From: an uncultured Chlorobiota bacterium
GTDB taxonomy: Bacteria; Bacteroidota; Bacteroidia; Bacteroidales; JAADGE01
Reading direction: 5' to 3'
Assembly (NCBI GenBank): GCA_947311255.1
Contig: CAMZKL010000039.1
Coordinates: forward strand, 1-42,387
DNA: 42,387 nt
Under the pieces are notes generated by a model, which ran no database searches, had not been told where the DNA came from, and saw only the letters and a list, made by a program, of their open reading frames with translations. The translations under genes were made by a program, and so were the position numbers. Below are positions 1 through 42,387 of this stretch, piece after piece. Within the stretch, counting starts at the first letter, position 1, and every line of letters starts with the position of its first letter.

Positions 1-1
1 A

Positions 2-244
2 GAAGTTCTAAAATTACCTTTTATAGATTTAACACTTTCGGGGCATACTCATGCAATGCAATTTGGTATTGAAATTGGTTCTTGGCAATTTTCACCAGTT
101 GCATTAAAATATAAAGAATGGGGAGGTTTTTATAAAAGAAAAAAACAAAGCCTTTATGTAAACAGAGGAGCAGGATTTATTGGTTTTCAAGGCAGAGTTG
201 GTATTCGCCCGGAGATTACTTTGTTTGTTTTGAAAAATGAATAA
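2..244 (+). CDS. Metallophosphoesterase, C-terminal fragment
   Basis: The reading frame is open from base 2 and the gene is cut by the window edge, so only about 80 C-terminal residues are visible. They contain SGHTHAMQFG, the GHTH metal-binding motif near the C-terminus of calcineurin-like phosphoesterases, followed by the beta-strand tail (NRGAGFIGFQGRVGIRPEIT) usual for membrane-anchored YkuE/YaeI-like members. An internal ATG at 56 lies inside the motif block and is not a real start. Substrate cannot be told from this fragment. Family call is fairly sure. Confidence 0.8.
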   Translation, partial: EVLKLPFIDLTLSGHTHAMQFGIEIGSWQFSPVALKYKEWGGFYKRKKQSLYVNRGAGFIGFQGRVGIRPEITLFVLKNE

Positions 245-254
245 AAAAAAATCA

Positions 255-262
255 TTACTTTG
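255..262 (+). promoter_or_regulatory. Candidate -7 promoter element for the Fur-family gene
   Basis: TTACTTTG followed by CA matches the Bacteroidota -7 consensus TAnnTTTG at five of six fixed positions and lies 20 nt before the ATG at 283. No convincing -33 TTTG was found. Confidence 0.4.
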
Positions 263-282
263 CAGAAACTTTAGCTAAATAA

Positions 283-696
283 ATGAATAAAAAAGTATTT
301 ACAATATTAAAAGATAAAAAAGTAAAACCAACTGCTGCAAGAGAACTTGTTTTGGATGTTTTTTTAAAGAAAAACTTTGCCATTTCTTTGTCGGATATTG
401 AAAAAGTTCTTACTTGGAGTGATAAAGTTACAATCTACAGAACACTTAAAACTTTTGAAAAAAATGGTATAATACATCAAATAAACGACGGCTCTACATC
501 TGTAAAATATGCTCTTTGCTCCGAAAATTGTGAAATAAAAAACCATGTTGACATTCATCCGCATTTTCATTGTGAGAAATGCAGCAAAACAATTTGTCTC
601 GAAAAACAAGAGATTAAAATTAAGAACTTACCCAAGGATATTGTTGTTAGAGATTACTCGCTGATATTGAATGGATTATGCTCTGAATGTAGATAA
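283..696 (+). CDS. Fur-family metal-responsive repressor (Zur-like)
   Basis: A 137-residue protein of usual Fur length. Residues 1-80 form the winged-helix DNA-binding part, with the conserved VTIYRTLKTFEKNGI recognition-helix region at 49-63. The metal and dimerisation part has HPHFHCEKC (His92, His94, His96, Cys97, Cys100) and a second Cys pair near the end (Cys133, Cys136), which together make the structural zinc site. The next gene downstream on the same strand is a zinc-type cation exporter, so the regulator probably senses zinc or a similar divalent ion. That link is inference; the sequence alone does not separate Fur, Zur and PerR, although the zinc-exporter neighbour favours Zur. Confidence 0.85.
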   Translation: MNKKVFTILKDKKVKPTAARELVLDVFLKKNFAISLSDIEKVLTWSDKVTIYRTLKTFEKNGIIHQINDGSTSVKYALCSENCEIKNHVDIHPHFHCEKCSKTICLEKQEIKIKNLPKDIVVRDYSLILNGLCSECR

Positions 697-723
697 TGCA
701 ATTTACTTGCATTTTTCTTTTCA

Positions 724-731
724 TATTTTTG
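724..731 (+). promoter_or_regulatory. Candidate -7 promoter element for the CDF exporter
   Basis: TATTTTTG is a full match to TAnnTTTG and sits between the regulator stop (696) and the exporter start (800). A TTG at 707-709 is only 14 nt upstream, closer than the usual 19-22, so the -33 box is uncertain. Confidence 0.45.
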
Positions 732-799
732 TATTTTAAATAAAGCTTTTTTCAAGAATCCAAACTTTGGAAAATTTAATAAAAAGAAAACAAACTAAT

Positions 800-1711
800 A
801 TGGAACGTAATCAAGGGCATAATCATCATAAGCACCACAATGTATCCTCCCAAAACATAGGGTTTACAATCTTATTAAATGTATTAATTACAATTGCACA
901 ATTTATTGGAGGTTTGTTTTCTGGAAGTGTTGCTCTTTTAACAGATGCTTTGCATAATTTTAGTGATGTTATTGCACTTTTGTTGAGCTGGTTTGCAAAT
1001 CGTTTGGCAAAGAAAAAACCAACAATAAAGCAGACATATGGCTACAAAAGAGCAGAAATATTATCAACCTTTATAAATTCAGCAACACTAATTGCTATTG
1101 CAATATTCCTAATTGTAGAAGCTGTAAAACGTTTATTTAATCCACAAGAAATACAAGCAAATATCGTAATTTGGTTTGCCGTGGGAAGTATTTTAATTAA
1201 TTTTATAAGTGTTTTGCTCCTGCAAAAAGATGCAAAACAAAGTATGAATATTAAATCGGCATATTTGCATTTGCTAACAGATGTTATGACCTCAGTAGCG
1301 GTTTTACTAGGTGGGCTTTTAATGAAATATTATAGTATTTATCGTATAGATAGCATTCTTTCATTTTTAATTGCCGGATATTTAATTCTTTCAAGTTATA
1401 AATTATTAATTGCTTCAGTTAAGATTTTAATGCAATTTACACCAGAAGAAATTGATATTTGGGACATCAGAGACCAAATAATAAGATTTGAAAATGTGGA
1501 AAATCTTCATCACATACATTTTTGGCAACTTAATGATAAAGACATTTTCTTTGAAGCACATATCGATTTGAAACAAGATGTTAAAATTTCAGAATTTCAA
1601 ATAATACTTTCTAAAATTGACAATGTTTTAAGAAAGAATAAAATATTTCATTTTAATATTCAACCGGAATATAAAAGAAACGATAAAAAAGAATTAATTA
1701 ATCAACATTAA
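800..1711 (+). CDS. Cation diffusion facilitator (zinc-type efflux transporter)
   Basis: Inner-membrane CDF exporter with six predicted transmembrane helices and a soluble C-terminal domain that moves divalent cations out of the cytoplasm in exchange for protons. An in-frame ATG also exists at 767; the start at 800 is preferred because it gives the usual N-terminus with a His-rich segment (GHNHHKHH). Helix 2 has TDALHNFSD and helix 5 has HLLTD, the His/Asp tetrahedral site typical of zinc/cadmium members (ZitB/CzcD) rather than the Asp-rich manganese type. The C-terminal part holds HHIHFW as in the regulatory domain. It lies just after a Fur-family regulator, which likely controls it. Confidence 0.9.
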   Translation: MERNQGHNHHKHHNVSSQNIGFTILLNVLITIAQFIGGLFSGSVALLTDALHNFSDVIALLLSWFANRLAKKKPTIKQTYGYKRAEILSTFINSATLIAIAIFLIVEAVKRLFNPQEIQANIVIWFAVGSILINFISVLLLQKDAKQSMNIKSAYLHLLTDVMTSVAVLLGGLLMKYYSIYRIDSILSFLIAGYLILSSYKLLIASVKILMQFTPEEIDIWDIRDQIIRFENVENLHHIHFWQLNDKDIFFEAHIDLKQDVKISEFQIILSKIDNVLRKNKIFHFNIQPEYKRNDKKELINQH

Positions 1712-1841
1712 ATATGAATTTAGATCATTCAATTTAGGCTTAATATTGCCCGAACCTTTGAGTTTAATAAAATTGTAAAAAAAATATTTTAAGATATAAT
1801 TAATAATAAACTTTAAAAAAACGACTTCTAATTTTTTTTTT

Positions 1842-1849
1842 TATTTTTG
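1842..1849 (+). promoter_or_regulatory. Candidate -7 promoter element for the M23 peptidase gene
   Basis: TATTTTTG followed by CA fully matches TAnnTTTG and lies 20 nt before the ATG at 1869, within a T-rich tract. No clear TTTG is present 19-22 nt upstream. Confidence 0.4.
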
Positions 1850-1868
1850 CAACTTATTTTTAGCAATA

Positions 1869-2726
1869 ATGGAAGAGTATAACAAAAAAAAGAAGCGTAG
1901 GTTACGTTTAACAATCTTTAATGAGCATACTTTTGAAGAAGTAAAATCTATGAAAGTATCAAAACCATTGATGTTTTCATTGATAGGTGGTGGAATATTA
2001 ATTGTTTTTGCTTTGGTTATATTGCTTTTTATTTATACTCCTTTAAATTTATTAATACCTTCAAAAGTAGGTGTAGAAACTAAAAATAATTCTATTGAAA
2101 ATTCATTAATGATTGATAGTCTTGAAAAAAAAATAATATCAGAAAAAATATACCTCAATAATCTCAAGAATATAATTCAAGGAAAAGTTGTTACTGATAC
2201 ATTTAAGGTTAATAAGATATATACTGATACATCTATTGTAATTTCTAAAACAGATATTGAAAGTTCTAATATAGAGAACATTATTAAAGCTGAGTTAGAA
2301 AGTGAAAAAACAGGAATTAATTCTACCTTAAATGAAACAATCAAAAAAACTTTAAGTAATCTTCATTTTATTTTACCTTTGAAAGGCTTAATAAGTAATA
2401 AATTTGAGAGAGAAAAGTCTCATTTTGGTATTGATATAGTTCCCGAAAATAATGAAACTGTTTTTGCAACATTATCAGGAACAGTTATTTTGTCAACTTG
2501 GAGTGTAGAAACAGGATATATAATTGGGATTCAGCATGATTTTAACTTAATTTCATTTTATAAACACAATTCTGTGTTACTAAAAAAAGTAGGAGATAGA
2601 GTAAAATCCGGAGAATCAATTGCAATAGTTGGAAATTCAGGAGAGCAAACAACAGGACCACATTTGCATTTTGAATTATGGCATAATGGAATTCCCACAG
2701 ACCCAACAGAATACCTCTCTTTTTAA
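1869..2726 (+). CDS. M23-family (LytM-type) metallopeptidase, membrane anchored
   Basis: A 285-residue envelope protein. A basic N-terminal cytoplasmic stretch (KKKKRRLRL) is followed by one membrane helix at about 35-57, a polar and probably coiled linker at 70-165, and a C-terminal LytM/peptidase_M23 domain. The zinc ligands look intact: His185 and Asp189 in SHFGIDIV, then His265 and His267 in GPHLHFELW, with His233 (YKH) in the place of the catalytic histidine. It is therefore likely an active cell-wall endopeptidase rather than an EnvC-like activator, although substrate is not shown. The next genes are dxr and rseP, 79 bp downstream. Confidence 0.88.
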   Translation: MEEYNKKKKRRLRLTIFNEHTFEEVKSMKVSKPLMFSLIGGGILIVFALVILLFIYTPLNLLIPSKVGVETKNNSIENSLMIDSLEKKIISEKIYLNNLKNIIQGKVVTDTFKVNKIYTDTSIVISKTDIESSNIENIIKAELESEKTGINSTLNETIKKTLSNLHFILPLKGLISNKFEREKSHFGIDIVPENNETVFATLSGTVILSTWSVETGYIIGIQHDFNLISFYKHNSVLLKKVGDRVKSGESIAIVGNSGEQTTGPHLHFELWHNGIPTDPTEYLSF

Positions 2727-2805
2727 AATTAGTTTAATTTGCTTTTTCTGATTTAAAGATAAGTTTCTAAAAATATTTTCAATTTAAAAAATGCAGTAAA
2801 GCAAA

Positions 2806-3966
2806 ATGAATAAAACAAAAAAAAATATAGCAATTCTGGGTTCAACAGGTTCAATAGGAACACAAGCTCTTGAAGTAATAATAAAAAACAAAGATAAATT
2901 TAGTGTTGAAGTGCTTACTGCGAATAGTAATTCGGAATTACTTGTTAGACAGGCAATTGAGTTTCTCCCAAATTTTGTTGTTATAGCCAATGAAAAAAAA
3001 TATCAAGAAGTATCAAAAGCACTTTCTACATATCCTATTAAAGTTTTTACCGGAAACAAATCAATAGAACAAATTGTAGAGCTACAAGAGATTGATGTTG
3101 TCTTAACTGCAATGGTTGGGTTTTCAGGGCTTTTGCCAACAATTAATGCAATTAAGCACAAAAAAAATATTGCACTTGCAAATAAAGAAACATTAGTTGT
3201 TGCAGGAGATATTATTTCAAAACTTGTAAAAGAAAATAATGTAAGTATATATCCTGTTGATAGTGAGCATTCAGCAATTTTTCAATGTTTAGTTGGAGAA
3301 TTTCAAAATGAAGTTGAAAAAATATATTTAACTGCCTCAGGAGGGCCTTTCAGAACAAAAAGTATAGAAGAATTAGAATTAGTCACAAAATTTCAAGCAC
3401 TTAAACACCCTAATTGGGATATGGGAGCAAAAATTACAATTGATTCTGCAAGTATGATGAATAAAGGCCTAGAGGCAATTGAAGCAAAATGGTTATTTAG
3501 TTTAAAACCTAAACAAATAGATATAATTGTACATCCACAATCAATTATTCATTCAATTGTACAATTTGTTGACGGCTCCATGAAAGCACAAATGGGTTTG
3601 CCGGATATGAAACTACCAATTCAATACGCTTTAACTTATCCTGATAGAATAAAAAACAATTTTGAACGTTTCAATTTCTTAAATTATCCTGAACTGACTT
3701 TTGAAAAGCCAGATTTAGATAAGTTTAAAAATATACAAATTGCTTTTGATGCTATGAAAAAAGGGGGAAACACTGCATGTATAATGAATGCGGCTAATGA
3801 AGTAGTTGTAGAAGGGTTTTTAAAAGACAAAATAAAGTTTTTGGAAATGCCCGAAATTATTGAAAAAACGATTAATAAAATTAATTTTGTCGCTCGTCCC
3901 ACTTTAGATGATTATATCGAAAGTGATAGAGAGGCAAGAATTATTTCACAAGAATTTTTTAACTAA
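2806..3966 (+). CDS. dxr: 1-deoxy-D-xylulose 5-phosphate reductoisomerase
   Basis: Converts 1-deoxy-D-xylulose 5-phosphate to 2-C-methyl-D-erythritol 4-phosphate with NADPH in the non-mevalonate isoprenoid pathway. At 386 residues it has the full family length. The NADPH-binding GSTGSIGTQ is at 12-20; LANKETLVVAG, PVDSEHSAIFQ (metal-binding Asp/Glu and catalytic loop), LTASGGPFR and the SASMMNKGLEAIEA block are all present and well conserved. The rseP gene follows after 8 bp, so the two are probably co-transcribed, an arrangement common in Bacteroidota. Confidence 0.97.
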   Translation: MNKTKKNIAILGSTGSIGTQALEVIIKNKDKFSVEVLTANSNSELLVRQAIEFLPNFVVIANEKKYQEVSKALSTYPIKVFTGNKSIEQIVELQEIDVVLTAMVGFSGLLPTINAIKHKKNIALANKETLVVAGDIISKLVKENNVSIYPVDSEHSAIFQCLVGEFQNEVEKIYLTASGGPFRTKSIEELELVTKFQALKHPNWDMGAKITIDSASMMNKGLEAIEAKWLFSLKPKQIDIIVHPQSIIHSIVQFVDGSMKAQMGLPDMKLPIQYALTYPDRIKNNFERFNFLNYPELTFEKPDLDKFKNIQIAFDAMKKGGNTACIMNAANEVVVEGFLKDKIKFLEMPEIIEKTINKINFVARPTLDDYIESDREARIISQEFFN

Positions 3967-3974
3967 AAAAAAAT

Positions 3975-5294
3975 ATGGTAATCCTTATAAAAGCAGCACA
4001 ATTATTATTAAGTTTATCTATACTTGTTATAATACACGAGTTAGGGCATTTTGGATTTGCAAAACTTTTTAAAACAAGAGTCGAAAAATTTTATTTGTTT
4101 TTTGATGCATGGTTTTCATTATTTAAAATAAAAAAAGGAGAAACCGAATACGGAATAGGCTGGATACCGCTAGGTGGATATGTTAAAATTGCTGGTATGA
4201 TTGATGAGTCTATGGATAAAGAACAAATGAAAGAAGAACCAAAGCCCGATGAATTTAGATCTAAAAAAACGTGGCAAAGATTATTAATAATGCTTGGAGG
4301 CGTTATAATGAATTTTATTTTGGCAGGTTTAATTTATATTATGGTTTTGTTTGTTTGGGGACAAGATTTTGTCCCTGTTGAAAATATGAAATTTGGAATA
4401 ACAACAAATGAAGCAGGAAAAAGCATTGGATTTAAAGACGGAGATAAAATAATTTCAATAAATAATGTAAAATTTAAAAAATTTAAAGATATCCAAAAAG
4501 AAATCTTATTGAGCGATAATAAAACAGTTCAAATAGAAAGAAATGGTAGGCAGCAGGAAATTCAAATAAATGATTCAAACCACATGAAAACTATTCTTTC
4601 AGGAAGAAGTGGTTTCTTAGGAATAAGATTTGAATTTGTTATTGACTCAGTTATACCAAAATCCGGCGCATTTGAAGGAGGATTATTAAAAGGCGATAAA
4701 CTAGTTGGAATTAATGACAGTTCGATACAGTTTTTTGATGAGTTTTTTAACTATTTTCAATCTCATAAAGATAAAAAAATGGAGATATCTGTTATGAGAA
4801 ATAATAATATACAAAAATTTACTGTAAAAACTGATACATCAGGTTTGATTGGAGTAAGACCAGAAGCATTAGCAGGAATTAAACTTGAACATCAAGACTA
4901 TAGTTTTTTTAAATCAATTCCAGCAGGTTTAGCTATGGGAGTTGAGAGTGTGAAAGATTATTTACGCCAATTTAAACTTATTTTTAACCCAAAAACAGAA
5001 GCATATAAATCTTTGGGAAGTTTTGGTGCAATTGGAGATATGTTTCCCAGCAGATGGGACTGGCATAGCTTTTGGCTTTTAACTGCAATTTTGTCAATTA
5101 TGCTTGGGGTAGTTAATATATTGCCAATTCCTGCATTGGATGGAGGACATGTTATGTTTGTTCTCTATGAAATGATAACAGGAAGAAAACCAAGTGATAA
5201 ATTTTTGGAATATGCTCAAATAACAGGTTTTGTTATATTGCTTGCAATTATGGCTTATGCACTTAAAAATGATATTGTAAGATTCTTTTTTTAA
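3975..5294 (+). CDS. rseP: RIP metalloprotease RseP (site-2 protease)
   Basis: Intramembrane zinc protease that cleaves membrane-spanning anti-sigma factors and remnant signal peptides. The 439-residue protein has HELGH at 21-25 in the first membrane helix (zinc ligands and catalytic Glu), a G-rich GWIPLGGYVKIAGM loop, PDZ-like regions around residues 120-290 (GFKDGDKIISIN and GLLKGDKLVGIN), and the third zinc ligand motif PALDGGH near the C-terminus. It follows dxr by 8 bp. No anti-sigma factor is encoded in the window. Confidence 0.96.
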   Translation: MVILIKAAQLLLSLSILVIIHELGHFGFAKLFKTRVEKFYLFFDAWFSLFKIKKGETEYGIGWIPLGGYVKIAGMIDESMDKEQMKEEPKPDEFRSKKTWQRLLIMLGGVIMNFILAGLIYIMVLFVWGQDFVPVENMKFGITTNEAGKSIGFKDGDKIISINNVKFKKFKDIQKEILLSDNKTVQIERNGRQQEIQINDSNHMKTILSGRSGFLGIRFEFVIDSVIPKSGAFEGGLLKGDKLVGINDSSIQFFDEFFNYFQSHKDKKMEISVMRNNNIQKFTVKTDTSGLIGVRPEALAGIKLEHQDYSFFKSIPAGLAMGVESVKDYLRQFKLIFNPKTEAYKSLGSFGAIGDMFPSRWDWHSFWLLTAILSIMLGVVNILPIPALDGGHVMFVLYEMITGRKPSDKFLEYAQITGFVILLAIMAYALKNDIVRFFF

Positions 5295-5311
5295 GAAAAT
5301 AATAAAAGATT

Positions 5312-5345
5312 TTTGTTTAATACTATAAAAAAAGTAATATATTTG
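5312..5345 (+). promoter_or_regulatory. Promoter of tatA (-33 TTTG, -7 TATATTTG)
   Basis: TTTG at 5312-5315 and TATATTTG at 5338-5345 are separated by 22 nt, slightly wider than the usual spacing for Bacteroidota vegetative promoters. The -7 box is a full match and lies 28 nt before the tatA start. Confidence 0.6.
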
Positions 5346-5373
5346 TACTGTTAATTTATTTAAAACTAAAAAA

Positions 5374-5583
5374 ATGACTTTATTTATAATAGCAGGAATG
5401 ATTGGACCTTGGCAAATAGCATTAATTGTTATTGTTGTGCTTCTATTATTTGGTGGCAGAAAAATACCTGAATTAATGAAAGGCTTGGGGCAAGGAATGA
5501 AAGAATTTAAGAAAGCCACAAAAGATTTGAAAGAAGAAGCTGATATGGACAGTGAAAAAGTTGATTCTGGCGAAGTAAAATAA
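5374..5583 (+). CDS. tatA: Sec-independent translocase subunit TatA/TatE
   Basis: A 69-residue Tat pore-forming subunit. It has a short periplasmic N-terminus, one membrane helix (about 12-28), the FGGRKIPEL hinge at the membrane border, an amphipathic helix ([17 protein letters not shown]) and an acidic soluble tail. All are standard for TatA. The ATG at 5374 is used here; an internal ATG nine codons later would give a shorter N-terminus closer to many TatA proteins. It has its own promoter and is followed by an intrinsic terminator, so it looks monocistronic. No tatC is in the window. Confidence 0.94.
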
Positions 5584-5609
5584 TCAGTTTGAATTTTGCA
5601 AGAAAATAT

Positions 5610-5640
5610 ACAGCCGATGATAAATTCTTCGGCTGTTTTA
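5610..5640 (+). terminator. Intrinsic terminator after tatA
   Basis: ACAGCCGA (5610-5617) and TCGGCTGT (5629-5636) form an 8-bp stem with an 11-nt loop, followed by TTTTA. It begins 26 nt after the tatA stop. Confidence 0.8.
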
Positions 5641-5664
5641 GTATTCATAAAACAAACAATTATT

Positions 5665-6660
5665 ATGAAAAAAATAAGCATAGCAATTCTAATTTTAATT
5701 AGTTTATTTTCATGTTCAGAAGAGAATGAATCATATTTACCATCATCAACCGGAGGACCCGGACATCTATTAGTAATAATGGCAAATAATAAATGGGAAC
5801 AAAGTCCCGGGAAAGTAGTGAAAGATGCTCTAACTGTCGATTATGAACTTCTTCCACAGTCAGAGCCATTGTTTGATATAACACATCTTCCAAATAAATC
5901 TTATTCAAGTATAATGAAAAGAACTCGCAATATTCTTTTCACACAAATATCAGTAAATATTAAAAAACCAGAAGTTTTAATTGCTTATGACAAATATGCT
6001 CGGCCGCAAATAGTTGTTGTTGTAAGAGCCAAAAATAATAAAGAATTTGTTGAAACCTTTAATAAATTTAAACCAAAAATTGTATCATCACTTATTGAAG
6101 CTGAAAGAAATAGGCTAATAAAAGGCTACAGCGGAAAATTGTTGAGTAAAAATATTAACAAACAACTTAAAGAAAATCACAATATTATTTTAAGTATCCC
6201 TTTGGGTTTTAAGTTTGATGTTGACAGCCCAAATTTTATGTGGATTAGCCGAGAAACACCATATTCCTCTCAAGGAATTCTAATTTGGGATTATCCATAT
6301 ACAGATACAAGTCAGTTTCATGTAGAAAATCTTTTAAATAAGAGAGATGAAATAACTAAAAAATATGTACAAGGGCCTGTTGATAGTACATTTATGGTTG
6401 CAGATAGAATAATTCCGCCTAATTTTAAAGAATTTAAATTTAAAAATAAGTACACAGCTGAGATGAGAGGTTTGTGGAAACTTGGAGGAGCCCAAAAAGG
6501 TGTTTTTCAAGGAGGTCCTTATATAAGTTTTTCGCAGGTTGATAAAAAAAGAAACAGAATAATTACTGTTGATGGTTATATTTATGGAGGCAGAAAGAAA
6601 AAACGAAATCTTTTACGGCAACTTGAAGCAATTTTATACACACTTGATATTAATGAATAA
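5665..6660 (+). CDS. DUF4837-type lipoprotein
   Basis: A 331-residue predicted lipoprotein. The start at 5665 is chosen because it begins a clean lipoprotein signal (MKKISIAILILISLFSC, lipobox Cys17); an in-frame ATG at 5596 would add 23 residues and overlap the tatA terminator. The mature protein matches my recollection of DUF4837, a Bacteroidota-only family of unknown function (features such as GGPGHLLVIM near the start and FQGGPYISF near the end). The gamma-carbonic-anhydrase-like gene follows after 2 bp, so they probably form one transcript. Function unknown. Confidence 0.8.
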   Translation: MKKISIAILILISLFSCSEENESYLPSSTGGPGHLLVIMANNKWEQSPGKVVKDALTVDYELLPQSEPLFDITHLPNKSYSSIMKRTRNILFTQISVNIKKPEVLIAYDKYARPQIVVVVRAKNNKEFVETFNKFKPKIVSSLIEAERNRLIKGYSGKLLSKNINKQLKENHNIILSIPLGFKFDVDSPNFMWISRETPYSSQGILIWDYPYTDTSQFHVENLLNKRDEITKKYVQGPVDSTFMVADRIIPPNFKEFKFKNKYTAEMRGLWKLGGAQKGVFQGGPYISFSQVDKKRNRIITVDGYIYGGRKKKRNLLRQLEAILYTLDINE

Positions 6661-6662
6661 AA

Positions 6663-7175
6663 ATGGCAATATTTAAAGAAGTTAGAGGTTTTGAACCAAA
6701 ATATGGCAAAGATTGTTTTTTTGCAGAAAACGCAGCAATAATTGGAGATGTTATAATGGGAGATTCCTGCAGTATATGGTATAGTGCAGTTCTTAGAGGA
6801 GATGTAAATTCCATAAGAATTGGTAATAATGTAAATATTCAAGACAATGCGAGTTTGCATACATTATATCAAAAGTCTGTAATTGAAATAGGAGATAATG
6901 TTTCGGTAGGGCATAACGCAGTAATTCATGGAGCAAAAATAAGCAATAATGTTTTAATAGGAATAGGAGCAATTGTTTTAGACCAAGTTGAAATAGGGGA
7001 GAATACTATAATTGCAGCAGGTGCATTAATAAAAACAGGAACAAAGGTTGAGGCTAATAGTGTGTATGCTGGAGTGCCCGCCAAAAAAGTTAAAGATATT
7101 GAAGCAAAACAAAGCAAAGAAATGATTAATAAAATTGCTGATAACTATAGTATGTATGCGGGTTGGTATAAATGA
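6663..7175 (+). CDS. Gamma-carbonic-anhydrase-like hexapeptide-repeat protein
   Basis: A 170-residue left-handed beta-helix protein built from hexapeptide repeats ([LIV]-G-x4) over most of its length, of the YrdA/PaaY/gamma-CA family. The three metal histidines of the family are visible: one in SLHTLY and two in VGHNAVIHG. These proteins form trimers with zinc or iron at the subunit interface; some have carbonic anhydrase activity, others have none shown. It starts 2 bp after the DUF4837 lipoprotein. The family call is firm, the activity is not. Confidence 0.88.
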   Translation: MAIFKEVRGFEPKYGKDCFFAENAAIIGDVIMGDSCSIWYSAVLRGDVNSIRIGNNVNIQDNASLHTLYQKSVIEIGDNVSVGHNAVIHGAKISNNVLIGIGAIVLDQVEIGENTIIAAGALIKTGTKVEANSVYAGVPAKKVKDIEAKQSKEMINKIADNYSMYAGWYK

Positions 7176-7225
7176 GATAAAAAAAGCCAGTATTAAAACC
7201 AGCAAATTTTATTAAAAATAATAAT

Positions 7226-7789
7226 TTAAACTGTCATAATTTCTTTTTCTTTTTCAGAAATAATTTCTTCTATTTTTTTTACGGACTTATTAATTATTTC
7301 TTGGACTTTATCTTCGGCTCTTTTTTGTTCATCCTCTGAAAGTCCGTCTTCTTTTAATTGTTTAAATCCGTCCATTGCTTCTTTTCTTGCACCTCTAATA
7401 CTAATTTTGCAACTTTCTTCTTCGGCTTTCACAAATTTTACCAACTCTCTTCTTCTTTCTTCTGTTAATGGCGGAACATTAATTAAAATACGTTCTCCGT
7501 TGTTTTGAGGGTTAAAACCAAGGTTTGCTTTTTGAATTTCTTTTTCAATAACAGCAATCATAGACTTGTCCCAAGGTTGAACAACAATAGTTTGAGCATC
7601 TATTGTGCCTACATTAGCAACTTGATTTAGAGGTGCTTGTGAACCATAGTTCTCAACAGTAAGCCCTGAGAGCATATGAGGATTAGCTTTTCCCGCTCTT
7701 AATTTAAGTAGTTCTTTTTGTAAGTGAGAAATTGAACTGTTAATACTCTCATCTAAAATTTCAAATTGCATTTGAACATCTTCATTCAT
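7226..7789 (-). CDS. frr: Ribosome recycling factor
   Basis: Splits the post-termination ribosome together with EF-G. At 187 residues it has the family length, with the typical LRAGKANPHML segment near 31-41, the NYGSQAPLNQVANV hinge and domain II region, and the conserved C-terminal helix (GARKEAMDGFKQL). The usual upstream partner pyrH is not adjacent; a DUF6427 membrane protein gene lies 76 bp upstream and a candidate promoter box sits in that gap. Confidence 0.97.
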   Translation of the reverse strand: MNEDVQMQFEILDESINSSISHLQKELLKLRAGKANPHMLSGLTVENYGSQAPLNQVANVGTIDAQTIVVQPWDKSMIAVIEKEIQKANLGFNPQNNGERILINVPPLTEERRRELVKFVKAEEESCKISIRGARKEAMDGFKQLKEDGLSEDEQKRAEDKVQEIINKSVKKIEEIISEKEKEIMTV

Positions 7790-7818
7790 TATTCTAAGGT
7801 TTATTGGTTAAACTTTTG

Positions 7819-7826
7819 CAAACTTA
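7819..7826 (-). promoter_or_regulatory. Candidate -7 promoter element for frr
   Basis: On the minus strand TAAGTTTG followed by CA fully matches TAnnTTTG, 30 nt before the frr start. No TTTG at -33 is evident. Confidence 0.45.
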
Positions 7827-7865
7827 TAAAAAAAAGAGTAAATATTTTTAGATATTTGTTTAAAA

Positions 7866-8864
7866 TTAAAAAGAAATTTCATTTAAAAGTCCTGTTTGTG
7901 CAACAATAACTATAATTAAAAAAAAGTCAAAAAGTATTTCAGATAATATTTTTTTTCGTATTGAAAGAAAAAATAAACTGAAAGGAATTGCAAGAGGAAT
8001 AAAAATTATAGGTAGAAAACTAATAATCTGAGTTGAAATTATAAAAGGAATTATTAAAGAAAAAATAAAAATAAAAAAGAAAATTTTATAATAGTCTTGC
8101 TTGTCTGTTTCAATTGAATTGAAACGAAATAAGATTTTGAAAAAAGATATTATAGAAAATAAAACTATAAAAGACCCCAAGAAGTAGTATATATATGGGG
8201 TTTCTATGGGTTCTTGTTTTTTAGTTAAAATTCCAAAAATTTCAAATACAACATTAAAATTTGATGTTATAAAAAAATATATTGAAACAAAAATAAAAAA
8301 AGGAATAATTAAGCCAATTATTGCAGAAATACTATCTCTCCATAGTTTAGCTCTCAATATAAAAAGGCTAATAAATATAATTGGTACAAAATATAATATA
8401 TTTTCCCAAAATAAAAAAGCTATAGAAAATAGCATTCCTGCATTCAAATAATCAAAAACTGCAATAGGTTTTCTAAGGGTTCTAAAAATTATTATTATAG
8501 ATGAAAGAACAAAAAATATTATAATGAAAATTGCTAAACTATCTGTTATAGATGTTGTTAATCCTAAGATTATTAAAAAAATAAAGCCATAATACCAATT
8601 TTTTGTTTTTGAAATACTAACAGAAATTATAATTTTGTTATATAAAATACCATTAATTGTTAAAAAAATAGCAATCAAAAGTTTATATATATAAATAAAA
8701 AAGTTTCCGGATATTAAATGTAAAAGTTTATTATATAAAAAAGCTCGCTCCTCTGCTTTAATGTTGGTAATAAAATCTTCGGATATCGAAAAAGTAAATA
8801 GTCCTGCAAGAACAGGAAAAAGTAGAAGCATTAAAAGGTTATTATTTTGAAAAAATTTGAGCAT
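7866..8864 (-). CDS. DUF6427-like polytopic membrane protein
   Basis: A 332-residue hydrophobic protein, very rich in Ile and Phe, with about nine or ten predicted membrane helices and almost no soluble domain. The N-terminus (MLKFFQNNN, then LLMLLLFPVL) and overall shape resemble the DUF6427 family seen across Bacteroidota. No catalytic motif is visible. It lies between a small-protein gene that ends in a terminator and frr. Family assignment comes from recognition of its general character and is moderate; function unknown. Confidence 0.6.
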   Translation of the reverse strand: MLKFFQNNNLLMLLLFPVLAGLFTFSISEDFITNIKAEERAFLYNKLLHLISGNFFIYIYKLLIAIFLTINGILYNKIIISVSISKTKNWYYGFIFLIILGLTTSITDSLAIFIIIFFVLSSIIIIFRTLRKPIAVFDYLNAGMLFSIAFLFWENILYFVPIIFISLFILRAKLWRDSISAIIGLIIPFFIFVSIYFFITSNFNVVFEIFGILTKKQEPIETPYIYYFLGSFIVLFSIISFFKILFRFNSIETDKQDYYKIFFFIFIFSLIIPFIISTQIISFLPIIFIPLAIPFSLFFLSIRKKILSEILFDFFLIIVIVAQTGLLNEISF

Positions 8865-8882
8865 ATTTGTATAAGTTGCAAT

Positions 8883-8925
8883 AAAAAAAGACTGTTTTAA
8901 AAAATTAAGAATTAAAACAGTCTTT
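8883..8925 (-). terminator. Intrinsic terminator after the 86-residue protein gene
   Basis: TTAAAACAGTCTTT (8912-8925) and AAAGACTGTTTTAA (8887-8900) are perfect 14-nt inverted arms with an 11-nt loop. On the minus strand the stem runs into a U-tract (8883-8889). It begins 20 nt after the stop codon. Confidence 0.85.
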
Positions 8926-8944
8926 AAAATATTTTAGGCAGAAA

Positions 8945-9205
8945 CTATTTTTTAGCTGCCCATTTTCTAATTGCTGTTCTAAACCATTTATCTGCTTCGT
9001 CAGTCCATTTAAAGTTTTTGCGAATATATGCCATAGTATCTTTCTCAATATCTGTATATTTTGCACCATCTCTTACTTCTGCAAATAATTTTTCCGCGTC
9101 TGCCAATGAGATTCTTCCATCTCCTTGCCCTTTTACTAGTTTTTCAGCTGTTTCTAAAAGCTCTTTGTCGTATTTCTTATCGTTAATTTCTTTGTAGTAA
9201 CCCAT
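8945..9205 (-). CDS. Small conserved protein (86 residues), function unknown
   Basis: A short, highly charged, predicted all-helical soluble protein without signal peptide or membrane helix. Visible features are VKGQGDGRISLADAEKLF, which resembles an EF-hand-like helix-loop-helix (D-G-R-I-S), and a Trp-rich C-terminal half (FKWTDEADKWFRTAIRKW). I recall similar small hypothetical proteins in several phyla but no function. It has a near-ideal promoter (9235-9265) and a strong terminator, so it is likely an independent and well-expressed gene. Confidence 0.75.
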   Translation of the reverse strand: MGYYKEINDKKYDKELLETAEKLVKGQGDGRISLADAEKLFAEVRDGAKYTDIEKDTMAYIRKNFKWTDEADKWFRTAIRKWAAKK

Positions 9206-9234
9206 GTTTTTTGTTTTTAATTAATAATTGAGCT

Positions 9235-9265
9235 CAAATTTAAAAAATATTTTTTAATAAACAAA
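9235..9265 (-). promoter_or_regulatory. Promoter of the 86-residue protein gene
   Basis: On the minus strand TTTG (9262-9265), a 19-nt spacer and TAAATTTG (9235-9242) give a complete match to the Bacteroidota -33/-7 consensus, 29 nt before the start codon. Confidence 0.75.
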
Positions 9266-9362
9266 GTTGCAGCATTGCTTTATTTTCAGTTAGTACTGCT
9301 ATAAATAGAATGATATGCTAACTTACAGTAATTTATGGTAATGAAATTAGGAATTTACAAAT

Positions 9363-11780
9363 TTATTTTTTTTCAGCAATTCTTAGTAAATCCCCAAAAA
9401 CACCTCTTGCTGTAACTTTTGCACCTGCTCCTGCACCAATTATAGTAATTGGATTTTCTCCGTATGATTCTGTAAATATTTCAAAAGCTGAATCTGAGTT
9501 TTTTAGGCTGCCTAAAATTGATTTTTTAGGAACTGAAACTAATTTTACAATTAAATTTCCCTTAGTTTTTTGTAAATTCCCAGACAAATCACCTATATAT
9601 CGTAAAGCATAATTATCTTTAGTTCTTTCTTTAATGGTTTTATAATAAGGGTTTAGCATCCTAATATTTTTTAAAAATGTTTCAGTATCTACTTTTTGTA
9701 AGTTTTCAGGAATTAAATTTTCAATTTGTACATCACTAAATTCGTTTTCTAAATCTAATTCTCTTGCAAGTATTAGTAGCTTTCTTGCAACATCGTTCCC
9801 AGATAAATCTTCTCTCGGGTCTGGTTCTGTTAATCCCAACTCCATTGCTTCTTCTAAAATACCGGAAAAATCTTTGTTTGAATCTGAAAATTCATTAAAT
9901 AGATAGCTTAAAGATCCTGAGAATACTCCTCTAATTCTTGTTATGTTTTCTCCGGATTCATGTAAAATTCTAATTGTATCAATTATTGGTAATCCCGCTC
10001 CCACATTAGTTTCATATAAGTATTGCTTATTATTGTTTTTTATTGCTTTTCTTAATTTTTTATATTTATAATAACTTTGAGTGTTTGCAATTTTGTTTGA
10101 AGATATTAAATCGAATCCATTTTCGAGTAATGAAATATAATTATCGGTAAATTTTAAAGAAGCTGTGTTGTCAATTGCTATTAAGTTTTCTAAATTATTG
10201 TTTTCAGCAAATTTGATTACTTTTTGTATGGAATTTCCTATTTCATTAGAATTTGCATACTTTTTTTCCCAATCTTTGTTTATTCCTTCTTTGTTAAATA
10301 TTATTTTTTTTGATCCTATTATTGCAAAAATATTTAGATTTGTTTCTTTTTTTCTAAGAATATTATTTTTTGAGTTCAAAATTTGGTTTATTAATGAACT
10401 TCCAACAGTACCTTTTCCAAAAATTGCAATATTTATATTTTTAGATATCCCAAAGATTTGAGAATGAATAATGTTTACAACTTTTTCAACTTCTTTATTT
10501 TTAATGACTAAACTTATATTGTTACCATTAATTGTATTGTTTATAAGGAATATAGAAATTTTATTTTGGTTCAAATAATTTAATGAAGATGAAAATTTAA
10601 TTATTTTTTGTCCGATAATCGTTATAACTGAAACATCATCGGACACATCTATTGAGCTAATATCTTTTTTTAAAAGTTCATAATAAAACTCTTTTAAAAT
10701 TATTTCCTTTGCAATTGAAGATTTTTTTTTAGGAATAATAAAACTAACACCTTTTTTGGAAGAACCCTGAGAAATTATTCCAATACTAATGTTGTTAATA
10801 CTTAAACTCGTAAATATCCTAGAATAAATTCCTTTCTTTCCAAATAAACCTTTTCCTATAATATTTATCAAAACAATATTTTTTTGAACGGAAATAGATT
10901 TAATCCCTTTTTTATTTCCATTATTGGTGATTAAAGTTCCTTTGCTTTTGCTGTTAAAAGCATTTAAAATATGTAGTGTAATGTTCTTCTCTAACAATGG
11001 GCTAATAGTTTTTGGATGTAATATAGAAGTTCCAAAACTTGCCAACTCACTAGCTTCATTGTAGTTGATTTGTTCTATTATTTTTGCATTTTTAACTGTT
11101 TCTGGGTCTGCTGTATAGATGCCATCTATATGAGTGTAGCTTTCAATTTTTTCTGCATCTAAATAATTAGCAATTAAAGATGCAGAATAATTGGAACCGT
11201 TTCTCCCAAGAGTTGTTGTTTCATTTTGGTCGTTTGATGATATGAAACCAGTGATTATGGGAATACAGTTTTTATTAAAAGAACTAAAAAAATCAATAGT
11301 ATTCTGTTTAGATTTGTTCTCGTTAATATTTGCATTTCCAAACGAACTATCTGTTTTTAGAAATAATCTACTATCAATGGCCTTACTACATATACCTTTT
11401 TTGTTTAGAATTTCAGAAATTAACTTAACTGCAAAAATCTCACCTTGTGCCAAAACTAAATCTTTAACTTTTAGGCTGTAATCTTTTGTTAGCCTAATTC
11501 CTTGAAAAATATCTTCTAATAAGCGAAATTCCTTTGTAAGATTTATGTTTTTAAAGGGCTCAATTTGGTTTTTTTTAAATTGTTTCCAATCATATGTAAA
11601 TTTATTTCCTTTTTTTGCTTCATCCAAAAAAAACTCTAATTTATCCGTTGTATTTTCTCTTGCAGAGAGTACAATATAAATATTTTTCTTTTTTTTTCTT
11701 TTTTCTTCAACAATAGATATTAAATTATCTATTCCTTTTTCATTTGATAAAGATTTTCCGCCAAATTTTAATATTTTCAT
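9363..11780 (-). CDS. thrA: Bifunctional aspartokinase / homoserine dehydrogenase
   Basis: First (aspartate phosphorylation) and third (aspartate semialdehyde to homoserine) steps of the aspartate pathway in one 805-residue protein, the usual ThrA/MetL length. The N-terminal kinase has KFGGKS at 5-10 and LGRNGSNYSA at 191-200, then a regulatory ACT region at about 300-440. The C-terminal dehydrogenase begins near 450 with the nucleotide-binding IAIFGKGTVGSSL and includes TNVGAGLPIIDTI, GVFSGSLSYLF and EPDPREDLSGNDVARK. It is the last gene of metY-metX-thrA, 10 bp after metX. Placement in a methionine operon behind Met-codon attenuators suggests a role in methionine supply, so metL would be an equally fair name. 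Confidence 0.95.
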   Translation of the reverse strand: MKILKFGGKSLSNEKGIDNLISIVEEKRKKKKNIYIVLSARENTTDKLEFFLDEAKKGNKFTYDWKQFKKNQIEPFKNINLTKEFRLLEDIFQGIRLTKDYSLKVKDLVLAQGEIFAVKLISEILNKKGICSKAIDSRLFLKTDSSFGNANINENKSKQNTIDFFSSFNKNCIPIITGFISSNDQNETTTLGRNGSNYSASLIANYLDAEKIESYTHIDGIYTADPETVKNAKIIEQINYNEASELASFGTSILHPKTISPLLEKNITLHILNAFNSKSKGTLITNNGNKKGIKSISVQKNIVLINIIGKGLFGKKGIYSRIFTSLSINNISIGIISQGSSKKGVSFIIPKKKSSIAKEIILKEFYYELLKKDISSIDVSDDVSVITIIGQKIIKFSSSLNYLNQNKISIFLINNTINGNNISLVIKNKEVEKVVNIIHSQIFGISKNINIAIFGKGTVGSSLINQILNSKNNILRKKETNLNIFAIIGSKKIIFNKEGINKDWEKKYANSNEIGNSIQKVIKFAENNNLENLIAIDNTASLKFTDNYISLLENGFDLISSNKIANTQSYYKYKKLRKAIKNNNKQYLYETNVGAGLPIIDTIRILHESGENITRIRGVFSGSLSYLFNEFSDSNKDFSGILEEAMELGLTEPDPREDLSGNDVARKLLILARELDLENEFSDVQIENLIPENLQKVDTETFLKNIRMLNPYYKTIKERTKDNYALRYIGDLSGNLQKTKGNLIVKLVSVPKKSILGSLKNSDSAFEIFTESYGENPITIIGAGAGAKVTARGVFGDLLRIAEKK

Positions 11781-11790
11781 AATTATTAGT

Positions 11791-12753
11791 TTAAAATATA
11801 GGGTTTAAAATTTTTATAATTTGTTCATGTTCAATTAAAAAAGCATCATGCCCATCAATAGATTTAATTTCATGAAATTCGTTTTTAATATTTAGTTTAT
11901 CTAAAATTGCCTTTGTTTTAACATTCTCTTCTTTTGTAAAAAACAAGTCTGTATTAATTACTATTTGTATTATCTTAGCCTTTAGAGGCTTTAAAATTTC
12001 TTCTTCAGATTTTTTATTGTTAGCAATATTTAAAGTTTTAACTAAATTATTAACCATCAAATATGCTTTTACAGAAAATCTGGATGTTAATTTATTCCCA
12101 TGATAATTGAGCCAAGATTCAACACTAAATAAATTATTTTCTTTTGTTTTTTTGAGATTAAATTTCTTTGTGAAAGAAGCAGGAGTTCTATAAAAAAACA
12201 TTGCTGTTTTTCTTGCATCTTCCAAAGGATGCTTAGAATTTAGCAAAATACTTTCTTGTACTGCACTTTGTCCAATAATCCAATCGCTTGATTTGTAGTT
12301 AGATGCAACAGGTATAAGGTATTTAATGTATTTAGGGTAGAGGCATGCCATTTCCCACGCTATTCCTCCACCAACTGAACCTCCAATTGCAGCATATAGT
12401 TTATTTATTTTTATTTCTTTTAAAACAGTATGAAAAATCTTTGCTATATCTTTACTAATAAAATCTTTATAGTTTTTAATAAAAAGATTATCATATCCAT
12501 TTCCTGGAATATTAAATGCAATTACACTATATTTTTTTGTGTTAATTAATTTATTGTCTCCTACAATTTCTTTCCACCAACCTTTATTCTTACTGTTTAA
12601 ATCTGAGTTTCCTGTTAAAGCATGATTTACTAAAACAACAGGAGCTGAATGCAGTTTTTTTCCAAAAATTTGATAAGATATATTCAAATTTTTTATTTGA
12701 ATACCTTTAAAAGTTTTATACTCTTTTATAGTATGAAATAATAGTTTGTTCAT
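11791..12753 (-). CDS. metX: Homoserine O-acetyltransferase-like alpha/beta hydrolase
   Basis: Acylates homoserine, the committed step to methionine. The 320-residue alpha/beta-hydrolase-fold protein has HALTGNSD at 44-51, the nucleophile elbow GGSVGGG with Ser126, and a C-terminal IDGHDAFLIEH with His302 that completes the triad. It is shorter than classical MetX (about 350-380), as in other Bacteroidota. Its start overlaps the metY stop by 4 bp, and thrA follows after 10 bp. Acetyl versus succinyl donor is not proven by sequence; pairing with MetY favours acetyl. Confidence 0.9.
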   Translation of the reverse strand: MNKLLFHTIKEYKTFKGIQIKNLNISYQIFGKKLHSAPVVLVNHALTGNSDLNSKNKGWWKEIVGDNKLINTKKYSVIAFNIPGNGYDNLFIKNYKDFISKDIAKIFHTVLKEIKINKLYAAIGGSVGGGIAWEMACLYPKYIKYLIPVASNYKSSDWIIGQSAVQESILLNSKHPLEDARKTAMFFYRTPASFTKKFNLKKTKENNLFSVESWLNYHGNKLTSRFSVKAYLMVNNLVKTLNIANNKKSEEEILKPLKAKIIQIVINTDLFFTKEENVKTKAILDKLNIKNEFHEIKSIDGHDAFLIEHEQIIKILNPIF

Positions 12754-14027
12754 TTTGATAAATTTATTGCTTGTTCTAAATCGTTTTTTAAATCTTCAAT
12801 ATCTTCAAGTCCAACTGAAAGTCTTATTAAATCTGTTCCTACACCTGCCGATATTTTATCCTCATCAGTAAGTTGTTGATGTGTTGTACTTGCAGGGTGA
12901 ATAATTAATGATTTTGTATCTCCAATATTTGCTAAAAGAGAAAATACTTTTACTGAATCTGTTAGTTTTTTACCCGCAATGTATCCTCCTTTTAGTCCAA
13001 AAGTAACTATTCCGCTTTGTCCGTTTGGTAAATATTTTTTTGCAAGAATATTATATTTGTTATTTTTTAATCCCGGGTAATTTACCCATTTAACATTTTC
13101 ATTGTTTTCTAACCAGTTAGCTATGTCTAAAGCATTTTTAGAATGTTGTTTTATTCTAACTTCCAAAGTTTCTAAACCTTGAATAATTTGAAAAGCATTG
13201 AATGGGCTTAATGCACCACCGAAATCTCTTAAACCTTCAAGTCTGAGTTTGGCGATGAAAGCATTTTCTCCAAAGGCTTCATAATATTTTAATCCATGAT
13301 ACCCTTTTGATGGTTCAGTAAATTCGGTAAATTTGCCGGATGACCAATCAAAAGTTCCAGAATCAATTACTGCTCCTCCAAGAGAATTGCCTTGTCCGCC
13401 AATAAACTTTGTTAATGAATGAATTACAATGTTTGCTCCAAATTTAAAAGGTTTTAGTAGTGCAGGACTTGCGACTGTATTGTCAACTATTAAAGGGATT
13501 TTATTGTTTTTTGAAATATTTGCAATCTTTTCAATATCAAGAACATCCAGTTTTGGGTTTCCTAAGGATTCAATAAAAATTATTTTAGTGTTTTCTTGAA
13601 TTAAATTTTTAAAATTATCTGGTTTATCTGCATCAGCAAAACTTGTTGTAATCCCAAATCTAGGTAGTGTAACGTTTAGCAAGTTATATGTTCCTCCGTA
13701 TAAACTTTTTGATGCTACAATATGATCACCAGATTTTAAAAGAGTTAGAATTGTAGATGATATTGCTGCTGTTCCAGATGCAAAAACTGCTGCACTTATA
13801 CCTTCTTCAACAGCCGCTAAACGTTTTTCAAGAATGTCGTTTGTAGGATTGTTTAATCTTGTATAAATATATCCGGCTTCTTTTAAACTGAATAAATCTG
13901 CTGCTTGCTCTGTATTATTAAATACATAAGATGATGTTTGGTATATAGGTACAGCCCTTGTACCTTCTGTTAAATATGTATTATGTCCTGCGTGTAATGC
14001 TTTTGTTTTTTGTGTTAAATTTTTCAT
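12750..14027 (-). CDS. metY: O-acetylhomoserine sulfhydrylase (MetY)
   Basis: PLP enzyme that makes homocysteine from O-acetylhomoserine and sulfide. The 425 residues match the MetY family, longer than MetB/MetC. Landmarks are TKALHAGH at the N-terminus, the SSYVFNNTEQAADLF and YTRLNNPTNDILEKRLA block, ASGTAAI, the Schiff-base lysine Lys207 in IHSLTKFIGG, and HPASTTHQQL near the C-terminus. It is the first gene of the metY-metX-thrA operon and is preceded by the attenuator leader described at 14271-14603. Confidence 0.95.
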   Translation of the reverse strand: MKNLTQKTKALHAGHNTYLTEGTRAVPIYQTSSYVFNNTEQAADLFSLKEAGYIYTRLNNPTNDILEKRLAAVEEGISAAVFASGTAAISSTILTLLKSGDHIVASKSLYGGTYNLLNVTLPRFGITTSFADADKPDNFKNLIQENTKIIFIESLGNPKLDVLDIEKIANISKNNKIPLIVDNTVASPALLKPFKFGANIVIHSLTKFIGGQGNSLGGAVIDSGTFDWSSGKFTEFTEPSKGYHGLKYYEAFGENAFIAKLRLEGLRDFGGALSPFNAFQIIQGLETLEVRIKQHSKNALDIANWLENNENVKWVNYPGLKNNKYNILAKKYLPNGQSGIVTFGLKGGYIAGKKLTDSVKVFSLLANIGDTKSLIIHPASTTHQQLTDEDKISAGVGTDLIRLSVGLEDIEDLKNDLEQAINLSK

Positions 14028-14104
14028 TTTTAATTTTTTATTGTTTACAATTTTAAATCTTTAAATTTCATGAACCTTTCTTATGCGTAGCATAATAATA
14101 CCAT

Positions 14105-14203
14105 TTATAGCAAAATGCTAGATATAAATCTTTTCTTTTTTCCTTTCTTTTTGTTAGAAATTATTTCCATAACTATTGCTATGCAAAAAGTTTTTGCCTT
14201 CAT
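14105..14203 (-). CDS. Possible small ORF in the metY mRNA leader (32 residues)
   Basis: ATG at 14203 to TAA at 14105 encodes a 32-residue peptide with a lysine-rich middle (NKKKGKKKRF) between hydrophobic ends. It lies between the second attenuator and metY, 77 nt before the metY start. It is not Met-rich and no terminator follows, so it is not a third copy of the attenuator. Short inverted repeats in and after it (for example TTATGC-TAC-GCATAA just before metY, at about 14080-14094) may fold the mRNA. It may be chance; nothing identifies a function. Confidence 0.25.
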   Translation of the reverse strand: MKAKTFCIAIVMEIISNKKKGKKKRFISSILL

Positions 14204-14270
14204 AAAGAAAAAAATATTCTAATTTATTTATCGTGCGTTTTGCATCGCAAAAGGTATAATTAGTGTAAAT

Positions 14271-14311
14271 AAAAAAAGTCCCTTAGTTTATGTATTACCT
14301 AAGAGACTTTT
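14271..14311 (-). terminator. Attenuator terminator 2 (proximal) of the met operon
   Basis: On the minus strand AAAAGTCTCTTAG (14299-14311) pairs with CTAAGGGACTTTT (14274-14286) in 13 bp including one U-G pair, with a 12-nt loop and a U-tract reaching 14271. The segment GGTAATACA (14291-14299), which is the last base of the 5' arm plus most of the loop, is exactly complementary to TGTATTACC (14341-14349) inside leader peptide 2. Forming that helix, with two further pairs after one mismatch, would open the top of the terminator stem. Confidence 0.8.
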
Positions 14312-14332
14312 AAAAATAGTTTTATATAATTT

Positions 14333-14389
14333 TTAATTTGGGTAATACAATGGCATTATGTACATCATAATATACATTTGCATTCCCAT
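14333..14389 (-). CDS. Met-rich leader peptide 2 of the met operon
   Basis: The 18-codon peptide reads MGMQMYIMMYIMPLYYPN and ends in TAA at 14333; six of 18 codons are ATG. The terminator begins 21 nt after the stop. Codons 14-17 hold the segment TGTATTACC that can pair with the terminator loop. A ribosome stalled at Met8 or earlier would leave this segment free; one that reaches the stop would cover it. No recognised family; the peptide is read as a methionine sensor in ribosome-mediated attenuation. This is inference from composition, position and complementarity. No separate promoter was seen, so it is probably transcribed from 14573-14603 by readthrough of terminator 1. Confidence 0.7.
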   Translation of the reverse strand: MGMQMYIMMYIMPLYYPN

Positions 14390-14439
14390 GTTTTTAGTTG
14401 TTATAGTTTTGTTTTTTTTCATTCTATTTTAATTAAAAT

Positions 14440-14466
14440 AAAAAAAGCCCTTGCAATTGCAAAGGC
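14440..14466 (-). terminator. Attenuator terminator 1 (distal) of the met operon
   Basis: On the minus strand GCCTTTGC (14459-14466), loop AATT and GCAAGGGC (14447-14454) make an 8-bp stem (one U-G pair), followed by seven U, then AUUUU. It lies 25 nt after leader peptide 1. Its 5' arm segment CCTTTGC (14459-14465) is exactly complementary to GCAAAGG (14506-14512) within leader peptide 1, so the alternative pairing would take 7 of 8 bases of the 5' arm and abolish the terminator. Confidence 0.8.
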
Positions 14467-14491
14467 CTTGTGTATTTTAGTTTTTTATTTT

Positions 14492-14563
14492 TTATACATT
14501 AATGTCCTTTGCGTAAATTGTTTTACACATCAAAGACATCATATTTTTGCTTTTTATTATCAT
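14492..14563 (-). CDS. Met-containing leader peptide 1 of the met operon
   Basis: A 23-codon ORF from ATG 14563 to TAA 14492. Met codons are at 1, 8, 9 and 12; the NMMSLMC segment has the same M-M-x-x-M register as IMMYIMP in leader 2. Codons 18-20 (Ala-Lys-Asp) contain GCAAAGG, complementary to the 5' arm of terminator 1. The last Met codon is 15 nt before that segment, so a ribosome stalled at it would leave most of it exposed. The start is only 9 nt from the -7 box, which would make it nearly leaderless; Met8 (14542) is an alternative start. Interpretation as an attenuation leader is inference. Confidence 0.7.
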   Translation of the reverse strand: MIIKSKNMMSLMCKTIYAKDINV

Positions 14564-14572
14564 TTTAGTTCG

Positions 14573-14603
14573 CAATAGTAATATTTATTTTAATGTTTTG
14601 CAA
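14573..14603 (-). promoter_or_regulatory. Promoter of the met operon and its leader
   Basis: On the minus strand TTG (14601-14603), a 20-nt spacer and TACTATTG (14573-14580) fit the Bacteroidota -33/-7 pattern with one mismatch in the -7 box. Transcription would start near 14567, a few bases before leader peptide 1. Confidence 0.6.
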
Positions 14604-14657
14604 TTTTTTTTAATTTTTCTATATTAAATTTACTTTAAGCATTAAAAAATATATGTT

Positions 14658-15542
14658 TTATTTTTTCAGCTTACTTTTTTTAATACGGCGTTTTTTGATT
14701 GCTTTTCTTATAAAAAATCCTATAAGTCCAAAAATAATGAGTACGGGCCAAATGTAGAGCAATCCGAGAAGGAATGTTAAAAAACCTTCCCAACCTCCGC
14801 TAAGAGCTTTTCCTACTTTGTGGAAAAAACCATAAGATACAGTATCATAATCTTGATGAACATAAACTGTTATAGTGCTTAAACCTACTTGGTTTTTTAA
14901 ATACCTTAATCTTCCTTCTTTTGCTTCAATTTCTTCACGTAGTCTTCTTATGTGTTCATTTACTTCAAGAATTTCGGAAATTTTCCTAGCTTTTTTAAGT
15001 AGCTCAATGTATTGAGCTTCAACCTTTTTCTTGTTTTCTATTCGTGTTATTAAATCAATATATTCTTCGGTAACATCACTTGTGTTTATTGATTTAGATT
15101 CAAAACTTTCTGCTTCACCTTCTAAATCTGATAATAGTTTTTCGAAATTTTCAGCAGGAACTCTTATAACAATTGTGTTGCTTATGCTGTAAGAATTGTT
15201 GTTTTCATTTTCAGAAGCTACATAGGCTTTGTTTTTTTTAATAATTTTAATAATATTTGGTTTAGATTTTTTATAATCTGAAACTCCAAAACTAATATTT
15301 GCTGTTTTAATAATTTTTTTAGCAATGTTTTTAGTTTTGTTTATTATATTTTCATCATCATTTAATTCTGTTGTTTCATTTTTTGAGAAATCTTCTTTTT
15401 TATAAATAATTTCTTCTGATTCGGGCATATAATCCATGTCTGAACTAGGTGCATAAGATGCTTCTTTGTTTTGTTCGGAATAGTTTTCACAGCTTAAAAG
15501 GAATATTGCAATAACTGAATAAATTATAATTTTTGTTTTCAT
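14658..15542 (-). CDS. DUF4349 lipoprotein
   Basis: A 294-residue predicted lipoprotein (signal with Cys18 in LLSCEN). A low-complexity acidic stretch leads to the DUF4349 domain at about 75-255: a strand-rich half (TANISFGVSDY, VIRVPAENFEKLL) followed by a long coiled coil at about 165-215 (EYIDLITRIENKKKVEAQY). A C-terminal membrane helix at about 255-280 is followed by a basic tail (KKRRIKKSKLKK). The family has no established enzymatic role. The lipid anchor plus C-terminal helix would span the periplasmic face of one membrane. It ends just upstream of the met promoter. Confidence 0.88.
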   Translation of the reverse strand: MKTKIIIYSVIAIFLLSCENYSEQNKEASYAPSSDMDYMPESEEIIYKKEDFSKNETTELNDDENIINKTKNIAKKIIKTANISFGVSDYKKSKPNIIKIIKKNKAYVASENENNNSYSISNTIVIRVPAENFEKLLSDLEGEAESFESKSINTSDVTEEYIDLITRIENKKKVEAQYIELLKKARKISEILEVNEHIRRLREEIEAKEGRLRYLKNQVGLSTITVYVHQDYDTVSYGFFHKVGKALSGGWEGFLTFLLGLLYIWPVLIIFGLIGFFIRKAIKKRRIKKSKLKK

Positions 15543-15863
15543 TATTAAAATTTTTAGTAAAGTTAGATATTCTATTTTTTATAAAGATACACAAATTTCA
15601 GATTTCCATAACTAATATATAATATCTTTTAATACTTGGTTATGATATTGCAAATATAGATGGTATTCAAAAGTTAGATGTTGTTGACAGTTTGTTGCAA
15701 AATGATTTTTAAAAAACCCAATAAAAAATCCCAGTTTCTTACAACGCATATACTCATTGGAGAGTAAGTGCTTTATTTACAAAGTTTTATCATAGGTGAA
15801 ATATTATTTTTTATTAATTTTGTGCTTTTAAGTTCGCCTTTGGGTATATGCTTGTGCGTTTTT
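15543..15863 (-). other. Intergenic region upstream of the DUF4349 gene
   Basis: These 321 bases separate citF from the DUF4349 gene. A full -7 match TATATTTG lies at 15651-15658 on the minus strand, about 110 nt before the DUF4349 start, without a clear -33 box. A loose inverted repeat CATAAC / GTTATG (about 15607-15644) lies below it. No terminator was seen after citF, and no conserved RNA or ORF with coding character was recognised. Confidence 0.4.
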
Positions 15864-17414
15864 TTACTTCAATTTTCTAACAACATCAATAACAGTACCG
15901 TCAACCCATTTTATTGCAGCAATTATTTCATCAGTAAATTCAGGTTTTTGTGCTATACCACATATTTTTTCAGCTTCTTCTTTTAATTGTTGAATTGTTT
16001 TTATAGGTAAGCCTGAATTTTTACTTGCTTCAATTAAATCTTTTCTTAGCGGGTTAATTGCAATTCCTCTTTCAGTAACAATAACATCAATTAGTTCGCC
16101 GGGTCCTACAATTGTGGTTACTTCATCAACAATAACAGGTATTCTGTTTCTGAAAAGAGGTATTGGAAGTATTACAGTTTTACTAAAAAGACAATTTTGC
16201 CACCCACCTATTCCGTGCATTAATAATCCGTCTGAATGTGTTACTACATTTCCGTTAAAATTTATGTCAACTTCTGTTGCCCCAAGAATAACAACATCAA
16301 CCATAGCTGCAAAATTTCCTTTGCTATGATAATTATAACTTGTAAAAGGACTTGTCCAAGTATGATTTGGGTTTTCACGCATTGACCGAACTCCTTCTAA
16401 ATCAAATGTTTGTCCGTCAAGAATGTATTCTATTAAGCCTTCTTCTAACATTTTAACAAGAAACTCATTACTTCCTCCTCTTGCAAATCTTGCTTTAATG
16501 TTTTTTTCTTGCATTATATCTCCAAAATATTTGCTTACAGCAAGAGATGTTCCTCCTGCACCTGTTTGAAATGAAAAACCATTTTTTATAATTCCTGTTG
16601 CTTCGCAAAATTTAGCGGTCATTTCTGCAAGTAAGAGTCTGTCTGGGCTTTTAGTTATTTTTGTTGTTCCTGAAATTATTTTGTCAGGGTTTCCGGCTTT
16701 ATCAACTTTTACGGTATAATCAACAAAATTTCCTTGAATTTGCCACGGTACACATGGAAAAGGAACCATATTGTCGGTAATAACAATAACTTTATCTGCA
16801 TATTGAGAATCTGCGAGAGCAAAACCGAGTAGTCCGCTTGCGGAAGCTCCTGTTACACCGTTTGCGTTTCCAAATGGGTCTGCTGTTCCTGCTGCAATAA
16901 TTGCAATATCTATTTTCACATCTCCGTCTTGTACGGCTTGGTATCTTCCTCCGTGAGAACGTAAAATTGCTGTTCCTTTCATTTTTCCTTGCGAAGTAAA
17001 TTTTCCAAGAGGTCCGTTCATGCTTCCTTCAATGCGTTGGATTGTTCCATCTTCAAGGTATTTAATGAGATGCTCGTGGCAGGGGAATGATGCAGACGGA
17101 AACCATCGTAGGTTTTTCACTCCCAATTCATTAGCAATATCAAAAACTTGGTTCATAATTAAATCTCCATTACGAAAATGATGGTGAGAAGATATTGTCA
17201 TACCGTCTTTTAGTCCAGCTTTTATTAATGCTTCTTTTATAGTTGCAACTTGTTTGTTTCCGTCAGTTGGGAAATTTGCATTTGTAGAAATTTTTGGTGC
17301 AAATTTATTCCCTTCGGGTTTATATTTACCAACACCTTTATATGGTACTTGTTTTTCTCCGTTTATTTCTATCGGAACAAATCTTCCAGCTGCGTTTTTT
17401 ACTTGTTTTGACAT
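15864..17414 (-). CDS. citF: Citrate lyase alpha subunit (citrate CoA-transferase)
   Basis: CitF swaps the acyl group on the citrate lyase acyl carrier for citrate. The 516-residue protein matches the whole family: NAAGRFVP near the N-terminus, TISSHHHFRNGDLIMN at about 74-89, GPLGKFTSQGKMKG, FQTGAGGTSLAVSKYF near residue 280, and the C-terminal VTERGIAINPLRKDL typical of CoA-transferase family members. The partners citD (acyl carrier), citE (lyase) and citC/citG/citX are not in the window. It is the last gene of a run with DegT aminotransferase, PAP2 phosphatase, glutamine cyclotransferase and SixA-like genes, 28 bp after the DegT gene. Either the partners lie elsewhere or the protein acts as a stand-alone CoA-transferase. 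Confidence 0.93.
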   Translation of the reverse strand: MSKQVKNAAGRFVPIEINGEKQVPYKGVGKYKPEGNKFAPKISTNANFPTDGNKQVATIKEALIKAGLKDGMTISSHHHFRNGDLIMNQVFDIANELGVKNLRWFPSASFPCHEHLIKYLEDGTIQRIEGSMNGPLGKFTSQGKMKGTAILRSHGGRYQAVQDGDVKIDIAIIAAGTADPFGNANGVTGASASGLLGFALADSQYADKVIVITDNMVPFPCVPWQIQGNFVDYTVKVDKAGNPDKIISGTTKITKSPDRLLLAEMTAKFCEATGIIKNGFSFQTGAGGTSLAVSKYFGDIMQEKNIKARFARGGSNEFLVKMLEEGLIEYILDGQTFDLEGVRSMRENPNHTWTSPFTSYNYHSKGNFAAMVDVVILGATEVDINFNGNVVTHSDGLLMHGIGGWQNCLFSKTVILPIPLFRNRIPVIVDEVTTIVGPGELIDVIVTERGIAINPLRKDLIEASKNSGLPIKTIQQLKEEAEKICGIAQKPEFTDEIIAAIKWVDGTVIDVVRKLK

Positions 17415-17442
17415 GATTTTTTTTATTTATGCTTTCACTATT

Positions 17443-18666
17443 TTATGTAATATTTTTTATTATTTCTTCAACAGATTCAATAACTGCATTTGTAACTGTT
17501 TGTATTTGTTTATTTGTTAGGTTGTAAAAAACAGGTAAAGAAATTTCTCTTGAATAATTGTTGTATGATGTTGGGTAATCTTCAATTTTATAACCTGTTT
17601 TTTTATAAAAAGACATCATTGGCAAGGGTATGAAATGAACATTTACAGAGACTGACTTTTCAAATATTTTTTGAATTATTTTGTCTCTTTGGTTTTCATT
17701 AATTTTTCTAATTCTTAGCGCATATATGTGGTATGAAGATTTTTTATTTTTTGTTTCATATTTTGGAATTTCAAAAATGTCATGTTTTGAAAATACTTTT
17801 GAATAAGAATCAAAAATTGATTTTCTTTTAACTAAAGTGTCGTTTTCATATCTTTCAAGTTCTACTAAGCCTATTGATGCAGAAATGTCTGTCATATTAG
17901 CTTTATATCCTGGATTTATAATATCATACCTCCAATTTCCTATTTTAGTTTTTGCTAAAGCGTCTTTGTTTTGCCCGTGCAATGCAATGATATTGAAATG
18001 TTTATAAATTTTTTCTTTATTGAAAGGGTGGGGAAGATTAAAATTTATTGCTCCACCTTCTGCTGTTGTTAAATTTTTTACTGCATGAAAAGAAAATACA
18101 CTTATATCGGTTAAATTTCCTGTTTTTTTGCCAAAATATTCTGCTCCAAGAGAATGGGCAGCATCAGAAAGAATTAAAATTCTACCTAATTTTTTCTGTA
18201 TTTCAGATTGTGGTTTAAAAAGTTGTTTTATTGTAGTTTTATTAACTAATTTATTTATTTCATTATAGTCGCAAGGCATACCGGCAAAATCAACTGGCAT
18301 TATAACTTTTGTTTTTTGTGTAATTGCTTTTTTTATTTCAATGACAGAAATATTAAAATCGTTTTTGTTTGTGTCAACAAATACGGGTTTTGCTCCACAA
18401 TGCACGATAACGTTTGCTGTTGCAGCATAGGTGTATGCAGGTAAAATAACTTCATCTCCTTTTTTCACACCAAACCATTTTAAAATCAGTTCTAATCCTG
18501 CTGTTGCAGAGCTTACTGCTAATGTAACCTGAGAGTTGCAATATTCAGATAATTTTTTTTCGAAAAGTTTTGTTTTCGGACCTGTTGTAATCCATCCTGA
18601 TTTTAATGTGTGGGTAACTTCGTTTATTATTTTTTGGTCGATTCTAGGAGGAGAGAAAGGTATCAT
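17443..18666 (-). CDS. DegT/DnrJ/EryC1/StrS-family aminotransferase
   Basis: PLP-dependent sugar aminotransferase family, 407 residues. Landmarks are the N-terminal IPFSPPRID, SGWITTGPKTKLFE, the cofactor-holding SSATAGLEL, LPAYTYAATANVI, ILSDAAHSLGA with Asp168, and the Schiff-base lysine Lys197 in FSFHAVKNLTTAEGG. Members act on keto-sugars for LPS, capsule or glycan sugars, but no sugar-nucleotide genes are adjacent, so the substrate is open. The start codon overlaps the PAP2 stop by 1 base, which implies translational coupling. Confidence 0.92.
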   Translation of the reverse strand: MIPFSPPRIDQKIINEVTHTLKSGWITTGPKTKLFEKKLSEYCNSQVTLAVSSATAGLELILKWFGVKKGDEVILPAYTYAATANVIVHCGAKPVFVDTNKNDFNISVIEIKKAITQKTKVIMPVDFAGMPCDYNEINKLVNKTTIKQLFKPQSEIQKKLGRILILSDAAHSLGAEYFGKKTGNLTDISVFSFHAVKNLTTAEGGAINFNLPHPFNKEKIYKHFNIIALHGQNKDALAKTKIGNWRYDIINPGYKANMTDISASIGLVELERYENDTLVKRKSIFDSYSKVFSKHDIFEIPKYETKNKKSSYHIYALRIRKINENQRDKIIQKIFEKSVSVNVHFIPLPMMSFYKKTGYKIEDYPTSYNNYSREISLPVFYNLTNKQIQTVTNAVIESVEEIIKNIT

Positions 18667-19322
18667 TATTTATGGTTTTTCAGGATAGAATATTCTAGCC
18701 AAGGGTTTTTATATTTTTCAAAAAACAAAAATACAAAAATTGTTATTAAAAAACCGATAAAAGAACCAGCAACTGTATCTTGAAGAAAATGCCATGACAA
18801 ATAAACCCTTGAAAAAGCAGTTAAAAGAGCAAATAAAAAGATAAAGAATTTTAAACTTTGATTTTTAACAATAATTGCTATTAAGAAGAATATTGCAAAG
18901 GCAGTTGCTGAATGTCCTGATGGAAAGGAATAATGTATTCCTGGGTCAGTGCCTTCAATAATGCTTAGTTTATAATTTCCTTCATAGAAATATCTGAAAA
19001 TATGACTTGGTCTGTTATTTTCGGGAAAAACAATTCTTTTTAGAAATTGGACAATTCCGGATATTAAAAGATTTGAAATTGTTGCAATTATTGCCCACTT
19101 GTATTTTATAAAAAGTAGAGCAAATACAAATATCGCTGCAAAAATACCACTTCCAAAGTGTGTTATGTATTTGAAGATGTAGTTAAAGAAAATGTTTTGG
19201 TGCGAATTTATATAAATATGGATGTCAATTTTGCTGTATATTAATATAAAATATAATGCTGTAATAAGAAATACGGCAAAAGGGATGATAAAAAACTTAT
19301 TTTCCAGTAGTAGTTTTTTCAT
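18666..19322 (-). CDS. PAP2-family membrane phosphatase
   Basis: A 218-residue protein with about six membrane helices and the complete acid-phosphatase signature: KRIVFPENNRPSH, then YSFPSGHSATAFA, then SRVYLSWHFLQD. Members remove phosphate from lipid phosphates such as undecaprenyl pyrophosphate, phosphatidate or PGP. The substrate is not evident. Both ends overlap neighbouring genes by a single base (TAATG-type junctions), placing it firmly inside the operon with the glutamine cyclotransferase and DegT genes. Confidence 0.92.
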   Translation of the reverse strand: MKKLLLENKFFIIPFAVFLITALYFILIYSKIDIHIYINSHQNIFFNYIFKYITHFGSGIFAAIFVFALLFIKYKWAIIATISNLLISGIVQFLKRIVFPENNRPSHIFRYFYEGNYKLSIIEGTDPGIHYSFPSGHSATAFAIFFLIAIIVKNQSLKFFIFLFALLTAFSRVYLSWHFLQDTVAGSFIGFLITIFVFLFFEKYKNPWLEYSILKNHK

Positions 19323-20422
19323 TATTTTTTTACAAATTCAACTTCAAAAAGTTTTGGCCATTTTTTTCCGGTAACAAAAATTTTGTTTGTTTTTTTGTCA
19401 AAGGCAATTCCATTGAGCACATCTGTATCTCTTTTGTAGTCGTTCATAGGTAAAAGATTTTTCATATTTATATATGCAATAACTTTTCCAGTTGCGGGGT
19501 CAATTTTTACAATTTTATCATATTGATATATGTTTGCATAAATAAATCCGTTAATGTATTCTAATTCATTGAGATATACAACAGCACCATTGTTATCGTA
19601 AACTTGCAATGTTTTTATGGGAGAATATGATTGAGGTTCAAGAATTTTAATTTCTGCTGATCCGTTTGTCATAAATATTTTTTTGCCATCAGTACAGATT
19701 CCCCACCCTTCACCTTCATAAGAAAATTGGTCAATAGTTTTAAATGTTTCAAAATCATATACATATCCTTTTCCTGCTTGCCAACTTAATTGAATTATTT
19801 TATTATTAAGAAGTACTATTCCTTCACCGAAGATGTCTTTTGGGATTGCAAATCCGTGAATAATTTCACCTGTTTCAAGTTTTACTTTTCTAACTGTTGA
19901 TGCTCCTTTTAATCCGGTAGCTTCGTATAAAAAACCATCATAAAAAAAAAGACCTTGTGTGTATGCTTTTGCATCGTGTTTATATACGTTTTTTACTTTG
20001 TAAGTGTAATTTTCAGGAGTAATGTCAGAATATAGAATAATGTTTTTATTGGATTTAAATCTATTGTTTTCTTTGTTTAGTTGAATAAGGATATTGTTTA
20101 TTCCTACTTTTGATTTTTTTGTATTCCATTTAAAATCAGGCTTTTCCATTGTTAGTTTTGAAACTTCAGTATTTTCAATAAATAAAATTACTGTGTCTGT
20201 TTTTGATATTTTGCTTTCAGAAATTGAAATATTGATTATATCGCCTACAATATGTTTTTCGGTTTCATTAGAAACCAAAAGTTTAAGAGGATTGTCAGTT
20301 TTTATAGAGTTGCTATTGTTTATGGCTTTGTCAGTTTGTTTTTTTCGGTCATCAGATTTGCAAGAAGCCATGAATAAAATTGAGAGAAATAAAACCGAGA
20401 AAATTATTTTTAATTTATTCAT
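19322..20422 (-). CDS. Glutaminyl-peptide cyclotransferase, lipoprotein
   Basis: Bacterial/plant-type five-bladed propeller glutamine cyclotransferase, which converts N-terminal glutamine of exported proteins to pyroglutamate. The 366-residue protein starts with a lipoprotein signal (lipobox MASC, Cys21), has an extra beta-rich N-terminal domain (about 40-135), and then the catalytic domain with AYTQGLFFYDGFLYEATG, FGEGIVLLNNKIIQLSW, GEGWGICTDGK and NELEYINGFIYANIY. Such enzymes are common in Bacteroidota, where many Sec and type IX cargo proteins begin with Gln after signal cleavage. It overlaps the SixA-like gene by 8 bp. Confidence 0.92.
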   Translation of the reverse strand: MNKLKIIFSVLFLSILFMASCKSDDRKKQTDKAINNSNSIKTDNPLKLLVSNETEKHIVGDIINISISESKISKTDTVILFIENTEVSKLTMEKPDFKWNTKKSKVGINNILIQLNKENNRFKSNKNIILYSDITPENYTYKVKNVYKHDAKAYTQGLFFYDGFLYEATGLKGASTVRKVKLETGEIIHGFAIPKDIFGEGIVLLNNKIIQLSWQAGKGYVYDFETFKTIDQFSYEGEGWGICTDGKKIFMTNGSAEIKILEPQSYSPIKTLQVYDNNGAVVYLNELEYINGFIYANIYQYDKIVKIDPATGKVIAYINMKNLLPMNDYKRDTDVLNGIAFDKKTNKIFVTGKKWPKLFEVEFVKK

Positions 20423-20924
20423 TTATTTTATATTTTTTGTTCATTATATCTTTTGGAGAAATATAATCTACAAGTTTACACGAGTTATCTTTTAAATCTT
20501 TCCATTTTCCATCATATTCTATAACAACAAGATCAGCAGTTTTCATATTTAAATATTTACCTGAAAGTTTTTCTGCAATGGATGTCCATGTTGGATTGTG
20601 TCCAAAAATCATAAGATTCTCAATGGCTTCATCGGTGTTTTTTATTGCCTGAATTATTTCTTCGGTATATCCAAAATAGAAACTTTTATTCCAGATTATT
20701 TGTTTGTTGTATTCTGAATTTTCTGCAACAGCTTCTGCTGTCATTTTTGCTCTTAATGCAGGAGAAGACAATATTAAATCAGGAACAAATCCTTTTTTTT
20801 TTATTTCTTTTCCTATTAGGGGTGCATCTAATTTTCCTCTTTTGTTTAGAGATCTGTCATAATCTCTTATGGAGCCATCACTCCAATCGGATTTTGCATG
20901 ACGCATTATTAGAATTTTTTTCAT
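20415..20924 (-). CDS. SixA-like histidine phosphatase
   Basis: A 169-residue cytoplasmic phosphatase of the histidine phosphatase superfamily. The catalytic RHA (His9) lies in LIMRHAKSDWSD, DYDRSLNKRGKLDA and SSPALRAKMTAE carry the phosphate-binding arginines, and FGHNPTW carries the second histidine. SixA acts on phosphohistidine of phosphotransfer proteins; the substrate here is unknown. It is the first gene of the operon running to citF. Confidence 0.9.
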   Translation of the reverse strand: MKKILIMRHAKSDWSDGSIRDYDRSLNKRGKLDAPLIGKEIKKKGFVPDLILSSPALRAKMTAEAVAENSEYNKQIIWNKSFYFGYTEEIIQAIKNTDEAIENLMIFGHNPTWTSIAEKLSGKYLNMKTADLVVIEYDGKWKDLKDNSCKLVDYISPKDIMNKKYKINE

Positions 20925-20948
20925 TTTTTTAGGTGTTTATTATAATTA

Positions 20949-20956
20949 CAAAACTA
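20949..20956 (-). promoter_or_regulatory. Candidate -7 promoter element for the sixA-to-citF operon
   Basis: TAGTTTTG on the minus strand fully matches TAnnTTTG, 25 nt before the SixA-like start. A TTG exists 26 nt upstream, wider than usual. Confidence 0.45.
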
Positions 20957-21045
20957 ATATTTTTTTTTAATAAAAAGAGGAGCAATTTAATTATTGCATA
21001 CTAATTGAATTTTTACGATAAAACTAAATTATAGGGGGCTTAAAT

Positions 21046-22401
21046 TTATTTGATAAATTTTTTAGAAGCTGATTTTTTACTTGTTGATATTTTTATGAAA
21101 TAAGTTCCTTTTTTTAAGTTAGATATGTCAATTGATTTTGGTTTAGAATTATTAATTGTTATACATTTTTTTCCTAAGTTGTTAAATATTTCAATTTTTT
21201 GTATTTCAAGGTTTTCAGCTTTGTAATTAATATTTAGAACAGAACTAACGGGTATAGGATATATTGAGAAAAAAGAAGGTTTAATATTTTCAACAGAAGT
21301 AAAATAGTCAATCCATCCGTCTCCATCTGAATCTTCGCAAAAGTCTTTTAATTTCCATATGTCGGGTGTACTCCAACCTGTTGATGAGTTACACTGGTAT
21401 TCAAATTCTTCTCTCGGACGTGTTATTATTGGTGCATCAGTAACAAAAAGGTTTGTAAGAAAACCCATGTTAATTTGTTGGTTGCTGTTATTTCCCAGTG
21501 CAACATTCTTAGCATCTGTATTTCCTTCAAAGACATATTCAGTTAGAGCATGAGAAATTCTGTTTATTGCATATACATCCATTGCGTTATAAATATTTGT
21601 GTAGCTTATGTAATGATTTGCATCATAGGAATATGTATCTCCATTGTATGTGTATGTTGCAGGATCAGAATAAAGTCTAATAAAATCTTTATCTTCAACA
21701 GGAATGTTAATTAGTTGAAATACAGCCCTTATGGCACGTTCATCTGTGTTCCAAGTATAGTCTTCGCTAGAACTTTCGTCGTCGTCAGAAATTTCGATTA
21801 CTAATTTAACATTAGGAGGATAATTTTGTAAATCGTTTATGTCTGTTAAAAAAGTTAACCAAGGAGTTGTTGTAAAAATAAATCTACCGTTTTCTCCCCA
21901 GTTATGAGGAGTTCCAAATATTTTTTTACCTACCCAAATAGTAGCACCGCCTCCGAATGAATGTCCCATAAGTCCAACTTTTGTTGTGTCTATCCAATCT
22001 GAATAATAATTGTATGTTGTTTCTGTTATCATTTCCAGTGCGTTAGGATAACTGGAGTTTATGCTACCGGGATTTGTGTTGAATATGTGAATAACTGAGT
22101 ATCCGTGACTTGCCGTAAATCTAAAAAACTTATCATAAGTATCTGCATTTTTACCCCATCCTGAAATAAAAAAGATTGCTGGTGCATGATGTGGAGCAAC
22201 ATCAGGGTGATAAAAAGTAACTGTACCTTTGTTAGTAAAGTCTATTTCTGTTTCTCTAATAACATTGTTGTCGCCCCAGCTACCATATCCGTTGGCTATG
22301 CCTCCACTTAAATCGTTTAAATAAGGATATAAATTTTGTCCTTTTGTTTGAAAGAGAATAACATATATAAAAAGACTGATAAAACCTATCTTTTTTAGCA
22401 T
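21046..22401 (-). CDS. Secreted alpha/beta-hydrolase with type IX sorting domain
   Basis: A 451-residue exported esterase-like protein. A signal peptide at 1-21 is followed by an alpha/beta-hydrolase domain at about 55-310 with nucleophile motif GHSFGG (Ser148), probable acid in the EISDDDES region and histidine in ANHYISY. The general type is the dienelactone hydrolase/chlorophyllase/cutinase-like group. A short calcium-type segment DSDGDGWIDYF precedes a C-terminal beta-domain at about 375-451 (YPIPVSSVLNI, LKKGTYFIKI, ending KKFIK) typical of type A sorting domains used by the type IX system. It is thus expected at the cell surface or outside. Start lies 21 bp after the Hdr-like gene, possibly one transcript. 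Substrate unknown. Confidence 0.87.
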   Translation of the reverse strand: MLKKIGFISLFIYVILFQTKGQNLYPYLNDLSGGIANGYGSWGDNNVIRETEIDFTNKGTVTFYHPDVAPHHAPAIFFISGWGKNADTYDKFFRFTASHGYSVIHIFNTNPGSINSSYPNALEMITETTYNYYSDWIDTTKVGLMGHSFGGGATIWVGKKIFGTPHNWGENGRFIFTTTPWLTFLTDINDLQNYPPNVKLVIEISDDDESSSEDYTWNTDERAIRAVFQLINIPVEDKDFIRLYSDPATYTYNGDTYSYDANHYISYTNIYNAMDVYAINRISHALTEYVFEGNTDAKNVALGNNSNQQINMGFLTNLFVTDAPIITRPREEFEYQCNSSTGWSTPDIWKLKDFCEDSDGDGWIDYFTSVENIKPSFFSIYPIPVSSVLNINYKAENLEIQKIEIFNNLGKKCITINNSKPKSIDISNLKKGTYFIKISTSKKSASKKFIK

Positions 22402-22422
22402 ATTTTTTTAATTAAAATTGTT

Positions 22423-24537
22423 TTATATTCCTAAACTTTTAACTACAATTTCAGCAATATCCATAACATTTGCATCTTTCTCTCTGTCTGCCATTTTTAT
22501 TCCGTCTTTCATCATTGTCATACACATTGGGCAAGCAGTTGCAATAATATTACAAGCTGTTTTAAGAAGTTCTTCGGTTCTTAGTTCGTAAACTTCTTTA
22601 TCGCCTTTTTCGGCTTCTTTAAACATTTGTGTACCACCTGCACCACAACATAATGAACGGCTTTTATTATTTTCGGTTTCAGAAATTTTTCCTATTTGAT
22701 TTAAAACAAAACGTGGAGCATTATATTCGCCGTTTCCTCTTCCAAGGTAGCATGGGTCGTGAAACGTTATTGTTTTATTTTTAAGAAGTTCAGTATTCAT
22801 ATTAATTCTTCCTTCTTTTATTAAAGATTCAATTAATTGAGTGTGATGTATTAGTTTATAATTTCCACCTAAATCTGGATATTCATTTTTTAGAGTATTA
22901 TAATCGTGAGGGTCGCAAGTAACAATTTTTTTAATTTTATATGTGTTCAGAACTTCAATATTCATCATTGCTTGCATTTGAAAAAGGAATTCGTTACCTG
23001 CACGTTTTGCATTGTCGCCAGAATCTGTTTCTTCTGTACCAAGACAGGCATAATCTACTCCTGCATGATTTAATATTTTTACAAAATTTCTTGATATTTC
23101 AATTCCTCCTTCGTCATAACTTCCGGCAGAACCTACCCAAAAAAGGTATTCGGGGCTTTTTCCTTCTGCTACTTTTTCTGACATAAGAGGAACTTTTATT
23201 TCTGTTTCTTCATTATTTATAGAAATTTTTAAATTGTCAGCCCAATTAAAACGGTCGGCAGCAGAATATTTCCATGGAGCTCCATTGTTTTCTATATTTG
23301 TTGACATTGAATTTATTAATGATGGAGCTGCGGACTCTTCTAAAAATATATATCTACGCATTTCTAAAATCATTGAAGGTTGGTCTATGTTTATTGGGCA
23401 TTCTTGGGTACAAGCATTACAGGTTGTGCAAGCCCAAAGTTCTTCAAAGCTAGTATAGTCAGGATATAGTGATTTGCCGTCTGTGTATGATTTTCCTTCT
23501 TTTAGAAGACCATTCATTTTTTCTTCCATTCGTCTTCGGTAGTCTAAAACAATTTTTCTTGGAGATAGGGATTTTCCTGTAAGGTTTGCAGGACAAACAG
23601 ATGTGCATCTTCCACATTGAGTACAAGCTAATGAGTCGATGTAATTTTTCCATGTTCCGTCTTCAACGTCTTTCATTCCAAATCTTTCGGGATCTGATGT
23701 GTCATCAATTGGAGGAACTTCTGCATTTGGGTCGAGCATTAATTTAACTTCGTTTGTTACGCTTTCCATATTGGTCATTTTTGTATATGGTTCTGTTCTA
23801 GAGAAATATACGTTTGGGGCAGACATGAAAACGTGAAAGTGTTTTGAATAAGGAAGATAGTTTGCAAAGAAAAAAATTAAACTTATGTGAGCCCACCACA
23901 TAAATATTTCAATTGTGTGAGCAGATTCTATTGGAATAAATGCTGAAAGGATTGAACTTATAGGAAATACACCATGAACAACTTGTTTTGCAGCAACTAC
24001 ATAAGCAGCATTCATTCCTATTAAAGTTATCATTAAAAGAAGTATAAGAAAGAGGGCAAATGAAGCGTCTTTATGGTCTTTATGTCTCATTTCTTTTCCT
24101 TGAAAACGTTTTATTTTAAGGAAGTTACGTCTTATTAAAAAGGCAATAATTAATATAAGTATTATCCAAGCAAAAATATCTCCTGCTGCAATTATTATAT
24201 CATATATGATGCCTAGTATTGAAAAAGCTCTGTCGTTCAATGGATTGTGGTCAAAGGGTGTTCCTAGAAATCCGTCGAACATCATTTCTGCTGAACCAAA
24301 AAGAATTAAAATAAATCCCCAAAGAACTAATGCGTGCATGAATCCTATTATTGGAAAACGCATAATTTTAGTTTGTCCTAAGACAACTTTAAGTGTTATT
24401 TTTAGGCGTTCTCTAACATTTTTAATTGAATATGGTTTTTTAAGAAGATTAATAATTCTAAAAATTCTTGAAAAACTCCAAGTTAAAATTCCGAAGGCAA
24501 TGATTGTTACTGCTATAAAGATTATACGTTCAGTCAT
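22423..24537 (-). CDS. Membrane-bound Fe-S oxidoreductase (HdrD/GlpC-like fusion)
   Basis: A 704-residue fusion. Residues 1-235 hold about five membrane helices in a heme-b/NarI-like arrangement. Residues 300-385 hold two [4Fe-4S] ferredoxin motifs (Cys305, 308, 311, 315 and Cys370, 373, 376, 380). The C-terminal part has CCG-type domains as in heterodisulfide reductase HdrD and GlpC. The second is complete (DPCYLGRGN, LCCGAGG, CPMC), but the first looks degenerate: WVGSAGSYD has Ser where Cys is common, and DSGDNAKRAGNE lacks the usual Cys. It probably passes electrons between a soluble carrier and quinone. Donor and acceptor are not shown by the context. Confidence 0.88.
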   Translation of the reverse strand: MTERIIFIAVTIIAFGILTWSFSRIFRIINLLKKPYSIKNVRERLKITLKVVLGQTKIMRFPIIGFMHALVLWGFILILFGSAEMMFDGFLGTPFDHNPLNDRAFSILGIIYDIIIAAGDIFAWIILILIIAFLIRRNFLKIKRFQGKEMRHKDHKDASFALFLILLLMITLIGMNAAYVVAAKQVVHGVFPISSILSAFIPIESAHTIEIFMWWAHISLIFFFANYLPYSKHFHVFMSAPNVYFSRTEPYTKMTNMESVTNEVKLMLDPNAEVPPIDDTSDPERFGMKDVEDGTWKNYIDSLACTQCGRCTSVCPANLTGKSLSPRKIVLDYRRRMEEKMNGLLKEGKSYTDGKSLYPDYTSFEELWACTTCNACTQECPINIDQPSMILEMRRYIFLEESAAPSLINSMSTNIENNGAPWKYSAADRFNWADNLKISINNEETEIKVPLMSEKVAEGKSPEYLFWVGSAGSYDEGGIEISRNFVKILNHAGVDYACLGTEETDSGDNAKRAGNEFLFQMQAMMNIEVLNTYKIKKIVTCDPHDYNTLKNEYPDLGGNYKLIHHTQLIESLIKEGRINMNTELLKNKTITFHDPCYLGRGNGEYNAPRFVLNQIGKISETENNKSRSLCCGAGGTQMFKEAEKGDKEVYELRTEELLKTACNIIATACPMCMTMMKDGIKMADREKDANVMDIAEIVVKSLGI

Positions 24538-24564
24538 GATGTTATTGTTTTATTATTAATTTCT

Positions 24565-24572
24565 CAAAGATA
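24565..24572 (-). promoter_or_regulatory. Candidate -7 promoter element for the Hdr-like gene
   Basis: TATCTTTG on the minus strand fully matches TAnnTTTG, 27 nt before the start codon at 24537. No -33 TTTG seen. Confidence 0.45.
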
Positions 24573-24635
24573 AAAAATATTATGCTTGCATAGTAATAGA
24601 TGTTCTAATTTAGAATGTTTTTAAATTGGTTAGTA

Positions 24636-25907
24636 TTAGTTTCCTTCAAAGAATAAGTCTTCTTTAAGTGTTCTTATTCTTTGGTTTACATATTTATAAA
24701 TTTCATTTTCTTCTTCTTTTATATTAAGTTTATTATATAATTTTGCAATTATTTTATAATATTTTAAAGCTGTTTTTTTATTTCCAAGTTTATCATGGAT
24801 TTTTGCAATTTTGTAGTTGTCATCTACATATCTTGTTTCAAAAATATTGTATTTTTTATCGTACATATTCAGAGCTTTCTTATATTCTTTCTTTCCATCA
24901 TATGATTCTGCCATATTATTATACATATAATATGATGCTCTTTTTTCAAATTCAAGAATTTTAAGTGTTTTTTCTGAATATTCAATACATTTGTCGTATT
25001 GTTTTAGTCCAAGATATGTTTTGCTTAAATAAAATGAATTGGAATAAGAGTTTGAGTCTCTTTGAAATATTTCAATATTGTATTTTAAGGCATCTTTATA
25101 TTCTTTTGTATCGCATAATGCCATTCCAAGACGTTTTATAACGTTATAAGAGGAGTCTCCGTAATGTATGGCTTTTTTATATTGAGGAATAGCTCTGTAA
25201 AGATGTTCTTTTGCAAAGTATGCATCTCCACTTATTTTGTAATATTTAGAATATAGAGAATCATTTTTAATGCCTTTTTTACAAATTTCAATTGCTTTGT
25301 CGGGCATAGATGTTTTTAAATAAATATTTGCTAATGCTTTTATATTTAAGTTGTTTGTGCTGTCTAAAAGGTATGCTTTTTTATAATATTTAATAGCTTT
25401 TTTTCTTTGTTTAAGTTTTACATATATATATCCTATATTTCTATGATAATATGAATTTGTTGAATCTTTTATAAGTAATTTTTGTGATATTTTGAGAGCG
25501 TTTTTGAAATCTTTTTTTTCAAAATAAAGTTTTGATAAGTTGTTTAGAGCAGTATAGTTTAGAGAATCAATATGTAAGGTTTTTTTATATAAGTTGATTG
25601 CTTTTTGTTTGTTTTTCTTTAAAATTTTAGCATATGTATTTATGAGTTTTATATTTAAGGTGTCTGATGAGTATGCTTTTTGTAAAAATACTTCAGCTTG
25701 TTGGTATTTGTTTAAAGCTTTATATGATAATCCTAAAAGATATAGAGCTTCTGTGTTGGTAGGGTTTTGTTCAATTATTTTTGTTCCAAGGTTTATTGCC
25801 GGATAAAAATCAGAATTGTAAAAAAATTTATTAAGTTCTTCAATGTTTTGAGAATTTATATTTAATGAAAAACCAAAATATATTATTAATAGTAAATAGA
25901 GTTTCAT
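24636..25907 (-). CDS. Exported tetratricopeptide-repeat protein
   Basis: A 423-residue protein with an N-terminal signal peptide (about 1-19) and about ten TPR units covering nearly the whole length; clear repeats include AINLGTKIIEQNPTNTEALY and RKKAIKYYKKAYLLDSTN. No enzymatic domain is seen. Such proteins serve as periplasmic scaffolds. It is flanked by intergenic gaps of 98 and 252 bp on the same strand, so it may be transcribed alone. Partners unknown. Confidence 0.87.
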   Translation of the reverse strand: MKLYLLLIIYFGFSLNINSQNIEELNKFFYNSDFYPAINLGTKIIEQNPTNTEALYLLGLSYKALNKYQQAEVFLQKAYSSDTLNIKLINTYAKILKKNKQKAINLYKKTLHIDSLNYTALNNLSKLYFEKKDFKNALKISQKLLIKDSTNSYYHRNIGYIYVKLKQRKKAIKYYKKAYLLDSTNNLNIKALANIYLKTSMPDKAIEICKKGIKNDSLYSKYYKISGDAYFAKEHLYRAIPQYKKAIHYGDSSYNVIKRLGMALCDTKEYKDALKYNIEIFQRDSNSYSNSFYLSKTYLGLKQYDKCIEYSEKTLKILEFEKRASYYMYNNMAESYDGKKEYKKALNMYDKKYNIFETRYVDDNYKIAKIHDKLGNKKTALKYYKIIAKLYNKLNIKEEENEIYKYVNQRIRTLKEDLFFEGN

Positions 25908-26159
25908 GTTTCTAAAAAAGATAAAAGTTTGAAAGTATAAAGTTAAAAGCTAATTTGTATTTATTAAAGATGCACGGGAAAAACTTATTTTTAGTCATGT
26001 CCTTTGGTGTTAAAATGTTTGTAGTGGGTTTTTAGCTTTATAGAGTCTTGGGATTCATGTGTCTAAATTTTATAATTAACTGATATTGAGTATATTGTCT
26101 ATTTGTTTGTGTTTGCAATGCCTGTTTTATTCTGTAACTAGAACATTTGCTGTTCTAAT

Positions 26160-27323
26160 TTATTTTAGTAATTTTTCCAAATAATGGTATTCAATTCCGA
26201 AAAGTTGTTTTATACTATTTATTTTATTGAGAAGTTCTTGTTTTTTCACTTTGTTATTATGTTTTGTTCCTATAATCATTGTGTTTTTTGGAGTGTGTTC
26301 ACCGGAGATAAATTCAAATACTTTTGTTTTGTAAGCGTATTCTTCTAGAATTAAGGCTCTTAGTCCATCCGTAATGATTACAGCTTGTTGTTCTTTTAAA
26401 ATGCCGTGTTTAAAAATAGAAGCCATTTCATTTGTAATATTAAATTGTTTGCGAATTTGTTTTTGGCAACAAGGAGCAACAATTATTAATGATGCATTTG
26501 ATTTTATACCTTTAAAAATTGCTTCATCAGTTGCTGTGTCGCATGCGTGAAGTGCAATTAAGATGTCAATTTTTCCCGTTTCAGTTTGTTCAATTGTTCC
26601 TTGTTTAAAATTTAGATTTTTAAAACCTATTTTTTTTGCAAGTATGTTTGATTTTTCTACTAAATCTTCCCGGAATTCAATTCCTGAAATATGAATTTTT
26701 AAATTTAAACTGTTTTTAAGAAAATCGTATAATGCAAAGGTTAGGTATCCTTTTCCTGACCCCATATCAACAATTCTTATTTCTTTTTTATCTTTTAAAG
26801 AAGGTAGCAAACTTTCAATAATTTCAAGATATTTGTTGATTTGCCGATATTTATCGTGCATATCTTTTTTTATTTTAAAATCTTTTGTTGTAATGCCTAA
26901 TTCTTGTAAGTAAAAGTTATCTTTTAAAGATATTCTTTGTTTTTTTATTTTATTATGATTGAAATTTACTTCTGTAAAAGTAGGTTCAGAAATCTTAATT
27001 TTAGAATTGTTCTTTTTATTTGTAAAAAGTTGAACTGTCTCTCTTGTTGTAAACAAATCAGCATTAAAAAAGTCTTTTTCTAAAAGTTTTTCTATTTCAT
27101 TTATACCAACTTCAATATTAACATTTTTTGTTTTATCGTTTGTGTTATGTGTATAAATAAAAGTTAATTTTGTTAGATCTTTTATGTTAGAAATTTTCAC
27201 AGTAATTTTTTTCAAATCTGAACTTTTGTTTCTTTTTTTACTTAAAACTAGTTTTGCAAGTTCCTTATTATCAATAGATAAGTGTAGCTTTTCTATGAAT
27301 ATGTTTTTTTGATTTGTTGGCAT
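26160..27323 (-). CDS. SAM-dependent methyltransferase (GSTCD/Methyltransf_32-like)
   Basis: A 387-residue protein. The N-terminal half (1-155) is a poorly conserved, Lys-rich domain. The C-terminal half is a class I methyltransferase: SAM-binding IVDMGSGKGYLTFAL, acidic strand end ISGIEFREDLVE, and a characteristic IALHACDTATDEAI followed by IVAPCCQKQIR. The HACDTATD / PCC pair recalls the Methyltransf_32 family (GSTCD-like), whose substrate is unclear. It follows the SDR gene by 7 bp in a three-gene operon with the TlpA-like lipoprotein. Confidence 0.82.
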   Translation of the reverse strand: MPTNQKNIFIEKLHLSIDNKELAKLVLSKKRNKSSDLKKITVKISNIKDLTKLTFIYTHNTNDKTKNVNIEVGINEIEKLLEKDFFNADLFTTRETVQLFTNKKNNSKIKISEPTFTEVNFNHNKIKKQRISLKDNFYLQELGITTKDFKIKKDMHDKYRQINKYLEIIESLLPSLKDKKEIRIVDMGSGKGYLTFALYDFLKNSLNLKIHISGIEFREDLVEKSNILAKKIGFKNLNFKQGTIEQTETGKIDILIALHACDTATDEAIFKGIKSNASLIIVAPCCQKQIRKQFNITNEMASIFKHGILKEQQAVIITDGLRALILEEYAYKTKVFEFISGEHTPKNTMIIGTKHNNKVKKQELLNKINSIKQLFGIEYHYLEKLLK

Positions 27324-27330
27324 AAATAAT

Positions 27331-28083
27331 TTATTGTTTAAAAGTATTTGTAGCTGTTGCTTGTGCAGTAGGCATTACCAACATTTCATTTATATTAACA
27401 TGAGCAGAACGAGTTATAACAAATTCTACTGTTTCTGCAATATCTTTGGCATACAAAGGAGTAAAACCTTCGTAAACTTTATCTGCATCTTTTTTGTTTC
27501 CTAATCTTACTTCTGAGAATTCCGTGTTTACCATTCCTGGGGCTATTGATGTAACTTTAATTCCGTGAGCAAGCATATCAATCCTCATACCTTTAGTAAT
27601 TGCTTCAACTGCATGCTTTGTTCCGCAATAAACATTACCTTTTCCATAAGTTTCTTTTCCTGCAATTGAGCTGATGTTTACAATATGCCCTTTTTTATTT
27701 GCTACCATAATTGGCATAATTTGTTTTGAAATGTATAATAATCCTTTTATGTTTGTATCAATCATTTGTTCCCATTTATCAACATCTCCGTCTTGGATGT
27801 CTGATAATCCGGCAGCAAGACCGGCATTGTTAATAAGCAAATCAATATTTTTCCAACTTTTAGGTAGGTTTTGAATTTGTTTTTCTGTTTCTTTCCTGTC
27901 TCTTATGTCAAAGTTTAATTTTAAGACTTTTACATTTTTGATTTCTTTTTCTAGATCATTTAGTCTGTTTGCACGTCTTCCGGTAATAATTATGTTGTAA
28001 TTGTTTTTTGCCAGCATTTTTGCACATGCTTTTCCTATTCCGGATGTTGCTCCTGTAATTATTGCTGTTTTTGTTGCCATCAT
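27331..28083 (-). CDS. Short-chain dehydrogenase/reductase (YdfG-like)
   Basis: A 250-residue classical SDR. NAD(P)-binding TGATSGIG is at 10-17, NNAG at 85-88, catalytic Ser138/139 in NISSIAG, and the YxxxK pair Tyr152/Lys156 in VYCGTKHAVEA. Arginines after the second strand (TGRRANR) suggest NADP preference. The closest general type is the YdfG 3-hydroxy acid dehydrogenase, which acts on serine and related compounds, but the substrate is not proven. The start overlaps the TlpA-like stop by 4 bp. Confidence 0.93.
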   Translation of the reverse strand: MMATKTAIITGATSGIGKACAKMLAKNNYNIIITGRRANRLNDLEKEIKNVKVLKLNFDIRDRKETEKQIQNLPKSWKNIDLLINNAGLAAGLSDIQDGDVDKWEQMIDTNIKGLLYISKQIMPIMVANKKGHIVNISSIAGKETYGKGNVYCGTKHAVEAITKGMRIDMLAHGIKVTSIAPGMVNTEFSEVRLGNKKDADKVYEGFTPLYAKDIAETVEFVITRSAHVNINEMLVMPTAQATATNTFKQ

Positions 28084-29189
28084 AAAAGTTTTTGTAAAAT
28101 TTTTTCTAATTTAGTAGGGTTTAATTCTTTTTCTATAATTTTGCCATGTTTATCAAGCAAGTAATTTATTGGAAATTTTCTTATTCCATATAGTTTTACA
28201 ACATCAGAATCTAAGCCTTTAATGTCAGATACACAAATCCAATTAATTTTATCTGCTTCAATTACTGATTTCCATTGCTTTTTGTTTCTTTCCAAAGAAG
28301 CCTGAAAAATTTCAAACCCTTTTGGATTATATTTTTTATAAATTTTCACAAACCGGGGGTTTCTGCTTCTGCTTGTTCCATGCCACGAAGCTGCAAAATC
28401 TAATAAGACATATTTGCCTTGTAATGAAGATAGTGAAATGTTTGTTCCGGAAGTGTCGGGCAACGAAAAATCAATAGCTTGCATTCCTATTTGAGTTTTT
28501 TTTCTTACTTCAATTTTGTCTGTTAATTCTTTGAAATAAACAGATGTTTTTACGGTATCTTTAAAGTTGTTTTTTAGTTTTTCGAGTTCATCTAAGGAGA
28601 GAAAATCGGCTAAACTTCTTGATGCAATAAAAGTTGATACAAAACTATTATTATTTTTATTGACATATTCTTTAATAAAATTTATTTGCTCATTTGAAAC
28701 GTATTTAAAATCGGTTTCTAATTTTGATAATAATGCTGTATCGTTATTGGACATAGCAATATCTTTTTGTTCATAAATTTTACTTTGTTTGTTTTCAAAA
28801 ATAATATTGTTTTCTAAAAAAGAAACATATTCGGCATGTGTTTTAGACCCTTGAACTTCTACGTTTCCTTGATTGTTGTAATCTGCATTTATCTGAATAT
28901 TATTGGGTTCTGCAAAAAATTCAATTATAACTTTCCCATCATCAATAATTAAATAATATAACTCAGGGTTTTGAATTTTTACGTGTTTAAATTTGAATTG
29001 ACTTTTTGTCATGAAAACAGAATCAAGAGCAATAAGTTTTCCTTCATAGTATTTGCTTAGAACTACTTTCCCTTCAAAATATCCGGTTATATATCCTTTT
29101 ATTAAATAGTCTTTATTTTTTTTATCTGTTTCTTTGCAAGAAAGCATGAATATTATTGGGATTAGTATTATAAATAATTTTTTCATCAT
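28080..29189 (-). CDS. TlpA-like thioredoxin-fold lipoprotein lacking redox cysteines
   Basis: A 369-residue lipoprotein (lipobox LSC, Cys18) with an N-terminal DUF4369-type beta domain (about 27-125), a helical middle, and a C-terminal TlpA/ResA-like thioredoxin domain (about 235-369; YVLLDFAASW, later cis-proline FPINYL). Where relatives have WCxPC, this one has WHGTSRSRNP at 269-278. The only cysteines in the protein are the lipobox Cys18 and Cys319, so the normal disulfide chemistry is impossible. It heads an operon with the SDR and methyltransferase genes. It probably has a binding or structural role; that is inference. Confidence 0.88.
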   Translation of the reverse strand: MMKKLFIILIPIIFMLSCKETDKKNKDYLIKGYITGYFEGKVVLSKYYEGKLIALDSVFMTKSQFKFKHVKIQNPELYYLIIDDGKVIIEFFAEPNNIQINADYNNQGNVEVQGSKTHAEYVSFLENNIIFENKQSKIYEQKDIAMSNNDTALLSKLETDFKYVSNEQINFIKEYVNKNNNSFVSTFIASRSLADFLSLDELEKLKNNFKDTVKTSVYFKELTDKIEVRKKTQIGMQAIDFSLPDTSGTNISLSSLQGKYVLLDFAASWHGTSRSRNPRFVKIYKKYNPKGFEIFQASLERNKKQWKSVIEADKINWICVSDIKGLDSDVVKLYGIRKFPINYLLDKHGKIIEKELNPTKLEKILQKLL

Positions 29190-29205
29190 AAAAGTTTAAT
29201 TTTTT

Positions 29206-29262
29206 AGACTGCAAAGATAATTTATTTTTAGAATTCATTAAATTTTTAAAACTTCGCAGTCT
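29206..29262. promoter_or_regulatory. Inverted repeat and promoter box between the TlpA-like gene and queE
   Basis: AGACTGCAAAG (29206-29216) and CTTCGCAGTCT (29252-29262) are inverted arms with one mismatch in 11 and a 35-nt gap. On the minus strand the left arm overlaps TATCTTTG (29212-29219), a full -7 match 22 nt before the TlpA-like start. The symmetry may be two divergent promoters with similar -7 to +1 sequences, the plus-strand one degenerate, or an operator shared by both genes. Confidence 0.5.
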
Positions 29263-29274
29263 GAAAAAAGAAAG

Positions 29275-29895
29275 ATGAAAGATATTTTTGAAAATGGGAA
29301 AAAGTTACCTTTAATTCAAGAGTTTTATACAATTCAAGGGGAGGGGTATCATACAGGTAAGGCTGCATATTTTATACGTATTGGTGGTTGTGACATTGGT
29401 TGTAGGTGGTGTGATACTAAGATTTCTTGGGATTTAGATATTCATTCGCTTGCAAATACTGATGATATTATTGAAAAAGTAAAACAATCAGAAGCAAAAT
29501 CAGTTGTTGTTACAGGAGGAGAGCCATCTACTTATGATTTAAGTTATTTGTCTGAAAAAGCAAAAGAAAATAATATTGAAACTTTTATTGAAACAGCTGG
29601 AGTTAATGAATTAACTGGTAAATGGGATTGGATTTGTTTGTCTCCCAAAAAGCAAAAACCTCCGGTTGCTTCTGTGTATAAAAATGCAGATGAGTTGAAA
29701 GTTATTATTTTTAATGTTGAAGATTTTGATTGGGCAGAAGAATGTTCAAAACAGGTTTCGGGGAATTGCAAGTTGTATTTACAACCGGAATGGAGCAGGA
29801 GAGATGTTAATACCGTAAAGATTATAAATTATATTAAATCTAATCCTAAATGGAGTTTGTCTGTTCAGTTGCATAAGTATTTGTTTATTCCTTAA
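29275..29895 (+). CDS. queE: 7-carboxy-7-deazaguanine synthase
   Basis: Radical SAM enzyme that contracts 6-carboxy-tetrahydropterin to 7-carboxy-7-deazaguanine in queuosine/preQ0 synthesis. The 206-residue protein has the substrate motif QGEGYHTGKAAYFIR at 21-35, then the cluster-binding Cys39, Cys43 and Cys46 in GGCDIGCRWCDTK, and VTGGEPS for SAM binding. The final LQLHK-like VQLHKYLFIP is standard. The other queuosine genes (queC, queD, queF) are not in the window. It is transcribed alone and ends at a bidirectional terminator. Confidence 0.95.
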   Translation: MKDIFENGKKLPLIQEFYTIQGEGYHTGKAAYFIRIGGCDIGCRWCDTKISWDLDIHSLANTDDIIEKVKQSEAKSVVVTGGEPSTYDLSYLSEKAKENNIETFIETAGVNELTGKWDWICLSPKKQKPPVASVYKNADELKVIIFNVEDFDWAEECSKQVSGNCKLYLQPEWSRRDVNTVKIINYIKSNPKWSLSVQLHKYLFIP

Positions 29896-29935
29896 AAATA
29901 TATTTTGCAAAATTGAGTAAGATTTATGTTATATT

Positions 29936-29970
29936 AAAAAAGGCTATTGAAATTTCAACAGCCTTTTTAA
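29936..29970. terminator. Bidirectional terminator between queE and the peroxiredoxin gene
   Basis: AAAAAGGCT (29937-29945) pairs with AGCCTTTTT (29960-29968); the stem continues past one mismatch with TTGAA/TTCAA. A-runs and T-runs on the two sides let it serve both convergent genes. Confidence 0.85.
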
Positions 29971-29987
29971 GTTAAAATATTTAAGAA

Positions 29988-30629
29988 TTATTTTTTTCCA
30001 AGATATTCTGCAATTCCTACTTGCGTAGCAACAAGACCTTCGTCTCCTGATTTCCAGTCTGCGGGACAAACTTCTCCATTTTTTTCAAAATATTGTAGAG
30101 CATCAACCATTCTTAAAGTTTCGTTAATGCTTCTTCCAAGTGGCATATTGTTAACAACTTGGTGTTGAACTGTACCTTCTTTGTCAATTAAGAATAAGCC
30201 TCTGTATGCCATTGGTGTACCATTGAAAACCATTTTATAATCATCAGAGCCTTCTTCAAAATCAAATTCTCCTGCAAGAACATCGTAATCCATTGAAATT
30301 GTTTTGCTTTGATCCGCAACAAGAGGATATTTTACTCCCTTAATTCCTCCATCGTTTAGTTCTGTTTGTAGCCATTTCCAGTGAGAAAATTGAGAATCTG
30401 TAGAAACTCCAATTACTTGTACATTTCTTTTGTCAAATTCGTCCATTTTTTCTTGGAAAGCAATAATTTCCGTAGGACATACAAAAGTAAAATCTGCAGG
30501 GTAGAAGAAAAGGACAACATATTTTTTTCCTATGTAATCTTCTAATTTGAATGCGTCAATCATCTCGCCACCGTTTGAAACTGCTGGTGCGGTAAATAAG
30601 GGTGCTTTTTTGCCTGTTAAAACTGCCAT
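29988..30629 (-). CDS. 2-Cys peroxiredoxin (AhpC/TSA family)
   Basis: Thiol peroxidase that reduces hydrogen peroxide and alkyl hydroperoxides. The 213-residue protein has the peroxidatic Cys51 in FYPADFTFVCPTE and the resolving Cys188 in GEVCPADW, as in typical 2-Cys AhpC/Prx1-type enzymes. LGRSINETLRMVDALQY is also conserved. It has its own promoter (30677-30684) with a long palindrome just upstream. The electron donor (AhpF or thioredoxin) is not encoded nearby. Confidence 0.96.
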   Translation of the reverse strand: MAVLTGKKAPLFTAPAVSNGGEMIDAFKLEDYIGKKYVVLFFYPADFTFVCPTEIIAFQEKMDEFDKRNVQVIGVSTDSQFSHWKWLQTELNDGGIKGVKYPLVADQSKTISMDYDVLAGEFDFEEGSDDYKMVFNGTPMAYRGLFLIDKEGTVQHQVVNNMPLGRSINETLRMVDALQYFEKNGEVCPADWKSGDEGLVATQVGIAEYLGKK

Positions 30630-30676
30630 AATTTATATTTTTTAAAGTTTTTTTGTGAATAAAATAATTAAGGACA

Positions 30677-30684
30677 CAAAGGTA
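30677..30684 (-). promoter_or_regulatory. -7 promoter element of the peroxiredoxin gene
   Basis: TACCTTTG on the minus strand fully matches TAnnTTTG, 47 nt before the start codon. The expected -33 region is taken up by the palindrome at 30687-30727. Confidence 0.5.
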
Positions 30685-30686
30685 TG

Positions 30687-30727
30687 AAATTATTCTTATT
30701 TAGAAAAAATATAAATAAGAATAATTT
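30687..30727. promoter_or_regulatory. Perfect 16-bp inverted repeat upstream of the peroxiredoxin promoter
   Basis: AAATTATTCTTATTTA (30687-30702) and TAAATAAGAATAATTT (30712-30727) are perfect inverted arms with a 9-base spacer. It begins 2 bases upstream of the -7 box and covers the -33 region, and also lies 12 bases after the histidine kinase stop. It lacks a T-run, so an operator is at least as likely as a terminator. Confidence 0.5.
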
Positions 30728-30739
30728 TGACAAACTTTT

Positions 30740-32617
30740 TTATTTTAAATTTCTTGATAATATATTTTTGAAAGTGTCTGTGTTTAAAGGTTTTATTATG
30801 TAATCGTCAAAAACTTTTTTATACTTTTCTATTTCAGTAGCTGTAGCATTTGCAGTATAGGCAATAATAGGTATTGACTTTAGTTTTTCATTTTGTTTAA
30901 TTATTTTTGCTGCTTCATATCCGTTTAATTCCGGCATTTGAATGTCCATTAAAATAATGTCAGGGGTAAATGATTTTAACATTTCAATGGCTATTTTTCC
31001 GTTCTCAGCTTCTTTTAATTCTATGCCTTCATTTTTTAGAAGTTCTGAAACTACAGCTCTATTTATCATATTATCTTCTGCATAGAGTATTTTTATTCCT
31101 TTAAGTGTAACAGAAGCAGTTGAATCTATTGTTTTTTTCTTTTTTATTTGGGTATTGGATATTTTTACATCCGATAATTTAAGTATAAATTCTGTTCCAA
31201 CTCCCTCTTTGCTTTTAACGGATAATGTACCGTTCATTAATTTTGTAAGTTTATCAGAAATCGTAAGCCCGAGACCTGTTCCTCCATATTTTTTAATGTT
31301 TTGGCCATCTGCCTGCCCAAATTCTGAGAAAATAAGTTTGATTTGATTTTTAGGAATTCCAATTCCTGAATCTTTTATAATAAAAAATAGGTCTATGTAA
31401 TCAGTCCCTATAATTGATTCTTGAAATAAAATATTCATAGAAACCGAACCTTTATTAGTAAATTTTAAAGCATTACCTACTAGGTTTATTAAAATCTGTT
31501 TTGTTCGTGTACTATCAATAACAACTGTTTTGGGTATGTTTGGTTCAATATTTATATTGAAATTAAGATTTTTACTTTCAGCTATTTGATAGAAAATTAT
31601 ATTTATTTCATTTGATAATTCTTTAATATCAGTATTGTTTTTACTGATTTTCATTTTGCCCGCATTTATTTTTGATAAGTCTAATATGTCATTAATAAGG
31701 CTTAGTAGAACATTACTACTAACAAGAATATTGTTTGCAAATGATTTGTCTTCTTCTTTTGTTAATTTTTCTTTTAAGATTCCAGAAAATCCAATAATTG
31801 AATTTAGAGGAGTTCTAATTTCATGACTCATGTTTGATAGAAAGTCGCTTTTAATTTTGTTTGCTTTATCTGCTTCTCTTTTTGCTATTATTAAATTTGC
31901 ATTTAAGGCTTTATGCGCTTGAATCATAGCATTAATTGAATTGCTTTTTTCAATAAGCTGATTTTCTTTTTCTTTTAAGTGTTCAATGTTTCTTGCTAAG
32001 CATACAATACCTTCTAATTTACGTGATTTGTTATACATTGCATTGGCAGAAAACAAAACTGTTATATTTTTATTGTTTTTAGTAATTAGTATTCTTTCTT
32101 CACTTTTAAAAAGATTATTTTTTGAATTTTTTAAAAATATATGTTTATCACAATCTTCAATTATATTACTTATTTTCGTTCCAATAAGTTCCTCATTATT
32201 ATAAGATAATATTTCTTCTGTTGCAATGTTTATTTTTTTTATAATGCAATTTTTATCAGTTACAATAAGCATATCTGACATTGATTTGTTTATGTTATCG
32301 AGAAATTCTTTTGATACGGTTGAGTTATTAAGTTCTTCTCTGAGCATATTTATTCCTGAAAACACACTTTCGAAAGCATTATTTTTTTTAACTAATTTAG
32401 ATTTACTTTTCCTAAATTTTAAAGAAGCTAGTGATATAATTTCTTTTTCTATATTTTCTATTTCAACATTAATGTCTTTTTTTAAATATAGGTGTTTGGA
32501 TAATTCTTCTGATAATTTATTAAGATTAATAATACTATTGATATCCGCAGTAGTATCTTTATTAATATTCTTAAGAATTAATTTATTTAAAAGTTTATTT
32601 AGTTTACTATTTTGCAT
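30740..32617 (-). CDS. Hybrid sensor histidine kinase (PAS-HisKA-HATPase-REC)
   Basis: A 625-residue cytoplasmic hybrid kinase without membrane helices. It has a helical N-terminal part (1-105), a PAS domain (about 108-215), a coiled-coil linker, HisKA with His265 in SHEIRTPLNSIIGFS, and HATPase_c with N-box NLVGNALKFT and GTGLGL in the G2 box. A C-terminal receiver domain has phospho-acceptor Asp558 in ILMDIQMPELNG, acidic AEDN at its start and the IKP lysine. It senses a cytosolic signal. It is the third gene of an operon with a PLP-acyltransferase fusion and a STAS-like protein, 15 bp after the latter. Confidence 0.94.
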   Translation of the reverse strand: MQNSKLNKLLNKLILKNINKDTTADINSIINLNKLSEELSKHLYLKKDINVEIENIEKEIISLASLKFRKSKSKLVKKNNAFESVFSGINMLREELNNSTVSKEFLDNINKSMSDMLIVTDKNCIIKKINIATEEILSYNNEELIGTKISNIIEDCDKHIFLKNSKNNLFKSEERILITKNNKNITVLFSANAMYNKSRKLEGIVCLARNIEHLKEKENQLIEKSNSINAMIQAHKALNANLIIAKREADKANKIKSDFLSNMSHEIRTPLNSIIGFSGILKEKLTKEEDKSFANNILVSSNVLLSLINDILDLSKINAGKMKISKNNTDIKELSNEINIIFYQIAESKNLNFNINIEPNIPKTVVIDSTRTKQILINLVGNALKFTNKGSVSMNILFQESIIGTDYIDLFFIIKDSGIGIPKNQIKLIFSEFGQADGQNIKKYGGTGLGLTISDKLTKLMNGTLSVKSKEGVGTEFILKLSDVKISNTQIKKKKTIDSTASVTLKGIKILYAEDNMINRAVVSELLKNEGIELKEAENGKIAIEMLKSFTPDIILMDIQMPELNGYEAAKIIKQNEKLKSIPIIAYTANATATEIEKYKKVFDDYIIKPLNTDTFKNILSRNLK

Positions 32618-32632
32618 CAGGTTTAGTTAGGT

Positions 32633-33031
32633 TTATTCTGAAATATTTTCGGTTTTATGTTTTAGGAGCCATTTAATTGCTTTTTCTTCATTTGTAAAAA
32701 GTTTTGTTGGATAATCTGGTTTGTTTACATATGTAAGAAAATTACCAATTATTCTATTTGTTTTTGAGTTTGTTTTATATGCAACAGCTTTTACGTTCAT
32801 TGATGCCTCTTCGGACTTTAAAAATTCTCTTGCTTCATAACTAATTGATTGTCCTTTGCTTATGTCAACCAAAATGAGGTTTTCTTTATTGAAATGCTTG
32901 TTTGCAATTTTAACAATTTCTTTCAGGTCAGATAAATTTACATCAACATTTTCAAAGAATTCTTGTATAGAAATTCCGTCATCTGTTGTCCATATTTTAG
33001 CAACACTTGTTTTAAATACTTGTTTTTCCAT
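32633..33031 (-). CDS. STAS/SpoIIAA-like small protein
   Basis: A 132-residue soluble protein. The pattern of alternating strands and helices, with ENLILVDISKGQSISYEAR near 75-93 followed by an alanine-rich turn and VKAVAYKT, resembles the SpoIIAA-like/STAS fold seen in small Bacteroidota proteins (DUF7793-type). A serine at the phosphorylation-loop position (GQSIS) would fit partner-switch control, but this is inference. It lies 19 bp after the PLP fusion gene and 15 bp before the hybrid kinase, so the three are co-transcribed. Confidence 0.6.
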   Translation of the reverse strand: MEKQVFKTSVAKIWTTDDGISIQEFFENVDVNLSDLKEIVKIANKHFNKENLILVDISKGQSISYEAREFLKSEEASMNVKAVAYKTNSKTNRIIGNFLTYVNKPDYPTKLFTNEEKAIKWLLKHKTENISE

Positions 33032-33050
33032 ATTTGAGTTTTTTATAAAG

Positions 33051-35483
33051 TTATACCATATTTGTTATTTTTTCAAGTTTGTAATTGTCATCGATTTGTA
33101 TAAATGCTTCTTGCGGTTTTGCAATTGCACCAATTCGTGTTTTTTCAAAAGATGCAGTTAAACCAAATAATATTTTTTCTTTTTTCAATTTATTAGCCCT
33201 TTTAATCACGCGGTATAATAATTGTCTATAATTTGAGTAAGTTTTCAAGTATTGATAGTCCAAAGCAGCAAACATTGGTATGTATGTTGTTTTGGACTTA
33301 TAGCAAATGCCCGCGGCAATTATTAATGGGTTTATTGATTTTTGTTTTTCATTGTTAATCTTTAAAATAACAAATTCAAAATTGGATTTATTTAAAGAGT
33401 TTTTAAAAAATTTAAAAGGTAATGCAAAAAGATTTAAGTCCAAATTAGAAGATTGAACATCTAAATACAAATTGTAAATACGCTTAAGTTCTTCCTCACT
33501 AACATTATTTTTATATTCGACAGTATAAAGATTATTGAATTTAAGAATATTATCTTTGAAATGTTTTCTAGATTTCTTAGATAAATTATTTAAGAAATCG
33601 TCAAAATTATTCCATGTTAAATCTTCAATAATATTTGTGTCAGGAAGTGTGAAATTAATAAAACCTTGACCAAATAAATATTCTTTAATACTATCGTTCT
33701 TGTTGAAGTCTCTAATAACTATTTGAGTTGCTTTAGCTTTTGTTTTTATTTCTTGTACTTTTTCAAGCATAATATCCATAGCTTCCTTCCAATAAGGAGA
33801 GTTTTTGTCAATATATAAATGTTTACCTTCTGTTACCATAGCCCCCATTGTAATTGTTTTTGAAGTTAAATAATAAGGGTCTTCTTTCCTTTTTTCTTCA
33901 ATTTTTTTAGATACTTCTGCAGGTGCAAGCATATCATCTTTCCAAATACATTCTGTAAAAAATGTTGCTAAAACAGGCTTGTTATTATTATCAGTTATAA
34001 TAAAATAATGAAACTTCCAATTATCTCTTTTTTCAATATTATTTTTAAAAGTTTCTTCAAGAAATAATAATCCATCATAATCAAATATTCCATTATCTCC
34101 AAGAAGACTATTCCAAAGTTTTTTATCTGTATTTTTTATAGTGTACGAGTATTTTACACTTATTGTTTCAGATAATAAAGTTTTTTTTAAAAGATTTTTA
34201 TTAATACTGCCAAATTTTGGTTTTATTATGCCTTTAAAGTCTCTGTATATTTTTTCTAAACTATAGTTTTCTTCTTCTAGAACTTTAGGAAATAATTCTG
34301 TAATTGTTTCAATTAGACCTAAAATGTCATGTTTTTTTTGATTTGTTGTAATTGAAAATCTTAGTCCTGTTGATCTAACAGGAACAGCAGGGAAACAAGC
34401 TAAGTTTACAAAGTATCCACTATCCATTAGCTTTTTAGTTATGTTTTGTCCTACTCTTAGTAGTCCAACACCAATAAAAAATATTGGGGTTTCATTTTCA
34501 GTATATAATGGGAGATTGGTTTTTGCAAGAAGTTTATTACAATAATCTATATTTTCTTTTAGTTTGTTTTGAAGTTTGTATATTTCGGGACTTAAATGTA
34601 TTTTAGCTGATGCAATCCCTGCACCTATCATAGAGGGTGCTGAGGGACCTGAGAAAACAATTGAGCCTCCAACAACACTAATTCTTCTTTTTAGTTCTTT
34701 ATTAGGAAAAACAATTACTCCTCCGCCAGAACCAAAACCTTTGCTCAGAGATAATGTCATAACCATTTTTTCATGCAATTTTGTAGAAGAAAGTACCCAA
34801 CCTTTCCCATTTTTTCCCGACCAACTCATTCCGTGAGCATCGTCAATAAAAGAGTGAAAATTATGATACTTGTCAAGGAGTCTGTTGATATCATCTAGTG
34901 GAACTGTATCTCCATACATCGAATATATTCCATCAGCTAAATACCATATTTTATTGTATTTATTTAAGTTGGATTTTATATAGTCTTCAAGGATGTCCAT
35001 TCTGTTATGCCTTAAAATAATCAATTTACTACCTGCTGCTTTACAAATTTGAACAGGGTTTTGGACTGTGAAATGTACATGGTGGTCAATAATTACAAGA
35101 TCATCTTTTTCAATTAAAGATGGAAGTAGAGATAAATTTGCTAGTGTAGTAGATGGGGTTATTAAAACAGGGTAACCATATATTTCTTCCATTAAATCTT
35201 CTAAGTATCTATCTGATGCTAACGAAAGATATGGTCTTGATGAAGGGAAATAAGTGCCATAATTTTTAATAGCTTCAATTGCTCCTTGTTTTAGTTTTGG
35301 GTGATGCTCCAAATCCAAATAACTGTAGGAAGCAAAGTTTTTACAAACTCTCCCTTTTATTTGTATTGTTTTGTTGTCAATTGTTTTGTTTTCAACACTT
35401 ATGTGTCCAAGGTCTTTTTTAATACTGCTGGTTATAACTTCATCAACAGTATCTGCAATGTTAGGATGTTTAATTTTTGCCAT
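33051..35483 (-). CDS. Oxoamine-synthase-like PLP enzyme fused to GNAT-type acyltransferase
   Basis: An 810-residue two-part enzyme. Residues 1-405 match the alpha-oxoamine synthase family (serine palmitoyltransferase, KBL, BioF): FASYSYLDLEHHPK, SSRPYLSLASDRYLEDL, FIDDAHGMSWSG (Asp214, His217) and the Schiff-base lysine Lys248 in LSLSKGFGSGGG. Residues about 440-800 hold an acyltransferase region (SKKSRKHFKDNI, AAGICYKSKTTYIPMFAALDYQYLK) of GNAT/BioF2-like type. The family condenses an amino acid with an acyl-CoA, for example to make sphingolipid or sulfonolipid bases, and the fused domain could N-acylate the product. Product unknown. First gene of an operon with the STAS-like and hybrid kinase genes. 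Confidence 0.85.
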   Translation of the reverse strand: MAKIKHPNIADTVDEVITSSIKKDLGHISVENKTIDNKTIQIKGRVCKNFASYSYLDLEHHPKLKQGAIEAIKNYGTYFPSSRPYLSLASDRYLEDLMEEIYGYPVLITPSTTLANLSLLPSLIEKDDLVIIDHHVHFTVQNPVQICKAAGSKLIILRHNRMDILEDYIKSNLNKYNKIWYLADGIYSMYGDTVPLDDINRLLDKYHNFHSFIDDAHGMSWSGKNGKGWVLSSTKLHEKMVMTLSLSKGFGSGGGVIVFPNKELKRRISVVGGSIVFSGPSAPSMIGAGIASAKIHLSPEIYKLQNKLKENIDYCNKLLAKTNLPLYTENETPIFFIGVGLLRVGQNITKKLMDSGYFVNLACFPAVPVRSTGLRFSITTNQKKHDILGLIETITELFPKVLEEENYSLEKIYRDFKGIIKPKFGSINKNLLKKTLLSETISVKYSYTIKNTDKKLWNSLLGDNGIFDYDGLLFLEETFKNNIEKRDNWKFHYFIITDNNNKPVLATFFTECIWKDDMLAPAEVSKKIEEKRKEDPYYLTSKTITMGAMVTEGKHLYIDKNSPYWKEAMDIMLEKVQEIKTKAKATQIVIRDFNKNDSIKEYLFGQGFINFTLPDTNIIEDLTWNNFDDFLNNLSKKSRKHFKDNILKFNNLYTVEYKNNVSEEELKRIYNLYLDVQSSNLDLNLFALPFKFFKNSLNKSNFEFVILKINNEKQKSINPLIIAAGICYKSKTTYIPMFAALDYQYLKTYSNYRQLLYRVIKRANKLKKEKILFGLTASFEKTRIGAIAKPQEAFIQIDDNYKLEKITNMV

Positions 35484-35509
35484 GAGTTTGCTTTTTATAT
35501 TAAAAATTT

Positions 35510-35517
35510 CTAAGGTA
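35510..35517 (-). promoter_or_regulatory. Weak candidate -7 element for the PLP-fusion operon
   Basis: TACCTTAG on the minus strand matches TAnnTTTG with one mismatch, 26 nt before the start codon at 35483. Confidence 0.3.
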
Positions 35518-35681
35518 CATTTTTTTGCTTGATTTACATAACTTCCTGCATCTTTTTTATGTTTTTTTTAATTAACCTCTTTTTTAAGATTATTTTTTTA
35601 CATTTGTTTGTGATTGATGGGAGGTTGTTATGTTGTGATTTTTATATTTAGAAGTTCCCTTTAGTAAAAAATAGATTAACA

Positions 35682-36317
35682 ATGAAAAAATGTAATAAGG
35701 TAATATTATCGATAGCATATTTTCCGCCAGTTCAATATTTTGCAGCAATTTTTAATTGTGATGAAGTAATTATTGAACAAAATGAAAATTTTACAAAACA
35801 AACATACCGAAACAGATGTGAAATTTTATCGGCAAACGGAAGCCAAACTTTAAGTGTTCCGGTTGAAAAAATTTCCGGAAAAAAGCAAAAGATTAAAGAT
35901 GTGAAAATTGATTATAAAAATGATTGGCAAGGAGTTCATTTGAAAAGCTTACAAGCATCATATCTATCTTCACCTTTTTTTGAACATTATATTGATGCTT
36001 TGATGCCTTTTTTTGAAAAAAAATATACATTTTTGTTTGATTATAATTTTGAAATAATAAAAATACTGCTTAATGAATTACAAATAAAAAAAACAATTAA
36101 TTTTTCCAAAGAATATAATTCGAAATATAATTTTTATGATTATAGAAATTCAATTCATCCCAAAAAAAAATTCCAAAAAAAAGAGAAGCATTTCATTGCA
36201 AAAAACTATGTTCAAGTATTTTCTGATAAATATGACTTCTTTTCAAATTTATCAATATTGGATTTGCTTTTTAATGAAGGTCCAAATTCAGAATTATTTT
36301 TAGAATATAAGAAATGA
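35682..36317 (+). CDS. WbqC-like family protein
   Basis: A 211-residue soluble protein that matches the WbqC family: N-terminal ILSIAYFPPVQYFAAIF, then ENFTKQTYRNRCEILSANG, VPVEKISGKKQKI and WQGVHLKSLQASYLSSPFFEHY. WbqC proteins are found in polysaccharide loci and elsewhere, and no biochemical role is firmly known; glycosyl or amino-sugar chemistry has been suggested. It overlaps the downstream methyltransferase by 4 bp. Confidence 0.87.
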   Translation: MKKCNKVILSIAYFPPVQYFAAIFNCDEVIIEQNENFTKQTYRNRCEILSANGSQTLSVPVEKISGKKQKIKDVKIDYKNDWQGVHLKSLQASYLSSPFFEHYIDALMPFFEKKYTFLFDYNFEIIKILLNELQIKKTINFSKEYNSKYNFYDYRNSIHPKKKFQKKEKHFIAKNYVQVFSDKYDFFSNLSILDLLFNEGPNSELFLEYKK

Positions 36318-36895
36318 ACATAGACAAAGATTATTGGGAAGAAAGATACAAAAATGGAAGTATTGGGTGGGATATTGGTTATGTCTCTACGCCTTTGAAA
36401 GAATATTTTAACCAACTAAGGGACAGAAATATGAAAATTTTAATTCCCGGAGCTGGAAATGGATATGAAGCAGCATATCTTTATAACTTGGGTTTTAGTA
36501 ATGTTTTTTATTTGGATTATTTGCCGGAAGCAATTAAAAGTTTTAAAAAAAATAATCCTTATTTTCCTGAAAACAGAATTTTAAAAGAAGATTTTTTTGA
36601 ACATAAAGGAAAATATGATTTGATTATTGAGCTTGCATTTTTTACATCAATTATGCCAGAAAAGAGGGGAGAACTAGCAAAAAAAATGCGAGATTTATTA
36701 AAAACTGGCGGGAAATATGTAGGTTTGTTTTTTAATCATGAGTTTAAATTAAATCATCCTCCATATGGAGCAATGAAAGAAACTTACCTTGAACTTATAA
36801 AAGATTTATTTGAAGTTAAAATATTTGAAACTGCATATAATTCAATAAAACCCAGAAATGGTAGGGAGCTGTTTTTTATTTTTAAAAAGATATAA
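36314..36895 (+). CDS. TPMT-like SAM-dependent methyltransferase
   Basis: A 193-residue class I methyltransferase of the thiopurine/thiol-methyltransferase type. DYWEERYKNGSIGWDIG at 6-22 is the family N-terminus, ILIPGAGNGYEAAYL is the SAM-binding loop, and FYLDYLPEAIK carries the acidic residue after the second strand. The FFNHEFKLNHPPYG segment matches the C-terminal substrate loop. Members methylate thiols, halides or small amines; the substrate is unknown. Translationally coupled to wbqC by a 4-bp overlap. Confidence 0.88.
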   Translation: MNIDKDYWEERYKNGSIGWDIGYVSTPLKEYFNQLRDRNMKILIPGAGNGYEAAYLYNLGFSNVFYLDYLPEAIKSFKKNNPYFPENRILKEDFFEHKGKYDLIIELAFFTSIMPEKRGELAKKMRDLLKTGGKYVGLFFNHEFKLNHPPYGAMKETYLELIKDLFEVKIFETAYNSIKPRNGRELFFIFKKI

Positions 36896-36900
36896 AGGTA

Positions 36901-37464
36901 TTACTTACTTTTGAAAATCTGTTCTCTGCGTTCAATTCTTTTGTTTTTTCTTTTTTTACGCTTTCTTTTGCGTTTAATTTTTTTGAATAGATTTTGCTTT
37001 ATAAAAACATATCTTACAGAAATTCCTGACTGACTGTACCAAGTGTTTTCTCCGCCTGAGAGGTTAAATGCCGGTTTATAATCGTAAGAAATAGCAAAAC
37101 GTGCAATTGTAAATTCAATTCCTCCAATTGCACTTATACCGAAGGGAGCCTGAAATGTAGAATTGTTGTTTGTTAGATATCCTTTGTGAAATCCTGCTCC
37201 GAGATATACATTTAATCTTTTTGAAATAACAGGGTAATGTTGTTCAAGCAAAGCTGTAAGCATTAGTTCTTCTCTGAATAAACTTGATTGAAATATTGCT
37301 TCGCCTGTTGTGTGTTTTAATAATCTTTGCTGAAAAGTGATACCCCAATCTGTTCCAAGCCTAACACCTCCAGCTGTAAAATAAGATTGAGAAAAAGCAT
37401 TAATGTTTAAGAAAGCAAGAAGGACAATAAAAAGTATTTTCTTATTTGAAGAAAAATGTTGCAT
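36901..37464 (-). CDS. Small outer-membrane beta-barrel-like protein with basic tail
   Basis: The start at 37464 is chosen because it gives a signal peptide (MQHFSSNKKILFIVLLAFLN, then INAFSQ cleavage); an upstream ATG at 37530 would overlap nadD and bury the signal. The mature 161 residues have alternating amphipathic strands (LNVYLGAGFHKGYL, GISAIGGIEFTIARFAISYDY, GISVRYVF) typical of an 8-strand outer-membrane barrel. Unusually, after the last strand there is a 34-residue tail dominated by Lys and Arg (KKIKRKRKRKKRKNKR). The nadD gene ends 26 bp upstream. Function unknown. Confidence 0.7.
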   Translation of the reverse strand: MQHFSSNKKILFIVLLAFLNINAFSQSYFTAGGVRLGTDWGITFQQRLLKHTTGEAIFQSSLFREELMLTALLEQHYPVISKRLNVYLGAGFHKGYLTNNNSTFQAPFGISAIGGIEFTIARFAISYDYKPAFNLSGGENTWYSQSGISVRYVFIKQNLFKKIKRKRKRKKRKNKRIERREQIFKSK

Positions 37465-37490
37465 AAACAAATATTTTAGAACTAAACGTA

Positions 37491-38135
37491 TTATTTCTCG
37501 TAAAAGTGCATTTCTTTCAGATACTTCCATGCTTTTTCAGGAACAAAGAAGCGAATATCTTTTTTGTCTTTTAATGCCTTACGAATAAATGTTGCTGAAA
37601 TTTCCATTTGTGGAGCTTCAACAATAGAAATATTTTTAACATCTTTAAATTTAGAATCATCAAAATTAGGACGAGGATACACATAGAGCTTATGATTATC
37701 AGTTATTTGCTCTGAATTTTTCCATTTGTGGAAACTTTTTAAATTATCACTGCCCATTATTAATGAAAACTCTTTTTCTGGATATTTTTCTTTAAGATAT
37801 GTTAAAGTATCAATGGTGTAAGATGGCTTTGGCATTTTAAATTCAATATCGCAGGCATGGTATTTATTTGTTTCGCCAATTGCTTCTTTCACAAGAGCAA
37901 GTCTGTGGTAATCTTCAAGCAAACTTGCTTTTTCTTTAAACGGATTTTGCGGACTTACAACAAAGAAAATTTGTTCAAGCTCGGTAAACTCCAAAATGTA
38001 ATTTGCAATTATTAAATGTCCGTTATGAATAGGATTAAATGAACCAAAAAACAGACCAACTTTGTGTTTTTTAAATTTATCAGCATCACTGGTATCTGGT
38101 ATTAAAATATCTTTTATTGTTTTGTCTAATTCCAT
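37491..38135 (-). CDS. nadD: Nicotinate-nucleotide adenylyltransferase
   Basis: Makes nicotinate adenine dinucleotide from NaMN and ATP in NAD synthesis. The 214-residue protein has VGLFFGSFNPIHNGHL with the HxGH ATP motif (His37, His40), LIMGSDNLKSFHKW, and the C-terminal ISATFIRKALK motif. About 25 extra residues precede the usual start, but no internal ATG offers a shorter form. The outer-membrane protein gene follows after 26 bp. Confidence 0.95.
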   Translation of the reverse strand: MELDKTIKDILIPDTSDADKFKKHKVGLFFGSFNPIHNGHLIIANYILEFTELEQIFFVVSPQNPFKEKASLLEDYHRLALVKEAIGETNKYHACDIEFKMPKPSYTIDTLTYLKEKYPEKEFSLIMGSDNLKSFHKWKNSEQITDNHKLYVYPRPNFDDSKFKDVKNISIVEAPQMEISATFIRKALKDKKDIRFFVPEKAWKYLKEMHFYEK

Positions 38136-38154
38136 GTTTTAGTTTTATTGAACC

Positions 38155-38287
38155 CCCTTTAATCCGCAAATTAGGGTTTTATTGTACTAATTTACAGGCA
38201 GTTAGCCATTAATTGTTTTTACCTTAATTTTTAATAGTTAAGCCCTGACTATCAGTCCTTTTAAATATAAACTTACGGATATAAGGA
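38155..38287 (-). repeat. MITE-like repeat element, copy A (133 bp)
   Basis: The ends CCCTTTAATCCGCAAATTA and ACTTACGGATATAAGGA are imperfect inverted repeats (about 13 of 17). The reverse complement aligns with copy B at 42210-42340: the last 50 bases agree at roughly three positions in four, and ACTGATAGTCA is shared. No ORF is inside. Just beyond it, ATAATATTTTTCGGTTA (38296-38312) repeats with one change at 38328-38344, a 32-base period. Confidence 0.6.
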
Positions 38288-38383
38288 AACCAAATATAAT
38301 ATTTTTCGGTTACAACAAAGAAAAACTATAATAATTTTCGGTTATATCGTAAAAATATTATGATTTTTTAAGTTATGACAAAT

Positions 38384-38424
38384 AAAACCCGTCGGTGTAG
38401 CTCAAAGCTACACCGACGGGTTTT
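38384..38424. terminator. Perfect 19-bp hairpin, probable bidirectional terminator or dispersed palindrome
   Basis: AAAACCCGTCGGTGTAGCT (38384-38402) and its exact reverse complement (38406-38424) flank a 3-base loop. The arms are much richer in GC than the surroundings. A-runs and T-runs at the ends would allow termination either way. It lies 81 bases past the FAH-family stop, behind another hairpin. Confidence 0.65.
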
Positions 38425-38460
38425 AGTATATTTATTCCAATGTGTTAATGTACCATAAAA

Positions 38461-38495
38461 CCGCTGTCAGGTCATAAAGACGCTGACAGGGTTTT
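38461..38495 (-). terminator. Terminator-like hairpin after the FAH-family gene
   Basis: On the minus strand CCTGTCAGCGTC and GACCTGACAGCGG pair with small bulges around a TTTAT loop and are followed by TTTTA. It begins about 10 bases after the stop codon at 38505. Confidence 0.65.
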
Positions 38496-38504
38496 TACTT
38501 CTTT

Positions 38505-39113
38505 TTATTTAACTCTAAAATCAATCATCAACTTATCTTCCATATAGCCTTTTAAGTTATCGCCAATTTTAACTTCACCTACTCCAGCAGGTGTTCCCGT
38601 AAAAATTAAATCTCCAATTTTTAATGGAAAATATTGCGATACATAACTTATAAGTTTATCAACAGAAAAAATCATATCTTTTGTGTTACCGGTTTGAACA
38701 ATTTCTTCGTTAAGCTCTAATTTGAAGTTTATGTCATTGGGTAAATCTTCTTTATTTATAAAGCTATCCGACAATGGAGCAGAGTGTTGAAATGCTTTTG
38801 AAATTTCCCAAGGATGACCTTTTGCTTTGCACTGCCTTTGCAAATCACGTGCTGTAAAATCTATGCCAAGTCCTATTTCTGTATAATATCGGTGGGCAAA
38901 TCTTTCTTCAATATGTTTTCCTACACGATTTATTCTGATAACAACTTCAGTTTCATAATGAATTTCTTTTGAGAAATCGGGATAAAAAAATGGCCTGTTT
39001 TTGCTTAATATTGAAGTTTGTGGCTTCATAAAAAACATTGGCTTTTTTGGTAACGGATTGTTTAGCTCTTTGGCATGGTCGGCATAATTTCTGCCTATGC
39101 AAATTATTTTCAT
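38505..39113 (-). CDS. Fumarylacetoacetate hydrolase-family protein
   Basis: A 202-residue single-domain FAH protein, like YcgM/FAHD1. Motifs are ICIGRNYADHAKEL at 4-17, PMFFMKPQTSI, the metal-binding IHYETEVVIRI with glutamates 53 and 55 region, GLGIDFTARDLQ and FTGTPAGVGEVKIGD. FAHD1-type enzymes hydrolyse acylpyruvates or decarboxylate oxaloacetate. The substrate here is not given by context. Ends at tandem hairpins. Confidence 0.93.
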   Translation of the reverse strand: MKIICIGRNYADHAKELNNPLPKKPMFFMKPQTSILSKNRPFFYPDFSKEIHYETEVVIRINRVGKHIEERFAHRYYTEIGLGIDFTARDLQRQCKAKGHPWEISKAFQHSAPLSDSFINKEDLPNDINFKLELNEEIVQTGNTKDMIFSVDKLISYVSQYFPLKIGDLIFTGTPAGVGEVKIGDNLKGYMEDKLMIDFRVK

Positions 39114-39122
39114 ATTTTTGAA

Positions 39123-39170
39123 TTGTTGATGTGATGATTTGTTAATGTGATGATTGGTTAATGTGATTAT
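39123..39170. repeat. Three imperfect 16-bp tandem repeats
   Basis: TTGTTGATGTGATGAT, TTGTTAATGTGATGAT and TGGTTAATGTGATTAT follow one another without gaps. The third overlaps the final stop codon region of the S23-type gene (39167). Confidence 0.85.
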
Positions 39171-39514
39171 AACCGCTTATGTGTTGATGCTATGATTTTG
39201 CTTAAAACTTTTTGAATGCTGAGTAGTTTCGTTGGCAATATACCTGTATTTGGATAATTTTCTGATTTATCACATAAAATTAACCAATACTTAGTTTCAT
39301 CTGCTTCTTTTGCAGCAATTTTCAATTTATGAATAAAATCTTTTTTGCTTTGTGCATTTTGACTTTCATGTGCATTTGCACCAATTGATGTTCCAGACTT
39401 TAATAATTGACGAGCAATTACATATTTTCTTTTATCTTCTAATAATTCGCAATATTTAATAATTTCCAAAGAAAATTCAATCGACAAATCCAATACTAAA
39501 TTATTATTACCCAT
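39167..39514 (-). CDS. Four-helix-bundle protein (S23/IVS-type)
   Basis: A 115-residue all-helical protein of the family first noted as ORFs in 23S rRNA intervening sequences. Landmarks are LSIEFSLEIIKYCELL, ARQLLKSGTSIGANAHESQNA and FIHKLKIAAKEADETKYWL, which are the conserved core. Members form small pentameric bundles; biological role unclear. Here it is not in an rRNA gene but sits between FAH and exonuclease genes with short tandem repeats on both sides (39123-39170 and 39541-39601), which suggests it arrived as a small mobile unit. Confidence 0.92.
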   Translation of the reverse strand: MGNNNLVLDLSIEFSLEIIKYCELLEDKRKYVIARQLLKSGTSIGANAHESQNAQSKKDFIHKLKIAAKEADETKYWLILCDKSENYPNTGILPTKLLSIQKVLSKIIASTHKRL

Positions 39515-39540
39515 ATCAATAAGTTATTCAATTTTAAAAT

Positions 39541-39601
39541 CACCTAATCAACACATCATCTAATCACCTAATCAACACATCATCTAATCTCCTAATCACT
39601 T
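39541..39601. repeat. 24-bp tandem repeats overlapping the exonuclease stop
   Basis: CACCTAATCAACACATCATCTAAT is present twice in perfect tandem (39541-39564, 39565-39588), followed by a partial variant CTCCTAATCACTTAAT that contains the exonuclease stop codon (39596-39598). Confidence 0.85.
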
Positions 39602-40369
39602 AATCAACCCACTCTTCCTCAACTTAATTTCAGTTAAAATCTTTTTGGTATAAAGCGGGAAATCTGAATTTAGCATCCAAGTTACAAAACCTGGTTCTTT
39701 ATCTAAAATTTCTTCTACTGTTTTGCCTTTATGTTTGCTGAATAAAAATATTTCTTCTCCTTTTTTGTTATAGCCTATTCTTCCTGCAAGGTCAGCAGTT
39801 TTTTGATGGTATGATATTTTTGAAAGTTTTTCAATATCATTTTCAACATCTTCATACATTTCAATTTGCGATTTTAGAACTTCATAAGTTGCAAGTGTAT
39901 CAGCCATTGCTCCATGTGCTCCCTCAAGTTCTTTTTTACAATAAAATTTATATGCTGCCGAAAGTGTGCGTTGCTCTTTTTTATGGTAAATAACTTGTAC
40001 ATCAATAAACTTACGGTTCTTTATAGAAAAATCAACATCTGCCCTCATAAACTCTTCTGCTAAAAGCGGAATATCAAATCTATTTGAATTGTAACCTGCT
40101 AAATCACAGCCTTCTATAAATTTAGAAATTTCTTTTGCAACTTGTTTAAATGTTGGAGCATGTTTTACATCTTCATCGTAAATACCATGTATTTTTGAGG
40201 TTTCTTTTGGTATTGGAACTGTTGGGTTTATCCTATAAGTTTTTGTTTCTTCACTTTGGTTAGGATTAATTTTAAGAATTGCAATTTCAACAATTCTATC
40301 ATTTCCAACATCAATTCCTGTTGTTTCAAGATCGAAAAAAGCGATTGATTTTTTTAAATTTAGTTCCAT
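39596..40369 (-). CDS. DnaQ-like 3'-5' exonuclease (DEDDh)
   Basis: A 257-residue protein with an N-terminal DEDDh exonuclease domain (1-180): Exo I FFDLETTG with Asp13 and Glu15, Exo II GYNSNRFDIPLL, and Exo III HGAMADTLATYEVL. The C-terminal 75 residues hold FLFSKHKGKTVEEILDKEPG and FVTWMLNSDFP, the quadruplex-binding-like tail that Bacteroidota DNA polymerase III epsilon-like exonucleases carry. It probably serves in proofreading or repair. The last codons lie in a repeat shared with the neighbouring intergenic tract. Confidence 0.92.
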   Translation of the reverse strand: MELNLKKSIAFFDLETTGIDVGNDRIVEIAILKINPNQSEETKTYRINPTVPIPKETSKIHGIYDEDVKHAPTFKQVAKEISKFIEGCDLAGYNSNRFDIPLLAEEFMRADVDFSIKNRKFIDVQVIYHKKEQRTLSAAYKFYCKKELEGAHGAMADTLATYEVLKSQIEMYEDVENDIEKLSKISYHQKTADLAGRIGYNKKGEEIFLFSKHKGKTVEEILDKEPGFVTWMLNSDFPLYTKKILTEIKLRKSGLIK

Positions 40370-40583
40370 TTATTTGTTTTTAGACATAGATTTTAGATTG
40401 ATAAAAGATTGAATTAGATTGATTATAAATACACAAACCTTTCAAATAAATATAATTCAAATCCTTAAAACTAATTTAATATATTTTGAAAAACCAAAAT
40501 TAATAAAACTATGGAATGTAAAAAAAGTTAATTCTTTGATTTATTATTAAATCATTGAATTATTAAACAATTATATCATTTTT

Positions 40584-41222
40584 TTACTTCAACATATCAA
40601 TTACAATAGGTTTTAATCCACTAAAGAAAAACTCAACAGCAATTACCATAACAATTAAGCCCATAATTCTCATTAAAACATTATTGCCAGTTTCTCCTAA
40701 AAGTTTTATTATTTTTGAAGAACTAAAAAGTATTAAATAAGTAAGTAACATAACAACAAATATTGATGCTACTAAAACAATTTTCTGCGGGGTTCCAGTT
40801 GCATCTTCCATTAAAACAATTGCATTTGTAAGAGAACCAGGCCCAGCAATCATAGGAATTGCAAGTGGTGTTATTGATATATCGTTTACATATTTTTTTA
40901 CTTCACTTTCATTAACTTTAACTTTGCCTAGTCTGGCTTGTAGCATATCCATTCCCATAAGAAAGAAGATAATACCACCAACAATACGAAAACTATTTGC
41001 AGAAATTCCAAAAAACTTAAACATTAATTGTCCAATAAATGCAAATATAACAATGGTTACAAATGCTACCAAAGAAGCTTTATATGCAGTTTTTGTTCTT
41101 GCCTTTTTATCAAGACCAGAAGTCATGGTCATAAAAATAGGCATTGTTCCCAAAGGATTTATTAATGTAAAGAAAGAAGTAAATGCCAAAACTCCAAAAG
41201 TAAATAAATCGTTCATTTTCAA
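40584..41222 (-). CDS. MarC-family integral membrane protein
   Basis: A 212-residue protein with six membrane helices and the MarC/UPF0056 pattern: FFTLINPLGTMPIFMTMT near the N-terminus, IVGGIIFFLMGMDMLQ in the middle, and PLAIPMIAGPGSLTNAIVLM as the mirrored repeat. The family was once linked to multiple antibiotic resistance, but that role has been withdrawn; transport of a small metabolite is suspected. A good promoter lies at 41255-41286. Confidence 0.93.
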   Translation of the reverse strand: MKMNDLFTFGVLAFTSFFTLINPLGTMPIFMTMTSGLDKKARTKTAYKASLVAFVTIVIFAFIGQLMFKFFGISANSFRIVGGIIFFLMGMDMLQARLGKVKVNESEVKKYVNDISITPLAIPMIAGPGSLTNAIVLMEDATGTPQKIVLVASIFVVMLLTYLILFSSSKIIKLLGETGNNVLMRIMGLIVMVIAVEFFFSGLKPIVIDMLK

Positions 41223-41254
41223 TAAATTATATATTTATTTGTACTATTTTTATG

Positions 41255-41286
41255 CAAATCTATGTATAATATTTATAAACTACAAA
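41255..41286 (-). promoter_or_regulatory. Promoter of the MarC-family gene
   Basis: On the minus strand TTTG (41283-41286), a 20-nt spacer and TAGATTTG (41255-41262) completely match the Bacteroidota -33/-7 consensus, 32 nt before the start codon. Confidence 0.7.
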
Positions 41287-41297
41287 CAAGTAAAAAA

Positions 41298-42188
41298 TCA
41301 TAAGCCCCTCTCCCACTCTTTTCTCAAATTTGCATGCTGAGGATTTGTTAAAACATCATTAATTTTTGAAAGTAATAATTCTTTATCTTTCGACAAAATA
41401 CCTTTCAAAACCAAATAGTTTGATGCGTGGTCGCTCCTAAAAATAGTTTGTTTTAAATTTGTGTGTTGCAAAAACAAACCCATTTCTTCAATTAACTCTA
41501 ATTGATGTAGCATTGTAAATTTTCCATCATATTTTTTTAAGAAATGTTGTTCGCCATAGGGCATGCTCAAAACTAATGTTGAAACATACTCTGGCTGAAT
41601 TTCGTTTATTAATTTTGCAGAATTTATTGCATGTTGCATGCTTAACTCTTTTCCTCCTAATCCGTTTAATATCATTACTGAAAGTTTTATTCCTGCTTCT
41701 TTTGCTTTTTGTAAACCTTGTAATGAAGATTTATATGTTTCTCCCTTATTTATATTTTGAAGAACTTGCTCATCGCCACTTTCAATTCCAACATACAACA
41801 AATTTAATCCTGCATTTTTTAATTCTATTAACTCTTTAACAGATTTATTTGCAATATCTTTGGGCTTTGCGTATGAAGATATTCTTCTAACTTTTGATAA
41901 ATTTAGATTTATCTCATTTAGTATTTTAAGAAGCTTATGCGAAGATAAAACCATTGCATCTCCATCTGCTAAAAAAACTTTATTAAACTTATAATTTGAA
42001 TTAGCAACACTTTCAATCTCACTCTTAACGTCTTGCAAAGACTTAATATTAAAAGATTTAGATGCATACATTTCGCAAAATGCACACTTATTCCATGAAC
42101 AACCTGATGTTACTTGCAAAATTAAAGAGCGTGCCTCAGAGGGTGGGCGAAATAATGGTTGCTCGTATTGTATTGGAAAATTATACAT
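41298..42188 (-). CDS. Radical SAM protein
   Basis: A 296-residue radical SAM enzyme. The cluster motif is Cys30, Cys35, Cys38 in TSGCSWNKCAFCEMY, a CX4CX2C spacing rather than the common CX3CX2C. Further family elements are FLADGDAMVLS (glycine-rich strand), VRRISSYAKPKDI, and LLYVGIESGDEQVLQNINKG as in Elp3/MiaB-like groups. The substrate is unknown and the neighbours (MarC upstream in position, a repeat element behind) give no clue. Confidence 0.9.
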   Translation of the reverse strand: MYNFPIQYEQPLFRPPSEARSLILQVTSGCSWNKCAFCEMYASKSFNIKSLQDVKSEIESVANSNYKFNKVFLADGDAMVLSSHKLLKILNEINLNLSKVRRISSYAKPKDIANKSVKELIELKNAGLNLLYVGIESGDEQVLQNINKGETYKSSLQGLQKAKEAGIKLSVMILNGLGGKELSMQHAINSAKLINEIQPEYVSTLVLSMPYGEQHFLKKYDGKFTMLHQLELIEEMGLFLQHTNLKQTIFRSDHASNYLVLKGILSKDKELLLSKINDVLTNPQHANLRKEWERGL

Positions 42189-42209
42189 GATATTATAAAT
42201 TTATTATAC

Positions 42210-42340
42210 TCCTAATATCCACAAGCTAGAAACTAACTAACTGATAGTCACGGCGTGATTTATTTAATAAAAGTGATATCGTATTTCAGTTAACTTTCTG
42301 TTTATTAGTCTATTCACACCGTAACTTGCGGATTTAAGGA
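42210..42340 (+). repeat. MITE-like repeat element, copy B (131 bp)
   Basis: TCCTAATATCCACAAGCTA (42210-42228) and TAACTTGCGGATTTAAGGA (42322-42340) are inverted at 15 of 19 positions. The element is related to copy A at 38155-38287 in the opposite orientation. It holds no ORF and lies just upstream of the radical SAM gene start. Confidence 0.6.
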
Positions 42341-42387
42341 TAAAACAGATTTTATACTAAACTCCTGGATTTATAAAAAAAAGCCTC

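Follow-up and report, generated by a model that had tools for sequence, protein, structure and literature searches.

The methionine operon and its leader

On the minus strand of the window (the whole stretch of DNA analysed, 42,387 bases), three genes follow one another: metY, encoding O-acetylhomoserine aminocarboxypropyltransferase (12750-14027; TIGR01326, 623.4 bits, cut-off 495.1), a metX-like gene for a homoserine O-acyltransferase (11791-12753), which overlaps metY by 4 nt and whose best NCBIfam model, TIGR01392, scores 184.7 bits, below its cut-off of 500, and thrA, encoding a bifunctional aspartate kinase/homoserine dehydrogenase (9363-11780; NF006959, 729.4 bits, cut-off 726). Ahead of metY, positions 14603-14271 of the same strand comprise, in this order, a candidate promoter, a short open reading frame (ORF1), terminator 1, a second short frame (ORF2) and terminator 2. 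An earlier sequence-only reading had proposed two Met-rich ORF/terminator units before metY-metX-thrA, and direct reading of the sequence confirmed them, coordinates included. The promoter that it had placed before ORF1 stands in part: the TTG (14603-14601) and, after a 20-nt spacer, the -7-like box TACTATTG (14580-14573) of the candidate promoter (14573-14603, minus strand) are present, but the box is a weak match, with one mismatch to TAnnTTTG, which we take to be the Bacteroidota promoter consensus. Of the 23 tandem loci described below, 15 have a perfect TAnnTTTG within 60 nt upstream of ORF1, and the other eight, the window among them, have one with a single mismatch; such one-mismatch matches are weak evidence of a promoter. 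The stretch between terminator 2 and metY (14028-14270), in which we saw no function, measures about 244 nt, and its counterpart in L002 254 nt; the distance is 19-46 nt in L003 and in the 14 tandem loci named below.

ORF1 (14492-14563, minus strand) would encode the leader peptide MIIKSKNMMSLMCKTIYAKDINV, followed by a stop codon; its putative control codons are Met8, Met9, Met12 and Cys13, and the ORF is conserved in relatives. RNA folding of the window predicts a segment 1:2 (protector) hairpin over the Met codons (14501-14540, minus strand), and folding together with pair counts points to GCAAAGG (segment 2, 14512-14506) as the 5' half of an antiterminator. These seven nucleotides match exactly segment 3, CCTTTGC (14465-14459), of terminator 1 (14440-14469, minus strand; U-tract 14446-14440; fold -15.4 kcal/mol), and the antiterminator shares the terminator's 5' arm.

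ORF2 (14333-14422, minus strand) would specify MKKNKTITTKNMGMQMYIMMYIMPLYYPN before its stop codon, with Met12, Met14, Met16, Met19 and Met20 inside the predicted antitermination stretch and Met23 outside it. A segment 1:2 (protector) hairpin is again predicted from folding of the window (14339-14389, minus strand). The 5' half of the putative antiterminator, segment 2, TGTATTACC (14349-14341), could be read from the sequence as an exact nine-nucleotide match to segment 3, GGTAATACA (14299-14291), of terminator 2 (14271-14311, minus strand; end of the U-tract at 14271; fold -15.2 kcal/mol). Both complementarities, of 7 and 9 nt, are therefore exact, as had been claimed; their assignment to the 5' side of the terminator holds for unit 1 but fails for unit 2, where the loop contains all of the nine nucleotides but the first G, which belongs to the 5' arm (1 nt shared with the stem in this genome). 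Among relatives, the unit 2 match is 12-13 bp long and reaches into the stem in L036 (12 bp, 5 nt shared with the terminator stem), L038 and L039, and measures 9 bp in L053. Judged from these models, unit 2 may work by occupying the terminator loop together with the upper stem, and since segment 3 is mostly loop, with 1 nt shared with the stem, antiterminator and terminator stem might coexist as a pseudoknot.

A script was also used to look for units, defined by four or more internal Met/Cys codons in the ORF, by a strong terminator near enough to it and by strong complementarity between the two. Over both strands of the window it returned exactly the two leader units and none besides; 100 dinucleotide-preserving shuffles returned none, and chance Met-rich ORFs were rejected on this ground. 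A search of the whole window with the 4227 Rfam families, among which we presume the T-box to be included, gave no family at gathering score, and a SAM-I riboswitch (RF00162) or T-box in the leader was accordingly rejected. Below threshold, unit 1 matched Leu_leader (22.3 bits, cut-off 50, E 0.039) and Phe_leader (18.5 bits, cut-off 55), scores that do not amount to membership.

Predicted folding at successive ribosome positions

Nascent RNA was folded with an assumed ribosome mask of 13 nt that begins with the A-site codon. In both window units, a ribosome at the first codons gives the 1:2 hairpin over the Met codons. The full antiterminator becomes the best fold when the A site is at ORF1 codons 6-13 or ORF2 codons 9-21, respectively, and with the ribosome near the stop codon neither the 1:2 hairpin nor the antiterminator forms, leaving the terminator free. 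On the complete RNA of the window the terminator is the best fold whatever the position of the ribosome, and the switch would therefore have to rely on kinetic folding. The protector is not a general feature: of the 46 units from 23 tandem loci, 36 have a predicted antiterminator even while the ribosome occupies the first codons, a result that slightly lowered our confidence in attenuation. Across the same 46 units, Met/Cys codons make up 318 of 831 codons inside the predicted antitermination stretch versus 17 of 320 outside it; in the folding models, the control codons are thus placed where a stalled ribosome would free the antiterminator.

Conservation of the leader in relatives

We examined 182 metY loci, comprising the best 80 of 562 confirmed matches, 99 further matches from 149 Flavobacteriaceae genomes (nearly one per genus), the window, L002 and L003. 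They form a related, non-random sample, in which four pairs, all of the SAM-I group, have identical 300-nt upstream ends. By script, two units are present in 23 loci, one in 8 and none in 151, and these counts include misses: L037, counted as having neither, carries both units by eye, and L205, whose upstream region is 28 nt long, has a unit found there by the unit-1 model R1 (as L229). The regions of L092 (177 nt) and L144 (386 nt) are also short, and the unit of L219 is weak (3 Met/Cys). By inspection, both units occur in 14 of the best 80 of the 562 matches (L031-L039, L053, L054, L058, L081 and L099); they come from Flavobacteriaceae, among them Lutibacter (type strains included), and from three MAGs, two of Saprospiraceae and one of Bacteroidales. 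Both units are likewise kept in L002 (G004) and L003 (G035). Upstream of metY in L004-L024, inspected by eye for Met-rich ORFs and T-runs (L012 over 140 nt), no such leader was seen; L025-L030 lay outside the leader scan. A genus-wide trait was rejected, as a close metY occurs in just two of 14 same-genus genomes, the window's own (G000) and G004.

In the last 330 nt before metY at L148, a second ORF and a matching TGGTAATAGC loop stand without a U-tract, which looks like a decayed unit 2. In L002, an insertion of about 200 nt separates terminator 1 from ORF2 (about 910-1127), and the codon matching the ORF2 start of the window is TTG.

The peptides of the 46 units contain 225 Met and 110 Cys in 1151 residues (19.5% and 9.6%), against a background of 0.77% and 0.40% in 2978 residues of seven window proteins. 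They drift between relatives with Met and Cys retained, and those of the Saprospiraceae contain runs like MMCCCMC (L035). The sequence-only reading had taken methionine as the signal sensed; its Met codons are borne out, but Met is not alone, Cys codons being present too, clearly so in the relatives. Given this richness in both amino acids, the signal is probably the charging of both tRNAs. ORF1 and ORF2 are conserved in position and length, and differences in ORF1 length are multiples of three, with the exception of one base in L031. Leaders that keep the hairpins and lose the Met codons or the complementarity, the outcome that would have spoken against attenuation, were looked for among the relatives; in the 46 units of the 23 loci, Met/Cys codons and pairing are both kept.

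The compensatory changes anticipated from the window were found, strongly in unit 2 and weakly in unit 1. Neither the codon counts above nor the shuffle and permutation figures that follow are corrected for ancestry, and all of them overstate independence because the loci are related. In unit 2, 98.6% of antiterminator cells are paired, against at most 60.1% in slid controls; four of the nine pairs changed on both sides, a number reached by 0 of 500 shuffles, and the covariation score exceeds all 500, while further pair types are no more numerous than in the shuffles (259 of 500 as high). In unit 1, 88.3% of cells are paired (slid controls at most 53.2%), and the covariation score and the number of cells with a both-sided change exceed all 500 shuffles. 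A single pair of the seven shows a both-sided change (AU in 9 rows, GC in 7), which is no excess over shuffles (348 of 500 as high), and a slide of +2 gave two such pairs versus one. The outermost unit 1 pair (58/118) is absent in 8 of 16 rows, and L038 keeps four of the seven pairs. On sequence comparison, covariation support is strong for unit 2 and weaker for unit 1. Independently of any alignment, the ORF tails bind their own terminators better than re-dealt ones in both units (0 of 10000 permutations as strong); taken singly, non-cognate arms equal or surpass the own arm in 37% of cases for unit 1 and 19% for unit 2. The columns conserved in alignments A3 and A4, of which A3 leaves out L054 and A4 includes it, are those of the ORF, antiterminator and terminator.

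Possible exchange with SAM-I before metY

In an Rfam search of 14 loci, SAM-I stands before metY in all six without the leader and in none of the eight with it. Over the 182 loci, with SAM-I matches sorted by hand as before or after metY, SAM-I lies upstream of metY in 132, attenuator units (by script) in 31, both in none and neither in 19, including L037; the SAM-I model R3 used here was built from seven loci, six of them metY-upstream SAM-I hits counted again among the 182. Reduced to 178 distinct loci, the sample holds 128 with SAM-I, 23 with two units, 8 with one and 19 with neither. SAM-I thus takes the same place before orthologous metY genes and differs as an aptamer that senses SAM.

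The metY of the window is of the Flavobacteriaceae type, and in a metY protein tree of 86 rows it clusters with the leader-bearing L031 (83% identity) and L032 (82%). The genome of the window itself shares no rank below class with the family taken here as Flavobacteriaceae. The attenuator label needs four changes on this tree (3-4 in bootstrap trees). The operon may have been acquired by transfer together with its leader; some rows of the tree, L003 included, are long-branched.

In eight loci with attenuator units before metY, a SAM-I lies between metY and metX (L036, at 6344-6444, and L037, L038, L039, L053, L057, L081 and L099), so that one operon is apparently read by both sensors. SAM-I also follows metY in L134 and L142.

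Proposed mechanism and alternatives

Taken together, the sequence comparisons and folding models make it very probable that metY-metX-thrA is controlled by two ribosome-mediated transcription attenuators in series, and thus support the attenuation first read from the window. When Met- (or Cys-) charged tRNA is scarce, a ribosome would stall at the Met/Cys codons and leave segment 2 free, which would capture segment 3 before the 3' arm of the terminator is synthesized, and the polymerase would read on. With plentiful Met and Cys, the ribosome would reach the stop codon and cover segment 2, so that the terminator would form; with no ribosome, segments 1 and 2 would pair in the window and the terminator would again result. 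Because the polymerase has both stops in its path, readthrough would be the product of two like-tuned switches, with a tighter and steeper response. From this arrangement we infer translation of the ORFs, ribosome stalling, termination in the cell, the response to Cys and its steepness, and the doubled units would be expected to sharpen repression. Deep Met starvation should also cut initiation, through fMet-tRNA, and counteract reading on. On balance we lean towards a wider proposal, namely that the leader represents a conserved class of tandem Met and Cys attenuators, integrating two tRNA chargings in a pseudo-cooperative manner, which spread with or onto the metY-metX-thrA operons of several Bacteroidota lineages and was repeatedly exchanged with SAM-I.

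It seems improbable that one attenuator alone works, most likely unit 1, with the other passive or decaying and no true sensing in series. Single units do exist: the script sees one in 8 of 182 loci, of which L142 and L170 are single by eye too, the second ORF and loop of L148 lack a U-tract, and in this genome the unit 2 antiterminator pairs mostly with the loop. In two of the eight apparently single loci (L220 and probably L195), however, inspection by eye shows a second unit missed by the script. Of the 23 tandem loci, 17 have 12-21 nt between terminator 1 and ORF2, Met/Cys codons and pairing are kept by both units throughout the 23, and covariation is stronger in the very unit whose function would be in doubt.

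The conservation of both ORFs in position and length would also suit small functional proteins followed by ordinary terminators, but the peptides drift outside their Met/Cys residues and the end that encodes the antiterminator, and the ORF ends track the terminators, as a protein would not need; we regard such proteins as very unlikely. Control of the terminators by a trans-acting factor, be it an RNA-binding protein or an undescribed metabolite or tRNA aptamer, with the Met-rich ORFs incidental, could appeal to the ligand-binding SAM-I at the same place in many relatives. It is nevertheless highly improbable, given that no Rfam family reaches its gathering score and the best sub-threshold match within 14000-14700 has 27.3 bits versus a cut-off of 59, that the conserved columns of both alignments fall in the ORF, antiterminator and terminator, and that Met/Cys codons are concentrated within the antitermination stretch.

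Relation to known systems

The trp, his, thr and leu leaders are the classical ribosome-mediated attenuators. The leader of the window resembles them in its short ORFs with codons for the product of the pathway, in the predicted alternative helices 1:2, 2:3 and 3:4 and in an intrinsic terminator before the operon; unlike them, it carries Met and Cys codons and two full units in series, has a Bacteroidota host and places segment 3 of unit 2 mostly in the terminator loop.

The published cases below are cited from excerpts of open-licence PMC papers. The Salmonella mgtCBR leader contains tandem attenuators that respond to ATP (mgtM) and to proline-charged tRNA (mgtP) (PMC3641672). As in the window, each of its two short ORFs is part of an attenuator; in contrast to its different signals, both ORFs of the window have Met codons and the operon makes methionine. 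Since both window ORFs carry Met codons, and ORF1 one Cys codon as well, the two units look, by their codons, as if they answer the same or overlapping signals. A predicted leader peptide with Met and Cys codons also precedes metNIQ in S. lividans (metL), but it is single, leaderless and in front of a transporter operon, with no typical Rho-independent terminator according to the authors (PMC8079986, as excerpted). In Actinobacteria, Cys leader peptides are described, and the excerpt reports no conserved RNA structures before methionine operons (PMC1262725), while uORFC-8-2 before cysS encodes a leader peptide with Cys codons (PMC8632094). These share with the window Cys codons ahead of genes for sulfur amino acids or tRNA charging; they differ in having Cys only, other genes and phyla and, in the mycobacterial case as excerpted, no conserved terminator (PMC1262725, PMC8632094). 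Two like sensors in series are also found in tandem riboswitches for one ligand ('pseudo-cooperative'), for which a steeper dose response is claimed (PMC9481103); those are metabolite-binding aptamers, whereas here ribosomes would read codons.

Switching of sensing systems before the same genes was noted by Naville and Gautheret (PMC2965389, in excerpt). Leader peptides in Bacteroidota were noticed earlier (PMC9723704, PMC7366714); the F. psychrophilum study gives leader-peptide clues before amino acid operons, its main text, as available, not containing the word methionine (PMC9723704), and the available text on methionine regulation in Proteobacteria has no word beginning 'attenuat' (PMC4239095). 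In the excerpts of open-licence PMC papers, we found no Met-codon attenuator with antiterminator and terminator, no pair of leader-peptide attenuators in series for one signal and no such exchange with SAM-I, which agrees with the initial impression that a tandem Met-codon attenuator had not been described. Within the compass of those excerpts, the type of mechanism (trp/his attenuation) is known, and the specificity for Met/Cys, the like pair in series and the SAM-I exchange were not found described.

If the tandem attenuator reading is true, the list of amino acids sensed through ribosome attenuation gains methionine, with cysteine, in a phylum whose leader peptides have drawn notice before but, in the excerpts, have not been worked out for methionine (PMC9723704, PMC7366714). 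The like pair would provide a natural system for testing whether stacking sharpens a response. The reading also suggests that orthologous operons switch between sensing of SAM and of charged tRNA, and that some, in Lutibacter, combine the two sensors, with one ahead of metY and the other ahead of metX. Methionine poses a difficult case for attenuation, since it also serves to initiate the leader peptide, and deep starvation thus offers a sharp, testable prediction.

SAM aptamers and unit-like leaders at other sites

The sole SAM-I found in the genome of the window lies on another contig (L223, G000:C6:77860-77963), before a gene that is metH-like by eye; in G004 a SAM-I likewise precedes a metH-like gene (L222, by eye), and none was found in G035. 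SAM-II aptamers at gathering score lie near metY in L036, L045, L059, L110, L124, L129 and L131. Further copies of the leader in the window's own genome were rejected, the unit-1 model R1 and the unit-2 model R2 giving one match each in G000. In the 149 Flavobacteriaceae genomes, R1 has matches in 72, weak ones (E above 1e-4) included. The R2 matches L118 and L122 and the R1 matches L241-L243 were judged to be chance.

Two R1 matches, L227 and L235, stand before metX-like genes (by eye), and L230 (G316) occupies a second place about 6 kb from metY, where the next ORF is a PLP-enzyme-like fragment. Unit-1-like leaders at other genes may thus form a small Met regulon. At L117 (about 1450-1596), in a genome from another class of the phylum (G106), a single Met/Cys leader peptide with the end MMMCMMLFISKG and a terminator precede a different sulfhydrylase-like gene.
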